Origin: Thermoanaerobaculia bacterium
Lineage (GTDB): Bacteria > Acidobacteriota > Thermoanaerobaculia > Multivoradales > JAHZIX01
DNA: 52,210 nucleotides
Assembly (NCBI GenBank): GCA_027069135.1
Contig: JALXFE010000325.1
Span: 1-52,210 of the forward strand
Direction of reading: 5' to 3'
Shown piece by piece: positions 1 through 52,210 of the stretch. Position 1 is the stretch's first letter, and every line of letters starts with the position of its first letter. The notes beneath the pieces were generated by a model. It was given only the letters and a program-made list of their open reading frames with translations, was not told where the DNA came from and made no database searches. A program made the position numbers and the translations under genes.

Positions 1-1
1 G

Positions 2-682
2 CCCTCCCGCCCCCTCGAGGCCGCTTCCCATGGCCTGTTGGAGCGCCTGGGGGAGTGTTCGGGGATTCGGGAAGATTTCTACCTGGCCGGTTCAGCGGGA
101 CTCAGCCTTTACCTTGGGCACCGACCCGGGGCCGGCCTCGATTTCATGGCTCCGGCCAACCGTCTGACCCCTCAAAAACGCCGAGATCTTCTGGGCGAGC
201 TCCTGGAGCTGGATCCCGGCGCTACGGTGGAGACCGCTCGGGACGGCTACCTCTTCGCTCGGGTCCACGGGCTCACGACCCGGTTCTTCTACTACCCTTA
301 CCCGCTCATCGCGCCAGAGCAAGAGAGCTGCGGCTTCCCCGTAGCATCACTCATGGACCTCGCGCTGATGAAGCTCGGAGCCATCATCAGCCGCGGCACC
401 CGCCGGGACTTCGTCGACCTCTATCTCCTGTGCCGGAGCCTTCCCTTGGAACAGATTCTCGCCAGCTCACCGAGCAAATTCGGTCACGTCCGCGATTTTC
501 CGCTCCAAGCCCTCAAGGGCCTCGCGGACCTGTCCTTGGTCGAGGGGGAACCGATGCCCCGCCTCGAAGAGCCCGTGGACTGGAAGGATGTCGTGCGTTG
601 GCTCGAAGGAGAAGTCCGCCGATGGGGTCGTCGCCACGTCGGCCTTGAGGACACCTCCACAGATCGCCTCGAGGAAAAGTAG
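2..682 (+). CDS. AbiEii/AbiGii-type nucleotidyltransferase, 5' end outside window
   Basis: The frame is open to the left edge, so the true start is probably outside; a TTG at 38 is the only usable internal start. The protein resembles the AbiEii nucleotidyl transferase family, which includes toxins of type IV toxin-antitoxin systems. Visible marks are DFYLAGSAGLSLYLGHR near the N-terminus and a later block DLALMKLGAIISRGTRRDF followed by VDLY, typical of the family. The metal site normally reads S-x-D-x-D after the GHR; here it reads PGAGLDF, so one expected aspartate is replaced by Gly. No AbiEi-like antitoxin is visible inside the window; it could lie upstream. Activity is therefore uncertain. 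The gene is convergent with the next one, 15 bp away. Confidence 0.75.
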   Translation, partial: PSRPLEAASHGLLERLGECSGIREDFYLAGSAGLSLYLGHRPGAGLDFMAPANRLTPQKRRDLLGELLELDPGATVETARDGYLFARVHGLTTRFFYYPYPLIAPEQESCGFPVASLMDLALMKLGAIISRGTRRDFVDLYLLCRSLPLEQILASSPSKFGHVRDFPLQALKGLADLSLVEGEPMPRLEEPVDWKDVVRWLEGEVRRWGRRHVGLEDTSTDRLEEK

Positions 683-697
683 CCGCCCCGAGGGAAC

Positions 698-2392
698 CTA
701 CTCTGCCTGAACGAATTGGGGGTGGATATCGACCGGCACCTCTCCAAGCCGATCGATGGCGGCCCGCAAATCCGGCGTCGCCTGGCCATAGCGTTCCAGG
801 AACGCGGCGGTGCCCGGGTAGTCGCCGCTCGCCTGCAGGGTGAGTAACTCACCGAGGAGCTTCTCGATGGCTCGAGCGAAACGCTCGGAGACCACCGAGA
901 ATCGCCCGTCCGGGTCGACCACCAGCGCTCCCTGCTCCAGGAGGTGATTGAATTGTGCCACGACGCCCTGGCCATGGGCTTCGTCCAGGCCGAACCGTGC
1001 AGAGCGGAAAAGGCCCGCGAGATAGGTCGGCTCCAACGAAGAGCGCAGATCCGCCGGCATCTCGCCCTGGTCGATGAGGGCCAAGATGTTATGGATTCCC
1101 ATCACGTCGGCTTTCGCTTCCTCGATGGTGGAATACAGCTCTTTGAGCTCGAGACGGACCTCCGTCGAGCGCCCGTCCACCTCGATCATTCCAGGGCCGA
1201 GACCATGAGAGAGCTCGTGGTGCAGGACCTCTTCGAAGAACGCTTTGAAGGACAGCTTCGAAATATCTGCTTCAGCGAGGGTCCGCTCTGCGATCGGAAG
1301 GAGGATCCGGTCGTACTTGGCCCGCATGACATTGCGCAGAAGGACCTTCTTGGACCCCTTCGCCTCGCGGACTCGTTCGTCGTTGGGCAGGTTGAAGGCC
1401 ACGGTCTGCACGCCGGCCCGGGTGTCGCCGCCGGCAAAGACGAGATCGACGACCCGCATGGGGCTCTCGGTACCGCGATCGAGATTCTTGTCCTCGTCAG
1501 GGATCGGCAAGTTCCGCTCCAGCCAGGGTAGCCGAGATTTGTACCGGTCGAGGGCCCGGGATTCCTCCGGCAGGGCCACCGTGACAAAGGCTTCAAAGGC
1601 AGCCTTGTAGCCGAAGAGGCCGTCTTCGTAGGTCTCGTAGGGGCCGATCGTCACCTCGACCGGGGCATCGAGGTCCATCCATGCGAGGTCACTGACGTAG
1701 TAGTCGTCCGAGGCAAAGGCATCCGCTCTCGAGCTCAGAAAGATTCGGAGGCTCTCGTTGTCCGTCGCTTCCGCCGCTTTTCGCAAGAGGGCGGCGGCGG
1801 GTTCCAGGAACTCTTTGTAGGCTTCGGAGTAGGGGATCGCGACGAACCCGTCGCCTTCCCGGCGCACGATCGTGGTGAGCGAGCGCAGTCCTTCTGCCGC
1901 CTCCGGGTGATCCTCCATCCAGGCCTCGAGCTCTTCCTTCGTGGCGTCCTCCGGATAAAAGCCGGCGCCTTCCGGATGCTCTTGCTCCCCGATGAACGGA
2001 TGGCGTTCGTCGAGGCGGTCCCAGGGGCCGAAGTTGATGTCGAAGAACTTGGCGGCGGGTGCCGCCTTCGGGCCCTGCCAAGAAGCCATCTCGTCCCGGA
2101 GCTCCGGGCCACCGGCCCAAGCTTGGGAGAGAAAGATCTCGTCCATCAAGCGTCCGGCCTCGATCAGGATGGAGAGAACTTCGCGGTCGGAGGGGGAGAG
2201 GGCCTCGAGGTCCGCGGTCAGCTCCACCGGAGCAAATTGTTCCAGGCGAGAGGTGATGTCCTCGACGATCACCGGTGCATCTTGCGCCGGCTCCGGTTCC
2301 TCGACAGCCGGGGTGGCGCAGCCGATGACGACGATCCATGGAAGGGCCGCAAGGACATTTCTCGAGAACGAATTCAGTGTGGACCGGGGCAT
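698..2392 (-). CDS. Secreted lipoprotein, peptidase M49 (dipeptidyl-peptidase III)-like
   Basis: A 564-residue protein with a signal peptide ending in a lipobox (VVIGCATP), so probably an outer-surface or periplasmic lipoprotein. The zinc site HHELSHGLGP lies near residue 390 and is followed about 35 residues later by TIEEAKADVMGI, matching the paired HExxH and EExxxD blocks of bacterial DPP III-like proteins. These are zinc exopeptidases that remove dipeptides from oligopeptide N-termini. The start at 2392 was chosen over an upstream in-frame codon (2434) because GAAAGGAGG precedes this ATG at good spacing and the signal peptide then begins at once. Substrate is unknown. Confidence 0.85.
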   Translation of the reverse strand: MPRSTLNSFSRNVLAALPWIVVIGCATPAVEEPEPAQDAPVIVEDITSRLEQFAPVELTADLEALSPSDREVLSILIEAGRLMDEIFLSQAWAGGPELRDEMASWQGPKAAPAAKFFDINFGPWDRLDERHPFIGEQEHPEGAGFYPEDATKEELEAWMEDHPEAAEGLRSLTTIVRREGDGFVAIPYSEAYKEFLEPAAALLRKAAEATDNESLRIFLSSRADAFASDDYYVSDLAWMDLDAPVEVTIGPYETYEDGLFGYKAAFEAFVTVALPEESRALDRYKSRLPWLERNLPIPDEDKNLDRGTESPMRVVDLVFAGGDTRAGVQTVAFNLPNDERVREAKGSKKVLLRNVMRAKYDRILLPIAERTLAEADISKLSFKAFFEEVLHHELSHGLGPGMIEVDGRSTEVRLELKELYSTIEEAKADVMGIHNILALIDQGEMPADLRSSLEPTYLAGLFRSARFGLDEAHGQGVVAQFNHLLEQGALVVDPDGRFSVVSERFARAIEKLLGELLTLQASGDYPGTAAFLERYGQATPDLRAAIDRLGEVPVDIHPQFVQAE

Positions 2393-2441
2393 GGCCCCTC
2401 CTTTCAAGAAATAGTTGAGCATTCGATGGTTCAATTTGATT

Positions 2442-3125
2442 TCAGTCCCTGTCCCGAATCCAGGACCGGGCCGCCAGTCGCAGGAGGCCTTCCCCTTCCA
2501 TCAGGGTATACCTTCCATGGTCGACCTTGAACCGTACTTCGAGATCAAGTTTCCACCGGTGCTTCTCGAGGTGTCTGCGTAGGTCCGGGCTGAGGTCCTC
2601 GGGTCGCCAGGACCAGGTCTCGACCAACACCCGACGGGGACTCAAGGGTCTACCGCTCCCTACCTCTACGGCACCGAGAGAAGGCGCAGGTCGGTAGCTC
2701 TGCTGGAACGAGGCGGGAGGCCCGAGCAGCAGGTAGGCCCGCCCACGGGACGTGAGGATTCCTCGTTGGCCTTCCCCGTCGAAGAGGGCGTCGGCCTCCG
2801 CGATACGCCGCTCGAAGGTCTCACGCCTTGGGTTTCCGGCCACTTCTGGATCAGGATCTCTTCGATTCCAGAAAGTGTCGAGAAAACGAGCCATTTCGCT
2901 GGAGGAGTCGAGGTTTTTCCAGCTGCGTAGCTCTACCGGCTCCATCAGCCAGTGTACCGGAACGCTACGCCAGTCCCCCCTTCTTTCCGAGGACCGTCCC
3001 TGGCCTGTGACGACGCCTGCCCAGAGAATGGACAGGCCTACGACGATGCCCGGTAGCTTAGCCGCCCGCGGTAGAAGTCGAGGCGCGCTTCGAGCGGTTC
3101 TCTTCGGCGGAATCTTCGTTGTCAA
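2442..3125 (-). CDS. GWxTD domain-containing secreted protein
   Basis: The core FLDTFWNRRDPDPE, then RRETFERRIAEAD and TSRGRAYLLLGPP, identifies the GWxTD domain, found mostly in Acidobacteriota, Gemmatimonadota and Bacteroidota. Its function is unknown. The family hallmark G-W-x-T-D is altered here (QRGILTSRG), so the Trp and Asp are not kept. The frame is open up to 3389, but that extension overlaps the DUF3467 gene and is Pro/Arg-rich. I therefore prefer the TTG at 3125, which places a basic plus hydrophobic segment (LPGIVVGLSILWAG) as an N-terminal signal or anchor. The protein is then 227 residues, shorter than many GWxTD proteins. The start is uncertain; the gene itself is well supported. 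Confidence 0.75.
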   Translation of the reverse strand: MTTKIPPKRTARSAPRLLPRAAKLPGIVVGLSILWAGVVTGQGRSSERRGDWRSVPVHWLMEPVELRSWKNLDSSSEMARFLDTFWNRRDPDPEVAGNPRRETFERRIAEADALFDGEGQRGILTSRGRAYLLLGPPASFQQSYRPAPSLGAVEVGSGRPLSPRRVLVETWSWRPEDLSPDLRRHLEKHRWKLDLEVRFKVDHGRYTLMEGEGLLRLAARSWIRDRD

Positions 3126-3258
3126 ACCTCGACAATTCCCGAATTGCCTGCGGCTCTTCGCCTCGATTCGCCTCGAAAACTCCTCGCACTCGCCAGCGCC
3201 TGATTTCTGCCACGGGCTGCTAGGGTGAAGTGTCGGCATTGGTGAATCGGGAGAGCGG

Positions 3259-3540
3259 CTAGTTGACCTCGCCTTTGGGGGAGGGCTCGGGGGCTTCCTG
3301 AATCGATCCGTGGGAGGATTCATACCGTTCCAGGGTGGCCTGAAGCGCTCGCACGATCCGTTTGAGGTGGCCCGGACTGGTGATGACACGAGCGGTGACG
3401 GCCCCCTGGGGGGGGACCAAATTGATGAAGTCGAGAATGAACTCTTCTCGAGTGTGCGTCACCCGCAGAAGGTTGGAATACCGACCCTTGAGCTCCTCGT
3501 CGGCAATCTTGATGTTCAAACCTTTGGACTGGTCGGTCAT
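3259..3540 (-). CDS. DUF3467 domain protein
   Basis: A 93-residue cytosolic protein matching the DUF3467 pattern: IADEELKGRYSNLLRVTHTR, then EEFILDFINLVPPQGAVTAR and VITSPGHLKRIVRALQ. The family is small, widespread and of unknown function. The C-terminal 20 residues are Pro/Glu-rich and probably disordered. The ATG at 3540 follows GGAGGG at normal spacing. It lies downstream of the Wzm/Wzt exporter genes on the same strand with a 73-bp gap, so it may be cotranscribed with them. Confidence 0.85.
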   Translation of the reverse strand: MTDQSKGLNIKIADEELKGRYSNLLRVTHTREEFILDFINLVPPQGAVTARVITSPGHLKRIVRALQATLERYESSHGSIQEAPEPSPKGEVN

Positions 3541-3613
3541 GGAGCCCTCCCTCTAAAAACCGTCAAAAGAAAATCGCGAGGCTCGATGGGTATCGTAGCA
3601 GGGTGAGGAATCG

Positions 3614-4894
3614 CTACTCGGATGGGCGGCGAAGGCGAGCGCCGCCCGAGATCTTCCAATGGTGCTGCGGGAAGTATAGGCCGACCCCCCGCGTTGTCGA
3701 GGTCACGGTGAAGCTGAGGGCTTTTTTCCGGTAGTCGTAGGGCGCTCCGTCTCGAGAATGGACCGCCACATCCAGAAAATACTCCCCCGGACCCAAGCGT
3801 AACGATGGGCATTCCACCCGCACGGTCGCCTCTCCTTTGAGGGATTCCCCGACATATCCCGCAAGATCGGTGTTGGTCCCCCAGCATTCCACCCCCCGAG
3901 GGGTGGTCATGGCGATTCCGAAGGTGAAGTCTTCCAGTTCTCGCGGAGCCCAGATTTCCATCTCCAGGGTCACGGCTTGACCGGATGCGAAGACGAATAC
4001 CTCCTGGCCCTCTTCGTCCAAGAGACGCACCGCCCGGATTTCCGCCTCCCGGGAGCCCCAACGGAGATCTTCGCCATCCCCTTCCCTTTTCACCGGTACC
4101 GCCTGGGCAGCCTCGCTGTGAGCCCGACCCTCCTCCTCGGCGACGGCTTGCCGATACGCGTCGATGACCCGTCTCGGTGGTCCTAACCCTCGGGGAACGC
4201 CCTTTTCCAGCCACAGAACGCGATCGCAAAGGCGTTCGACCAGGTCCAGTGAATGGCTGACGAAGAGAAGGGTCCTACCCGTCTCCAGGAATTCCTCGAT
4301 GCGCCGGACACAGCGATGCGCAAAGGCCTCGTCGCCGACGGCGAGCACTTCGTCTACCAGCAGAATTCTCGGGTCGGTATGGATGGCGACCGCGAACCCG
4401 AGGCGGACATACATCCCGGAGGAGTAGTTCTTGACCGGCTCCTCCATAAAGTCCTCGAGACCGGCGAATTCTACGATCGCATCGTATTGGCGGTCGATCT
4501 CCTCCCGTCGGAGCCCGAGCACCGCGCCGTTGATGTAGACGTTCTCCCGACCCGAGATCTCCGGGTGGAAGCCCGCTCCCAACTCGATAAGGGCCGCCAC
4601 TCGCCCCGTGACCTCCACCTGGCCGGAGGAGGGCTGAAGGATTCCGGCAACGACCTTGAGCAAGGTCGATTTTCCGGACCCATTGCCACCGATGACGCCG
4701 AAGGCCTCTCCGGCCGGAATCTCGAAAGAAATATCCCTGAGGGCCGAGACCACCTCATCGCTGTGTAAGCCCCGGGTGAGGCTGCGCTGCAGGAGAGCGC
4801 TCTTGAGGGTCCGGAATTGGGCTCCGGGGGCCATTCGCCGATAGCTCTTGACCAGGTGGGCCACGCGGATGGCTGGCGATGTCTCTTCCGTCAT
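3614..4894 (-). CDS. Polysaccharide ABC exporter ATPase (Wzt-like)
   Basis: A 426-residue ATPase energising export of a lipid-linked polysaccharide such as O-antigen. The nucleotide-binding domain fills the first 250 residues: Walker A GGNGSGKST, signature YSSGMYVRLGFAVA (the variant usual in Wzt/TagH/KpsT proteins), Walker B ILLVDEVLAVGD and switch histidine in FVSHSLD. A C-terminal beta-rich domain of about 150 residues matches the Wzt carbohydrate-recognition module, which in characterised Wzt proteins reads the modified chain end. The ATG at 4894 overlaps the permease stop as TGATG, indicating translational coupling. A longer upstream reading in this frame runs antisense-like through the permease and was discarded. 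No glycosyltransferase genes lie nearby. Confidence 0.9.
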   Translation of the reverse strand: MTEETSPAIRVAHLVKSYRRMAPGAQFRTLKSALLQRSLTRGLHSDEVVSALRDISFEIPAGEAFGVIGGNGSGKSTLLKVVAGILQPSSGQVEVTGRVAALIELGAGFHPEISGRENVYINGAVLGLRREEIDRQYDAIVEFAGLEDFMEEPVKNYSSGMYVRLGFAVAIHTDPRILLVDEVLAVGDEAFAHRCVRRIEEFLETGRTLLFVSHSLDLVERLCDRVLWLEKGVPRGLGPPRRVIDAYRQAVAEEEGRAHSEAAQAVPVKREGDGEDLRWGSREAEIRAVRLLDEEGQEVFVFASGQAVTLEMEIWAPRELEDFTFGIAMTTPRGVECWGTNTDLAGYVGESLKGEATVRVECPSLRLGPGEYFLDVAVHSRDGAPYDYRKKALSFTVTSTTRGVGLYFPQHHWKISGGARLRRPSE

Positions 4895-5700
4895 CAGGAC
4901 ATCTCCACCAGAGTGTCGCGAAGCCGCTCGAAGATCCAAGCTCCCGCGAGCCAGGTCACGAGGCTCACCGCTCCCATGTGGATCCACAGAGACGCGGAGG
5001 GTGCGATGCCAAAGAAAAGAACCGCCTGGTAGGCCTCGGTAAAAGGAGTGAAGGGGTTGAGTCGTACGATCTTGACCACCAGGGGCTGAGAGATCGTGGA
5101 TAAGGGATAGATGATCGGCGCCAAAAAGAAAAGCACCGTGATCAGATTGCTGACGATGTCCCGAACATCCTTGAAAAGCACGTTCAAGGCTGCCAGGGCC
5201 AGTGTTGCGCCGCAGAGCATGGGGATTTGTAGGAGGATCACGAGGGGGAGAAGAAGAGCTCCCCAGCCCCCGACCGGATAGCCGAGACCTCGGCCGACGA
5301 CGAGGGCGACGGCCAGTACAGGAAGGGCGAAAAGGAAGTGAACCAGGCCGGAAAAAACCGAGACCAGAGGAGGAAGCTCGACCGGAAAGACCGCCTTGCG
5401 GATCAAGCCGGAATTTGTTGCCAAGGCGACCGTTCCTTCGAGCAGAGCGGTCGACGCCCAAAGCCAGGGAAAGAGACCGGAAATCAAGAAGACGGAGTAG
5501 GGCTCGGTCGGGACATTTCCTCTCCCCGGAGCGAGAATCCAACCGAAAACCAGGGAGTACACCGCGGTAAGAAGGAGTGGATTGACCAGGGACCAGAGAA
5601 AGCCCAATGCGGAGCCCCGGTAGCGGGCTTGCAGCTCACGCTGGGTCAGGGTCGCGAGCAGCCCGCGAAAGCGGACGGCGCGCAGCGCTACGGAGATCAT
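4894..5700 (-). CDS. Polysaccharide ABC exporter permease (Wzm-like, ABC-2)
   Basis: A 268-residue inner-membrane protein with about six transmembrane segments. The conserved N-terminal block LTQRELQARYRGSALGFLWS and NPLLLTAVYSLVFGWI is the hallmark of ABC-2 permeases exporting O-antigen, teichoic acid or capsule. It pairs with the ATPase encoded immediately downstream, overlapping it by one base. The length is typical for Wzm. What is exported cannot be told from the window, because no biosynthetic sugar genes are present. Confidence 0.9.
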   Translation of the reverse strand: MISVALRAVRFRGLLATLTQRELQARYRGSALGFLWSLVNPLLLTAVYSLVFGWILAPGRGNVPTEPYSVFLISGLFPWLWASTALLEGTVALATNSGLIRKAVFPVELPPLVSVFSGLVHFLFALPVLAVALVVGRGLGYPVGGWGALLLPLVILLQIPMLCGATLALAALNVLFKDVRDIVSNLITVLFFLAPIIYPLSTISQPLVVKIVRLNPFTPFTEAYQAVLFFGIAPSASLWIHMGAVSLVTWLAGAWIFERLRDTLVEMS

Positions 5701-5712
5701 GAGGGGCCGCGG

Positions 5713-6927
5713 CTAGGAGTCGCTCTGCTTCCGCAACCGGCGACGATCCTCGCGCAGTTTCTCCATGGCATCATGAAGCTCGCGTCTCTTTTTCTCCACC
5801 CAGTTGGCGTGATCCACCGCCTGACCTTCGAGCAGGAAGTAGACCCGCGGATACTTGGCGACATCGCCCTTTTCGTCGAACTGCAGAGGGCCGGTTACAC
5901 CGGGAAGGTCCTTGACGCTACGCATCCCCTGCCAAAAAGAGCTGGCCCGGTCCCCGCCCTTGTTCATCGCCTCGAAAAGGACCAGCATCGAGTCGTAGCC
6001 GTGGGCCGCGAAGAGCCCCGGAACCTCGCCGTACTTCGCCGAGTAGCTTTCGACGAAGGCCTTGATCTTGGGGTCTTCACGGTTGTCCGGCGTGTATTGG
6101 GGGTGGGTCACGAAGACGCCCTCGGCAGCGCTGCCGGCAGCGGCGATGGCTTGAGGTGTCGCGAAGGCGGAAACGGTGAGGATTTTCCCTGGAAAGGACA
6201 TCTCTCGTAGCGCCTTGATGATGTTGATCACCGGGGCCGCGTAGTCGGCCACGTAGACACAGTCCGGACTCAGCGAGACGACGCGCTCCACCAATGCGTT
6301 CAGGTCGGAAGTGTTTTCCGGATAGATGATCTCTTCGACGATCTCTCCGCCGCTCTGGGTGAAAGACGCCTGGAAGACGGTCTCGATCCCCTCTGCGTAG
6401 GTGGAGTCTGCCGCGAGGACTACCGCCGACTTCAGGTTGAGGTTCTGGGCTGCGTACAAACCCATGCGACTACCTTCGCGGGAATCCGAAGGCCAGATCC
6501 GGTAGAACTCCCGAGAAATCCCCGTCAGCTCCTGGGAGGAGGCGGAGGGAGAGAGAAGGACGCGGTTCATGCGATCTGCGACCTGGACCATGGCCAGTGC
6601 CTCCGGCGTCGTCACTCCCCCGATGACCGCCCGAGTGCCGGCGGCGTAGAGCTCCTCGAGAGCCTTCTGGGCCTTTTCGGGATCACTCTCGGAGTCACGA
6701 ACCACCAGGGTCAAATTCGAGGGTGCGTCCGGAGTCGCCATGAACTCTTCGAATGCGAGCTCCAGGCCGTTGGCGATTTGCTTTCCATAGATCGCCGACG
6801 ATCCGGTCAAAGGAACGACCGCACCGAATTGGACGACTTCCTTCTCTGAGCAAGCAAGGCCGGATACAAGCATAAAGGCCATAAGAATCAGCAACTTTCG
6901 CGTTGCCGGGAGCATCGTCCAGATCAT
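5713..6927 (-). CDS. LivJ-type periplasmic-binding lipoprotein (branched-chain amino-acid/urea ABC family)
   Basis: A 404-residue substrate-binding protein of the Leu/Ile/Val-binding fold (type 1 periplasmic-binding protein). The mature part begins FGAVVPLTGSSAIYGKQIAN, the family's ligand-binding N-lobe, and ends in a basic helical tail. A lipobox (LMAFMLVSGLACSE) makes it a membrane-anchored lipoprotein. The ATG at 6927 is preferred over 6969 because CAGGAG precedes it. No cognate LivHMGF permease or ATPase lies nearby, so it may feed a distant transporter or act as a sensor. It ends 13 bp before the Wzm-like gene and may be cotranscribed with the exporter. Confidence 0.85.
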   Translation of the reverse strand: MIWTMLPATRKLLILMAFMLVSGLACSEKEVVQFGAVVPLTGSSAIYGKQIANGLELAFEEFMATPDAPSNLTLVVRDSESDPEKAQKALEELYAAGTRAVIGGVTTPEALAMVQVADRMNRVLLSPSASSQELTGISREFYRIWPSDSREGSRMGLYAAQNLNLKSAVVLAADSTYAEGIETVFQASFTQSGGEIVEEIIYPENTSDLNALVERVVSLSPDCVYVADYAAPVINIIKALREMSFPGKILTVSAFATPQAIAAAGSAAEGVFVTHPQYTPDNREDPKIKAFVESYSAKYGEVPGLFAAHGYDSMLVLFEAMNKGGDRASSFWQGMRSVKDLPGVTGPLQFDEKGDVAKYPRVYFLLEGQAVDHANWVEKKRRELHDAMEKLREDRRRLRKQSDS

Positions 6928-6975
6928 CGTCGACTCCTGATCTTGAAGAAAGAGTGGGGTGAGTGCCACTTCCTG

Positions 6976-7004
6976 TTTCTAACCCACCCCCCCCCTTGTG
7001 TCAA
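6976..7004 (-). promoter_or_regulatory. Predicted sigma70-type promoter with poly-G spacer
   Basis: On the minus strand a perfect TTGACA (6999-7004) and TAGAAA (6976-6981; 4 of 6 to consensus) are separated by 17 bp, placing transcription start near 6969, about 40 nt before the lipoprotein start at 6927. Nine consecutive G residues (C at 6987-6995 on the plus strand) lie inside the spacer. Nothing else recognisable was found in the rest of the 314-bp gap up to 7241. Confidence 0.5.
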
Positions 7005-7241
7005 GGTTGCCCGTTCCAAACAGCGGGTTCGGACCGCTCCCTCCGCTCCCCGCGAGGCCTTATTTAAACCCCCACTCCGGATCACGACATCGGCAGGCGG
7101 AAAGAGGGGATTCCTCACCGCCACTCAACGAGAGCCTGCCGGGGGCAGGTCCCCGAGGGTGCCAAATCGTCCCTGATCGCGGCGCCATTCCGCTCAGCGA
7201 TCCTTTGGAGATCCAGGTAGCCGGGGACCTCGACGGGTCGG

Positions 7242-9731
7242 ATGTTTGTGCAGTGTTCGGAATCGCGCTGGTGGGGCGGCTCCGGGGGATGGCGCTACGA
7301 TAGACTCCGGAAGGTGGCGGAATGGAGCCTATGGGACGGTCTTCCCGGTGTTTACGTGGCCCTGGTGGCGTTGCTGGCAGGCCGGGGGTTGAGGCGGTGG
7401 TTCGACCCGGTGCCACGGCTCGCCGGAGCTTCGTTCTTCGCCGTCCTCCTGATTCTCCTGGGGCCGGAGCTCCTCGGCGGGCGAACTCTCCTACCCATCG
7501 ATAATCTGCGCGGTTCGGTCCCCTTTGCCGAGCGAGTGGCGACGGAGCCTCATGGGAACGCCCTGCACGGGGATTTGCTGTTGCTCATCGCCCCTTTGGC
7601 GAAGGAGGTCCGAGAGGACATCCTCGAGGGCCGCTGGCCCCTGTGGAACGACCGGGCAGGCATCGGGATGCCTCTGTTGGCGGATCCCCAAGCGCAGCCC
7701 TTCCAACCCCTGGTTCTCCTCTCGTATCCCTTCGGCGACCTCGACCGGGCGGCCGTGACGGCGGCTTTTCGTATCCTCGTGGCTCTGGTCTTCACCTTCC
7801 TCTTCCTGAAGCGTCGCGAATGCTCCGACGGACCGGCCCTGGCCGGTGCTTTCGCCTTCGGCTTGGGTGGGTTCCTCTTGCTCTGGCTCGGGTGGCCCTT
7901 GGCCAATACCGCCGCTCTTTTTCCTCTGCTGCTCTACAGCCAAGATCGGGCCCTTCGCCGGGGAGCTCGCCGGGACGAGATCCTTTTTGTCGGTTCCCTG
8001 GCGACGTTTCTCCTGGCGGGCCACCCGGAGACCATCGCTCTGGGTCTGCTGGCAGGCTTCGCCTTTGGCGTCGGAGGTCTTCCCGTTTCGGGCCAAGGTC
8101 GGCGGAAAGCGTTCCGGCGCTGGATCCTGATGACGACTCTGGCCACCGCCCTCACCGCTCCCCTCTGGCTGCCGACGGCAGCCTACCTGCCGGAAACTCA
8201 TCGCCACGCCGTCATTTCTGGAAGTCACGTCATTTCCGGAAATCACGGCCGCCTCGAGGAAGCGCCATCGCCGGTCGGCGCTTCCCGGCCTTCCCCGGAG
8301 CGGGAGTCTCTGGCCCGGAGCTGGGTGCCTCTTGTGGCTCCGAACGCTTTCGGCAACAGCCGCTACGCGCACTATTGGGGGCGGCAAAATTCCAACGAAG
8401 ACGCCAGCGGTTTTTCTGGCACCGCAGCGTTGTTGCTGGCCGGTCTGGCCCTCTTCGGCCCGCGGCGGAGACGCTTGGCCGGCGAGAGGGTGGCCCTTGG
8501 CGTTGTCGCCGCGGTGCTGATCCTCTTGGCCCTGCCGGACGGTTGGCACTCCGGCCTCCGGGAGGTACCGCTGCTCGGCGGCCTCCTCGCCCACGGCGGT
8601 CGCCGCTCCCTCCTCTACCTCGGCTTCTGCCTCGCGTTTCTGGCTGCTGCCGAGCTTCAGAGGGCACGGCGGCTCGCACCGTCCCGGTGGCGAGTGGCGG
8701 CCTTGGCCATGGCTCTTGGCGGCTTGCTGGCCTGGGCCTATCTCTCCTTTCCCCATCCCGAGAACCCGGATCTTCTGGCGGTCTTGAGAATCGGCTGGCT
8801 CCATTGGCAACTCCGCTTTCTTTTGGCCGGGGCACTCCTGCTGTTTCTCCTTCCCCGGCGTAGGGCGACCGCCTACGCCGTCGCTTTCCTCCTCGCTACC
8901 GAGCTCTGCCTCGCCCATGGCTCGGCCTACCCACCGATGCCCCGTCTGGCGGCCTGGCCGACCCCACCCCCCCTCGAGGATCTGATCTCCCTCGCCCGCC
9001 CCGGGGACCGTGTCCTCGGCTTAGGGGATACGCTCCCTCCGAATCTGGCCTCTCTCTACGGCCTGACGGACCTGCGTATCTACAACCCTATGGCCCCGGC
9101 TTCTTATGGCCGTTTGCTGGCCCCGGCCCTCGAAAACCCCGGCGCAGACCTACCTAGGGTTCGAGACATGAGCGCTCCACTGTGGGCCATGCTCGATGCG
9201 GAATGGGCTCTGACGCCTCCCGGGACCGTGCTTTCGCCACCCTTTGCTTTTGTATCTGAGCATTCGAGCGGTGCTCTCTATCGGCGAACGGACGCCCTGC
9301 CGCGTTTTTTTCTCGGGCGAGGCGAGGGAGCCCAGGCAGAAAGGGGGAGGGGAGTGGCTCGATGGAAGATCACCGGTTGGCCGCAAGGGAACGTTCGGCC
9401 GCTCAAGGCTTCTCTGGCATTTCAGGGGCCGGCGGTCGGAGGCTCGTTGAACCTTGACCAGGAAGGCCCCTTGTTCGCGTCGATCTTTCAACACGGGCCG
9501 CGAAACCCACTCCTTAGAACCGGCGGCTGGAGAGTCCTATTGGACGGCGGGCTCGCTGAAACCCTCCCTGGGCATGAACCGTTGCTGGCGGTCTGGTTGC
9601 CGGGTCGTACCCGCCGTTTGGATTTCGTCTATCGGCCGCCGGGGTTTCTCCTCGGCTGTTGGCTGGCGGCCCTAGGCGCCGCGGTCGCCGGGGTACGGTG
9701 GACTTTCCCATCTCGCCCACGGGCGCGCTGA
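7242..9731 (+). CDS. YfhO-like large integral membrane protein
   Basis: An 829-residue protein with roughly a dozen hydrophobic segments and a soluble C-terminal part ending in a last transmembrane helix. The periplasmic loop with WPLWNDRAGIGMPLLADPQ and QPFQPLVLLSYPF resembles the bacterial YfhO family and GT-C-like membrane glycosyltransferases, which act on lipid-linked sugars; in Bacillus YfhO is tied to lipoteichoic-acid glycosylation. Here the role is inferred only. ATG 7242 lacks a clear ribosome site; GTG 7314 is an alternative that removes 24 residues. It runs with the next gene (19-bp gap). Confidence 0.7.
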   Translation: MFVQCSESRWWGGSGGWRYDRLRKVAEWSLWDGLPGVYVALVALLAGRGLRRWFDPVPRLAGASFFAVLLILLGPELLGGRTLLPIDNLRGSVPFAERVATEPHGNALHGDLLLLIAPLAKEVREDILEGRWPLWNDRAGIGMPLLADPQAQPFQPLVLLSYPFGDLDRAAVTAAFRILVALVFTFLFLKRRECSDGPALAGAFAFGLGGFLLLWLGWPLANTAALFPLLLYSQDRALRRGARRDEILFVGSLATFLLAGHPETIALGLLAGFAFGVGGLPVSGQGRRKAFRRWILMTTLATALTAPLWLPTAAYLPETHRHAVISGSHVISGNHGRLEEAPSPVGASRPSPERESLARSWVPLVAPNAFGNSRYAHYWGRQNSNEDASGFSGTAALLLAGLALFGPRRRRLAGERVALGVVAAVLILLALPDGWHSGLREVPLLGGLLAHGGRRSLLYLGFCLAFLAAAELQRARRLAPSRWRVAALAMALGGLLAWAYLSFPHPENPDLLAVLRIGWLHWQLRFLLAGALLLFLLPRRRATAYAVAFLLATELCLAHGSAYPPMPRLAAWPTPPPLEDLISLARPGDRVLGLGDTLPPNLASLYGLTDLRIYNPMAPASYGRLLAPALENPGADLPRVRDMSAPLWAMLDAEWALTPPGTVLSPPFAFVSEHSSGALYRRTDALPRFFLGRGEGAQAERGRGVARWKITGWPQGNVRPLKASLAFQGPAVGGSLNLDQEGPLFASIFQHGPRNPLLRTGGWRVLLDGGLAETLPGHEPLLAVWLPGRTRRLDFVYRPPGFLLGCWLAALGAAVAGVRWTFPSRPRAR

Positions 9732-9750
9732 CTCCGATAGAATCTCCCGC

Positions 9751-10056
9751 ATGAGCGAAGGAAACCTGAAGGTGATCTGTCCCGGATGTCAGGGCGAGTT
9801 GGTGGTAGATGCGGTTTCCGGTGCGGTGTTGCTTCATAAGCCCGCCAAAGAACCCCTGGCCGGAGGCAAAGATTTCGATAGCCTCCTGGCCGGGATCGAC
9901 GACGACAAGGTCCGCGCGGAAGCCAAGTTCGAGCGTGAGGTTGCGGCGCTGAAAGACCGGGACCGGCTCCTCGAGGAGAAATTCAAGGAAGCCTTGCGAC
10001 GGGCGGAAGAAGAACCCGACGACCTACCTCCCCGACGTCCCTTCGACCTGGACTAG
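9751..10056 (+). CDS. Small zinc-ribbon-like protein with coiled-coil tail
   Basis: A 101-residue protein starting with a half zinc ribbon (VICPGCQGELVVDAVSGAVL): one CxxC pair only, so metal binding would need a dimer or be weak. A charged helical stretch follows (KVRAEAKFEREVAALKDRD and onward), likely a coiled coil, then an acidic-proline tail. Similar short proteins occur in Acidobacteriota without assigned function. It follows the YfhO-like gene by 19 bp and is probably cotranscribed. Confidence 0.7.
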   Translation: MSEGNLKVICPGCQGELVVDAVSGAVLLHKPAKEPLAGGKDFDSLLAGIDDDKVRAEAKFEREVAALKDRDRLLEEKFKEALRRAEEEPDDLPPRRPFDLD

Positions 10057-10096
10057 TAGCCCGCCTTGTATCTCGTTGGGGAGGAGCTGCTCTCCG

Positions 10097-11191
10097 TCAG
10101 AGCTTGGTGGTCCGCGGGCTTGGGTTCGGGCCCAGAAGCACCGCCAGCCATCGGAAGTCGTGGGTGTTCTCCAGGAGGATCTTGAGCACCATCGTCAGGG
10201 GTACGGAAAGGAGCATGCCGAGAGGGCCCCAGACCCAACCCCAGAACACCAGGGACATGAAGATCACCAGGGTCGAAAGCCCCAGACGGCGGCCCATCAG
10301 CGTCGGCTCGAGGAGGTTTCCCAGCAGGAAGTTCACCGCCAAGAAACCCAGCGCCGTGAGCACTGCGGAGCCAGGGCCGAGCTGGATCAGGGCCAGCAAT
10401 GTCGCAGGAATCGCGGCGATCACAGACCCCAGATTCGGAATGTAGTTCAAGAGAAAAGCGACGAGTCCCCAGAGCACAGGAAAGTCGACGCCGATCAGGG
10501 CCACCCAGGCCCAGATCAAGACCCCGGTCGTGAAACTGATCGCCGTCTTGATGGCCAAGTAACTCTGGATCTCCTGGAGTGCTCGGGTCATACCCTGGGT
10601 ATTGAACCCGATTCCGAAAGCCAGGCGGAGTTTGTCCCTAAAGCCGGTCGCTTCGAAAAGAATGAAGATCAACGCCAGCAGCACCAGGAATCCTTTGGAG
10701 ACCACTCCGGCGATGCCGGCCAAGGTGCCGCGGATCAGGTCGATCATGGCTCCGGGGTCGAGGATATCCGCCAAAGCCACCCGTTCCAGGCCATAGCTCG
10801 CCAGCTGGCTTTGCCCGGTCTCGATCATTTCGCTCAACTGGATCTGATACTTGGGCATCCGTTCCGTGAATTGGTTGAACGACCCTCCCACCAGGGCGAC
10901 TAAGGCAACCATGACCGAGAGCACGGCGAGAACGGTCAAGAGCACCGCTAAGGGTTTTGGAACCCCTCGGCGGCACAGAGCGCTGAGCAAGGGAAGGCTC
11001 GTGATCGCCAGGACTCCGGAGAGCACGAAGGGTCGCAGGAGCTCCGCTGCAGCCCGTAACCCTGCGACGACGAGAACGACGCAAGCTGCCCCGATCAAAA
11101 AGCGGGCGCCAGGGTTGGCGTAGGCCTTCCATCTTTTCTCACGGGGAGGGCTCTTCTTGCCGGAGGTCGAGGCGTTAGGTTCGAATCCCAT
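10097..11191 (-). CDS. AI-2E family transporter (PerM/UPF0118)
   Basis: A 364-residue inner-membrane protein with seven to eight transmembrane helices. The family signature is clear in the C-terminal half: FLLNYIPNLGSVIAAIPATL, then NFLLGNLLEPTLMGRRLGLS and GPLGMLLSVPLTMVLKI. Members export autoinducer-2 (TqsA) or act as Na+/H+ antiporters or unknown exporters, so the substrate is open. I chose ATG 11191 because the longer reading starting at 11284 would overlap pckA and adds a non-membrane, Ser-rich extension. It is 49 bp downstream of pckA on the same strand. Confidence 0.85.
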   Translation of the reverse strand: MGFEPNASTSGKKSPPREKRWKAYANPGARFLIGAACVVLVVAGLRAAAELLRPFVLSGVLAITSLPLLSALCRRGVPKPLAVLLTVLAVLSVMVALVALVGGSFNQFTERMPKYQIQLSEMIETGQSQLASYGLERVALADILDPGAMIDLIRGTLAGIAGVVSKGFLVLLALIFILFEATGFRDKLRLAFGIGFNTQGMTRALQEIQSYLAIKTAISFTTGVLIWAWVALIGVDFPVLWGLVAFLLNYIPNLGSVIAAIPATLLALIQLGPGSAVLTALGFLAVNFLLGNLLEPTLMGRRLGLSTLVIFMSLVFWGWVWGPLGMLLSVPLTMVLKILLENTHDFRWLAVLLGPNPSPRTTKL

Positions 11192-11240
11192 AGCATATGA
11201 GTCTATCTTGAATTCGGCGAGGGCCTCGGATGCCGGGCTG

Positions 11241-12851
11241 CTAGAGCAGCTTCGGACCGGCAGCTCGGACCTCGTCCTCCACACCGCTCTCGAACTCTTT
11301 GAAGGTCTCGTCGAACATCTTTGCCAGCCGAGCTGCCATGGTGTCGAAGGCGGCCTTGTCGGACCAGGTCTTCCGTGGCACCAAGATCTGTGAGGGCACG
11401 TCCGTGATGGCGGCGGGAATCGAGACGCCGAAGATGGGATCCCGGGTCATCTCGACGTCGTCCAGCTCGCCGGCGAGGGCTGCCGAGACCATCCGGCGCG
11501 TATGGGCGAGCTTCATTCGGCTCCCGACGCCGTAGGGCCCTCCGGTCCATCCGGTGTTGACGAGCCAGACCCGGCTGCCGTGGCGGCGGATCTTCTCCCC
11601 CAACATTTTGGCGTAGACCCCCGGGTGCAGGGGCATGAAGGGGGCGCCGAAGCAGGCGCTGAAGGTTGCCGTCGGTTCCGTGACCCCCCGTTCCGTGCCG
11701 GCGACCTTGGCGGTATACCCACTGAGGAAATGGTACATGGCCTGGGCATGGTTCAAGCGGCTGATGGGAGGCAGCACGCCGAAGGCGTCGCAGGTGAGAA
11801 AGATGATGTTTCGGGGGTGCCCTGCAGCACCGCCGACATCGGCGTTGCTCAGCTGTGTGATGGGATAGCTCGCGCGGGTGTTCTCCGTGAGGGAGTCGTC
11901 GTCGAGGTCCAGGGCGCGGGTTTCCGCATCGAAGACCACGTTCTCGAGGACGGTGCCGAAACGACGGGTCGTGGCGAAGATCTCCGGCTCCCCCAACGGA
12001 TCCAGCCGGATCACCTTGGCATAGCAGCCGCCTTCGATATTGAAGATCCCGTCGTCGCTCCAGCCGTGCTCGTCGTCACCGATGAGAACACGCTTCGGGT
12101 CGGCGCTCAGTGTGGTCTTACCCGTACCGCTGAGACCGAAGAAGAGTGCTGCGTCATCTCGGGTGCTCCCGTAGTTGGCGCTGCAGTGCATGCTCAGAAC
12201 GCCTCGCTGGGGCAAGGCGTAATTCATCACACTGAAAATGCTCTTCTTGATCTCCCCGGCATACTCGGTCCCGCCGATCAGGAACAGCTTTTTCCCGAGA
12301 TGACCCACGATGAAGGTCGAGCTATTTGTGCCGTCGAGCTCCGGAACCGCCTTGAAGCCGGCCACGTCCAGGACGACGAAGCCCGGCTCGAAGGCCCTCA
12401 ATTTCTCCGGCGATTCCTCGCGGACGAACATGTTGCGGGCGAAGAGACAGTGCCAGGCCTTCTCGGTGATGATCCGCACCGGAAGGCGGTAGCCTGGGTC
12501 GGCGCCGGCGTAGCCGTCAAAAACGAAGAGATCTCGGTCCTGGATGTAGGCGAGGACTCGGCGCCGCAGCTGCTCGAAGGCCTCTTCTTTCATCGGCCGG
12601 TTGACGCTTCCCCACCAGACCTTCTCTTCGCTCGAAGCTTCCCGCACGATGAATTTGTCGTTGGGAGACCTTCCGGTATGGGAGCCCGTCGCCGCGACCA
12701 GGGGGCCTTCGCGGGCGAGCATCGCCTCGGACCGGCTCAGGGCGTGTTCATAGAGCTTTGCCACCGGTAGGTTCCAATACACCCGGCGAGCGTGAGCGAT
12801 GCCGTGATTTTCCAAGCCAATGCGGCTCATGCAGGGGCCCAGGTTTTCCAT
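11241..12851 (-). CDS. pckA: Phosphoenolpyruvate carboxykinase (ATP)
   Basis: A 536-residue cytosolic enzyme converting oxaloacetate plus ATP to phosphoenolpyruvate and CO2, the entry step of gluconeogenesis. The ATP-type family is identified by ATGSHTGRSPNDKFIV near residue 54, the kinase loop GLSGTGKTTLSADPKR around residue 240 and the downstream adenine-site motif NTGWTGGPYGVG. Length fits the family (about 530). GAGG precedes ATG 12851; a second ATG seven codons later is possible. A long hairpin repeat lies upstream at 12958-13121. Confidence 0.95.
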   Translation of the reverse strand: MENLGPCMSRIGLENHGIAHARRVYWNLPVAKLYEHALSRSEAMLAREGPLVAATGSHTGRSPNDKFIVREASSEEKVWWGSVNRPMKEEAFEQLRRRVLAYIQDRDLFVFDGYAGADPGYRLPVRIITEKAWHCLFARNMFVREESPEKLRAFEPGFVVLDVAGFKAVPELDGTNSSTFIVGHLGKKLFLIGGTEYAGEIKKSIFSVMNYALPQRGVLSMHCSANYGSTRDDAALFFGLSGTGKTTLSADPKRVLIGDDEHGWSDDGIFNIEGGCYAKVIRLDPLGEPEIFATTRRFGTVLENVVFDAETRALDLDDDSLTENTRASYPITQLSNADVGGAAGHPRNIIFLTCDAFGVLPPISRLNHAQAMYHFLSGYTAKVAGTERGVTEPTATFSACFGAPFMPLHPGVYAKMLGEKIRRHGSRVWLVNTGWTGGPYGVGSRMKLAHTRRMVSAALAGELDDVEMTRDPIFGVSIPAAITDVPSQILVPRKTWSDKAAFDTMAARLAKMFDETFKEFESGVEDEVRAAGPKLL

Positions 12852-12957
12852 TCGGTACCTCGAGAAAAGATAGATCCAACGGTTAAGGCCGAGGGATATC
12901 CCCGTAACGAACTGCTCGCAGTTTACCTCAAGATCGGGGGGAAGCGACCGGGCTTAT

Positions 12958-13121
12958 AGTGTCCTGTGCGGGAAATTCGCTCACATTCGAGGCCCGCTGC
13001 ATCCCGCTCTGCTGCGTTGCCCAAACTCGCCATAGCTCAAGGCTATGGCTGCGTTCGTGCGCCTTGCAGACCGGGCGCATCAGGCCTCTCGGTGTAGACC
13101 GAATTTCCCGCACAGAACACT
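12958..13121. repeat. MITE/REP-like hairpin element, copy A
   Basis: A 164-bp segment with 22-bp terminal inverted repeats matching at 21 of 22 positions (12958-12979 against 13100-13121; outer end AGTGTCC). The arms continue to pair imperfectly to a perfect 8-bp centre (GCCATAGC 13029-13036, GCTATGGC 13042-13049), so it is one long cruciform. No protein-coding signal is convincing. It fills most of the gap between pckA and the enoyl-CoA hydratase gene. A related element lies at 50847-51011. Confidence 0.8.
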
Positions 13122-13154
13122 GGATCCCCCGGCGAGGAAACTTGAGGCCCTCAT

Positions 13155-13925
13155 TCATCGAGCCTCCTCGGCCGGTTTCTTAGCCAGGCTGGCGGCCAGC
13201 CCGTGGAGCGCAGCCTGGGTCTCATCGCTGAACCAACCCTCTGTCGCGGCTTGAATATCCCCCTCGGTTCTTTCCTCGACCGTTTGGAGGAGGCCCCGCC
13301 GGGCCAGGGCTCGGGTGGCAGCAAAGGCCGTCGGTGGGAGGTCGAGGAGTCCTCCGACCCACGTTTCGGCTCGGACCTCGGCCTCCTCCGCAGAACATAG
13401 CTCATCCACGAGGCCGATGCGCAGGGCTGTGGCGGAGTCCACCAGGTCGCCGCGAATGGCGCGAAGCTCCGCTTGCCGGAGCCCGACGAGACGCTCGAAG
13501 GCTCGGTAGATGGCCGATGGCAGGGCGATTCCTACACGCACTTCGTTGAGGCCGATCTTGAAGTTCCCTTCGGCCATCACCCGGTGATCGCAGAAGATCG
13601 CCAAGACAGCCCCTCCGGCGGGGCTGTGGCCGGTGACCGCCGCAGCGACGGGAATGGGGGAAGCCGCCAAGGCTCGGATCAGTCGATAGAAATCTCTCCA
13701 GACCTGTTCCAATTCTGAGCGATTCAGCTGCAGCAATGCGGGAACATCCAGGCCAGCGCTGAAGATTCCCGGTCGGCCAGCCAACACCAGCCCCCGGGCC
13801 CCCTCCACCGGAGCGGCTTCTACCGCTTTGGCGAGAGCGGTGATCAATTCTGCGTTGAGGGCGTTTACCGGCGGCCTTTGAAGGCGGACGACTCGGACGT
13901 CCCCGCGATCCAGGATTTCCAACAT
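13155..13925 (-). CDS. Enoyl-CoA hydratase/isomerase family protein
   Basis: A 256-residue crotonase-fold protein. The oxyanion-hole blocks are visible: GRPGIFSAGLDVPAL and AAVTGHSPAGGAVLAIFCDH. In hydratases two catalytic Glu follow in positions near GGG and later; here the second block reads EGNFKIGLNEVRVGIALP, closer to 3,2-trans-enoyl-CoA isomerases, so double-bond isomerisation in fatty-acid oxidation is the more likely reaction. The start at 13925 was selected because GGAGAGG lies 6-7 nt upstream of it; ATG 13940 would consume that site. No other beta-oxidation genes are nearby. Confidence 0.85.
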   Translation of the reverse strand: MLEILDRGDVRVVRLQRPPVNALNAELITALAKAVEAAPVEGARGLVLAGRPGIFSAGLDVPALLQLNRSELEQVWRDFYRLIRALAASPIPVAAAVTGHSPAGGAVLAIFCDHRVMAEGNFKIGLNEVRVGIALPSAIYRAFERLVGLRQAELRAIRGDLVDSATALRIGLVDELCSAEEAEVRAETWVGGLLDLPPTAFAATRALARRGLLQTVEERTEGDIQAATEGWFSDETQAALHGLAASLAKKPAEEAR

Positions 13926-14154
13926 AGTCGACCTCTCCAAGTGACCGGTCCAAGCGACCGGCAGATCTCCGGCTCGTCGTTACAGGAGCTTCTTCGTCGC
14001 CTGAGTCTAATACGCCAAGGAGGTCTCCCCTTTCCGAAAGATTTTTCCGACGTTCTTGTCCCCGAAATAGGGGTAGCGGTAACAAAGAGAGGACGGGCAC
14101 CAAACGGGTCCACAGAGCAAAGGGGAATCATTCCTTGGTTCCCCGCACTCCTGG

Positions 14155-14200
14155 GCGCGACGGAGTCGAGCCTTCCTCACGGCTTCGTCGCGCTTTTTTT
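14155..14200 (+). terminator. Rho-independent terminator or attenuator in the leader of the VanZ-like genes
   Basis: GCGCGACG (14155-14162) pairs with CGTCGCGC (14186-14193), an inner AGCC/GGCT extends the stem, and seven T follow (14194-14200). No plus-strand gene precedes it: the nearest ends at 10056. It must therefore act in the 5' leader of the gene at 14274 or end a short RNA. The 348-bp gap 13926-14273 also holds a GGGGAA/TTCCCC hairpin (around 14121-14144) and no recognisable gene. Confidence 0.65.
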
Positions 14201-14273
14201 CTGCCTCAACCCACCGAAATATCCCGGCTTCTGCGTGTGCTACGATCGATGTCACTCGGCCTCCAGGCACTCC

Positions 14274-14759
14274 ATGACCGCCAAAATTCCGCCATCGAGC
14301 TCGAAGCGCGACCGCCGGGCAGCCCAGCTGCTCCTGGCCTTGAGCGTGACCTTGCTCTTGACCTTCACCCTCTTGCCTCAGGAGGGGCGGCGGGACACCA
14401 ACCTCGTTCCTATGTCCCGCACAGCCGCGGTGGCCCGTGCGGTTCTGGAGTCGCCTCAGCCGTCGGCCCACCCCGCATTTCGCTACTTCCTCGTCCAGGT
14501 GGTTGGAAACATTCTGGCCTTCCTGCCCATCGGGGCTAGTCTCGCCGTGCTCCTTCGTCGAGGAGGGGTGGGAAGTACTTTGCTTCGCGCGCTCGCCGCG
14601 GGCACGCTGTTGAGCCTCACCATCGAGTTGGTGCAGCTCGCCCTGCCGACGCGGGCGACGGATATCGACGACTTGATTCTGAACACTTTCGGGACTCTCC
14701 TCGGTGCCCTTGTTGGGCTCGCCTGGGCGCAACGGGGCTCGCTGCGGATGGGCTCATGA
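14274..14759 (+). CDS. VanZ-like membrane protein (first of pair)
   Basis: A 161-residue protein with four hydrophobic segments. VanZ features are RYFLVQVVGNILAFLPIGA, then LTIELVQLALPTRATDIDDL and the closing LILNTFGTLLGALVG. VanZ itself raises teicoplanin resistance, but most family members are uncharacterised membrane proteins. The frame is open upstream to 13878, but that reading crosses the terminator hairpin and the start of the divergent gene; ATG 14274 puts the cationic N-terminus right before the first helix. It overlaps the next gene by four bases (ATGA). Confidence 0.8.
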   Translation: MTAKIPPSSSKRDRRAAQLLLALSVTLLLTFTLLPQEGRRDTNLVPMSRTAAVARAVLESPQPSAHPAFRYFLVQVVGNILAFLPIGASLAVLLRRGGVGSTLLRALAAGTLLSLTIELVQLALPTRATDIDDLILNTFGTLLGALVGLAWAQRGSLRMGS

Positions 14760-15910
14760 TCCGGGATAAGAAGTGGGAGTTCCTCTCCCAATGGCTGCCG
14801 CCGGCGCTCTTAGCGATGGCCGGGTGGGTCTTGGCGCCGGTCCTCGGCCTCGTGAGGAACTTCTTGCTGGATACCTTCCCCCGTTCCTTCGTGCTGGTGC
14901 TCGCCGGCGGCATGGGCCTGGGGTTTCTTTTGCTCCTGGGGTACGGCGTCCTGCGCATAAGGGAGCATCGGCTCGTGCGTTATTTAGGGCTCGCGGTCGT
15001 CGTCACCCTGATCGCTGTTCAGACCTTCGTGTTCAACCGGGGCATTCCTAGCGTGGACGTGGTCGAGAAGGTGCACTTCGTCCAATTTGGCGCTTTGGCT
15101 TTTCTGATTTACCGGATTCGCCGGCCGGCCGGCGACGCTTCGATGCTTTGGGTTCCCCTCCTCGGCGTGCTCTTCGTAGGAACCTTCGAGGAGTGGGTCC
15201 AATGGCTGGTGCCGTCCCGGACGGGGGAGATCATGGACGTTCTCCTGAATTTTTACGCCGGAATCTGCGGCCTACTGGTCTCGCTGGCCCTCCTCCCTCC
15301 GCCAAAGCTTGCCCTGGGGCGTGGGTTTCGAGGTCTGCGGTTGACGGTGGCCGCTGCTCTGGTCTGGGTCGGCGGGTTCTTTCATCTGGCTCATCTGGGT
15401 TACCTCATCGAAGATCCCACCCTCGGGAGTTTTCGTTCCTGGCACCGAGAGAGCCAGCTCGTCGAAGCCTCCGCTGCCCGGGGGCAGAGCTGGCAGAGAG
15501 AAATCCCGCGCCTCAAACATTGGTTCGGTGTCGAGGACCGCTTTGCGACGGAAGCGGGGTGGCATGTTTCCCACCGCAACACCAGCAACACGGAAGGACT
15601 CCACTTTACCGCCTGGCGAGAGAACCAAATGCTCGAGAAGTATTACGGTCCTTTTCTGGATCTGCCGCCGGAATCTGAGACCCGTGGGCCCCATCGGCTG
15701 GGCAAGGAGCAGCGGGAAGCCCTCGAAGCCGCCGTGCCGGTATCGTCCAAGGACCAAACCTATGCCAGCCCGGTCCTCGAAGGCCGGATCGTCACGGGTC
15801 TCTCAAAGAGACTCTTCTGGGAGTTGATCGCGACGGTCGTGGTGGGCTTGGTGGCGCCCAGTCTTATGCGACGGCGTCAACAAAGGTTAGAGAAGTCTGG
15901 GGACCGTTGA
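14756..15910 (+). CDS. VanZ-like membrane protein with extra C-terminal domain (second of pair)
   Basis: A 384-residue protein. The first 190 residues form a VanZ-like membrane domain (VEKVHFVQFGALAFLIYRI, TFEEWVQWLVPSRTGEIMDV, LLNFYAGICGLLVS). A soluble region of about 150 residues follows (GSFRSWHRESQLVEASAARG; LKHWFGVEDRFATEAGWHVS) and a final transmembrane helix ends at a basic tail. The soluble insert is not recognised. Start ATG overlaps the upstream VanZ stop, so the two are translationally coupled and may form a hetero-oligomer. Confidence 0.8.
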   Translation: MIRDKKWEFLSQWLPPALLAMAGWVLAPVLGLVRNFLLDTFPRSFVLVLAGGMGLGFLLLLGYGVLRIREHRLVRYLGLAVVVTLIAVQTFVFNRGIPSVDVVEKVHFVQFGALAFLIYRIRRPAGDASMLWVPLLGVLFVGTFEEWVQWLVPSRTGEIMDVLLNFYAGICGLLVSLALLPPPKLALGRGFRGLRLTVAAALVWVGGFFHLAHLGYLIEDPTLGSFRSWHRESQLVEASAARGQSWQREIPRLKHWFGVEDRFATEAGWHVSHRNTSNTEGLHFTAWRENQMLEKYYGPFLDLPPESETRGPHRLGKEQREALEAAVPVSSKDQTYASPVLEGRIVTGLSKRLFWELIATVVVGLVAPSLMRRRQQRLEKSGDR

Positions 15911-15930
15911 ATCAGAAAAGAGGAAAGGAA

Positions 15931-16005
15931 TGGCTCCCCGGGAGGGACTTGAACCCCCAACCTATCGGTTAACAGCCGATCGCTCTACCATTGAGCTACC
16001 GAGGA
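15931..16005 (-). tRNA. tRNA-Asn (GTT)
   Basis: The minus strand folds into a full cloverleaf: acceptor TCCTCGG pairs with CCGGGGA (one G-T), the anticodon loop is CTGTTAA giving anticodon GTT, and the T loop carries GGTTCAAGTC. The 3' CCA is encoded (15931-15933). It lies 79 bp downstream of rpoD on the same strand. Confidence 0.95.
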
Positions 16006-16084
16006 ACAGAGACGCGCCGCAGCGCAGAGGCGAAATACTAGATTCCCGGCCCGCCGGTTGTCAACCAGCGGGCTGCGGTTTCCT

Positions 16085-17800
16085 CTAGCCGGACGCGGAA
16101 TCGAGGAATGGGCGCAACTTCAGGGATCGACTGGGGTGGCGTAGCTTGCGCAGCGCCTTGGACTCGATCTGGCGGATACGCTCACGGGTCACGTTGAAGG
16201 ACCGTCCGACTTCCTCGAGGGTGTGCTCGGACCCTTCTCCGACACCGAAACGCATCTTGAGAACCAGCTCCTCCCGGGGGGTCAGAGATTTGAGCACCCG
16301 CCGGGTCTGATCCTTGAGATTCGAGAAGATGACCGAGTCGATGGGAGAGACGGCGTTCTTGTCCTCGATGAAGTCTCCGAGATGGGAATCCTCTTCCTCG
16401 CCGATGGGAGTCTCGAGGGAAATCGGCTCCTGGGCGATCTTCATGATTTTTCGGACCTTGGAGGCCGGCAGATCCATCCGTTGGCCGATCTCTTCCGCCG
16501 TCGGCTCCCGGCCCAACTCCTGGACCAACGAACGGCTGGTCCGGGTGAGCTTGTTGATCGTCTCGATCATATGGACCGGGATACGAATCGTCCGTGCCTG
16601 ATCAGCGATCGCTCGGGTGATCGCCTGACGGATCCACCACGTCGCATAGGTGGAGAATTTGTAGCCTCGGCGATACTCGAATTTTTCGACGGCCTTCATC
16701 AAGCCGATGTTGCCTTCCTGGATCAAGTCCAAGAATTGGAGACCCCGATTGGTGTATTTTTTGGCGATGGAAACGACGAGTCGCAGGTTGGCGACGATGA
16801 GCTCTTCCTTCGCCCGTTCGCAGGTCAACTCACCCTGGCGGATTCGATCGATGGTCTTGGAGACCTGGCTGTGGGTCGTGCCGTAGCGCTCCTCGACCTC
16901 CCGCACCAGAGCGCGGTACTTTTCGACGCGCCGATTGTGCATCGCTTCCATCTCAGAGTTCTTCTTGTCGTTGCGCATGGCGTTCTGAGCCTTGCGCAGC
17001 TCGCGCTCATGACGGGAGAACTCCTGGTCGATCCCTTTCAAGAAGACCACTAACTGGTTTCTAGTCTGCAGGCTGAAGTCGATAGTGCGGATGTCTTTGG
17101 CGATCTTGGCCAGCAAGCGATCGACCTCTCGTTCGATCTCCTGGTAGCGGTCGCCGTCCTTTTTTTGGCGCTTCTGTTTCTTGCGCAGGTTGCGCATCAG
17201 CTCGTCGTTGGTAGAGATCTGCTCGAATAGTCGAAGGTTGCGCTGGATTCGATCCGCGGCCTTGGAGTCCAGAGGCTCTTCGGTCTCAGAGGCCAGGGCC
17301 TGGGCGACGGTCTTGTCCTTCTGTGCCAGCTCGTAGAGGCGCAGGAGCTCACGTAGGACGAGCTGGTTGTTGCACAGGGCTTCGTAGATCGTCCATTCAC
17401 CGAATTCGATCCGCTGGGCGATTTCGACCTCGCCGTTCCGGTCGAGGAGAGGTACGGTACCCATCTCGCGGAGGTACATCCGTACCGGATCGTTTGTTTT
17501 TTCGTGGGCGCTGAGGGTGAATTCCGGAGTACCGTCACCGTCTTTCTTATCGAACTCACCGACCGGGCTCTCCAGGTCGTCCCGATTCTGGTGGCGTTCC
17601 GGTCTATCGATGACCAGGACATCCAACACGCCTAGCCGCGAGTAGACCTCGGCGAGCTCGTCCGGATGGCCGACGATCTCTTCGGGTAACAGTTCGTTGA
17701 TCTCGTCAAAGAGCAGGTACCCTTTGTCTTTTCCGAGCTCGAAGAGCTGCTTGACCGAAGTGTGCTTATCTTCAATTAGCGTTGCGCTTGTCGAGGGCAA
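16085..17800 (-). CDS. rpoD: RNA polymerase sigma factor RpoD (primary sigma70)
   Basis: A 571-residue primary sigma factor. Region 1.1-like N-terminus ([20 protein letters not shown]), region 1.2 ([20 protein letters not shown]), a charged non-conserved region, region 2 ([40 protein letters not shown]), and region 4 helix-turn-helix ([20 protein letters not shown]) are all in order. It directs transcription of housekeeping genes. The start is a TTG at 17800, preceded by GAGGTAAGG. It follows dnaG and mutS2 on the same strand, but with its own predicted promoter and a long leader. Confidence 0.95.
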
Positions 17801-18018
17801 GAGCCTTACCTCACGTACCGGTCTCGAAGAGAAGAAATGGACATAGGGAGCCTTCCGGGCATTCCTATCATTCGGCCCCGAGATCCATGAATCTCAGGGC
17901 GGAGCGGCTTCCCGTCCCCCCTACCATTTCTTTTCGACAACACCTGATGATTTGAGCGGTCATTCGCCATGGCGACTCCGGAAGGGTCTGAGCCCGGATT
18001 CTCCACAGCCAGCGTACC

Positions 18019-18048
18019 TATATAGCATGCCGCTCCGGGAACAGTCAA
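18019..18048 (-). promoter_or_regulatory. Predicted sigma70-type promoter of rpoD
   Basis: Minus-strand TTGACT (18043-18048) and TATATA (18019-18024), each five of six to consensus, are 18 bp apart. Transcription would start near 18012, giving a leader of about 210 nt before the TTG start of rpoD. No further gene or structured RNA was recognised in the 374-bp gap 17801-18174. Confidence 0.55.
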
Positions 18049-18174
18049 CGGAAATTTCTCCAGGAGCCTCTTCAAGAGCGGGCAGCTATTAAACTCCTCT
18101 ACTTCCAATAAAGTACTACGGCTCGCAGGTTTATTCCCGCAGTGATAACGCTCCTTCTTTCGTCCGCGATGGTC

Positions 18175-19986
18175 CTACGGCTCGTCGCTTTGGGCGATTC
18201 GGTAGGCCCACCCGGATCCCGGTTGGCGTTGGTGGCGCAACCGGGTCGCATCGGCTCGCCGAAGGCAGAGCTCAGTGTTCAACTCCGTATCTCCTGCCCG
18301 ATCGGATTCTCGAATCCTCACGTGCAGATCTTCCAGATACCGCTCCAGCCACCATCGATCCAATCGGGCGAAGAGCTCCCGGACGCCGAAACTGCGGCCG
18401 GAGGCGACACCGGTCCCAAAGAGTCTCGCCAGGAGCTGAACCTCCGGACCGCCGGGGTCGAGGGCGATCCGCACCTCGTCGGCGGAGGGAGGGCGACCAC
18501 CTTGGCCGTAGAGGTCGAGAAACACCTCGTAGACCCGGCGACATTCCCGATTCGGGAAAATTTCCGCCGAGGGGAGCTCGGAAAGCTCCGGAGCCTCTGT
18601 TGAAGGGCTGAGGAGACCTTCGAGAAGATTTCCCTCGAGGGTCCACGGCAGGGCCTCTTTCGGTGCTGCATCCGAGGCTTCCGGCGCCGGTGCGGATCGA
18701 CTGCCGCCGGCCTGTACTTTCTGCCACAGGTGTTGCTCTGAAACCTCTAAGCGGTCCGATACGAATCGGCTGTAGCCACTCCGGACGATGGGATCCGGAA
18801 TGGCTCGAAGGATCTCTGCGGCGGCTTCCGCTGCCTTGCCTTGTTGGCCGGGGTCGAAACGGACGCCTTTGGGTACCAGCCGCTTCAGCTCTCCCGTGAC
18901 GGCGTCGGGCGCCTCCGTCAGGATCTGCTTCACCGCCTCGGGGCCTGCCTCGAGACGTAGAGAGTCCGGATCTTGGCCGGGAGGTAAATCCGCGCGCCGT
19001 ACCGAGAAGCCCTGGCCCAAGAGCATGGGAAGAGCCCTGCGGGCCGCCGCCGCGCCGGCTTCGTCCCCGTCGTAGGCGAGGGTCACCTCCTCGCTGAATC
19101 GTGAAAGCAAGCGCGCTTGCTCCTGAGTCAAGGAGGTTCCCATACAGGCTACGGCCCCTTCGACCCCGGAAGCCACGGTGCCCAAGACATCGAAATAGCC
19201 TTCGACCAGGACCGCCTTCCCCGAATCCCGAAGCGACCGCTTTCCCTCGTAAAGACCGTAGAGAAGAAGGCCTTTGCGGAATTGCTCGGTCTCCTGGGTG
19301 TTGACGTATTTGGCCCGGTCGTCCCCCAACGTTCGCCCGCCAAAACCCAATAAGCGGCCCGATGCGTTGCGGATCGGAAAGATCAACCGGTGCCTGAAAC
19401 GATCGAAGGGCCGGCCGCTCCCTTTTTCTGAGCGACCCACGAGCCCCGCCGCTTCGAGATCTGCCAGGGGAACTGTTCCCGAAAGAGCGTCGACGAGGTT
19501 CTGCCATCCGTCCGGGGCGTAGCCCAAGGCGAAGCGCTCCCGAAGCTGGGAGGAGATTTCACGCTCTTCGAGGTAGTCCTTGGCGAAAGAGCTTTTCGCG
19601 AGCTGGTCCTGAAAGAACTCCTCCGCCGCCCGCAGCGCCGCCTGGGGATCGCGTTCATCCCGTCTGCGCCGGCTACCGGCGGCCGGCAGTGGAATCCCGT
19701 ACCTTGTGGCCAAGGCCTCGATGGCGGTTGGGAAATCGTCCCCGCTAGTCAGCATATGCAACCGGATGGCATCGCCGCCGGCACCGCAACCGAAGCAATA
19801 GAAGAGCCCGCGCTCCGGGTCGACGCTAAACGACGGCGTCTTCTCCTTATGCAGCGGGCAGAGCCCCTTATAGCGATGCCCGGCCTTGGTCAGGCGGGTG
19901 TGCTCAGAGGCCACCGACACGACGTCCGTCGCATCCCGAACCGCCTGGATCAGCTGAGGATTGAGGTCAATATTTCCCAGGGACAT
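18175..19986 (-). CDS. dnaG: DNA primase
   Basis: A 603-residue primase that makes RNA primers for chromosome replication. The N-terminal CHC2 zinc finger is complete: C43-x2-H46 and C64-x2-C67 (GLCPLHKEKTPSFS; FYCFGCGAGGD). The TOPRIM core follows (AVLVEGYFDVLGTVASGVEG, then VTLAYDGDEAGAAAA). A C-terminal helicase-interaction region is present but divergent. It lies 21 bp after mutS2 and upstream of rpoD, the order seen in macromolecular-synthesis operons. Confidence 0.95.
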   Translation of the reverse strand: MSLGNIDLNPQLIQAVRDATDVVSVASEHTRLTKAGHRYKGLCPLHKEKTPSFSVDPERGLFYCFGCGAGGDAIRLHMLTSGDDFPTAIEALATRYGIPLPAAGSRRRRDERDPQAALRAAEEFFQDQLAKSSFAKDYLEEREISSQLRERFALGYAPDGWQNLVDALSGTVPLADLEAAGLVGRSEKGSGRPFDRFRHRLIFPIRNASGRLLGFGGRTLGDDRAKYVNTQETEQFRKGLLLYGLYEGKRSLRDSGKAVLVEGYFDVLGTVASGVEGAVACMGTSLTQEQARLLSRFSEEVTLAYDGDEAGAAAARRALPMLLGQGFSVRRADLPPGQDPDSLRLEAGPEAVKQILTEAPDAVTGELKRLVPKGVRFDPGQQGKAAEAAAEILRAIPDPIVRSGYSRFVSDRLEVSEQHLWQKVQAGGSRSAPAPEASDAAPKEALPWTLEGNLLEGLLSPSTEAPELSELPSAEIFPNRECRRVYEVFLDLYGQGGRPPSADEVRIALDPGGPEVQLLARLFGTGVASGRSFGVRELFARLDRWWLERYLEDLHVRIRESDRAGDTELNTELCLRRADATRLRHQRQPGSGWAYRIAQSDEP

Positions 19987-20007
19987 GCGCGAATTCTCTC
20001 GATCTCG

Positions 20008-22425
20008 TCAGTCGGTACCAAGAACGGCCAGGGTTGCCCCGTCGCCACCTTCCCGGTCTCCTCCGGGTCGGAAAGAAGAGACCGCTCGGTGGCTTCGGAG
20101 ATATTCTCGCACCGCCCGCCGCAGGCGACCGGAGCCATGGCCATGAATCACCCGTACCTCGGAGCAGCTCGCCAGGAGGGCTCGATCCAGGAACGCGTCG
20201 AGCTGCTGGAGCGCCGGCTCGACCCGCAGGCCGATCAATTTGAGCTCCGACGGGGAGTCGGCGGAGGAGAGATCGTTTGCGCAGGTGCTGGGGCGGGCCC
20301 GTTTCGGAGCTCCCGGCAAGTCCTGCGCCGAGGCCGGAACCAATTCCGACGCCCGGCATCGTAGGCGCTTTCCGGAGGCCCTCACTTCGGCTTTGTCCCC
20401 CGTCAACTTCTCGAGAATCCCTCTCCAGGCGAGGCTCTTATGCCTCACCGGCTGGCCGACGACCAGGGGTCCGGCAGCGACCGGGCCGTCCTCGGCGTCG
20501 GAGAAAGTGGGTGATTCTGCAAAGAGCCGCTGCACGGCCTTGCCTTCGAGTCCCTTTCTCCGGCCTTCGCGGGCACTCTGGCGAAGTTTCTCTACCTCAT
20601 CTCGAAGCTTGGAGGCGATCTGCTGTTGGAACTCTTCCAACTCCCTTCGCAGCTTCCCCGACACCGCCTTGCGTTCCTGGCGAAGCTCCGCCTCTCGCTC
20701 CTGAAGCCTGCGCCGCAATTGTCGGGCGTCCGAGATCTCCTCCTCGAGAGATATCCGGCGCTGGGCAAGGTCCTTACGGAGATCTTCCACTTCGACCAAC
20801 AATCGCCGGAAATTCCGGTGCTCCTTCCCGAGAAGGGCCTCGGCCCTCTCGAGCCATGGCGACGGCAAACCCAGACGCCGGGCGAGGGCGAGGGCCTCAC
20901 TTCCCCCCGGAGGGCCCGGAACGAGCCGGAAGGTCGGCTGCCCGGTGCGCCCATCGAACTCCATGGCGGCACACGTCGCTCCGGGCAAATCCAAGGCAGC
21001 GGTCGCGATGGGTAGGAGGTGGCTGGTGATAATCCCGAGACTCGAGCGCTGCAGGAGGGCCTCTAACAAGGAGACCGCCAAAGCCGCACCTTCTTCCGGT
21101 TCCGTTCCCGAGCCCAGCTCATCCAGAAGCACGAGCGTTCCTTGGGTTGCGGTCTCCCACACCTCTCGGAGCCGAAGTAGGCGCCCGCTGAAAGTAGACC
21201 GGTCCGCCAACAGATCCTGATCATCCCCCACCGTCGCCACCACGCCCTGGGCCAGGGGAAGCTTTGTTCCCGCATCCGCCGGCACGGGCAGGCCGCAAAG
21301 GTTTGCCAAGACCAGGAGCCCGGTGGTCTTCAGAGCGACAGTCTTGCCTCCGGCGTTGGGGCCGGTAATGACCAGGAGCCTCGTTTCCGCGGAAAGCTCC
21401 ACATCGAGGGGCACCACGGCTTCTTCGTGGCCGGCCTGGCCGAGGGCCTCGGCTCGCAAAGCCGCGAGGCGGGGTTCCAACAAGGGGTGGCGGCCGCCCC
21501 GAAGCTTCAATCGATCCCTGCTACAGAGCTCGACCATCCGACCGTCGGTGAGCTCTGCGAATCGATGAGATGCCTGCAGCAAGTCCAGCTCCGCGAGGAA
21601 TCCGGCGTAACGCAGCGCCTCGGGCCGAGCTGCTTGCGCAGCCCCGAGGAGTTCGGCGAGGATCCGCTGTTTCTCCGCTTCCTCATCTTCCGAAGACTGC
21701 TGAAGCTGGTTGTTGTCCTCCACGACGGAGAGAGGCTCGAAGTAGAAGCTTCGACCGGATCCGGAGCGGCCGTGAGTCAGGCCGGACAGTTTTCCCCGGG
21801 ATCCTGCCTGGAGCGTGAGAACCAACCGTCCCCCGCGCATGGGTACCGTCTCTTCGCTCAGGTTGTCGCGGTTTTCCTGAACGTAGCTGCGCAGCTCTCG
21901 GTAAAGGCCGTCGCGCAAGCGGTGGATTTTCTGGCGCAGCGCAACCAGTTTGGGGCTGGCGTCATGGCGAACCTCGCCGCGGGGATCGAGAGCGCGTTCA
22001 ATTCGCCGCTCGAGATCGCCCAGGTCGGGTAGGTCCCCTTCCGCCGCCGAGAGCTCGGGACAAGGGGGGTCCGCACTGCGAATTCTCTCCCGGATCCGAT
22101 GGACTGCCTTCAGCATGGAGGCCAGGAAGATCAAGTCTGCGCCACTCGAGCCGTGGTGGCCGGTTCCGAGGCGGCGAAGCATCGGCCGAAGAGGTTCTTC
22201 CTGAGATGGCACCAGCCGCCCGGCGCCGAGGAGCCGGGCGGCTTCTTCGAACCGGCGGCGGTGGTCGATCAGCGCTTCCTCGCTGGTGTGAGGTCTCAAG
22301 GAAGCAACGCGTTCGCTTCCAAGGTCCGTGCTGGCAAGCTGCCCGATGACGGCGAGGAGCGACGGAAACTCCAGAGCCCGAAGCGTTGCGTCGGAAGGGT
22401 GGGGAGGCGTGTTGGGGAGGGACAT
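20008..22425 (-). CDS. mutS2: MutS2 (DNA/ribosome-associated MutS-family ATPase)
   Basis: An 805-residue MutS2 protein. The ATPase domain shows Walker A TGPNAGGKTVALKTTG near residue 350, Walker B LVLLDELGSGTEPEEGAALA, and the following STFSGRL block. A long coiled coil then leads to a C-terminal Smr domain (VRVIHGHGSGRLRRAVREYL), a nuclease module in this family. MutS2 suppresses recombination in some species and rescues collided ribosomes in others. I chose ATG 22425; the alternative at 22491 would begin inside the T-tail of the rpsU terminator. Its position between rpsU and dnaG is unusual. Confidence 0.9.
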   Translation of the reverse strand: MSLPNTPPHPSDATLRALEFPSLLAVIGQLASTDLGSERVASLRPHTSEEALIDHRRRFEEAARLLGAGRLVPSQEEPLRPMLRRLGTGHHGSSGADLIFLASMLKAVHRIRERIRSADPPCPELSAAEGDLPDLGDLERRIERALDPRGEVRHDASPKLVALRQKIHRLRDGLYRELRSYVQENRDNLSEETVPMRGGRLVLTLQAGSRGKLSGLTHGRSGSGRSFYFEPLSVVEDNNQLQQSSEDEEAEKQRILAELLGAAQAARPEALRYAGFLAELDLLQASHRFAELTDGRMVELCSRDRLKLRGGRHPLLEPRLAALRAEALGQAGHEEAVVPLDVELSAETRLLVITGPNAGGKTVALKTTGLLVLANLCGLPVPADAGTKLPLAQGVVATVGDDQDLLADRSTFSGRLLRLREVWETATQGTLVLLDELGSGTEPEEGAALAVSLLEALLQRSSLGIITSHLLPIATAALDLPGATCAAMEFDGRTGQPTFRLVPGPPGGSEALALARRLGLPSPWLERAEALLGKEHRNFRRLLVEVEDLRKDLAQRRISLEEEISDARQLRRRLQEREAELRQERKAVSGKLRRELEEFQQQIASKLRDEVEKLRQSAREGRRKGLEGKAVQRLFAESPTFSDAEDGPVAAGPLVVGQPVRHKSLAWRGILEKLTGDKAEVRASGKRLRCRASELVPASAQDLPGAPKRARPSTCANDLSSADSPSELKLIGLRVEPALQQLDAFLDRALLASCSEVRVIHGHGSGRLRRAVREYLRSHRAVSSFRPGGDREGGDGATLAVLGTD

Positions 22426-22489
22426 GGGTTGTGCCTGCGACGGACCGCTGGGATTCTCGGTGGACCTCCTCGTCAAGAAAGTCCGGCCC

Positions 22490-22528
22490 AAAACAAACGC
22501 GGGAACTACCCAGAAGGCAGTTCCCGCG
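22490..22528 (-). terminator. Rho-independent terminator after rpsU
   Basis: A perfect 10-bp stem (CGCGGGAACT 22498-22507 with AGTTCCCGCG 22519-22528), 11-nt loop, then TTTGTTTT on the minus strand (22497-22490). It sits 26 bp after rpsU and 65 bp before the mutS2 start, so it should end or attenuate readthrough from rpsU into mutS2-dnaG. Confidence 0.85.
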
Positions 22529-22553
22529 TCGATGTACAGAAACGGAAAAGGGT

Positions 22554-22760
22554 TCAGCGGCCGGAACGGCGTTCTTCTGCCATTTTGCGAAGCATCTTTT
22601 TCCGAGCTGCGACCGCCTTGCGCTTGCGCTTGACGGACGGCTTCTCGAAGAACTGCCGCTTCCGCAGCTCGGTCAGGATTCCGGCCTTTTCGACCTTCCT
22701 TTTAAACCGCCTCAGCGCGCCTTCGAAGCTCTCTTCGTCGCGTACCTGGACGATTGGCAC
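22554..22760 (-). CDS. rpsU: 30S ribosomal protein S21
   Basis: A 68-residue basic protein with the S21 pattern [20 protein letters not shown], then [18 protein letters not shown] and a Lys/Arg-rich tail. It binds the small subunit near the mRNA exit and helps initiation. It heads the rpsU-mutS2-dnaG-rpoD cluster and is followed by a strong terminator. A perfect TTGACA is present upstream (minus strand, 22852-22857) but the matching -10 box is poor. Confidence 0.95.
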
Positions 22761-22880
22761 TGGCTACTCACCTCACTTCTTCGTTTTTTCGCGGGGTAAG
22801 CGCAGGGCACTCTTTACCGCGTCTCACCAGTTTCCCTCGCCTCCAAAGCGTTGTCAAGCCTCGGCGGCAAGGTGGTGCCT

Positions 22881-23687
22881 CTAGGAATCACCCTCGTTGA
22901 CCTTGATGGCATTGAAGTCCATCTTGTAGGTCACCAAGTGGCCCTTGCGTTCCTTGAACCAGACTCCCGCGGCACCTCCGCCGTCTTTGGGGTAGAACCA
23001 GGCCGTCACGCCCTTGTCTTCGTAGGGCTTGATATTGCGTAGATTGACCTGTCCCAGGACGGAACGCACCTCGTCTTCTGTCATTCCATCCTCGACGGCC
23101 TCGAAGCGATCTTCGGTCATGAAGCGCAGCTCGTTCGCACGGGCGATCTCTTGGTTGAGCAGCGCGTGGTCGGGAGCCAAGGGAAGCATGCTCTCGAGGA
23201 TGTTGATCGCCCTCTTGTAGTCACCTCCCAAGTTGATGTGGTCCCGAGCAAGATGAATATCTTCGTCGATTTTGATCTCTACGGCTCGTTTCTGACGTTC
23301 GTTGAGAGGCTCCCCGGCGATGGGTGGGTCGTCGTTGATAAAGCTGACGACTCGGCCGACGAGGTCATCGGAACCGCTCTCGATCTCGGCCTTGAGCTCT
23401 TCGATCCGCTGCTTGGCAGCCTCCAGATCCATCGGCTCTTCGCCTTCGCTCGCTTCGGCGTCACTCTCAGCAGCCTCACCCTCCGGCTCGGCGAGCTTCG
23501 CCTCGATCTGCGCTAGTTCATCCCGCAACGCATCCAGAGCCGTCTTGGATTCTTCCAGCTCAGCAACGACAGCTTCCTGGGCCGCGACCAACTCGTCCAG
23601 CTGATGATCCTCTTTCTGACATGCCGGTAGTCCCACCAGGACCACCAAAACACCTAAACTAAGTACTTTGCGCAAGCCGCCTAGCAT
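22881..23687 (-). CDS. Coiled-coil lipoprotein with BamE/SmpA-like C-terminus
   Basis: A 268-residue lipoprotein (lipobox VVLVGLPACQK). After the acylated Cys comes a coiled coil of about 100 residues rich in Glu and Ala, a helical tetratricopeptide-like stretch (YKRAINILESMLPLAPDHAL), and a C-terminal region with EDGMTEDEVRSVLGQVN and AWFYPKDGGGAAGVWFKERK, the pattern of BamE/OmlA-like domains that act in outer-membrane assembly. AGGAGG lies at good spacing before ATG 23687. The combination is not one I can name; function is unknown. Confidence 0.75.
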   Translation of the reverse strand: MLGGLRKVLSLGVLVVLVGLPACQKEDHQLDELVAAQEAVVAELEESKTALDALRDELAQIEAKLAEPEGEAAESDAEASEGEEPMDLEAAKQRIEELKAEIESGSDDLVGRVVSFINDDPPIAGEPLNERQKRAVEIKIDEDIHLARDHINLGGDYKRAINILESMLPLAPDHALLNQEIARANELRFMTEDRFEAVEDGMTEDEVRSVLGQVNLRNIKPYEDKGVTAWFYPKDGGGAAGVWFKERKGHLVTYKMDFNAIKVNEGDS

Positions 23688-23825
23688 GATTCGCCTCCTG
23701 ACACTTATCGATCTAAACTAAGGCTGAAGACGGTACCACAGGCCCTGCCGAGCAGACAACCTGAGATATCGTCTCGTTTTCCTCTCTAACTTATTGTTTA
23801 CCAAGGGCTTTAGGCCTCAATACCC

Positions 23826-23854
23826 TTGACACCGCCGGACCGGTCCAAAATAAT
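23826..23854 (+). promoter_or_regulatory. Strong predicted sigma70-type promoter
   Basis: Perfect TTGACA (23826-23831), 17-bp spacer, AATAAT (23849-23854; five of six). Transcription would start near 23861, about 44 nt before the start codon at 23905. It should drive the four closely spaced plus-strand genes from 23905 to 29580. Confidence 0.7.
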
Positions 23855-23873
23855 CTATATCCTTTAGGACAAA

Positions 23874-23904
23874 CCGCAGAGGCATCACTGCGGGGGGGCT
23901 TTTT
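23874..23904 (+). promoter_or_regulatory. Leader hairpin with T-run overlapping the ribosome-binding region
   Basis: CCGCAG (23874-23879) pairs with CTGCGG (23888-23893); five further G, a C and five T follow, ending at the ATG of 23905. It looks like a short intrinsic terminator or a translation-masking hairpin: the G-rich stretch 23892-23898 is the only candidate Shine-Dalgarno and is partly in the stem. Confidence 0.5.
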
Positions 23905-25794
23905 ATGTCGCTAGACGAGAAGATCCGCGAGCTTGACGGGCAGATCGCGAGCCGTGTGAAACAGTGGTTGCGGGAACAACATGAATTGCTGGGCCGAAAG
24001 CTCGGCGAAGAGATTTCCCGGCAACTGGACAAAGCGGGAGATTTTCTGCCGGAATCCCTGATCTCTGCCGATGTCAAGGCAGAGCTTCAGGCAGCGGCAA
24101 GCCCGGAGCCTGCACCCGTGCAAGCTTCCAGCTCAGATCTCCGAGAAGCGATCATCGCCGTGGACGCGGCTCGGACCCAGGCGACGACGCTGGCCGCTCT
24201 GCTCGCTGAGGGCTCCCGGTTCGCTTCCCGCATGGCCGTTTTCCTCGTCCGCTCCGAGGAGGCGATCGGCTGGAAGAGCCAGGGTTTCGGCGAGGCCGGG
24301 GAAGCTCTTCGATCCCTCTCTATCGCATTTCGGGATGGTGGCCCCTGGGATCGGCTAGCCGAAGGCCGTGCCAGCGTGCGCATGTCCGCGGTAGATTGCG
24401 CCCGTTTGTGCAGCCGCATCGAGAGCCCGTTACCGAAGCGGGGTCTCCTCATTCCGTTGGTTCTTCGCGACCAAGTGGCGGCGGCGATCTACGCGGACCA
24501 GCTCGGCGACGACGGGGCGCTAGATGCGGAAGCTCTCCAAATTCTCACCTTTTCGGCTGCCCAAGCAATCGAGACGCTGCCCTTCCGCCAGCGTTCCGTG
24601 ACGACCCCCACCCTGGTTTTCGAAGCCGAGGATGCTTCGTCGGACGACGATCACAGCAGCCAAGGCCTCAGCCTGTGGGGGGCCGCCGGTGCCCCGGCGA
24701 CGGAAGAAACCGTCGAAGAAGCGCCCGTCGAGGCCTCCTCGAGCGAAGAGGATGTCGATTTTGAGGCGCCGGATACCCAAGATGTCGGACCGATCGTGGA
24801 AGAAATCCTGGAGGCCGGGGAAGACGCCGAGGGAGACACCGAGGAAGACACAGCCGCCCCAGAGCTGGAGGCCGTGGAAGACCTGATCGATGCGCCCGTC
24901 GTGGAAAAAAGCTCTGGCGACGACCTGGAACCCCCGGAACCTCTCGAGGTTTCCGAGGACTTCGATGCGCCCGTCCCGGATCCGGCGGTGGAGACCGTGG
25001 CCGAGCCCGAAGCCCTGACCTGGCAGGATGAAGTGGAGGTCATCGAGGAGCCGGAAACCGTCGAAAGCCTGGACCCGGAGAACGTCGAGGTCTGGGAGGC
25101 GGAGCCCGTGGTCGCCCCGGAAGAGGTCGGCGAGCTCCCTTCTCTGGATCCGGATCCGATCCCGGAAGCGCCCGACCCGGCCGCGTTGGAGACGGTCGAG
25201 CCGGCGGCGGACGGTCTCCAGACTCTGCACTACCCTGTGCCGACGCTTCCCGAGACACCTCCCGTCGAGCCGTCCCCCGTCACGGGATCGGACGGTTACC
25301 CGGAACCTGACGAGACGGTCCTCCTGAGCCGACCCCCGTCGCTTAGAACGCCGACGACCTCGATTTCCACAGATGACGCCTTCGATGGAGACGAGACCCA
25401 TCCGGGCACCGGTTCAGCCGCCCCGGTGGTGGAACCTCCGGCTCCGGTGCCGCCGACCCGCGCTTCCGAGGTCGCCCCTCCTTCTGACATCGACGGTCCC
25501 GGTTGGGCCTTCGGTAACCGGGTCCAGCCGGTGGCGGGTGATGAAGAGATGCACGAGAAGGCCAAGCGTTTGGCGAGATTGCTGGTGAGCGAGATCAAGC
25601 TCTACAACGAAGAGCAAGTCGAAGAGGGGCAGCGCAACGGAAACATCTACGAGCGTCTCAAAGAAGATATCGACCGCTCCCGGCAGATGTACGAAGATCG
25701 AGTCGACGAACGAGTTCGAACCACGAACGACTACTTCTACCAGGAGCTCGTGCGCACTCTCGCCTCCGGCGACGCTCAGGCCCTAGGCATCTGA
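23905..25794 (+). CDS. GAF-like domain protein with acidic linker and conserved helical C-terminus
   Basis: A 629-residue cytosolic protein. Residues 1-55 are helical. Residues 80-235 look like a GAF-type sensory domain (SRFASRMAVFLVRSEEAIGW; LLIPLVLRDQVAAAIYADQL; AEALQILTFSAAQAIETL). Residues 240-535 are an extremely acidic Pro/Glu/Val-rich linker, likely disordered. The last 85 residues (AKRLARLLVSEIKLYNEEQV; GNIYERLKEDIDRSRQMYED) form a helical module that I associate with Acidobacteriota proteins. Ligand and partners are unknown. It is first in an apparent operon with gaps of 14, 13 and 18 bp. Confidence 0.75.
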   Translation: MSLDEKIRELDGQIASRVKQWLREQHELLGRKLGEEISRQLDKAGDFLPESLISADVKAELQAAASPEPAPVQASSSDLREAIIAVDAARTQATTLAALLAEGSRFASRMAVFLVRSEEAIGWKSQGFGEAGEALRSLSIAFRDGGPWDRLAEGRASVRMSAVDCARLCSRIESPLPKRGLLIPLVLRDQVAAAIYADQLGDDGALDAEALQILTFSAAQAIETLPFRQRSVTTPTLVFEAEDASSDDDHSSQGLSLWGAAGAPATEETVEEAPVEASSSEEDVDFEAPDTQDVGPIVEEILEAGEDAEGDTEEDTAAPELEAVEDLIDAPVVEKSSGDDLEPPEPLEVSEDFDAPVPDPAVETVAEPEALTWQDEVEVIEEPETVESLDPENVEVWEAEPVVAPEEVGELPSLDPDPIPEAPDPAALETVEPAADGLQTLHYPVPTLPETPPVEPSPVTGSDGYPEPDETVLLSRPPSLRTPTTSISTDDAFDGDETHPGTGSAAPVVEPPAPVPPTRASEVAPPSDIDGPGWAFGNRVQPVAGDEEMHEKAKRLARLLVSEIKLYNEEQVEEGQRNGNIYERLKEDIDRSRQMYEDRVDERVRTTNDYFYQELVRTLASGDAQALGI

Positions 25795-25808
25795 GCGCCC
25801 GGGAGGCG

Positions 25809-27236
25809 ATGATCCACGCCTTCATCAACTCCGGCTCGAAGTGGCGACCGCAGATTTGCCTGGCCTTGTGGCTTGTTGCGCAACTGGGGGCGACAGCCTG
25901 TCTTAATCCTCGGGTGAACGAGTCGAAGCCCGAGGGGCCGAGGCATGTCGTGTTCATCACCGCCCAAGGCCTTCGTCCGGATGCGCTTTCGCTCTCGGGG
26001 CCCTCCGGAACTCGTCTCACGCCGCACCTCGATGCTTTGTTTGCGAGCGCGAGCGCCTCCGGCTCGGCCATCTCCCCGTCGCCGGATACGGCGCCGGCTC
26101 TGGCTTCGGCGGTCACGGGGCTACCTCCTTGGCAACATCAGGTCCTTCATCGCGAGAGCCCTCCTCCGGCGGGCCACCTCTATACCCTGGCGGAGAGTTT
26201 TCGAGATCGTGGGTTCGCGACGACCGCCATCTCGAGCGGCAGGCTTCTGCGCCGGAACCCCGGATATCTCCAGGGGTTCCAGAAGGTCCTCGGGCTCCAG
26301 AAGGAAGCGCAAGTCCGCAGCTACCTGGCGGGGATTTCCCAGGATCCGACCTTTACATGGATTCATTTCTCCCAACCCCAGCCACCCTATTTTCGGAACA
26401 GATCGGATCGCAATCCCCGCCGCCGCCGGGCGCTTCTAGCAGAGATGGAACGCTACCGGAATCCCGCCATCGCCCTGCCGGCAGCCCAAAGGGATCGGTT
26501 TTGGCGAGGGTATCTGCGCAACGTCTCTTGGTTGGACCAAGAGCTCGGCTCCCTCCTCGATGCCTTTCGATCGAGCGGCCAATGGGACAAAACCCTGGTG
26601 GTCTTTGTCTCCTTGTTTGGGGAAGAGTTTGGCGAGCACGGTCAGCTGGGCCATTCGAACAACCTGGGCCGAGCCGTCCTCGAAGTGCCCTGGGCTCTGA
26701 AGCTCCCGGCATCGATGGACCCGGGCTCGCTCCAGGTGCCGGGCCGACCCGCCGTCGGGCGTCTGATCTCGACCATGCTGGCGGCCACGGGGCAGCCGCC
26801 CCCGCCAGCCCTGGCCCGTCCCCTCTTTGAAGAAGGGGATGACGGCGCTCTCTCGGAGCTCTACCTCGGCAACGGTGTCAACCGCTTCTCCCTGATGCAG
26901 GGTGATCTGCAATGGGTTCGTACCGTTCGTTTCGCCCGTCCGGAGCGCGGGTACTACCTCGCCCGCCGACAGCTTCTGGGAGATCCACGGGTCGGAGGGG
27001 ATAAGGTTGAGGCGGAGGATGTTTTTCAGCGCTTGGAAGAGGCCTTTGAGAGCTCTCAACCCTTTTCCGGACCGGGAACTGCTGTCGAGACGGAGCTTTA
27101 CCGCTGGAATGACGCGGGGGCAAGCCCCATCGACGATCCGCCGAGGGAGGCGCGACGGAGCGCGGCCCTGGCGAAACGTTGGGGATCATCCCTGGACTCC
27201 GAGAGGTCGCCTGCGGAAGAACGGCGCTTCCGGTAG
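25809..27236 (+). CDS. Sulfatase/alkaline-phosphatase-fold lipoprotein-like protein with degenerate active site
   Basis: A 475-residue protein with an N-terminal signal or lipobox (LVAQLGATACLN). The sulfatase fold is seen in VVFITAQGLRPDALSLSGPS, TAPALASAVTGLPPWQHQVL, SFRDRGFATTAISSG and the late GEHGQLGHSNNLGRAVLEVP. Two catalytic features are missing: the metal-binding Asp of the first strand is Gln (ITAQGLR), and the C/S-x-P-x-R nucleophile motif reads T-A-P-A-L. A Thr nucleophile would fit phosphoethanolamine-transferase-like relatives, but the lost metal ligand argues for a pseudo-enzyme. It lies 14 bp after the GAF-like gene. Confidence 0.75.
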   Translation: MIHAFINSGSKWRPQICLALWLVAQLGATACLNPRVNESKPEGPRHVVFITAQGLRPDALSLSGPSGTRLTPHLDALFASASASGSAISPSPDTAPALASAVTGLPPWQHQVLHRESPPPAGHLYTLAESFRDRGFATTAISSGRLLRRNPGYLQGFQKVLGLQKEAQVRSYLAGISQDPTFTWIHFSQPQPPYFRNRSDRNPRRRRALLAEMERYRNPAIALPAAQRDRFWRGYLRNVSWLDQELGSLLDAFRSSGQWDKTLVVFVSLFGEEFGEHGQLGHSNNLGRAVLEVPWALKLPASMDPGSLQVPGRPAVGRLISTMLAATGQPPPPALARPLFEEGDDGALSELYLGNGVNRFSLMQGDLQWVRTVRFARPERGYYLARRQLLGDPRVGGDKVEAEDVFQRLEEAFESSQPFSGPGTAVETELYRWNDAGASPIDDPPREARRSAALAKRWGSSLDSERSPAEERRFR

Positions 27237-27249
27237 CTCAAAGGCGACC

Positions 27250-28827
27250 ATGGCAAGAAGAAAAACAAACCCCGGAAGCCAAGATTGGCGAGCTCACCGG
27301 GCTCTGGAGCGCCCCGTAGCCCCGCTGCCGGAGCACGGGGAGTTCCGCCTGGCACTAGCCTACGCGAACACCTACCACATCGGCATGTCGAGTCTCGGAT
27401 TCCAGCGGGTTCACGAGCTCATCTGCCGGCGTCCCGGTTGGGTGAGCGAGCGGTTTTTCAGCGACGGTTCTGGCCGACTCCTTTCCGTCGAAACGGGAAC
27501 CGGTCTGGACGAGTTTGGCTGCATCGCTTTCTCCGTCTCCTTCGAGGAGGATTACACCAACCTTCTGCGGATGCTCGACCGGGCCGGGATCCCGTTACGG
27601 CGGGAGGCCCGAGGTTCCGGGGATCCGGTGATCGTGATGGGCGGATCCTGCGCCAGCATCAACCCGCTGCCGATGGCGTCCTTTGTCGACGTCTTTGCGC
27701 TGGGAGCGGCCGAGAATATCTTGCCCCCCCTGCTCCGAGCCTTGGAAGAAGAGACAGACCGGGGCGCAGTCCTCGAGCGCCTTTCGACAGAGGCGGGCTT
27801 CTTCGTCCCTCGCTACCACTGCGCCGAGGACCACACGGGTCTCGGGAAGCTCCGCAAGCTGGAGCTGTCGGCAGAGCAGATGCGTCACCCGGGCGCCTTG
27901 CCCACGACCAGCATCGTCACGCCGAATACCGAGTTCGCCGACAAATTCCTGATCGAGATGTCCCGGGGCTGTCCGGAAAAATGCCGCTACTGCTGGGCGA
28001 CTTTCGGGATGGGTAAGTTCCGCTGGCACCCGACGGAATACATCATGGAAGCCCTCGAAAGGGCCCGCGCGGTGACCGACCAGGTGGGTTTCGTGGCGAC
28101 AGCGGTCGGAGATCATCCCCAAGTGGAGGAGATTCTGCGTCGCTCCGTGGACCTGGGGCTTCGAGCCTCCGTCTCGTCGATTCGGATTCCCGCCGTGACC
28201 GAAGGGGTCCTCGAGGCCGTACAGGAATCCGGAGGCCGCTCCATCACCCTCGCGCCGGAAACCGGCACCGACTCCCTGCGCGCCAAAATGGGAAAGCCCA
28301 TCCGAAACGAACTGCTTCTGGAGAAAATTCGCCTCATCTTTCGCCAGGGTCTGACCCACCTGAAGCTTTACTTCATCGTCGGCCTACCGGACGAAACCGA
28401 CGACGACGTGTACGCCATCGCAGACCTTGCGGCCAAGGCTCGCGACATCATGCTGGAGGAGCTGGCCCGCCCTCGCGGCATCATCGGCCACATCCAGGTG
28501 GGCGCCAGCGTTTTGGTTCCCAAGCCCTACACCCCGTGGCAGCGTCTGCCGATGGCAGACCCGCGGACCGTCAAGCGGCGCCTCTCGATTCTGAAGCGGG
28601 AGATCGGCCGTCTCCCCAACGCCTCTTTGTCCACCGGCTCTATCCGGCAGGCGATCTGGCAGACCTATATCAGCCGAGCCGGAGTGGACGCCGCCGAAGC
28701 CATCGAGCGCCATGCGCGAGGGCAGAATCTTTCCTCTTTGCTGCGGGAGCTCCGCGAGCACATCCACCCGGAGGTCTACGAGCCCTTCGAAGGAAGTCTG
28801 CGCTGGCATTTCATGGCGACGGGGTAG
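27250..28827 (+). CDS. Radical SAM protein with N-terminal B12-binding-like domain
   Basis: A 525-residue protein. The N-terminal 190 residues (LAYANTYHIGMSSLGFQRVH; FGCIAFSVSFEEDYTNLLRM; VIVMGGSCASINPLPMASFV; DVFALGAAENIL) resemble the cobalamin-binding-like fold preceding many radical SAM domains. The iron-sulphur motif CPEKCRYCW (C-x3-C-x2-C) follows, with later ITLAPETGTDSLRAKMGKP and LKLYFIVGLPDETDDD typical of the barrel. It would cleave S-adenosylmethionine to a radical for an unknown modification. The frame is open to 26902 but overlaps the upstream gene; ATG 27250 is 13 bp after that gene's stop. Confidence 0.85.
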   Translation: MARRKTNPGSQDWRAHRALERPVAPLPEHGEFRLALAYANTYHIGMSSLGFQRVHELICRRPGWVSERFFSDGSGRLLSVETGTGLDEFGCIAFSVSFEEDYTNLLRMLDRAGIPLRREARGSGDPVIVMGGSCASINPLPMASFVDVFALGAAENILPPLLRALEEETDRGAVLERLSTEAGFFVPRYHCAEDHTGLGKLRKLELSAEQMRHPGALPTTSIVTPNTEFADKFLIEMSRGCPEKCRYCWATFGMGKFRWHPTEYIMEALERARAVTDQVGFVATAVGDHPQVEEILRRSVDLGLRASVSSIRIPAVTEGVLEAVQESGGRSITLAPETGTDSLRAKMGKPIRNELLLEKIRLIFRQGLTHLKLYFIVGLPDETDDDVYAIADLAAKARDIMLEELARPRGIIGHIQVGASVLVPKPYTPWQRLPMADPRTVKRRLSILKREIGRLPNASLSTGSIRQAIWQTYISRAGVDAAEAIERHARGQNLSSLLRELREHIHPEVYEPFEGSLRWHFMATG

Positions 28828-28845
28828 GGAGCCTCCTTCAAGTTT

Positions 28846-29580
28846 GTGAACCTGCTCCTCCTCCACCCCGACGAGCTGTCCACCGACGGCTCCCCCCTTC
28901 GCCTTGAGGGCCGGCGCTTCGACCATGTCCGACAGGTCCTGCGATCCGCTCCCGGGGACCTCCTCCGGGTCGGTGTCCTCGGCGGAAAGCTTGGTCAGGG
29001 TCGCCTCATCACGCTTGGGGATGACTTCTTAGATCTTCTCCTCGACCCCTCGAGGGATCCGGCCACCGGTCTCGATCAGGAGTCGCCGCTGGTGTTGCCC
29101 TGGACCCTCATCCTCGCCCTTCCCCGGCCCAAAGTGCTGCGCCGCCTGATCAGCGCCATCGCTACTTTGGGAATCGCGCGGATCTACCTCCTTCACACCT
29201 ACAAGGTGGACAAGGCCTACTGGCAAAGTCCCTTGCTCTCGAAGGAATCCCTCCACCAGGCACTTCTCCTGGGCCTCGAGCAGGCCGGCGCGACCCGTCT
29301 ACCGGAGCTCCATTTGCGCAACCGTTTCAAGCCGTTTGCAGAGGACGAGCTCCCCGGTCTCGCCGCCGACACCACCGCCCTCGTCCTCCATCCGGGCTCC
29401 TCTACCCCCTGTCCCCGGGCTGTCGAGGGGCCCTTGATTGTCGCCATCGGCCCGGAAGGTGGATTCCTGCCCTACGAGATCGGCAAGCTCGAAGAAGCCG
29501 GCCTAGAAGCCGTCAGCCTAGGTGAACGTATCCTGCGTGTCGAAACCGTCGTCCCCTGGGCCCTCGGGCGTTTGATGTGA
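28846..29580 (+). CDS. rsmE: 16S rRNA (uracil(1498)-N3)-methyltransferase
   Basis: A 244-residue SPOUT-fold methyltransferase that modifies U1498 of 16S rRNA. The C-terminal knot motif LIVAIGPEGGFLPYEIGKLE followed by VSLGERILRVETVVPWAL is diagnostic; the N-terminal PUA-like part shows RRFDHVRQVLRSAPGDLLRV. It starts at a GTG (28846), 18 bp after the radical SAM gene, and is probably the last gene of that operon. Confidence 0.92.
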   Translation: MNLLLLHPDELSTDGSPLRLEGRRFDHVRQVLRSAPGDLLRVGVLGGKLGQGRLITLGDDFLDLLLDPSRDPATGLDQESPLVLPWTLILALPRPKVLRRLISAIATLGIARIYLLHTYKVDKAYWQSPLLSKESLHQALLLGLEQAGATRLPELHLRNRFKPFAEDELPGLAADTTALVLHPGSSTPCPRAVEGPLIVAIGPEGGFLPYEIGKLEEAGLEAVSLGERILRVETVVPWALGRLM

Positions 29581-29630
29581 GCTTCGGTCAAGCTCGGCGG
29601 GGTCAGCGAGATTCGAGTCGGGGGCCGTGA

Positions 29631-30671
29631 TCAGGCTTGGATCAGTCGCCGGATGTACCAGCGCAGGACCCGGTGTGGAAGGACCGAAAGGGTCAGGGTC
29701 GGCTCGAGGCTAGAGGCGGGCGGTGTGGTCCAAGGGCCAGGGACGACGGCGCGATCCTGGCCCTTTAAGAGAATGCTTTCCAGGTCGTCGAAGCCGTCTT
29801 GGCCGGAGCAGAGCACCCGTTGGCCGGCAGCTCCGAGGAAGAGCAACCGCAAGGGCCGGGTTGCCACCGCAGGGTTTTCTTCCAGAGGAGTGAGGCTGAC
29901 CTCGCAGGAGTGCCCGGAAAGCACTCGCTCCATCCAGGGTCTGGCGTCGTAGCTGAAGCGCAGACCATCGGAGGCTTCGACGGCGAGACCGCAGGACAGG
30001 AGCTCCTCGACCTGGTCGCGAGGTTCTCCCTCGACTTCCGGAAGATGGGCCAGGACCTCCAAGGCCAGATCCCTAGGAATCGCCTGGTCGAAAGCGCGTT
30101 CCGCCCCGCACCAGAGTCCTTCGATGGTCTCGAGGGCCGAAAAGGGAAGCTCCAATCGATCTCCCGTAACCGAGGACTCCTCGCCGGCTAACTGGTCTTC
30201 AAGAGTGTCGCAGAGAAGGCTCCGCTCCATGGGGGTGCCGAGGTGAAGGCCTGCATCGTCAATAAAGGCGGGTACCGCGAGCTCGCCACTCAGAAAGAGG
30301 GGGAGCACAGAGGGTTCTCCCTCTGGGGTATACCGGGCTACCACCAGGCGAGCCTGGGGTCGGGCCATCGCCTTTAGGGAAAGGAGAAGGTAGGCACCCA
30401 TCTCGGAGGAGGGCTCGTAGGGTGCTCCGCGAAGAAGACCTTTTTCTTCGAGCCGGGCACAGACAGCGCGAGTATCGTCGGGTGGCCCGGGGTGGCCGTG
30501 GAGCAACGTGGTGATGGGGCTTGCGGGGGAGGGGCTGATGGCCTCCGATCGGACGAGCTGGGCAAGCTCAGCCGGCGAAAACGTGACAATGGGCCAGGGC
30601 GAATCAGTGTTGTCGTTGGCCGCTCGCGCGCCGGAGACACCTGGGGGGGCCTGAACTGCGGATTCAATCAT
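29631..30671 (-). CDS. Hypothetical protein, 346 residues
   Basis: No family recognised. It is soluble, acidic, without signal peptide or membrane segments. The N-terminal 40 residues are low complexity; the middle has alternating strand and helix (AYLLLSLKAMARPQARLVVA) and the C-terminus ends with a basic helix (LPHRVLRWYIRRLIQA). Its start overlaps the stop of a possible 62-residue upstream frame as ATGA. It is convergent with rsmE at 50 bp. Strong coding character and lack of rival frames support it as a real gene. Confidence 0.6.
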   Translation of the reverse strand: MIESAVQAPPGVSGARAANDNTDSPWPIVTFSPAELAQLVRSEAISPSPASPITTLLHGHPGPPDDTRAVCARLEEKGLLRGAPYEPSSEMGAYLLLSLKAMARPQARLVVARYTPEGEPSVLPLFLSGELAVPAFIDDAGLHLGTPMERSLLCDTLEDQLAGEESSVTGDRLELPFSALETIEGLWCGAERAFDQAIPRDLALEVLAHLPEVEGEPRDQVEELLSCGLAVEASDGLRFSYDARPWMERVLSGHSCEVSLTPLEENPAVATRPLRLLFLGAAGQRVLCSGQDGFDDLESILLKGQDRAVVPGPWTTPPASSLEPTLTLSVLPHRVLRWYIRRLIQA

Positions 30672-30856
30672 CGGGCTACTCCCTTCCTCCTCGATTCCTC
30701 AATGACAAAAAAATCTCGACTTTCAGCCCGATCCATATCCGGGAACAAGCGGTCCTGGCGAGCAAGGTGTCGATATTCCTTCGCAAGGACTCTGCCAGCT
30801 TCCCGATGAAGTCGTAAACCATTGAAAAAAAAGGACCAACGAAGATCCGCTGCCAC
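30668..30856 (-). CDS. Possible small protein, 62 residues
   Basis: A GTG-initiated short frame whose stop overlaps the start of the 346-residue gene by four bases (ATGA), the spacing of a translationally coupled pair. It is rich in Arg, Phe and charged residues (LRWSFFFNGLRLHREAGRVL; ESRDFFVIEESRRKGVAR). No clear ribosome site and no recognised homology. It may be real or chance. Confidence 0.35.
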   Translation of the reverse strand: MAADLRWSFFFNGLRLHREAGRVLAKEYRHLARQDRLFPDMDRAESRDFFVIEESRRKGVAR

Positions 30857-31114
30857 CCGGAAGGAGAAGGCTCCGCCGCAACCCGGGAAAAAATCCCTCC
30901 CCCACCTAGGCAGTTTTACCGGTTTTTGGAACTGCGAAAAAATGAAGGTAGCGCCATAAGGCGCGAAAATGTTCGCCCGCGGCGCCGCCCATTACGGCGG
31001 AAAGAGTTTGCGATGCTCCCCGATCGAGGCTCGGATACCCCACTTTCATCGTGGATTCGAGGGTAAAGACGTGAGCGTCGTTACTCCTCTCTAGGTAGGT
31101 GTATGAGATGTATG
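30857..31114. other. Intergenic leader region without recognised gene
   Basis: No convincing coding frame. It contains a small hairpin (GCGCC ATAA GGCGC, about 30952-30965) and leads into a strong terminator at 31115-31154. A short RNA or a long 5' leader of the FG-GAP gene could lie here; I matched it to no known riboswitch class. Confidence 0.4.
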
Positions 31115-31154
31115 TCCCGCGGTCGCGGACCCGTGCCGCGGGAATCTTTTTTTT
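31115..31154 (+). terminator. Terminator/attenuator in the leader of the FG-GAP gene
   Basis: TCCCGCGG (31115-31122) pairs perfectly with CCGCGGGA (31136-31143) over a 13-nt loop; after ATC come eight T (31147-31154). The Shine-Dalgarno GAGGGAGG follows directly and the ATG is at 31173. The nearest upstream plus-strand gene ends at 29580, so this most likely attenuates the gene itself or ends a short RNA. Confidence 0.7.
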
Positions 31155-31172
31155 CGAGGGAGGAATTCGAAG

Positions 31173-32993
31173 ATGAGGTACAGGGCGACAGACCGGCGAC
31201 AAGGCTTTTCCCGGGAGTTTTGGCTTGGAGCATCTGCGCTAGTGTACTTCTGGTGCGGTGTGGTGCAGGCCCAACCCATTCCTGCGGCACCGGCAGTAGT
31301 GGCTCCGCCAGTGATCTTTCGCGACGCCTCGGGCATGAGCTTCATCCCGCCCTTCGTTCACAATGGCGCAGTACCTCTGGGGGACGGTCTCGGCGGAGCC
31401 GCGTGGTTCGACTACGACCGGGACGGCCTTCTCGATCTCTATCTGGCCGGTGGCAAGGGGCAGAACAACGCCCTCTACCGTAACAACGGCAACGGCACCT
31501 TCACCGACATGGCGGCGATGGCTCTGGTCCAGAACGGTCTCGGCAACGCGGCGGTGGTGCCGGCGGACCTGGACAACGACGGAGATCAGGATCTCTTCTT
31601 GACCGGCGACGGCGGCTTCACGGGGACTGGAGACACGACTTTCAAGCTCTACCGAAACGACTTCGTACCCGGAGTCACTCCGGTGACCTTCACGGATGTT
31701 ACGTTGACTTCGGGCATCGGCGGGCTCCTGAGCCAAATGGACGCCACCTTCGGCGATATCGACAACGACGGTCTGTTGGACCTCTTCGTCACCGCTTCCG
31801 GGAGCTTCTGTCCCCAAGGGCCCAATCCGCCGATGTGTACTCCGGGCAATCATCCCAATCAGCTGTTCCATAACCAGGGTGGTCTGACCTTCCAGAACAT
31901 CAGCGTCGGTTCCGGGGTCGATACTTCCCTGGGTGGCTGCACGGCCTTCTTCGGCCATTACGACAACGATGCCTTCATCGATCTCTACCTGGGCAATTGC
32001 AACGGCTTGACCCCGGTCAACCCGCCGACCCCTTGGCCCCTCGCGCCGATCCCAGCCCCCAATCAGCTCTTCCGGAATAACGGCAATCTCACCTTTACGG
32101 ACGTCGCTCCCGGCGCCGGCTTTGGAACCTTCGGCCTCTTTATGGGCTTCGCTCCCTCGGATTTCAACAACGACCAGCTGGTGGATATCTTCGCCGCCAA
32201 TCTCGGCCCCAACGGTGGGCCCTTGTCGCCGCAACCCCAGGCCCTCTATCTCAAGACCGGCAACCTGGTCGGTCCGCCGCCGCCGGTGTATGTCGACGTG
32301 GCCGCCCCTCTGGGTTTGGCCGGCCTGGAGTTCGGCTGGGCAGCCACCGCACCGGACTTCGATAACGACGGCTGGGCGGATCTCTACTACACCGGCTCTC
32401 TGCCCCAAGCGGGCATCATCGACAACCCTCCATTGGTCACCGGCGTAGGAAATCCCGGGAGGATGTTCATCAACCGCCTCCCGGCTGTCGCCGCGTTCCA
32501 GGACATCACGAACACATTGCCGGCGACGGCGAATCTGGCGACCCAATTTTCGTCGGGTGTGGCCTCTGCGGATTACGACAACGACGGAGACACAGACCTG
32601 GTGGTGGTGACGGACACCTTCGGCGGCACCGGCGGATCTCCCCTCCTTCTTCGCAACCAGACCAACCTGGGTACCAACCCCCCCAACTCGTTGACCATCT
32701 GTGTACAGGGAGATCCCACCGCCAACAGCAACCGCGATGCGGTCGGTGCCCGAGTGGCCGTTCAGGCGACCATCCGGGGGGCCACGGTCCTCCAGTTTCG
32801 AGAGATCTACGCCGGTTCCGGCTTCCTTTCCCACAACAGTCAATGGCTCACCTTCGGTCTGGACAATGCCACCGCCACGACCCTGATCGCCGTCTGGTGG
32901 CCCAACAACGTCATCGAGGTCTTCCCCAACACCACCGCCAACCAGCAAGTCCGCCTGGTGGAGGGCACCGGCATCATCCAGCCCGGGTGTTGA
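31173..32993 (+). CDS. Secreted FG-GAP/VCBS repeat protein with ASPIC/UnbV domain (CRTAC1 family)
   Basis: A 606-residue secreted protein. After a signal peptide (ASALVYFWCGVVQAQP) come at least five FG-GAP repeats with calcium-loop motifs: WFDYDRDGLLDLYLAG, PADLDNDGDQDLFLTG, FGDIDNDGLLDLFVT, PDFDNDGWADLYYTG and ADYDNDGDTDLVVVT. The C-terminal ASPIC/UnbV domain is seen in RDAVGARVAVQATIRGATVL and REIYAGSGFLSHNSQWLTFG. It is predicted to form a beta-propeller on the cell surface or outside; role unknown. Very frequent in Acidobacteriota. Good GGGAGG ribosome site. Confidence 0.9.
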   Translation: MRYRATDRRQGFSREFWLGASALVYFWCGVVQAQPIPAAPAVVAPPVIFRDASGMSFIPPFVHNGAVPLGDGLGGAAWFDYDRDGLLDLYLAGGKGQNNALYRNNGNGTFTDMAAMALVQNGLGNAAVVPADLDNDGDQDLFLTGDGGFTGTGDTTFKLYRNDFVPGVTPVTFTDVTLTSGIGGLLSQMDATFGDIDNDGLLDLFVTASGSFCPQGPNPPMCTPGNHPNQLFHNQGGLTFQNISVGSGVDTSLGGCTAFFGHYDNDAFIDLYLGNCNGLTPVNPPTPWPLAPIPAPNQLFRNNGNLTFTDVAPGAGFGTFGLFMGFAPSDFNNDQLVDIFAANLGPNGGPLSPQPQALYLKTGNLVGPPPPVYVDVAAPLGLAGLEFGWAATAPDFDNDGWADLYYTGSLPQAGIIDNPPLVTGVGNPGRMFINRLPAVAAFQDITNTLPATANLATQFSSGVASADYDNDGDTDLVVVTDTFGGTGGSPLLLRNQTNLGTNPPNSLTICVQGDPTANSNRDAVGARVAVQATIRGATVLQFREIYAGSGFLSHNSQWLTFGLDNATATTLIAVWWPNNVIEVFPNTTANQQVRLVEGTGIIQPGC

Positions 32994-33123
32994 CCGTCTG
33001 AGATAGCCGCCGTACCCTCGTCCTGCTCCGGAGCGCTTTGCTCCTGGGAGGACGCCCCTTCGGGGATCCGAGGCTGCCTAGGCTCAGCCTGTGGCAAAGT
33101 TCGGGAGTGAGGTAGGAGATTCG

Positions 33124-34275
33124 ATGCTGGAAATCGACACCCTGGATGCCTTGGGCCGCTGGTTGGCGGGCCCCGGGGAGCCGGAGCCCGCCGCGGTCCA
33201 GGACCTCGACCTCCTCGAAAGGTCCGCCTCGCTGCTGGCGGTTCAGCCTCGCGGAAGCATCTTTCTGGGCTGCGCCCTGGCGCCTCCGGTCGCGGCGCAC
33301 CTGGTCGGGAGCGGGGCGATCGTATTGCCGAATATCCCGTCGGTCTCCTTTCGGGTCCATCGATCCCGGCTCTATCCCCCGGAGGTTCTCTTCGACGGTT
33401 TCGACTTAGAGGACCCCGCTGGTTACGACAAGACCCTCGACGCGCGAATCTATCGGGAGTACCGGGACCAGGGTGGGGCCAGTCCCACCTCCATCCTCGT
33501 TACCCTCGCCCGCCGTCTTCACGACCATGCCATTTTCGACGCCCTTGAGGAAGCCATCGAGGGCCGCAAGGTCGTCGCCATCATGGGGGGGCACGGTATG
33601 GAGCGCAGCGATCCGTTCTACGCTCGCGTTGCCCGTATCTCCCGAACTTTGACCCGTCGAGGCTTTCTCATGGTCAGCGGCGGCGGACCCGGAGCCATGG
33701 AGGCCACCCACCTGGGGGCCTACTTCGCTCCCCGGGAAGACGGCGACTTGATCACCGCACTAGACATGCTGAGCCAGCGGCCAGCAGGTGCTGCCGAGGG
33801 CAAAGAGTACGCGGATGCAGACTGGCTCCACCGGGCCTGGCGAGTGCTGGAGCGTTTTCCCATTCCCGAAGGGCGCCGTCCGTCGGCCGAAAGCATCGGT
33901 ATTCCCACCTGGCTTTACGGTCACGAGCCGCCGAGCCCCTTCGCGACCCGCATCGCCAAATATTTCGCCAACGCCGTTCGCGAGGAAGGCCTCCTGGCGA
34001 TTGCCAAGCACGGGGTCATCTTCGCTCCCGGAAGTGCCGGCACCACCCAGGAAATCTTCCAGGACGTCACCCAGAATCACTACGCCACCACCGGCTTCAT
34101 CTCCCCCATGATCCTCGTCGGTACCGCCTATTGGACCCAAACCCGCCCCGTCTGGCCCCTGCTCCAAAGCGTTGCCGAGGGCCAGAGGTTCGGCGAGCTT
34201 CTCGCTCTGACCGATGACGAAGATGAGATCCTGGCGCGTATTGAGGCCTACGATCCGGAGGCTTACCGGGGATAA
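33124..34275 (+). CDS. LOG-like Rossmann-fold nucleotide-binding protein
   Basis: A 383-residue cytosolic protein. The C-terminal two thirds show the LOG/lysine-decarboxylase-like fold: VVAIMGGHGMERSDPFYARV, LMVSGGGPGAMEATHLGAYF and a PGSAGTTQEIFQD block in the place of the family's PGGxGTxxE. The N-terminal 130 residues are not recognised. LOG proteins hydrolyse nucleoside monophosphates to free base and ribose phosphate; PpnN is a longer relative. The altered PGG and the extra domain make the substrate uncertain. ATG 33124 was chosen because GTAGGAG precedes it; a GTG at 33091 is less likely. Confidence 0.75.
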   Translation: MLEIDTLDALGRWLAGPGEPEPAAVQDLDLLERSASLLAVQPRGSIFLGCALAPPVAAHLVGSGAIVLPNIPSVSFRVHRSRLYPPEVLFDGFDLEDPAGYDKTLDARIYREYRDQGGASPTSILVTLARRLHDHAIFDALEEAIEGRKVVAIMGGHGMERSDPFYARVARISRTLTRRGFLMVSGGGPGAMEATHLGAYFAPREDGDLITALDMLSQRPAGAAEGKEYADADWLHRAWRVLERFPIPEGRRPSAESIGIPTWLYGHEPPSPFATRIAKYFANAVREEGLLAIAKHGVIFAPGSAGTTQEIFQDVTQNHYATTGFISPMILVGTAYWTQTRPVWPLLQSVAEGQRFGELLALTDDEDEILARIEAYDPEAYRG

Positions 34276-34359
34276 GGCGCTGATCCGGGGGGAGAATTTG
34301 GGGAAATTGGGGTATTTCTGGATGGGGCAGCCGAATATTGGAGAGAATCCGGGGCCGCG

Positions 34360-34929
34360 TTAACGGCGCAGCTCCCGGCGCAGCCAGAGTTTCGCGACGC
34401 GGGCGTCGCGGACGACGGTGATGCGAGACACACCGAGGACGTCTGCGATTTGGGAGTCGGTCAGTCCGGCGAAATAGCGTAGCTCCACGACCCGTGCTTG
34501 CCGCTCGCTGATTTTTTCTAGGCTCTCCAAGGCTTGGTCCAGCGCCAGTACGTCGAAGGTGGGTTCCTGGACCGCTTCTGCGGCCAGCTCGAAGTCGACT
34601 TTGGCTTCCGGGGGGATGCGTTTTTCGGCATGGCGCTTCCGGGCTTGGTCGACGAGAATTCGTCGCATGGCCTGGGCCGCCGTCGCGAAGAAATGTCGAC
34701 GGTTCTTGAATGAGATCTGCTCCAGCCCGACCAGCCGAAAATAGGCTTCGTGGACAAGCTCTGTCGTCAACAGGGAGTGATTGCGCCTCTCTGATTTCAA
34801 GAAGTGGGAGGCCAGCCGCCGCAGCTCGTCATACACCAGCGGCAGGATTTCCTTCATCGCCTCAGGACCTTTGGCGCAGGAGCCGTCCAAATGCTCCGTC
34901 AGACTCGGGCGACGCTCGTCTTTTCTCAT
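34360..34929 (-). CDS. ECF sigma factor, TIGR02999 (Sig-70_X6) type
   Basis: A 189-residue sigma factor. The N-terminal region LPLVYDELRRLASHFLKSER, then LLTTELVHEAYFRLVG and FFATAAQAMRRILVDQARKR, is the hallmark of the TIGR02999 subfamily, common in Acidobacteriota and Planctomycetota. Region 4 is clear (QARVVELRYFAGLTDSQIAD; LGVSRITVVRDARVAKLWLR). This subfamily often lacks a conventional anti-sigma and is linked to Ser/Thr kinases; none is adjacent here. It is the last gene of a seven-gene minus-strand run, 52 bp after an ABC permease. Start at ATG 34929, with a GTG one codon earlier. Confidence 0.9.
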   Translation of the reverse strand: MRKDERRPSLTEHLDGSCAKGPEAMKEILPLVYDELRRLASHFLKSERRNHSLLTTELVHEAYFRLVGLEQISFKNRRHFFATAAQAMRRILVDQARKRHAEKRIPPEAKVDFELAAEAVQEPTFDVLALDQALESLEKISERQARVVELRYFAGLTDSQIADVLGVSRITVVRDARVAKLWLRRELRR

Positions 34930-34981
34930 CACGGCACCAGGCTATCCGATGGCGGCACCAATTTTCCCTCGTGCGAGGGGC

Positions 34982-35848
34982 TTATTCGTCAGAGTAGTGG
35001 ATCTGGGTCTTGCGCAACCGAAAGCCGGCCAAGGCGATGGCCACCCCGGTAACGAGAAGAAGGCCCGGAACGGAGAGCCAGGGGGAGGTGCCGGAGGAGA
35101 GTACCTGAAGGGTCTGGGAGCTCACCGGAACGGGCAGCAGGGAGATCAGGTAGTGGATGATGCTGATTTTCTTCAGCAAAGGTCCCAGAAACGGATTGAT
35201 GAGCTCCCAGACGAAGAGCACCAGGGCAGGCATGACGGGGTTGCGCACGAAGAGGCCCGAGAGCATGAAGACGGCGCCATAGCCCATACAACCCAAGACG
35301 GTGATCCCGCAATAGCGCAGGAGTTGGGAGATGAGGACCCCGGTGCCCATGGGGTCTCCGAAGGAGAGGTGGAGAATCAAAAATGAGGCGGCGGTAGAAG
35401 CTGCCAGCACTGCGCCCGTGGTGACCAAGCCCACCAGGTATTTGGCAGCGACCAGAACCTCGCGGCGGACCGGGCACAGCAGGTAGTAGTGGAGGCTTCG
35501 GTCGAGAACGTCCCCGCGGAATAGCTGGATGAAGGTCACCAGGCAGCCGAGGAAAATGCCGACCTTAAGGAAGTAGAGCCGGAAGACGAAGGCAAAGACC
35601 TTCATCGGCACCACGGCGGCGGTGTCCTCTGCAGATAGCGGTGCGAGGCTGAAGAGGATCAACAGCGCCACCGGTAAGCCAGCGAGCAGCAATAGAGGGA
35701 TGGACCGGCCACCGCGCAGAGTCTTGCGCAGCTCCAGGCGGATGATTCCCTCGATCTGGCGGCGCCATAGGCCCCAGTGGCCCTGATGGTCACCCGCTTC
35801 CGGCGAGGCCGGGACGCTACCGGTTTGAGTGGCCGAAACCGTGCTCAT
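34982..35848 (-). CDS. ABC-2 type exporter permease (second pair)
   Basis: A 288-residue membrane protein with six transmembrane segments; the cytosolic N-terminus leads to [20 protein letters not shown], and the middle carries [20 protein letters not shown], the typical coupling region of ABC-2 permeases. Its start overlaps the stop of the ATPase gene by four bases (ATGA), so the two form one transporter. Substrate unknown. Confidence 0.85.
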
Positions 35849-36807
35849 GAGGCTTGTCCTCCACCTTCGATCAGGTATTCATAGAGTGCCCGGACATCGT
35901 CATCTGCGGGGGTTACAGATTCGACGGCGACGCCGTGCTCGACCACCAGGCGGTTCAAGTTGAGGAAGAAACGGCCCGGCTCTCGGGTGCTGATCAGCAC
36001 GCCTTCCCGGTCGACCTGGACCTGGGCGCCGACGACATAGTCCTCGCGGAAGATCTCCGAAGCGACGAGGGACGGTTGGTCACAGCGCAGAAGCACCTGC
36101 ATCGGATGTTCCTCCATTTCGTCCCGCACGCCCTGGATCTCACCTTCAGCTACCACGTAGCCGCTGTTGAGCAAGACCACCCGATCGGAGATGACGTCTA
36201 CCTCGTGGAGAATATGGCTCGACACGATGATGTGCCGCCCCTCTTCTCGAAGTTTCTTGAAGAGCCCGATCACATCGGCTCGGGCCATCGGATCCAGGCC
36301 GTTGAGCGGCTCGTCCAGGACGAGCACCTCAGGGTTGTGACTCATAGCTTGGGCGAGCTTGATCCGTTGGCGCATGCCCTTGCTGTAGCCGGCCACAGGG
36401 CGTCCGGCGGCGTCGGTCAGGCCCACTTGATCGATGGCGAAGTCCGCCATGGCTCGTGCCGAGCTGTGGACGTGGCCATGGACCCGCAGAAAGGAATAGA
36501 CCAGCTCAAAGCCGCTCAGTCCCCGGGGAAAGGAGTCGAATTGGCTGCAGTAGCCGATGCGCCGAAAGAGCTCCTGGGGTTGGTCCGGGGTCAGCCCGAG
36601 GACGCTTACGTTTCCTCGGGTCGGTCGCAGCAAGCCGGTCATCAGATTCATCAAAGTGCTTTTGCCGGAGCCATTGGGGCCGACCAATCCGGTAATACCC
36701 GGTTCGAGGACCAGGTGGACCCGGTTGACGCCGAGCACTTCTCCGTAGAAGCGGGAGACGTTGTCGAAGACGATGCTATGGGTGGCCGTGGCTTGGGGAG
36801 CGCTCAT
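35845..36807 (-). CDS. ABC exporter ATPase (second pair)
   Basis: A 320-residue ATPase: Walker [20 protein letters not shown], signature region [15 protein letters not shown], Walker [20 protein letters not shown], switch His in [12 protein letters not shown]. The last 100 residues form the extra domain common to BcrA/NosF/CcmA-like exporters. It overlaps the permeases on both sides by four bases (ATGA each). The longer reading to 37548 runs antisense-frame through the upstream permease and was rejected. Confidence 0.9.
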
Positions 36808-37682
36808 GACACCACCTCGTAGGCGCGGAGCTTGCGCGATAAGAGGGCTAGAGCCAGGGCTGCGAACACCAGCAAGGCCACCCAGGCGCTCCAGGTGGGA
36901 ATCGCCTCTCCGGTGGGGATCTCGAAAAGGCTGTGCCAGATGGTTCGGATGTTGGCCATCGGGCTGAAGAGATTTCCCCAGGGGCGGTCCAGGAAGCGGT
37001 CGAAGAGCTGGTTGACGAACCCGGCGACTCCCCAAGTCAGGAAAAATAAGGCGAAGAGAGCGACCCGAGCCATCGGCTTCCACCTCAGGGTTGCAGAGAC
37101 GGCCAGCCCGGTGAGGCAGAGAACCGCGATCCAAATGGAGCTTCCGAGGAATACCGAAACGATCAGATGTCCGTTCTCCGCTAGCCAGCCGTCCGCGAGG
37201 AAGGCCTTGAGCGTCAGGACGGCGAGGATGGGAATCCAGGTGATGGTGGAGAGGAGGAAGATCAGGATCGAGGTCTTTCCGCCGACGTATTCCCAGCGCG
37301 AGAAAGGGCGGCTCAGGTATAAGGGCAAAGCGTTGTTGGCCAGGTCTTTGGAAACCAGGGCCGGGGCTACGAGGATCGTCAGGAACAATGCGAGGATGCC
37401 CTGGCAAAGGACCAAGGCATGGCAGAAGGTCGCTCCGATCTCGATTTCGGGAGTGTTTCCCTGGAACACCATCTGGGCAAAGGCTAGAAATGTCGAGTTG
37501 TGCAGCACCCACACGATCGCCATGGCCACGATCGATGGGAGAAAGCACAAAACGAAGAAAGCCAGAAAGAACTTCGAAGAGAAGACCTCCCGGAGGCTGT
37601 AGCGAGGAAGGACGAAGAACCGGGTCGCCTGCGGGGTCAGGGGCCCATCGTAGCGCCGGTAGGTCTGCTCATACACCGCCAT
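36804..37682 (-). CDS. ABC-2 type exporter permease (first pair)
   Basis: A 292-residue membrane protein with six hydrophobic segments. The N-terminus [20 protein letters not shown] and the loop [20 protein letters not shown] with [18 protein letters not shown] are typical of ABC-2 permeases of the NosY/ABC-2 family. It starts 14 bases inside the preceding ATPase gene with a strong AAGGAGG site, and ends overlapping the next ATPase gene (ATGA). Confidence 0.85.
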
Positions 37683-38604
37683 GGCTTGCGCCTCCTTCCA
37701 TGGCCTTGAGAAAGATGTCTTCCAGGGAATCGCGTTTGTAGGTCAAGCGCCGGATTTGAACCTCGCGGGCGGCTGCCAGGCGATAGATGTCGCTTACACC
37801 GACGCCGTTCTGCAGGACGAGCTTGTACCGTCGAGGGCTCTGCTGGGCACAGTCGACGCCCAATCCGGAGAGGGCTTCGATGAACGGATCCTGGTCTCCT
37901 CGGATCTCCAGGTCCAGGAACTTTCGGTTTGCCTGTCGCTCTTCTTCGAGATTGCAGTAGGCGGCGATACGGCCCTCCTTGAGAATCAGCACTTCGTCGC
38001 AACATTCCTCGACATCGCGCAGCAGATGGGAGGAGAACACGAGGTGGGTTTCACCGCCTTTACGAAGTTTTCGGATCAGCTCCAGCATGCGATGGCGAGC
38101 GGGTGGATCCAGGCCGTTGGTGGGCTCATCCAGAAAGAGCAGCCGTGGTCCATGGACCAGAGCCTGCGCCAGCTTTGCCAGCTGCTTCATGCCCAAGGAG
38201 TAGGTCTCCAGATTTCGATATCGCGCTTCCCCGAGGCCGACGTAGAACAGCGCTTCGTGGGCCCGTTCCAGAGCCTCTCTCGGCGGGAGCCCGCTGAGCT
38301 CCGCCATGAGGCGCACGAAGTGGACGCCGGTCATCCCAGCGATGAAAGAGTCCCGTTCCGGCATGTAGCCCAGCACAGACCGCACCGCCTTGCCATCCCG
38401 GCGGATATCTTGGCCGAAGATCTGAGCCGTTCCCTGATTGGTCGGATGAAAGCCCAGCAGAGTGTGGAGCAGTGTCGTCTTGCCGGCGCCGTTGGGCCCC
38501 AGGAGGCCGATGGCATGACCGGAGAACTTTCCGGTCAGTTGGTGGAGGATCTGGTGGCGACCCAGGCGTACACCGAGGCCTTGAAGTTCGATTACCGATT
38601 CCAT
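37669..38604 (-). CDS. ABC exporter ATPase (first pair)
   Basis: A 311-residue ATPase with Walker [20 protein letters not shown], signature [15 protein letters not shown] (LSGGQ strongly altered but usual in this group), Walker [20 protein letters not shown] and switch His in [12 protein letters not shown]. The C-terminal 90 residues are a regulatory-type extension. It lies 11 bp after the anti-sigma/FecR gene and overlaps its permease gene by 14 bp. Confidence 0.9.
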
Positions 38605-38615
38605 CGTATGGTTCC

Positions 38616-41333
38616 CTACTCGGCTTCTGTCGTCGGGGTTTCGCCGGAAAAGTCGATCTTCATGAAGCCCTTACCCAAGGTTTTCATCCAGTGGTCGATG
38701 CCCAATCCGGAAGAAACGCCCAGAAGGCTCGCGAACTCTCCTCGTTCGCTGGTGCTGGTCGCGACGATCCGGTCATTTTCACCGTAGAAGCAGGTCAGGC
38801 TCGCAGGAGCCCGCGCCGCAAGCTGTCGAAGTTCTTGCCGCTGCGCCGGGGTGAGGTCCGCCCCGGCTCGACCCCAGAGATCCGCCAAGGGGTTCAGCAC
38901 CGATTCGAAGTTCTGATACGTCAGGGCCGAGAAGTTGGCCTGGCCGTCCGCGGGCAACAACGCCGTGAATCTCGGCGAGTCCACCAACGTGTAGCCGGAG
39001 TCACGGTATTGCACGGCTCTCTCGAGTAGGGCGATGGACGGACCGGCGAGAAGGTAGCCGTCGACGAAGGTGTAGACCACGCTGAGGTTGGCTCGGTTCG
39101 ACCGGAGAGCATGAAAGGTGGTGCCGCCGACGCGGGATTCTTCGAGGCGCAGGAACCCTTCCGGCCGGCTCGAATGAGCATTGACCAGATCGACCAGACG
39201 CTCCAAAGTCTCTTGTAGGTGGGAGGGGTCGTACACCTCGGCGATCATCTTCCAGGAAGGGGTGGGGAGGATGGGGCCGTCTAGGGCGAAGGTCACTTCC
39301 CCTCCCAGGGGAGCGGCGAAATCTTCCACCAACCGTAGTCCATGCTCGGTCTCGAGGCTCTCGATCCGGGCACGAAGGTCCGGAGCTGCGATCTCCAGGA
39401 GTCCCAGGATTTCATCCACCACCTGGCCAGGATCTTTGGTAAGGCCCGCTGAGACGAAGTTCGCGTCCGGAGACACGAAGTCCAACGAACCCATGGGCGC
39501 TGGAGCTTCCAGCCAGGAAGCGATGCCCCGGCGGGGGCCGTCAAAAGCCAGCACGGCGCCGTAGTGGACCGATGCACCAACCCCCTTCTTGCGTTCGAGG
39601 ATCAGAGTTTCGACGTCGAGGACGCCCGCCTGTTCCAGGATTTCCGCGTGAGCCCTCTCGGGATCCCGGAGAATGCGTCCCATATCCGCTCCGACCAACC
39701 CGTCGGCGCCGTCAGCATAGGCTTGGGCCAGACGGCGGCGGAAGGTGCTCGAGAGAAAGCGATTGTTCTGCGGTTGGCGCCGGGTTGCGGCCAGGTTTCG
39801 TAGCGTCGCCACGTCCATGGCCAGGGCGACGAGGTCGTCGCTGACCCAGAGGAGCAGCGCATCGCCCTCCCCGGGGGGGTGCCAGAGGTCGGGATCCTCC
39901 ACCAGGTAGAGGGGGAGGTTCTCCGCCTCCGATTGCTGTTCCTCCACATAGGCCCGCAAGCCGGCCGGATCCGTGGTCGAGGAAACGAGGAGCAGGCTCT
40001 TGGCGACGCCCCCTCGGTCTCGGGACGCCCCGTCCTGGGCGGCCAAGGAAAGGACCAACTCGTTTCCCAGGAAGCTTCCAAGGCGAGTGACCTCAGCGAT
40101 TGCCTGCTCCAGGGCTTCCTGGTCGCCGTCAGCGGCGACGGCCTCTTGCCACCAGGCCTGCAGCGCCGGGCTGGTGGCGATGCGTTCCTGGATCGTCTGG
40201 TAGGCCTCATCCAGATTGGAGCTCAAGTTAGGCACCGCCGCATAGAAGACCGTCTGTTCGGGCATCAGGTCCAGGAGCCCGGTGCTGTAGCGCAACTCGG
40301 GCTGGGCGAGAGCTTCGTCGATCTCTTCTCCCAGGGCTCCAAGCTCCCGCATCAAGGCCAGGTATTCATCGACGTTGCGGCTCCAGGCGATCTCTCGGCT
40401 GACGGGTACCGGCCCCAGGCTCGGGTGAGTTGAGACCTGTTGTCCGGGAGCCAGGAGGGCCTCTCGGGCCCCGTAGTCGACGGCGACCTGCCCTTCCATG
40501 ACCGAAACCCGCGACCCTTTGGTACCGGAGTTGACCGAAAAGATGGTTCCTTTGACGGAAACCAGGCAATCGTTGGTGGCCACGAAGAGGCGGCCGGATC
40601 CTTGCGGGGCGGCTTCGACGATGATGTTCCCTCGACCCAGCTCGATCGTGGTCCCTTTTCGTCGCTCCACCAACTCCAGCTGGGCCCGGGCGCTGATCTC
40701 GATTTCGGTGCCGTCATTCAGGCGGACGACCGCTCCGGAGCCTTTCGCGGTGCGGATTGTCTTTCCAAAGGGAATCTCCTGCCCGACCGCCAGGGGCATG
40801 TAGCCTTCCGGAGTCACGCGGTAGAGGTCTCCGTTCAAGGCAGCGATGGTGGCGCTCTGGGGATCTCGGAGGTTCAGGATGTCGAGGAGGGTCCAGGCCG
40901 AAAAGCCAAGGCCCAGGGCAAGGATCGCCACTGCTGCCCAACGCAGCACCGGGCCCCGGCGTCTAGCTACGGAGGTCAAGGGAAGGGGTCGGACGAGCGC
41001 CGGCTTGCCGCTGCGGGCCTCCCGGAGAGCCCTTCGGCAGGACAGGCAGCTGCGGGAGTGATCCTCGAGCAGGAGGCGCCGGGAGGGGCTCAGATTTCCT
41101 ACGAGATAGGCTGGGATCAGGGCCTGATAGTCCCCGCAATCCCGCAGGATCGGTTTCCCCGGGTCCTGGGGGCCGCTAGGGGCGGCCTGAGCAGCGAATC
41201 CCGGAATCTGTTGCGCGAGGCGTTGCCGCACCCGGGCCGCTGCCTCCTCGGCCACGGAGGCTTCCAATTCCTGGGCTCGTAGGCCTTCGACTCCGGCGTC
41301 GAGGATTTCATCAAGGGTCCGAGGGTTCGACAT
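38616..41333 (-). CDS. Transmembrane anti-sigma / FecR-domain fusion with large extracytoplasmic domain
   Basis: A 905-residue protein. Residues 60-100 carry a zinc anti-sigma (ZAS) motif: C66, then H92-x3-C96-x2-C99 ([13 protein letters not shown]). One transmembrane helix follows (about 128-150, [20 protein letters not shown]). Residues 155-310 are a FecR domain ([60 protein letters not shown]). The remaining 590 residues are probably periplasmic and resemble DUF3352-type proteins ([20 protein letters not shown]). It starts one base inside the ECF sigma gene (TGATG) and should hold that sigma factor until an outside signal is sensed. The fusion of ZAS, FecR and this large domain is unusual. 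Confidence 0.8.
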
Positions 41334-41914
41334 CACAACTCTCCCAATAGGGAACCAAGGGATTCTCGAAGCTGACCTCGGGCGCGGTGGAGAGTCACTC
41401 CCACGGCGGTTTGCGAGGTCGACATCATGCGGGCAATATCTTTGTTGGTATAGCCTTCGAGATAGCGCAGGGTGAACATTTCAGCCGCCCGTTGGCTGAT
41501 GTTTTTCAGGGCGGAGCGAACGAGCTCGAGGACTTCCTGGCTGGTGCGCCGTTGCTCCGGTCCGGGGGACGGATCCTGGTGGCGGTCGTTCTCCCCGTCG
41601 TCGAGGGGCACTGCCCGGGCGCGGCGGCGGCTGCGGATCATGTCCAGCGCCGCGTTGACCGCCGCCCGATGTAAGTAGGGGCCCAGGGTTTCCGAGGGCC
41701 CGGGGCCCCCATCCCTTCGCGCCAGACGTAGAAACACCGTCTGCAAGACATCCTCCGCATCCGAGACATTCCCGGTAATTCGGTAGGCAGCCCCCAGGAT
41801 TCTCCGCTGGTGCTGCTCGAAGATAACGTTGAGCGATGTTGAGTCCGGCGGAGGCTCGGTGCTCCTCAGGGTTGCCGCGTACAAAGGATCCTCCTTTGAT
41901 CTGTCCTCACCCAT
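41333..41914 (-). CDS. ECF sigma factor (RpoE-like) with cognate anti-sigma
   Basis: A 193-residue sigma70-family factor. Region 2 is seen in LNVIFEQHQRRILGAAYRIT and NVSDAEDVLQTVFLRLARRD; region 4 in FTLRYLEGYTNKDIARMMST followed by SQTAVGVTLHRARGQLRESL. It overlaps the anti-sigma gene by one base, so dosage is coupled. ATG 41914 has GAGG at good spacing; ATG 41926 has none. The short divergent region to the gene at 42041 (126 bp) carries two direct GTAGAAT copies 16 bp apart (about 41953 and 41968), a possible operator or promoter part; a convincing GAAC-type ECF promoter could not be fixed. Confidence 0.9.
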   Translation of the reverse strand: MGEDRSKEDPLYAATLRSTEPPPDSTSLNVIFEQHQRRILGAAYRITGNVSDAEDVLQTVFLRLARRDGGPGPSETLGPYLHRAAVNAALDMIRSRRRARAVPLDDGENDRHQDPSPGPEQRRTSQEVLELVRSALKNISQRAAEMFTLRYLEGYTNKDIARMMSTSQTAVGVTLHRARGQLRESLGSLLGEL

Positions 41915-42040
41915 AGAACGCCTCATCGCCCGGAGTTGTTAACGAAACCTTCGTAGAATCTCATCGGTAGAATGGCATAGTTCGTCCTGCGGATGGGAGA
42001 TGCCCTAGATCCAAAGGGCGGCAAAGAAAGGAATCCACCC

Positions 42041-42736
42041 ATGGCCCAAGAGAAGAAACGTAACTCTACATGCCTCTTTGTCGGTATCGGCTGTGCGGTC
42101 CTCGTGGCCCTGGCCGTCATCGCCGTCGGCGGACTCTCGCTATGGGGTTGGAATAAGTCGAAGGAGCTCAAGGACCCGGAGGCGAGGGCCGAGGAAGTTC
42201 GCGAGATTCTCGGGGTGGATCGGTTACCGGCTGGGTACCGGGCGGTGATCGGGGTCAAGGTGCCCTGGGTCATGGAGTTCGCCATCCTGAGCGACCGGGA
42301 GATCGATCTCGAAGATCGGAACGAAGATCTTGGCGACCACGCTTTCATCTATTTTCAATTCGTGCGCGGCAAGAATGACGATCCGGAGCTGCGGGATTTC
42401 TTCGAAGGCCGCTCCGACGATCCGAGAATCTTGAAGAAGAACGGCATCGATATCGACCTGGATGTCGACGAGATCCTCGGGCGAGGGGTGGTCGACATCA
42501 ACCGTGGCCAGGGTCTCTACGTAGCCGCCCAGGGGGGCTTGGAGACAGACCACGGCAGCTCTGAAGGTATTACCACCGTAACCCTCCTTCAATGTCCTGG
42601 GGACAAGCGTCTACGGATCGCCGTCTGGGAGGCTCCTGGTCCCGAAGCGGGGCTGGAGGAAGAGTCTCTTGCCGGGACGCCGGCAGACCCGAAAACCCTT
42701 CAAGAATTCCTGAGCCAATTCGCCTTCTGCCGGTAG
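42041..42736 (+). CDS. Membrane-anchored hypothetical protein
   Basis: A 231-residue protein with one N-terminal transmembrane helix (IGCAVLVALAVIAVGGLSLW) and an acidic soluble domain probably outside the cytoplasm (DRLPAGYRAVIGVKVPWVME; DHAFIYFQFVRGKNDDPELR). Family not recognised. ATG 42041 was chosen over 41993 because AAAGGA precedes it and the extension lacks character. It is divergent from the ECF sigma operon and could be a target or accessory of it. Confidence 0.65.
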   Translation: MAQEKKRNSTCLFVGIGCAVLVALAVIAVGGLSLWGWNKSKELKDPEARAEEVREILGVDRLPAGYRAVIGVKVPWVMEFAILSDREIDLEDRNEDLGDHAFIYFQFVRGKNDDPELRDFFEGRSDDPRILKKNGIDIDLDVDEILGRGVVDINRGQGLYVAAQGGLETDHGSSEGITTVTLLQCPGDKRLRIAVWEAPGPEAGLEEESLAGTPADPKTLQEFLSQFAFCR

Positions 42737-42769
42737 CTGCCGGAACGTGGCAGCAGGGCTGTCGCGAGC

Positions 42770-44533
42770 CTACATTCGCTCCGGGCATTCAATGCCCAGG
42801 AGATCGAGGCCCTTCTCCAAGACCTGGGCCGTGCGGCGGCACAGTTCCAGACGGGTGGCGGCCAGCTCCGGGGTCTCCGCTTTGAGCACCGGAACCTGGT
42901 TGTAGAAGGAGCTGAAGTCGCGGGCCAGGGAAATCAAATAGCCGGCGATGACGTGGGGTGTGTAACCGGTGGCAGCGGCGCGCACGGTTCCCGGAAAACC
43001 CGCGAGCGTCTTGACCAGCGTGAGCTCTTGGGGATGGCCCAGGCTGCGCGGAGAAGAGACCGCTTGGCCGCGAGGCATCCCCGCCGCCTTGCGCAGGATG
43101 GATTGGATGCGCACATAGGCGTATTGGAGGTAGGGAGCGGAATCTCCCTGCATATTGAGCATTTTTTCCCAGTCAAAGAGCACATCCTTGGTTCGGGTCT
43201 GGCTTAAGTCCGCGTACTTGACGGCGCCAATTCCGACGATACGGGCGATCTCCGTTTTTTCCTCGTCGCTCAAGTCCCGCTCTTCGAGCACCGCCTCTGC
43301 TCTCCTGACGGCTTCTTCGAGAACGTCTTCCAAGAAGATGACCCGGCCCTTCCGGGTGGACATCTTGCCTTTCGGCAGGCGAATCAACCCAAAGGGCACG
43401 TGGACGCAATTCGCCTCCAAGCCGAGGAGCTCGGCCGCTTTGAAGACCTGCTGGAAGTAGAGCTTCTGCTCCCCGCCAACCACGTAGATGATGGCTTCCG
43501 GCGCCCAGGTTTCGATGCGATGCCGGATCGTCGCCAGATCCCGGGTGGCATAAAGTGAAGTCCCGTCGCTCTTCTGGATCAGCAGAGGAGTCTCGATTCC
43601 ATGATCCCGGAGGTGGATCAAGGCCACCTTTTCCATGGCTTCGGGAGAGTCTTCTCCCTCTCCTTCCTTGCCACCGCGGGCTTCGATCTCGCCCCATTCG
43701 GCCAATCCGGACTGGAAGGCCTGCTCCACCACCTGGTCCAGCTGGTCGTTATAGAAGCTCTCGCCCAGAACCTCTTCGAACTCCACCCCCAAGAGCCGGT
43801 AAATGCGGTCGAATTCCTCCCAGCTGACCTCTCGGAACCACCGCCAGGTCTCTCGGGCCTTGGGGTCTCCTTCCTCCAGGCGTCGGAACCAGGAACGGGC
43901 CTGCTCGTCCAGAGCCGGATCGGATTCCGCTTCGTCGTGGTAGCGAACGTAGAGATCCAAGAGCTCTCGGATGGGGTTGGCGGCGACAGTTTCGCGGTCG
44001 CCCCAGAGTTCGAAGGCGAGCATCAGTTTCCCGAATTGAGTGCCCCAGTCACCGATGTGGTTGTCGCCGACCACGGTGTAGCCGAGGAAGCGGTAGATCT
44101 TGACGATGGAGTGGCCGATGACCGTGGAGCGAAGGTGACCCACGGAGAAAGGTTTGGCAATGTTGGGGGAGGAGAAGTCGACGACGATCGTCTTCCCGTC
44201 CCCCTGCTCCGAACCTCCGAAGCTCTCGCCCCGGGCAGAGAAGTCAGCAAAGACCCGGTCCAGGAACGGCCCCGTCGCCAGCTTGAAATTCAGGAACCCA
44301 CCGGTCACGGTCGCGTCGCAGAGAAGGGTTCCTTCAAGAGAAATCTCTCCTGCCAAGCGTTGCGCTAGAGCCACAGGGTTTTCCTTCTTTTCCTTGGCCA
44401 GACGAAACATCGGCACGGCGATATCCGCCTCCACGTTCGGGGGCGGCGTTTTCATCTCGAAGGAACTGGAACCGGTGGCGGATTCCAAGATGTTCTGGAT
44501 CTGTTCGTGGGCCGTGTCGAGGGCGTACTTCAT
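42770..44533 (-). CDS. argS: Arginyl-tRNA synthetase
   Basis: A 587-residue class I synthetase charging tRNA-Arg. The HIGH-type motif appears in DFSSPNIAKPFSVGHLRSTV, the KMSKS-type motif as KMSTRKGRVIFLED, and the C-terminal anticodon-binding DALR domain is present (YLQYAYVRIQSILRKAAG; FYNQVPVLKAETPELAATRL). The N-terminal Add-1 domain is complete. ATG 44533 is preferred over 44596: the first 21 residues of the longer form are Arg-rich and unlike the family. Confidence 0.95.
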   Translation of the reverse strand: MKYALDTAHEQIQNILESATGSSSFEMKTPPPNVEADIAVPMFRLAKEKKENPVALAQRLAGEISLEGTLLCDATVTGGFLNFKLATGPFLDRVFADFSARGESFGGSEQGDGKTIVVDFSSPNIAKPFSVGHLRSTVIGHSIVKIYRFLGYTVVGDNHIGDWGTQFGKLMLAFELWGDRETVAANPIRELLDLYVRYHDEAESDPALDEQARSWFRRLEEGDPKARETWRWFREVSWEEFDRIYRLLGVEFEEVLGESFYNDQLDQVVEQAFQSGLAEWGEIEARGGKEGEGEDSPEAMEKVALIHLRDHGIETPLLIQKSDGTSLYATRDLATIRHRIETWAPEAIIYVVGGEQKLYFQQVFKAAELLGLEANCVHVPFGLIRLPKGKMSTRKGRVIFLEDVLEEAVRRAEAVLEERDLSDEEKTEIARIVGIGAVKYADLSQTRTKDVLFDWEKMLNMQGDSAPYLQYAYVRIQSILRKAAGMPRGQAVSSPRSLGHPQELTLVKTLAGFPGTVRAAATGYTPHVIAGYLISLARDFSSFYNQVPVLKAETPELAATRLELCRRTAQVLEKGLDLLGIECPERM

Positions 44534-44906
44534 GGTGGTTTCCGTAAGGCGATCGGTGGGGCGTAGGGCATCCCGGGAAACTCGCTCGGTCCGCAAAACG
44601 CTGTCCGGACCGGCAAGATCAGGCCGCTGAGCCTACTATAGAGAGAGGATCCGTCCCAAGGTCGTGAAACCGCCGCTATTCCGAGCGATCCGGACCCAGG
44701 AGGAAATGTAGCTTCGGGTTGCTAGTGGCCTCTTTGCGCCGGTAGAACCGATCCCGCCGGCAGTGGTAGCGGATGCTTCCGACAAGGTCATTGGCCAAGG
44801 GGGCAGTGGGACGCGTTACAATCTTGCGGTCTTACCAGCGACTGGATTGAATCGGTGACCGCGACGCCGGCAGGTGTGGCGTGGGGAACCGAAGCTTGGG
44901 GGTGTT
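44534..44906. other. Divergent intergenic region, argS / OPT transporter
   Basis: No gene seen. It must hold two divergent promoters. TATAGT on the minus strand (about 44634-44639) and TACAAT on the plus strand (about 44816-44821) resemble -10 boxes, but neither has a good -35 partner. Confidence 0.3.
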
Positions 44907-46649
44907 ATGGCAAAGGGAAGTACATCGGCTTCCGGGGGCGTTGTCCGGCATGGCGCTTATCCGGAGATTACCTGGCCGGCGATCATCGTCGGTTGGTTCT
45001 TGGGGGCGCTTATCGCCGTCAGCATCGGCTACGCGAGCCTCAAGCTGGGATTCTCCATCGAGGGGTCGGAGCTCGCCGCAATTTTGGGCTTCGGCATTCT
45101 GCGGGGACTCATGCGGCGTTCCAGCATCATCGAGAACAACATCAACCAGACCATCGCCAGCTCCGTAAACGGCGCTTCGGCGGGAATGATGTTCTCTCTG
45201 CCGGCCATCTTCATCCTCGGCTATTCAGATTTCAACATCCCCCTGACCGTCATGGGTTGTATCGCCGGTGGCGTGCTGGGGATCGCTTTTATCATCCCCC
45301 TGCGCAAGCAGATGATCGACTTCGAACGTCTGGCCTATCCCGGCGGCATCGCCGTGGCGGCGATCCTGAAATCTCCGGGAGCCGGAATCCGCAAGGCCAT
45401 GCTGATGGTGGCGGCGGCGCTTTTCAGCGGCCTGATCCACTTCATCAGCTTGGGCACGGGAGTCGAGAATTTCGATCTGGGGGCACTCCTCGGTCTGCCG
45501 GAATTCATGAATGGCATCTGGTACATCTCTCTTCTGACCATCGGCACCGGCTTTTTGGCGGGCCGTGGAGGATTCTTCTTTATCGTCGGCGGCTACACCT
45601 GCTATTGGATCCTCGCTCCTTTGCTTTCCGCCCGAGGGCTTTTGCCGAATACGGGCCAGCTGGCTGAGATGGGCACGTCGGTGACCAGCTACCTGCGCCT
45701 CAGCCTCTTTCGGCCCCTGGGGATCGGCATGCTCGTCGGTGGCGCCATGGCCGGGATCGTCCTGGCCTTTCCCTTGATCGTGGGGGCGATCCGTAGCATG
45801 CAGACCGCATCCAAGCTCAAGACGGAAGCCTCCAGGGACGAGCTCCCCATCCGATTTCTCTATCTGGCCATCGGCGGAGCGTTCCTCGTCATGCTGGCCT
45901 TGGGGGTCCTGTCGACGCCGGAGATGACTCTGGGTCGGGGCATCCTCATGGCGGTCCTCGGAACCCTGTGGGTGTGGGTTGCCGGCGTGATTCTCTCGGA
46001 GTGCATCGGGCGGACCAATTGGTCGCCTCTATCGGGTATGACCCTGATCGGCATCACGATCCTGATCTTCGTGTCCAGCGGGATCGGCGACCGGGCAGCG
46101 GTCGTCGCCGCCATCATGGTCGGGGCCGCCATGTGCGTCGCCATGAGCCAGGCGACGGACCTGATGTTGGACTTGAAAACGGGGTATCTGGTCGGAGCCA
46201 CCCCGCGCAGCCAGCAGATCGCTCAGTTTCTAGGAACCTGGTTGGGCCCGATCCTCGTCATGGTCTTGATCCTGGTCTTGCACAAGGCCTACGGCATGGG
46301 CTCTGAGGCGCTGCCCGCTCCCCAGGGTCAAGCCCTGGCATCGGTGATCCAGAGCATTGTCGGCGGCGACGTGCCCTTGGACAAATATCTTGCCGGGGCC
46401 GGCCTCGGGGCCCTGTTGAGCGCCAGTGGCATCGGCGGGTTGGGAGTGCTCGTGGGGCTCGGGTTCTACCTACCCTTCAGCATCATCCTCACCTACAGCA
46501 TCGGTACTTTGTTGCGAGTGGCCTCGGATTGGAAGTTCGGTGCCGACTTTAGTGAGAACGTCGGGATTCCGATGGCTGCAGGGTTGATCGTCGGCGAGGC
46601 GTTGGTCGGGGTAGGTAACGCGGTCGTCAAGGTCGCTCAAGGGGTCTAG
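44907..46649 (+). CDS. OPT family oligopeptide/metal-chelate transporter
   Basis: A 580-residue inner-membrane protein with about 14 to 16 transmembrane helices. The N-terminal EITWPAIIVGWFLGALIAVS, then NNINQTIASSVNGASAGMMF and QMIDFERLAYPGGIAVAAIL, are the family signatures; KTGYLVGATPRSQQIAQFLG near residue 430 is the late conserved block. OPT proteins import peptides or metal-siderophore complexes with protons. ATG 44907 gives the usual length; an upstream start at 44874 is possible. The gene is followed 18 bp later by a small membrane protein gene. Confidence 0.92.
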   Translation: MAKGSTSASGGVVRHGAYPEITWPAIIVGWFLGALIAVSIGYASLKLGFSIEGSELAAILGFGILRGLMRRSSIIENNINQTIASSVNGASAGMMFSLPAIFILGYSDFNIPLTVMGCIAGGVLGIAFIIPLRKQMIDFERLAYPGGIAVAAILKSPGAGIRKAMLMVAAALFSGLIHFISLGTGVENFDLGALLGLPEFMNGIWYISLLTIGTGFLAGRGGFFFIVGGYTCYWILAPLLSARGLLPNTGQLAEMGTSVTSYLRLSLFRPLGIGMLVGGAMAGIVLAFPLIVGAIRSMQTASKLKTEASRDELPIRFLYLAIGGAFLVMLALGVLSTPEMTLGRGILMAVLGTLWVWVAGVILSECIGRTNWSPLSGMTLIGITILIFVSSGIGDRAAVVAAIMVGAAMCVAMSQATDLMLDLKTGYLVGATPRSQQIAQFLGTWLGPILVMVLILVLHKAYGMGSEALPAPQGQALASVIQSIVGGDVPLDKYLAGAGLGALLSASGIGGLGVLVGLGFYLPFSIILTYSIGTLLRVASDWKFGADFSENVGIPMAAGLIVGEALVGVGNAVVKVAQGV

Positions 46650-46667
46650 GGTAGGAGGAACAAGCTT

Positions 46668-47195
46668 ATGGTGAAACTCGGGTATCTCTTGATCGCCGCC
46701 GGCTTCCTGGCCGGATCCTATTTTGCGGTTCTTGCCAAGGAAGGTGTTCCTTGGAGCTCCTGGGCTCTGGGACTCATCGTCGGCGTGGTCGGCGTCGCCC
46801 TGGTGCGATTTGGCACCAAGAAGAGCGCCACCTCGAAGGGTCGCCTCGAAGGCGATATCGGGATGATCCGTAGCAGCCTGGCGAGCATCGTTCAGAAGGC
46901 GGGAGCCCTGAACAGCGAGCTGGCGAGCCTCGATGTCTACGATGTTCGGCATCGTATCGACGAAGAGTTCATGAAGGACCTCAACAATTTCGTCGAGGCT
47001 CGCGCGAGCCTCCGCCATCGCTATGGGGTGCAGAGCTACGCGGATGTAATGACCTCCTTCGCGACCGGCGAACGCACCTTGAACCGCGCCTGGTCCGCCT
47101 CGACGGACGGCTACATCGACGAAGTCGCCCGCTCCGTATCCAAGGCCGAAACCCACTTCCGGGACGCCCAAGAGAAGTTCCTGGCCTTGGCGTAG
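46668..47195 (+). CDS. Small membrane protein cotranscribed with the OPT transporter
   Basis: A 175-residue protein with two N-terminal transmembrane helices (VKLGYLLIAAGFLAGSYFAV; SSWALGLIVGVVGVALVRFG) and a cytosolic helical domain of about 110 residues. No named family. The AGGAGG site is strong and the gap to the OPT gene is 18 bp, so it may be a partner or assembly factor of the transporter. Confidence 0.75.
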   Translation: MVKLGYLLIAAGFLAGSYFAVLAKEGVPWSSWALGLIVGVVGVALVRFGTKKSATSKGRLEGDIGMIRSSLASIVQKAGALNSELASLDVYDVRHRIDEEFMKDLNNFVEARASLRHRYGVQSYADVMTSFATGERTLNRAWSASTDGYIDEVARSVSKAETHFRDAQEKFLALA

Positions 47196-47224
47196 AACGG
47201 CGCTACCGCCGGGAGAGAAAAAAG

Positions 47225-47335
47225 ACCTTCTGCCGCCATCCGAAGAAAATCCTGGTCGTGGGTACACAGAACGCGACCCAATTCGAAAGCTCGGAGCAGG
47301 TGGTGCGAATCCGAGTCGCCGAGCCTTTCTAGAAT
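47225..47335 (-). pseudogene. Truncated DUF5615/PIN-like toxin-type fragment
   Basis: About 36 codons on the minus strand read ILERLGDSDSHHLLRAFELG then RVLCTHDQDFLRMAAEG, fitting the C-terminal half of DUF5615 PIN-like proteins (D-x3-L-x2-A-x3-G-RVL-x-T-x-D-x-DFL). It has no start and no N-terminal half; its 5' edge meets the stop of the dehydrogenase gene (47329). The frame continues to 47111, but without family likeness. Confidence 0.55.
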
Positions 47336-48339
47336 CGCAGGCAGATCTTCCCGAAATGGCCGCCGCGGGCCATGAGCTCCAGGGCTTGGCGGGTTTGAGC
47401 TATGGGGAAGATTCGGTCGACGACGGGTAGGAGGCCGGCGATCTCGATGGCGCGGTTCATGGCCTCGAAGGATTCCCGATGGCCTACGAGGATGCCTTGG
47501 AGTCGCACGTTCTTCATCAGGATTGGCAAGATGTTCAAGGGGGAGCTTGCTCCCGACAAGACCCCGATGACCGAGAGGGTACCGCCGAAACGAACCGCTT
47601 TGAGGCTTTGCTCCAGGGTTCCCGCACCCCCGACCTCCACAATGTGGTCGACTCCCCGACCTCCGGTGAGCTCCAGGACAGCTTCTCCCCATTTGGCGAC
47701 GCTCTTGTAATTGAGGGTTTCGTGGGCGCCTAAGGCTCGGGCTCGTTCGAGTTTCTCATCACTGCTGGAGGTGACGATGACCCGGGCTCCGAGCAGCCGG
47801 GCGAACTGAAGAGCGAAGGTGGAGACGCCACCCGTTCCTTGAACGAGGACCGTGTCCCCGGCCTGAACACCCCCCTGAGTGACCAGAGCGCTCCAGGCAG
47901 TGAGGGCAGCGCAGGGAAGGGTCGCCGCCTGGGCGTCGTCGAGGTGAGCCGGCACCGGCACGACTCCCTGGGCATCCAGCACCATCTGTTCGGCGAGGGT
48001 TCCATCCAAGGGGCCGCCCAAAGACGAGCGGAGCTTTTCGTGTGTCGGCTCGCCGGACTCCCAACCTTGGGCGAAGAGAGTCGCGACCCGGTCGCCGACG
48101 GCCGCGCGGGAGACCCCTTCTCCCAAGGCCAGCACTTCGCCGACCCCGTCGGAGCAAGGAATCAGCGGCAGACGCTGGCGCGGATTGTAATGTCCCTCGA
48201 TCATCAGCAGATCCCGATAATTGAGGCTTGCCGCCTTCATGCGCAACAAGACTTGGCCGGGGCCCGGCTGTGGATCCGGCCTCTCGACGACCTGAAGGTT
48301 CCCCAGACCGAAACGTCCCTTTATTTCAACGACCTTCAC
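47329..48339 (-). CDS. Zinc-free alcohol dehydrogenase / quinone oxidoreductase family (MDR)
   Basis: A 336-residue medium-chain dehydrogenase/reductase. Features: GQVLLRMKAASLNYRDLLMI near residue 30, IPCSDGVGEVLALGEGVSRA, the NAD(P) loop VLVQGTGGVSTFALQFARLL and the C-terminal RQALELMARGGHFGKICLRF. The structural-zinc cysteines of classical alcohol dehydrogenases are absent, so an NADPH:quinone-reductase-like or enal-reducing role is likely. It starts at GTG 48339 with AAGGGAG upstream; the longer reading to 48690 crosses a decayed region and was rejected. Confidence 0.88.
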   Translation of the reverse strand: MKVVEIKGRFGLGNLQVVERPDPQPGPGQVLLRMKAASLNYRDLLMIEGHYNPRQRLPLIPCSDGVGEVLALGEGVSRAAVGDRVATLFAQGWESGEPTHEKLRSSLGGPLDGTLAEQMVLDAQGVVPVPAHLDDAQAATLPCAALTAWSALVTQGGVQAGDTVLVQGTGGVSTFALQFARLLGARVIVTSSSDEKLERARALGAHETLNYKSVAKWGEAVLELTGGRGVDHIVEVGGAGTLEQSLKAVRFGGTLSVIGVLSGASSPLNILPILMKNVRLQGILVGHRESFEAMNRAIEIAGLLPVVDRIFPIAQTRQALELMARGGHFGKICLRF

Positions 48340-48387
48340 GACGGCTCCCTTCCCAGGTTGAGGTTCCCGCCATGATAGAAGCCCGGG

Positions 48388-48418
48388 CCGGCCACCACAA
48401 CGGAACCAAGACCGTGCC
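48388..48418. repeat. 31-bp dispersed repeat, copy 1
   Basis: Matches 50123-50153 at 27 of 31 positions in the same orientation (shared cores CCGGCCAC, ACAACGG, AGACCGT). Both copies lie in decayed intergenic DNA next to gene remnants. The 180-bp gap 48340-48519 otherwise shows nothing recognisable. Confidence 0.5.
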
Positions 48419-48519
48419 TTGGAACTCGGAAGGGACATGGTCCCCCCCCTCGCGGAGTTGGCCGTGCTGCTGGGCCTGCGGGGGGTGGGGGGACTTCGGG
48501 AGGCGGACGACCGCGGAAG

Positions 48520-48672
48520 ATGACGGCCGCGAAGGTAGAGTCCGCGAAGACACTGCTGGCTCAAGGCACGCCCGTTCGAGATGTCGCAGAAAGCCCCGGT
48601 ATCTCGGTTCCGACTCTTTACCACTTTTTGCCCGCGGACCAGTGGACCGGTTCCAGAATGGAGAAACCGTAA
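48520..48672 (+). pseudogene. C-terminal remnant of a serine recombinase (resolvase/invertase HTH)
   Basis: Fifty codons read KVESAKTLLAQGTPVRDVAE, then SPGISVPTLYHFLPAD, matching the DNA-binding helix-turn-helix tail of Tn3/Hin-type resolvases (A-x-x-L-x-x-G-x-x-x-x-x-VA-x-x-x-G-x-S-x-x-TLY). The whole N-terminal catalytic domain with its Ser is missing. The usual Arg before the last helix turns is also changed. A mobile-element relic. Confidence 0.65.
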
Positions 48673-48731
48673 CTCTCTACACGAGTGCACCCGCTACCCC
48701 TACTACCCTCTGAACCTAGAAAGAAAGATGG

Positions 48732-49076
48732 TCACTTCACTAGTCCAACGAACCACATGAAGGCACCCAAAACCGTACCGAGGAGCAGCAGCAAAGTTAG
48801 GACAATGGCCAATCGTTTGCCGAGCGACATATCTGAAAATTGGTCCTCAATCTCCCACAACGGCATCCCGGTCGCGGCCTGAAAGAGACCGAGAGTTGCC
48901 GCGACGGCAGGGAGAGCCAATTCACCAGCCACTAGTGCTGGAATCCCGAGCCAGTGTGGTGTAATCACGTAAACGACCATCAGAGCTACGCCTGCCACCA
49001 CAGCAATAGCCAAACCAAAAAGGCGCATACCGAGTCGTAGCGTAGTCTCTTGAGAGGCTTCTGAACGCGGCTCCAT
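48732..49076 (-). CDS. Small integral membrane protein
   Basis: A 114-residue protein with three to four hydrophobic helices (FGLAIAVVAGVALMVVYVIT; GIPALVAGELALPAVAATLG; LAIVLTLLLLLGTVLGAFMW). No family recognised. ATG 49076 follows GGAGAG at normal spacing; an upstream start at 49136 is less likely. Base composition is lower in GC than its neighbours (AT-rich stretches around 48750-49080), hinting at acquired DNA. Confidence 0.6.
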   Translation of the reverse strand: MEPRSEASQETTLRLGMRLFGLAIAVVAGVALMVVYVITPHWLGIPALVAGELALPAVAATLGLFQAATGMPLWEIEDQFSDMSLGKRLAIVLTLLLLLGTVLGAFMWFVGLVK

Positions 49077-49210
49077 TTCAGCTCTCCGTTTTGATGATTC
49101 AGACCAAGCCTCTGATGAATCCCAGAAGCACCTCAAGAGACTACGAGCGCGAGCGTCAAGGCGTCCAGCTGCCGATTCCGGTGAGAGCGGTCACTTCTTG
49201 ACCTTCGTAC

Positions 49211-49236
49211 AAGGGGTAGTGGGCAAAAAGTGCCAT
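49211..49236. repeat. Left arm of imperfect inverted repeat pair
   Basis: AAGGGGTAGTG (49211-49221) and CAAAAAGTGCCAT (49224-49236) reappear inverted on the right side: CACTACCCCTT (49539-49549, exact) and ATGGCACTTCTTG (49514-49526, 12 of 13). The spacing within the arms differs, so the ends have been rearranged. Confidence 0.45.
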
Positions 49237-49513
49237 CTGGCCGCTTGGCCGTAGGCCGTGTGTTGCGTTATCCGATTGAGACCAGATCGCCTAGTCAGGC
49301 CAAAAGCGCAACATCCTGCTCAAATGTTCCCGCTGGTCCAATACGGGGTTTTCCGGGTGTCGTGGGTGTAGATGAAGAATCCTACGCCCTCTTGAGCACG
49401 GATTTATCCCTGCCGACCCTCCGTCGTGCAGAAAGTTACGGCAAGGAGTCGATTCGGGGGTCTGTGGAGGGGGCTTACCGTAGCTTTCGCACGCTCGAGG
49501 CTGGGCCCTCTAG

Positions 49514-49549
49514 ATGGCACTTCTTGAACGAAGGTGCACACTACCCCTT
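49514..49549. repeat. Right arm of imperfect inverted repeat pair
   Basis: Carries ATGGCACTTCTTG (49514-49526) and CACTACCCCTT (49539-49549), inverted matches to 49211-49236. It ends just before the stop of the antitoxin-like gene at 49552. Confidence 0.45.
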
Positions 49550-49551
49550 TA

Positions 49552-49893
49552 TTAGTGGCCGGGTAGCGCTTCACCGCCAAGGGGACGAGCGGCAGGGCGG
49601 GGGCGAAGCTCAAGATGAACCTCCACGCTTTGCCCCAAGGTCCCAAGGATGCGAATCAGGCGGTCGATCGTAAAGCGTCCGAGGTCGGCATTGCGGATAC
49701 GCGAGAAGTCACTCGCTGCAAAGCCAGTCATGGCATGAGCTCGGCGTACGCTCAGAGCCTCGTCATCGAGCAAGCCGATGATCCGCGCGGCGAGCTTTGC
49801 CTTCGCTTGATGAACATCCGCGTCGGCGTCACCAAAGTCTCGATAAGGATTGCCGCTACCTCGGTCCAGTTGAATCTCTTCTCGTTCACTCAT
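49552..49893 (-). CDS. XRE-family HigA-like antitoxin (HTH_37 type)
   Basis: A 113-residue protein. The pattern SGNPYRDFGDADADVHQAKA, then KLAARIIGLLDDEALSVRRA, a helix-turn-helix (HAMTGFAASDFSRIRNADLG) and the closing FTIDRLIRILGTLGQSVEVH is that of the small XRE antitoxins paired with RelE/HigB (gp49-like) toxins. It would bind its own promoter and neutralise the toxin. ATG 49893 is preceded by AAGGAGG; a longer frame to 50259 has no likeness. A toxin-like tail overlaps its start (ATGA), but the toxin seems broken. Confidence 0.75.
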   Translation of the reverse strand: MSEREEIQLDRGSGNPYRDFGDADADVHQAKAKLAARIIGLLDDEALSVRRAHAMTGFAASDFSRIRNADLGRFTIDRLIRILGTLGQSVEVHLELRPRPAARPLGGEALPGH

Positions 49894-50048
49894 CTTCGGA
49901 GCGCCTCCTTCAGGGTCTTCAAGCGAAGCCGAATCTTCTCGATCTCTCTCTTCGGAGCTTCGTCCTCTCGGGAGCTTAGCTGACAATTTCTTCGTTTCGT
50001 GTAAGGAACCCCATTCCTCGCTGCCGCCGGACCTTCGTGGCGCAGGGG
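49890..50048 (-). pseudogene. Degraded HigB/gp49-like toxin remnant
   Basis: The frame ending in TGA at 49890, overlapping the antitoxin start as ATGA, reads EAPKREIEKIRLRLKTLKEA near its end. This fits the C-terminal PK-x-E-x3-L/I-x2-RLK-x2 pattern of gp49-like HigB toxins. Upstream, an LHETKK match to the family's LH-x3-KK block is in another frame, and the remaining frame is closed by a stop at 50049. The toxin is therefore probably frameshifted and inactive. Confidence 0.4.
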
Positions 50049-50122
50049 TCAAAACCTCCTCCGGAACCCCCAGGGTATCGATCCTCTCCCGCCGGCCCTC
50101 CTCTCTTTCCACCGCCCACCGA

Positions 50123-50153
50123 CCGGCCACTACAACGGCACCGAGACCGTACC
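50123..50153. repeat. 31-bp dispersed repeat, copy 2
   Basis: Direct-orientation match to 48388-48418 (27 of 31). It lies in the gap between the toxin remnant and the nitroreductase gene, about 36 bp before the latter's start. Confidence 0.5.
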
Positions 50154-50188
50154 GAGAAACATGGGCAAGGGGGCAGTACAATTCACCC

Positions 50189-50836
50189 ATGGCACCTCTC
50201 GACGTTCCTTCCGCAATTCTCCAGCGACGATCCATCAAACGGTTTCGCCCGGATCCCATCCCCCAAGACTTGCTCCACGAGTTGTTGGAGTTGACCGTTG
50301 CCGCTCCCAGCAGCTGGAATCTTCAGGATTGGCGGATCGTGGTGGTGGAGGAGGCAGAGCAGCGCGAGGCTCTCTGCGACGCCTGCTACGGGCAGGGCCT
50401 GGTGGCCCAAGCCCCCCTGGTCTTCGTCTTCGCCGCGGATCCCACCGCCTGGGAACGGGATCTCGAGCCGATCTTTGAAAAAGCGAAGGCCTCCGGCGCC
50501 TGGCCCCCCAAGGTGGTCGAGTACCTGCAGCAAGCCGTGCCGGACTTCCAGCAGAATCTCGGGGATCGTAACCGCGAGTACGCCATCAAGGACGCTATGA
50601 TCGCAGCCACTCATCTCGTGTTGGCGGCCGAGAGCCGAGGATTGGCGTCCTGCTTCCTGAACGGCTGGGAGGAAGACGCCGTCAAGCGGGTGATCGGTGC
50701 CGGAGAGGATTCGCAGTTGTGCGTCGCCGTTATCGTTCCCGTGGGCCTCGCCGCTGAATCCCGCTCCAACCCCGGTCGCCTGGACCTCGAGCACAATATT
50801 TTTCGGGACCACCTATCGAAGCCCTACCGGCGGTAA
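50189..50836 (+). CDS. Nitroreductase family FMN oxidoreductase
   Basis: A 215-residue flavoprotein. FMN-binding blocks: LQRRSIKRFRPDPIPQDLLH at the N-terminus, AAPSSWNLQDWRIVVVEE, and late AATHLVLAAESRGLASCFLN. Members reduce nitro compounds, quinones or other electron acceptors with NAD(P)H; natural substrate unknown. ATG 50189 is the only plausible start. The gene ends 10 bp before the hairpin repeat copy B. Confidence 0.88.
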   Translation: MAPLDVPSAILQRRSIKRFRPDPIPQDLLHELLELTVAAPSSWNLQDWRIVVVEEAEQREALCDACYGQGLVAQAPLVFVFAADPTAWERDLEPIFEKAKASGAWPPKVVEYLQQAVPDFQQNLGDRNREYAIKDAMIAATHLVLAAESRGLASCFLNGWEEDAVKRVIGAGEDSQLCVAVIVPVGLAAESRSNPGRLDLEHNIFRDHLSKPYRR

Positions 50837-50846
50837 CGGGTCCAAT

Positions 50847-51011
50847 CTAGTGTCCCGAGTGACAAATTCATCGTATAAATACACGGCCCTTTCGGGCTCT
50901 AGCTGCGTTGTTCCTTCGCGCAAGAGCTCCGCTATTGCTTGTCGTCACGCCTTACCAGAGTCCCGGAATGCCTCGCGATTTCTCACGCGAATTAGCCAAT
51001 CGGGACACTAG
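50847..51011. repeat. MITE/REP-like hairpin element, copy B
   Basis: A 165-bp segment with perfect 12-bp terminal inverted repeats (CTAGTGTCCCGA 50847-50858, TCGGGACACTAG 51000-51011) and a paired centre (GCAA 50920-50923, TTGC 50935-50938). It shares outer AGTGTCC, length and the motif GCTGCGTTG at the same distance from the centre with copy A (12958-13121). Its right end contains the stop codon of the MMPL-like gene. Confidence 0.8.
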
Positions 51012-52210
51012 GAATGGTTGGGTAGTCTCGCTGCAGAACCGGTGCCAGGCGCGCCGAGGAAAGGTAGAGCGGTCAGGGCCCAGGTAGCGGCGGCGGCGGT
51101 GCCCAAGACGATGGCGATACCGAAATGCCGGGTCGGGGGGAAACTGGATAGGGCGAAGACGCCGAAACCGGTACCCACCACCAGGGCCGCCGTGAGGATG
51201 GGGGACTTGAGCTGGTACCGGGCCTGGGCCATGGCCTCGCGCGGATCCACACCGCTGCCGAGAAGCTTGCGCCGCCGGATCACCAGGTGGATCATCGAGT
51301 CGATTCCCAGCCCGAGGGCGACGTTGGCGGCCGGGGATGCGATGACGTCGAGGGGTAACCCCAGAAATCCGAAGGTGCCGAACATGAGAATCGGCAAAGC
51401 CACCACCCCAGCGACCATGACCGCGGCGACTCGTCCGCCGCGAGCTACCCACAGGGCGATGATCGTGAAGAGTAGCGTCAGGCCTCCCAGGCCGGTGAGC
51501 AGGCTCGAGGCCACCAGGCGACCCAATCGGCCCTGCAGGTCATAGAGCCCTCCGACCTGCTCGACCCGGAGCCCCTGGTCGGCCACGAGGCCCTGCAGGC
51601 GCTCCACCACGGCCTGCCGGGATTCGGAGCGTTCCCCTTCTCGCATGCGCAAGAAGAGCAGGGCCCGTTTTCGATCCTCGGTGATGAAGCTCCGGGCGAT
51701 CTTGTCGAAGACCGCTGAGTCCAGGAGTGCCAAGAGTTGATCGGCGCTCAAGAAGCCGGCGAGGGGCTGCCGCCGAGCCTCACCGAGGACGACCGTCAGG
51801 GAAAGGGCAGAGCCGACGGCGGGGTCCTCGTCCACGGCTGCTTGTACCGCTTGGAATCGCTCGAAAGCGTCTCCCCGGTGGAGGGGCTTACCGTCCGGGG
51901 AAGTCAGGACCATCGTCAGAGGGCTGCTTCCTCCGTCCCGATCGATGGCGGAAAGGCCCGCGAAGAGCTCGCCTCGGGAATCGAAGTACTCAAGCAGGCT
52001 CGGATCCGTGGTCAATCGCCCCAGGCCCGGGGCCGCCAGCAAGGTCGCGGCGATCACCAACACTGTGCCTCGTAGGAGACCGCTCCGAGACGCGGAGGGG
52101 GACGGAGCGGATGTCGGCTCCGACGCCGAGGACCCTTGGCCGGTGGGGCTACTTTCGAGGCGTAGAAAGAGGGGGAAGAGCAGGTAGGAGACGCCGAGGG
52201 CCACGGCGGT
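51008..52210 (-). CDS. MMPL/RND-superfamily exporter, C-terminal part, 5' end outside window
   Basis: At least 400 residues of the C-terminal half of an RND-type membrane protein. A first helix (LRGTVLVIAATLLAAPGLGR) leads to a periplasmic loop with LTTDPSLLEYFDSRGELFAG, then helices with VMVAGVVALPILMFGTFGFL, ASPAANVALGLGIDSMIHLV (the conserved GxxxD helix) and SPILTAALVVGTGFGVFALS. It resembles hopanoid/lipid exporters of the MMPL group, but the substrate cannot be told. Its stop TAG (51008-51010) lies inside the terminal repeat of hairpin copy B. The frame is open beyond the right edge. Confidence 0.85.
   Translation of the reverse strand, partial: TAVALGVSYLLFPLFLRLESSPTGQGSSASEPTSAPSPSASRSGLLRGTVLVIAATLLAAPGLGRLTTDPSLLEYFDSRGELFAGLSAIDRDGGSSPLTMVLTSPDGKPLHRGDAFERFQAVQAAVDEDPAVGSALSLTVVLGEARRQPLAGFLSADQLLALLDSAVFDKIARSFITEDRKRALLFLRMREGERSESRQAVVERLQGLVADQGLRVEQVGGLYDLQGRLGRLVASSLLTGLGGLTLLFTIIALWVARGGRVAAVMVAGVVALPILMFGTFGFLGLPLDVIASPAANVALGLGIDSMIHLVIRRRKLLGSGVDPREAMAQARYQLKSPILTAALVVGTGFGVFALSSFPPTRHFGIAIVLGTAAAATWALTALPFLGAPGTGSAARLPNHS

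Follow-up and report, generated by a model that had tools for sequence, protein, structure and literature searches.

A long intergenic hairpin of a Thermoanaerobaculia genome belongs to a remarkable superfamily of MITEs

Results

The window (the whole stretch of 52,210 nucleotides analysed here, from a Thermoanaerobaculia bacterium) contains at 12958-13121 a long hairpin, called A in the following, which lies between ORFs and has no coding capacity. As claimed in a preliminary description of this DNA, its terminal inverted repeats match at 21 of 22 bp, a perfect 8-bp stem (GCCATAGC / GCTATGGC) surrounds the exact midpoint, and the motif GCTGCGTTG occurs 28 bp off the centre. The predicted fold of the 164-nt strand reaches -91.3 kcal/mol, against -54.7 +/- 4.3 for shuffled sequences (z = -8.6; 0/200), and among the long inverted repeats ranked across the window A comes first and the element at 50847, called B, comes third. 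The 164-bp hairpin is real, but its boundaries move once a 4-bp target duplication is allowed for, the element proper being then 12960-13119. These elements, together with a degenerate copy of a further subfamily, C, give the following features:

3062..3219, minus strand: degenerate C-subfamily copy bearing the ends CCGCCCGCGG...CCACGGGCTG, with a core match of covariance model R1; flanked by TTAG (3058-3061) and CTAG (3220-3223)
12956..12959, no strand: left target duplication of A, decayed, ATAG, read directly
12960..13119, minus strand (which folds more stably): element A proper, TGTCC...GAACA, 160 bp long, with no fewer than 8 full copies in its own genome
13007..13074, plus strand: conserved core of A in model orientation (CGTTG...CGCCTTG), R1, 56.6 bits, A being one of the model's own sequences
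13120..13123, no strand: right target duplication of A, decayed, CTGG, read directly
50847..50850, no strand: left target duplication of B, CTAG, present as an empty CTAG site in uninterrupted C copies
50851..51007, minus strand: element B proper, TGTCCCG...CGGGACA, 157 bp long, of the sister subfamily, with at least 40 copies including partial ones
50898..50962, plus strand: conserved core of B in model orientation, R1, 50.4 bits, B being one of the model's own sequences
51008..51011, no strand: right target duplication of B, CTAG, which includes the stop codon of an MMPL-domain ORF (51008-52204)

Judging by other copies, the duplication around A was probably CTAG in its ancestral form. The consensus of A folds at -103.0 on the minus strand and at -86.0 on the other. 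The degenerate C copy, with flanks at 3058-3223, brings the superfamily members in the window to three and was absent from the preliminary description; R1 matches its core at 3109-3173 (24.3 bits, E 0.011).

A and the element at 50847-51011 had been presented as one family. They are indeed related, but represent sister subfamilies, and within each of them the respective copies are more than 90% identical. In the assembly of their own genome (7.17 Mb, 626 contigs), BLAST, with 40 candidates scored, retrieved at least 8 full-length copies of A at 96-99% identity, plus fragments, and at least 40 copies of B at 91-98%, some of which end at contig edges. Many contigs end inside B, probably because the repeat exceeds the assembly word. 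Subfamily C, with ends CAGCCCGTGG...CCACGGGCTG, is present in at least 40 copies of 93-100% identity and has a length of 164-165 bp, counting part of each target duplication. The genome holds roughly ninety or more related copies in total, and the hairpin is a recently mobile element. All three subfamilies measure about 164 bp and share a core of the form CGTTG...apical hairpin...CGCCTTG. The terminal repeats of A and B resemble those of C only weakly. On contig C42 (L077, around position 1778), an end TAGTGTCCCGTGAGGGGCGG that is unlike A or B abuts a C element, and may possibly belong to a further TGTCC-type subfamily.

Copies of B have CTAG on both flanks, with few exceptions. At six loci, B is inserted within C at one and the same CTAG, in both orientations, and other C copies are uninterrupted at that CTAG, so that empty and filled sites are both present. 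Moreover, A, B and C are found chained end to end with one CTAG in common, as are A and B on contigs C173 and C343. Since CTAG is palindromic, A and B alone cannot separate a duplication of TA from one of CTAG. We therefore turned to the flanks of 30 C copies, whose bases (outer-left, inner-left, inner-right, outer-right) read CGCG in 14, TGTG in 3, CACA in 3, TATA in 2, TGCG in 4 and otherwise in 4. In most of these copies the base outside one end equals the base inside the other (CTAG/TTAG/CTAA/TTAA pairs), which indicates a 4-bp YTAR duplication and hence a DDE transposase. Such a duplication is a hallmark of DDE enzymes; neither IS630, which duplicates TA, nor a HUH enzyme would be expected to leave it. 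A duplication of TA only, suggested by the symmetrical look of the strings, was rejected on this covariation. The mobility of the hairpin family is solid, and the near-identical copies, nested insertions with empty sites and 4-bp duplications bear out its earlier portrayal as high-copy, non-coding and non-autonomous.

The transposase had been supposed to be encoded elsewhere, and for C-type ends an autonomous insertion sequence with matching ends was found in a relative. The complete genome of this relative, which belongs to the same taxonomic order, has 137 C-type ends at no more than 1 mismatch, and contains two identical insertion sequences of 1,491 bp with C-type ends, flanked by target duplications CTAT/CTAT and CTAC/CTAC. 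These include a 465-aa open frame with DUF772 and DDE_Tnp_1 domains (PF05598, 8e-19; PF01609, 2e-8), which scores 175 bits with the NCBIfam IS1182 model, under its family cut-off of 270. Relatives of the same subfamily, about 50% identical, on alphaproteobacterial and Solidesulfovibrio plasmids have ends like CAGCSCGTTGACGAAGTCG, mostly with 4-bp duplications such as TTAG or CTAA. The assignment of the C-type partner to the IS1182/IS5-like transposases is well supported; the same type is likely for A and B, which may use a sister transposase. The conserved core was not found in the autonomous elements tested. A search for an autonomous element with the TGTCC ends of A and B was negative in their own genome, where exact B ends are paired or at contig edges among the matches listed, and equally so in 0.93 Mb of a second genome of TGTCC type (about 17% of it). 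An end-spacing pattern with CGAANTT, which was too strict, gave no match, and neither did a Pseudomonas copy against plasmids.

Several other transposases were considered and rejected. IS630 (PF13358) is represented by one remnant in the own genome and by none in a second genome, G012, and the duplication is of 4 bp instead of the 2-bp TA. DDE_Tnp_1 has 5 matches in the own genome and none in G012. IS701 (DDE_5) is absent from 17 of 20 element-bearing genomes, and its copy in the own genome has other ends; an IS701-family insertion sequence on contig C53 of the own genome (L288:965-2434) has CTAG flanks, a 443-aa transposase and ends TACTACTGTGTCAT. The IS1182 copy of the own genome differs in its ends (GAGCCTGTCGCAGA). 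An IS1182-family insertion sequence of 1,716 bp, with a CTAG duplication and ends GAGCCTGTCGCAGATAG, lies on contig C559 of the own genome (L107:1276-2991).

We scanned GTDB genomes with the pattern TAGTGTCC...(G/C)GCGTTG...GGACACTA, permitting 130-190 bp, and obtained at least 118 stretches. The matches listed include, under the names given in their records, Acidobacteria, Proteobacteria, 'Deltaproteobacteria', Actinobacteria, Planctomycetota, Verrucomicrobia, Gemmatimonadetes, Krumholzibacteria, Eisenbacteria and Binatia. Despite the permitted range, 114 of 119 elements from many phyla are 162-168 bp long, and the downstream CGCCTTG, although outside the search pattern, is nearly always there. 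Within the own phylum, R1, a covariance model of the core only, matches at least 46 of 199 genomes, with 26 candidates scored in each, and the elements retrieved by the core alone again mostly measure about 164 bp and carry ends of several kinds. At least eight phyla contain elements with this size and core. Genome G215 (L324-L328) holds several copies of a longer derivative, of about 245-249 bp, that has C-type ends and keeps one half of the core, with extra sequence inserted.

Of the 32 consensus pairs in the full alignment, 20 have changed on both sides while remaining paired. Covariation of the terminal arms is expected anyway, as one transposase must bind both ends, so that structural selection is argued only by the inner pairs and by strand bias. 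Three inner variable pairs covary with z = 8.0-10.7 against a permutation that ignores relatedness. Concerning strand bias, mismatches at variable pairs on the CGTTG-first strand are A.C in 87 cases vs G.T in 22, A.C corresponding to G.U/G.T on the complement; counted per sequence, the bias is 37 vs 3 (p = 2e-8). It is seen in most groups with data and fails in a small Acidobacteria set of terminal arms. The complement of the CGTTG-first strand gives the better fold in 98% of sequences, an inherited asymmetry of the core counting as a single event, and the same strand folds better in all 14 elements of an independent survey set. Private mutations within A, B and C, a small control in which the three families are pooled, stand at 27 vs 20. 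This ratio is distinct from 87:22 (Fisher p = 0.006), which makes a simple mutation bias unlikely. With G.U-type mismatches concentrated on one strand, the fold of that strand appears to be selected, unlike what would be expected of a decayed insertion sequence remnant. To judge from reading the alignment, GACGACGA faces GAGGAGGA in many cores on the favoured strand, an arrangement that might allow tandem sheared G.A pairs.

Discussion

These data indicate that hairpin A, ordinary as a copy, is part of a MITE superfamily that is remarkable as a whole. Our preferred reading, to which we assign a probability of roughly 0.75, is that the superfamily is mobilised in trans by a DDE transposase of IS1182/IS5-like type, and that its folded core aids propagation. 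The IS1182/IS5-like (DUF772) enzyme, supplied by an autonomous insertion sequence with matching ends, would excise or copy the element via its terminal repeats and then join it into YTAR, mostly CTAG. The core would be retained since the folded single strand, either ssDNA or RNA, aids the propagation of the element and not the host, possibly because the transposase acts on it more readily or because it persists through replication in hairpin form. Against this reading speak the negative searches described above for an autonomous element with TGTCC-type ends and the weak resemblance between the terminal repeats of A/B and those of C. A more ambitious version of this reading, which we regard as tentative and put at somewhat less than even odds, is that of an ancient selfish element, spread over at least eight phyla, whose strand-specific folded core would parasitise several IS1182/IS5-like transposases, swapping terminal repeats while core and size stay constant.

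The strongest competitor, which we nevertheless find unlikely, is that these are ordinary MITEs, derived independently by internal deletion from IS1182/IS5-like insertion sequences and palindromic by chance, with the core being a functionless shared remnant. Terminal repeats, 4-bp duplication and copy numbers are all typical of MITEs, and Methanosarcina acetivorans is reported to contain MITEs of IS1182 type that measure 160 and 169 bp and have repeats of 25-26 bp (PMC3852290). However, a remnant of this kind is hard to reconcile with a core missing from the autonomous elements tested, with the narrow length of 114 out of 119 elements across many phyla, with one core lying under different terminal repeats, and with inner covariation and strand bias above neutral expectation.

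Less probable still is a host-serving RNA, such as a terminator or mRNA stabiliser, that would have spread by transposition and been kept for its transcript. The tolerance of G.U in the fold of one strand would fit such a role, as would the moderate excess of elements at the 3' ends of genes and between genes that converge (26 of 68, with crude ORF calling). However, with the same crude calling the elements showed no preferred orientation with respect to co-directional neighbouring genes (16 vs 13, p = 0.71), which argues against a cis-acting transcript role and for one in the element's own propagation. The distribution is moreover patchy within the phylum (at least 46 of 199 genomes), and Rfam gave nothing above threshold at the elements, nor any credible match even at E up to 1. 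About half of the genes that end beside an element have as their stop codon the TAG at that end of the element (119 GTDB elements, L110-L227), indicating that insertion into CTAG often sets or reuses a stop.

REPs are tagged by GTAG/CGTC, and no covarying 4-bp duplication is expected of them. The preliminary description had suggested looking for a RAYT with matching ends, but movement of single-stranded hairpins beside a tetranucleotide by a HUH (Y1) transposase is very improbable: despite the strand-biased hairpin, the Y1_Tnp matches (17 in the own genome and 9 in G012) and one C copy that begins at the stop codon of a RAYT-like gene, the flank bases covary as a 4-bp target duplication that single-strand insertion would not give, elements do not generally flank RAYT-like genes in the own genome and G012 (L083-L104), and the insertion sequence with matching C-type ends codes for a DDE enzyme. 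Two core-like matches near Y1 genes were unsupported on inspection.

Among the closest known systems are the ISMac2-related, IS1182-associated MITEs of M. acetivorans (PMC3852290), which resemble the present family in size, terminal repeats, moderate copy number and IS1182-type partner, as well as in the 4-bp duplication of the 160-bp form. They differ in being reported from one archaeon, and no shared core, cross-phylum spread or strand-biased structure has been described for them, a distinction drawn from their published description. MITEPsy1 of Pseudomonas syringae (100 bp, CTAG/YTAA 4-bp duplication, ISPsy2/IS5-like; PMC3189936) is likewise non-autonomous, duplicates a 4-bp CTAG or YTAA target and probably uses an IS5-type transposase, but is shorter, has other ends (GGAAGGTCTG) and a narrower host range, with no such core reported. 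The IS1182 family is the transposase family nearest to the autonomous partner of C; its member IS1272 replaces a stem-loop and leaves no duplication (PMC5678879), unlike the present elements with their clear 4-bp duplications. REPs are short, 20-40 bp (PMC3733652), and REP/REPIN systems with RAYT share with the present family high-copy intergenic hairpins of strand-specific structure. A literature search, which missed most subscription papers, found no description of this cross-phylum family.

The usual view of MITEs is that they derive by deletion from a single insertion sequence within one lineage and do not last long. In contrast, we observe here one core and one length that last across phyla and despite differing terminal repeats, accompanied by compensatory changes and by a strand bias of wobble type. 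The conservation of the core across phyla and the strand-biased structure lie beyond what could be seen from the window alone, and the family looks like an old parasite of transposases, not a random remnant. If this is true, a folded nucleic acid would be part of how a DDE-mobilised element survives, and the family would account for a share of the long intergenic palindromes in some genomes.

Follow-up and report, generated by a model that had tools for sequence, protein, structure and literature searches.

A putative sulfatase-fold pseudoenzyme family at a conserved locus in one order of Acidobacteriota

The locus and its neighbours

The analysed stretch of DNA (the window, 52,210 nucleotides of a Thermoanaerobaculia contig) carries on its plus strand, at 25,809–27,236, an open reading frame that starts with ATG, encodes 475 residues and has no internal stop. 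The product matches the Pfam Sulfatase family (PF00884) with 68.2 bits, for a cut-off of 25, and belongs to a clade of 17 proteins of the same order, hereafter group B; its relatives with a full catalytic set are called group A. The protein has a single hydrophobic N-terminal segment and no 19-residue transmembrane-like window beyond residue 60. Cys31 (25,899–25,901, plus strand), which follows this segment, is the probable lipidation residue: its column holds Cys in all 15 group B rows that have a letter there and in 27/27 group A rows. The lipobox of this copy (A-T-A-C) is weak; 7/17 group B copies fit the strict pattern and 14/17 the loose one, and the full-length row L035 is without Cys at the lipidation position. 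Judged from these features, the product is probably a surface or envelope lipoprotein.

The upstream gene (23,905–25,794, plus strand) ends 14 bp before the sulfatase ATG, and at E 0.01 its product matched neither Pfam nor NCBIfam. The predicted model (whole-model pLDDT 62.5) shows an N-terminal helix, a GAF fold at residues 70–230, a long middle part of low confidence and a conserved helical C-terminus; residues 70–230 match 3trc with Z 14.4 (156 aligned residues, 3.8 Å). Conservation in this protein is highest over the C-terminal 110 residues, with best segments 45–72% identical at other loci; this region is apparently an undescribed helical domain. Further upstream, on the minus strand, lie a lipoprotein-like gene of conserved position (22,881–23,687), which has no Pfam or NCBIfam family above cut-off, and mutS2 (20,008–22,491; TIGR01069, 634.8 bits). 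The lipoprotein-like product is possibly a coiled coil; its gene points away from the GAF gene at most inspected loci and was not found in L053.

These genes belong to a conserved block. In its fullest order, which is a composite from which individual loci may miss genes, the block reads DnaG, MutS2 and the lipoprotein, then divergently the GAF gene, Slt (in part of the loci), the group B gene, a CT398-like zinc ribbon, YggS, DivIVA, a nucleotidyltransferase and an amidohydrolase. The GAF gene was found upstream of the group B gene on the same contig in 15/17 cases, directly in nine and separated by Slt in six; the remaining two are cut by contig ends. The zinc ribbon and YggS genes follow the group B gene in 16/17 genomes, the exception being that of the window, where they are located on a separate contig (C302). 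At nine loci seen whole from GAF to zinc ribbon (L103–L106, L108–L110, L112 and L113), the block is present without the group B gene. Within the stretch covered, MutS2, the lipoprotein and GAF were found near group A at none of 16 loci.

An SLT-domain protein (PF01464) is encoded directly upstream of the group B gene in 7 genomes; the two reading frames touch in G024, G018 and G017, depending on the chosen start codons, and in some genomes the block also includes a DivIVA gene. These arrangements would fit a group B protein with a part in peptidoglycan turnover, where it would serve the Slt-like lytic transglycosylase encoded next to it as accessory subunit or regulator. However, the transglycosylase is also found in the block without group B in other families (L106, L108 and L109), and at E 1e-20 it was absent from 9/17 group B genomes, including the window's genome and its whole family (best 15 candidates per genome; one weak match of 79.7 bits was seen in G033, and the corresponding spot in G028 is cut by contig ends). 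A tie of group B to Slt is therefore possible, though not general, and we regard a role as accessory or regulator of Slt as quite unlikely.

Downstream, a radical SAM gene (27,250–28,827, plus strand), whose start was set at an ATG 13 bp past the sulfatase stop, is followed by the gene for the 16S rRNA methyltransferase RsmE (28,846–29,580, plus strand), which adjoins the radical SAM gene in G001 and G002 as well. For a 346-residue open reading frame at 29,631–30,671 (minus strand), Pfam and NCBIfam searches at E 0.01 found nothing. The sequence-only reading had placed the sulfatase gene between a GAF-like and a radical SAM gene and had described the latter as B12-like; both descriptions agree with our results, the nearest model being TIGR03960, for B12-binding radical SAM proteins, which scores 221.7 bits, under its cut-off of 462.3. 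It had also noted that sulfatase genes often lie beside radical SAM maturases. A tie between the two genes is not supported here. The radical SAM gene adjoins the group B gene in 1/17 genomes, that of the window; in G001, G002, G023 and G024 it is on the same contig, 12 to 35 kb away and on the opposite strand, and in the remaining group B genomes on a separate contig, except in G009 and G017, where it was not found at 1e-40. The radical SAM gene is outside the conserved block and its adjacency is a local accident. A working pair of sulfatase and radical SAM protein, as in anSME maturation, would be suggested by the 13 bp gap in the window, but elsewhere the two genes are distant or the partner was not found, and the nucleophile slot is Cys in no group B copy and Ser in 3/16. 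We consider such a pair extremely improbable and rejected the anSME pairing because the adjacency is not conserved.

Positions 27,236–27,250 mark a breakpoint of the block, beyond which radical SAM and rsmE stand in place of the zinc ribbon and YggS genes. This junction may reflect a rearrangement or a contig misjoin. A simple inversion of about 30 kb was considered and rejected: of 14 window ORFs beyond 29.6 kb that were searched, two were matched between the sulfatase and radical SAM genes in G001 and G002 (one shared spot per genome, 62–80 bits, about 31% identity), and this genome's zinc ribbon and YggS genes are on contig C302.

Catalytic slots and predicted fold

The protein was aligned with the solved sulfatase 7oz8. 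Gln53 (25,965–25,967) falls on the first metal Asp; Thr94 (26,088–26,090) and Leu98 fall on the Ser and Arg of S-T-P-A-R, Leu98 thus taking the slot of the stabilising Arg; and Leu269-Phe270 (26,613–26,618) fall on the late metal Asp-His pair, which reads SDHG in relatives. The His of the relatives' PPHAPY motif is replaced by Gln191 (26,379–26,381), and the late block retains G-E-E and His282 (26,652–26,654; all plus strand). The sulfatase-fold protein without key catalytic residues that had been read from the sequence, with Gln for the first Asp and T-A-P-A-L at the nucleophile, was thus confirmed. The claim that the late HG/H block remains was correct for G-E-E and His282 but not for the late Asp-His pair, and the PPH His proved to be lost as well.

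Group A carries D, T, H, D, H and H at slots 53, 94, 191, 269, 270 and 282 in every one of its 27 copies. The corresponding counts in group B are 5/16, 3/16, 0/16, 0/17, 9/17 and 6/17, where denominators of 16 arise because the L048 row is cut ahead of sites 53 and 94 and the G022 row is gapped at 191. The residue at the nucleophile slot varies across group B (T, S, G, P, L or A), as does that at the late Asp slot (L, A or T), and none of the six catalytic residues is common to all members. Thr94 is not itself a loss, since all 27 intact relatives use Thr, which is also reported as the nucleophile of LtaS, EptA and MCR-1 (PMC7576196); the earlier view that Thr in place of Cys/Ser marks a loss is not supported. 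As for the recurrence of both changes in orthologues, Asp is indeed absent from slot 53 in 11/16 copies, whereas Thr is not a shared feature of group B.

The AlphaFold model of the 475-residue protein (29 sequences) had a pLDDT of 89.4 and a pTM of 0.87. Foldseek retrieved the choline sulfatase 7ptj (E 2e-17), and VIA matched the model to 6hr5 (Z 31.4, 326 aligned residues, 2.8 Å) and to YejM 6vat (Z 29.2, 309 aligned residues, 3.0 Å), in line with the overlay on known structures proposed at the outset. In searches with a profile of 16 group B rows sulfatases ranked first (7oz8, 2e-30) and YejM reached 5e-11. The protein is thus predicted to adopt the full sulfatase fold; a predicted fold cannot show function.

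With S1 FGly sulfatases such as choline sulfatase and the arylsulfatases, the protein has the whole predicted fold and the Pfam family in common. It differs from them in that C/S-x-P-x-R is absent (T94-A-P-A-L98) and the first metal Asp and the late Asp-His are replaced (Q53, L269, F270). LtaS/EptA-like Thr enzymes possess an N-terminal multi-helix membrane domain. The Thr at the nucleophile slot is shared with LtaS, EptA and MCR-1 by this copy and by all group A proteins, though by 3/16 of group B; unlike these enzymes, the 475-residue protein has neither the metal ligands (Glu/Asp, late Asp and His) nor the multi-helix domain. As no metal ligand set survives, the suggestion of a new transferase is left without support.

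Family, tree and selection

The 475-residue protein was searched against 98 relatives, and a group B profile against all 72 genomes of the order, including its own. The full-length family is sharply set off: 43 places scored at least 381 bits and the next one 235. The 44th member, in G022 (197 bits, 413 residues), is without a middle part and was recognised through its position in the block. The family thus comprises 44 members, 27 in group A and 17 in group B; since only the best 22 candidates per genome were scored, members as short or as weakly scoring as the G022 copy may have been overlooked. Among 396 genomes sampled from the phylum, at least 19 matched at 1e-70, all of them within this order (best four candidates per genome). 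Group A is present in 23/24 genomes of family f4 and in G000, G007, G015 and G028, and group B in f1 (4/4), f5 (4/4), f6 (4/7), f7 (2/2) and f8 (3/3). Four genomes, including that of the window, carry one copy of each.

Two group B rows are short, that of L048 (contig end) and that of G022. The latter (L102:5652–6773) lacks a central segment of the sulfatase domain while keeping its position in the block. Group A paralogues (e.g. G000:C399:18655-20007) are 37–39% identical to the 475-residue protein over almost the full length and share its N-terminal Cys layout; they differ by their full D/T/H/D/H set and by their genomic places. In group B 49 columns (with at least 13 letters, the start Met not counted) are conserved to at least 90%, and nearly all of them are common to group A; D443, T71 and L113 are more typical of group B.

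A tree was calculated with the catalytic columns masked (17 group B rows and 15 of the 27 group A rows, the outgroup being three sulfatases from this genome). Group B formed one clade (100/99) nested among group A lineages, a position that depends on branches supported at 90/84 and 90/90. An earlier tree of 27 group A and 16 group B rows also recovered the clade (98/99), its bootstrap being unsettled, two of its outgroup rows probably wrong-strand ORFs and one start-cut. The masked tree used motif-checked outgroups and included G022; one group B row and the outgroups were still long-branched. Parsimony on this tree gave one change each for D269 and H191, three each for T94 and H282, four for D53 and five for H270. 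The tree and these counts indicate that the late Asp and the PPH His were lost once and long ago, and that the other slots eroded separately afterwards.

Group B genes are under purifying selection. NG86 dN/dS was 0.28, 0.40, 0.15, 0.13, 0.29 and 0.30 for six group B pairs and 0.33, 0.45, 0.21 and 0.16 for four group A pairs, and YN00 gave 0.08–0.18 for group B and 0.07–0.10 for group A (3 pairs each); both methods give approximate values where sites are GC-rich, and the more divergent pairs approach saturation. In the genome pair G015/G028, which carries both genes, dN/dS was 0.28 for B and 0.33 for A, with identities of 88% and 90%. Neutrality would predict 7 to 71 nonsense hits across five group B pairs, and the frames are open; the stop reported inside four group B profile matches is each time the terminal stop of the gene.

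We also weighed whether the gene of the window is a pseudogene in progress. Catalytic residues are lost, the copy is only about 40% identical to the copy from its own genus, group B branches are long in some families and the G022 copy has lost its middle part. Against such decay, the loss is common to all orthologues found, the reading frames are open, dN/dS is well below 1 and the rate of B is close to that of A in genomes carrying both. Decay, in the form stated, was rejected on the shared loss, the open frames and the low dN/dS, and we see it as highly improbable. The outcome that would have spoken for it, orthologues with normal residues beside a degenerate copy, did not occur, as the orthologues have lost the metal site too. 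Catalytic residues absent across orthologues, combined with purifying selection, are the marks of a pseudoenzyme. The clade-wide residue loss and dN/dS values like those of group A thus indicate, as far as sequences can, that group B is a maintained, clade-restricted pseudoenzyme family and not one decaying copy, which favours the earlier suggestion of a pseudoenzyme in a conserved locus.

Possible role of the group B protein

A new, non-enzymatic job for the group B gene is the most likely reading. The protein is probably a lipoprotein of the cell envelope whose task is binding or scaffolding and not catalysis. The clade would descend, through a single origin, from a sulfatase- or phosphotransferase-like enzyme with a Thr nucleophile. 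At the root of the clade this ancestor would have lost its late metal Asp and its PPH His in one step each. The first Asp, the nucleophile Thr and the remaining His residues would have eroded afterwards, separately by lineage; the fold, the N-terminal Cys and some non-catalytic residues were retained. The protein would be exported and lipidated, would not hydrolyse esters and may work in the envelope by binding a ligand or another protein, in the way reported for the periplasmic domain of YejM/PbgA with lipid A. Counted against this non-catalytic reading are the retained Thr94 and His282, the weak lipobox of this copy and the absence of the Cys from L035.

Altered canonical residues need not mean lost activity: Mg-dependent phosphatase activity has been reported for YejM despite its altered ligands, so that its inactivity is disputed (PMC7576196). 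Group B proteins could likewise still be enzymes whose active site, on the ancestral fold, has been rebuilt or works without metal, and besides the two catalytic residues kept here, the late His270 persists in nine group B copies and the first Asp in five. However, no catalytic slot is common to all group B members, and no new B-only active site stands out, since the invariant residues of group B are nearly all found in group A. We hold continued catalysis to be unlikely.

The nearest known parallel to a binding or scaffolding lipoprotein is YejM/PbgA, reported as an enterobacterial pseudo-hydrolase that senses lipid A, whose periplasmic domain has the sulfatase/LtaS fold without the canonical catalytic set and a recognition role in the envelope (PMC13125744, PMC7018646). 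The 475-residue protein shares with it a sulfatase-like domain deprived of canonical catalytic residues, with the fold match given above. It differs in that the five-helix membrane domain and the YPMTARRF lipid A motif of YejM are absent from its sequence, a lipoprotein-like single segment being present instead, and in that the group B loss arose separately, within a family having intact members. Binding of lipid A or cardiolipin is a further trait of YejM/PbgA. More speculatively, and rather doubtfully at present, group B could be an independently evolved YejM-like envelope sensor or scaffold of this order: a retired sulfatase-fold lipoprotein, tied to a locus that also contains GAF, DivIVA and, in some genomes, lytic transglycosylase genes, and informing growth or division about an anionic glycan or lipid of the envelope.

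SulfAtlas mentions nine Lentisphaerae/Planctomycetes sequences without the Arg as possibly inactive (PMC5066984). Among the matches listed for inactive or pseudo-sulfatases in mostly open-access literature (titles and abstract openings), nothing concerned a family such as group B, and a search that combined the gene names of the block, mostly in open-access journals, gave no paper. Pfam 'Sulfatase' matches in these genomes can overcount sulfate metabolism and should be read with caution. In the literature searched, YejM/PbgA, which is reported to control outer-membrane balance, was the one clear bacterial sulfatase-fold pseudoenzyme. Group B would be a second case, readable beside an apparently intact sister group, with both side by side in four genomes, and one in which the order of dismantling of a metal active site is visible: the late Asp and the PPH His go first, each in a single loss, and the other residues follow later and more than once.
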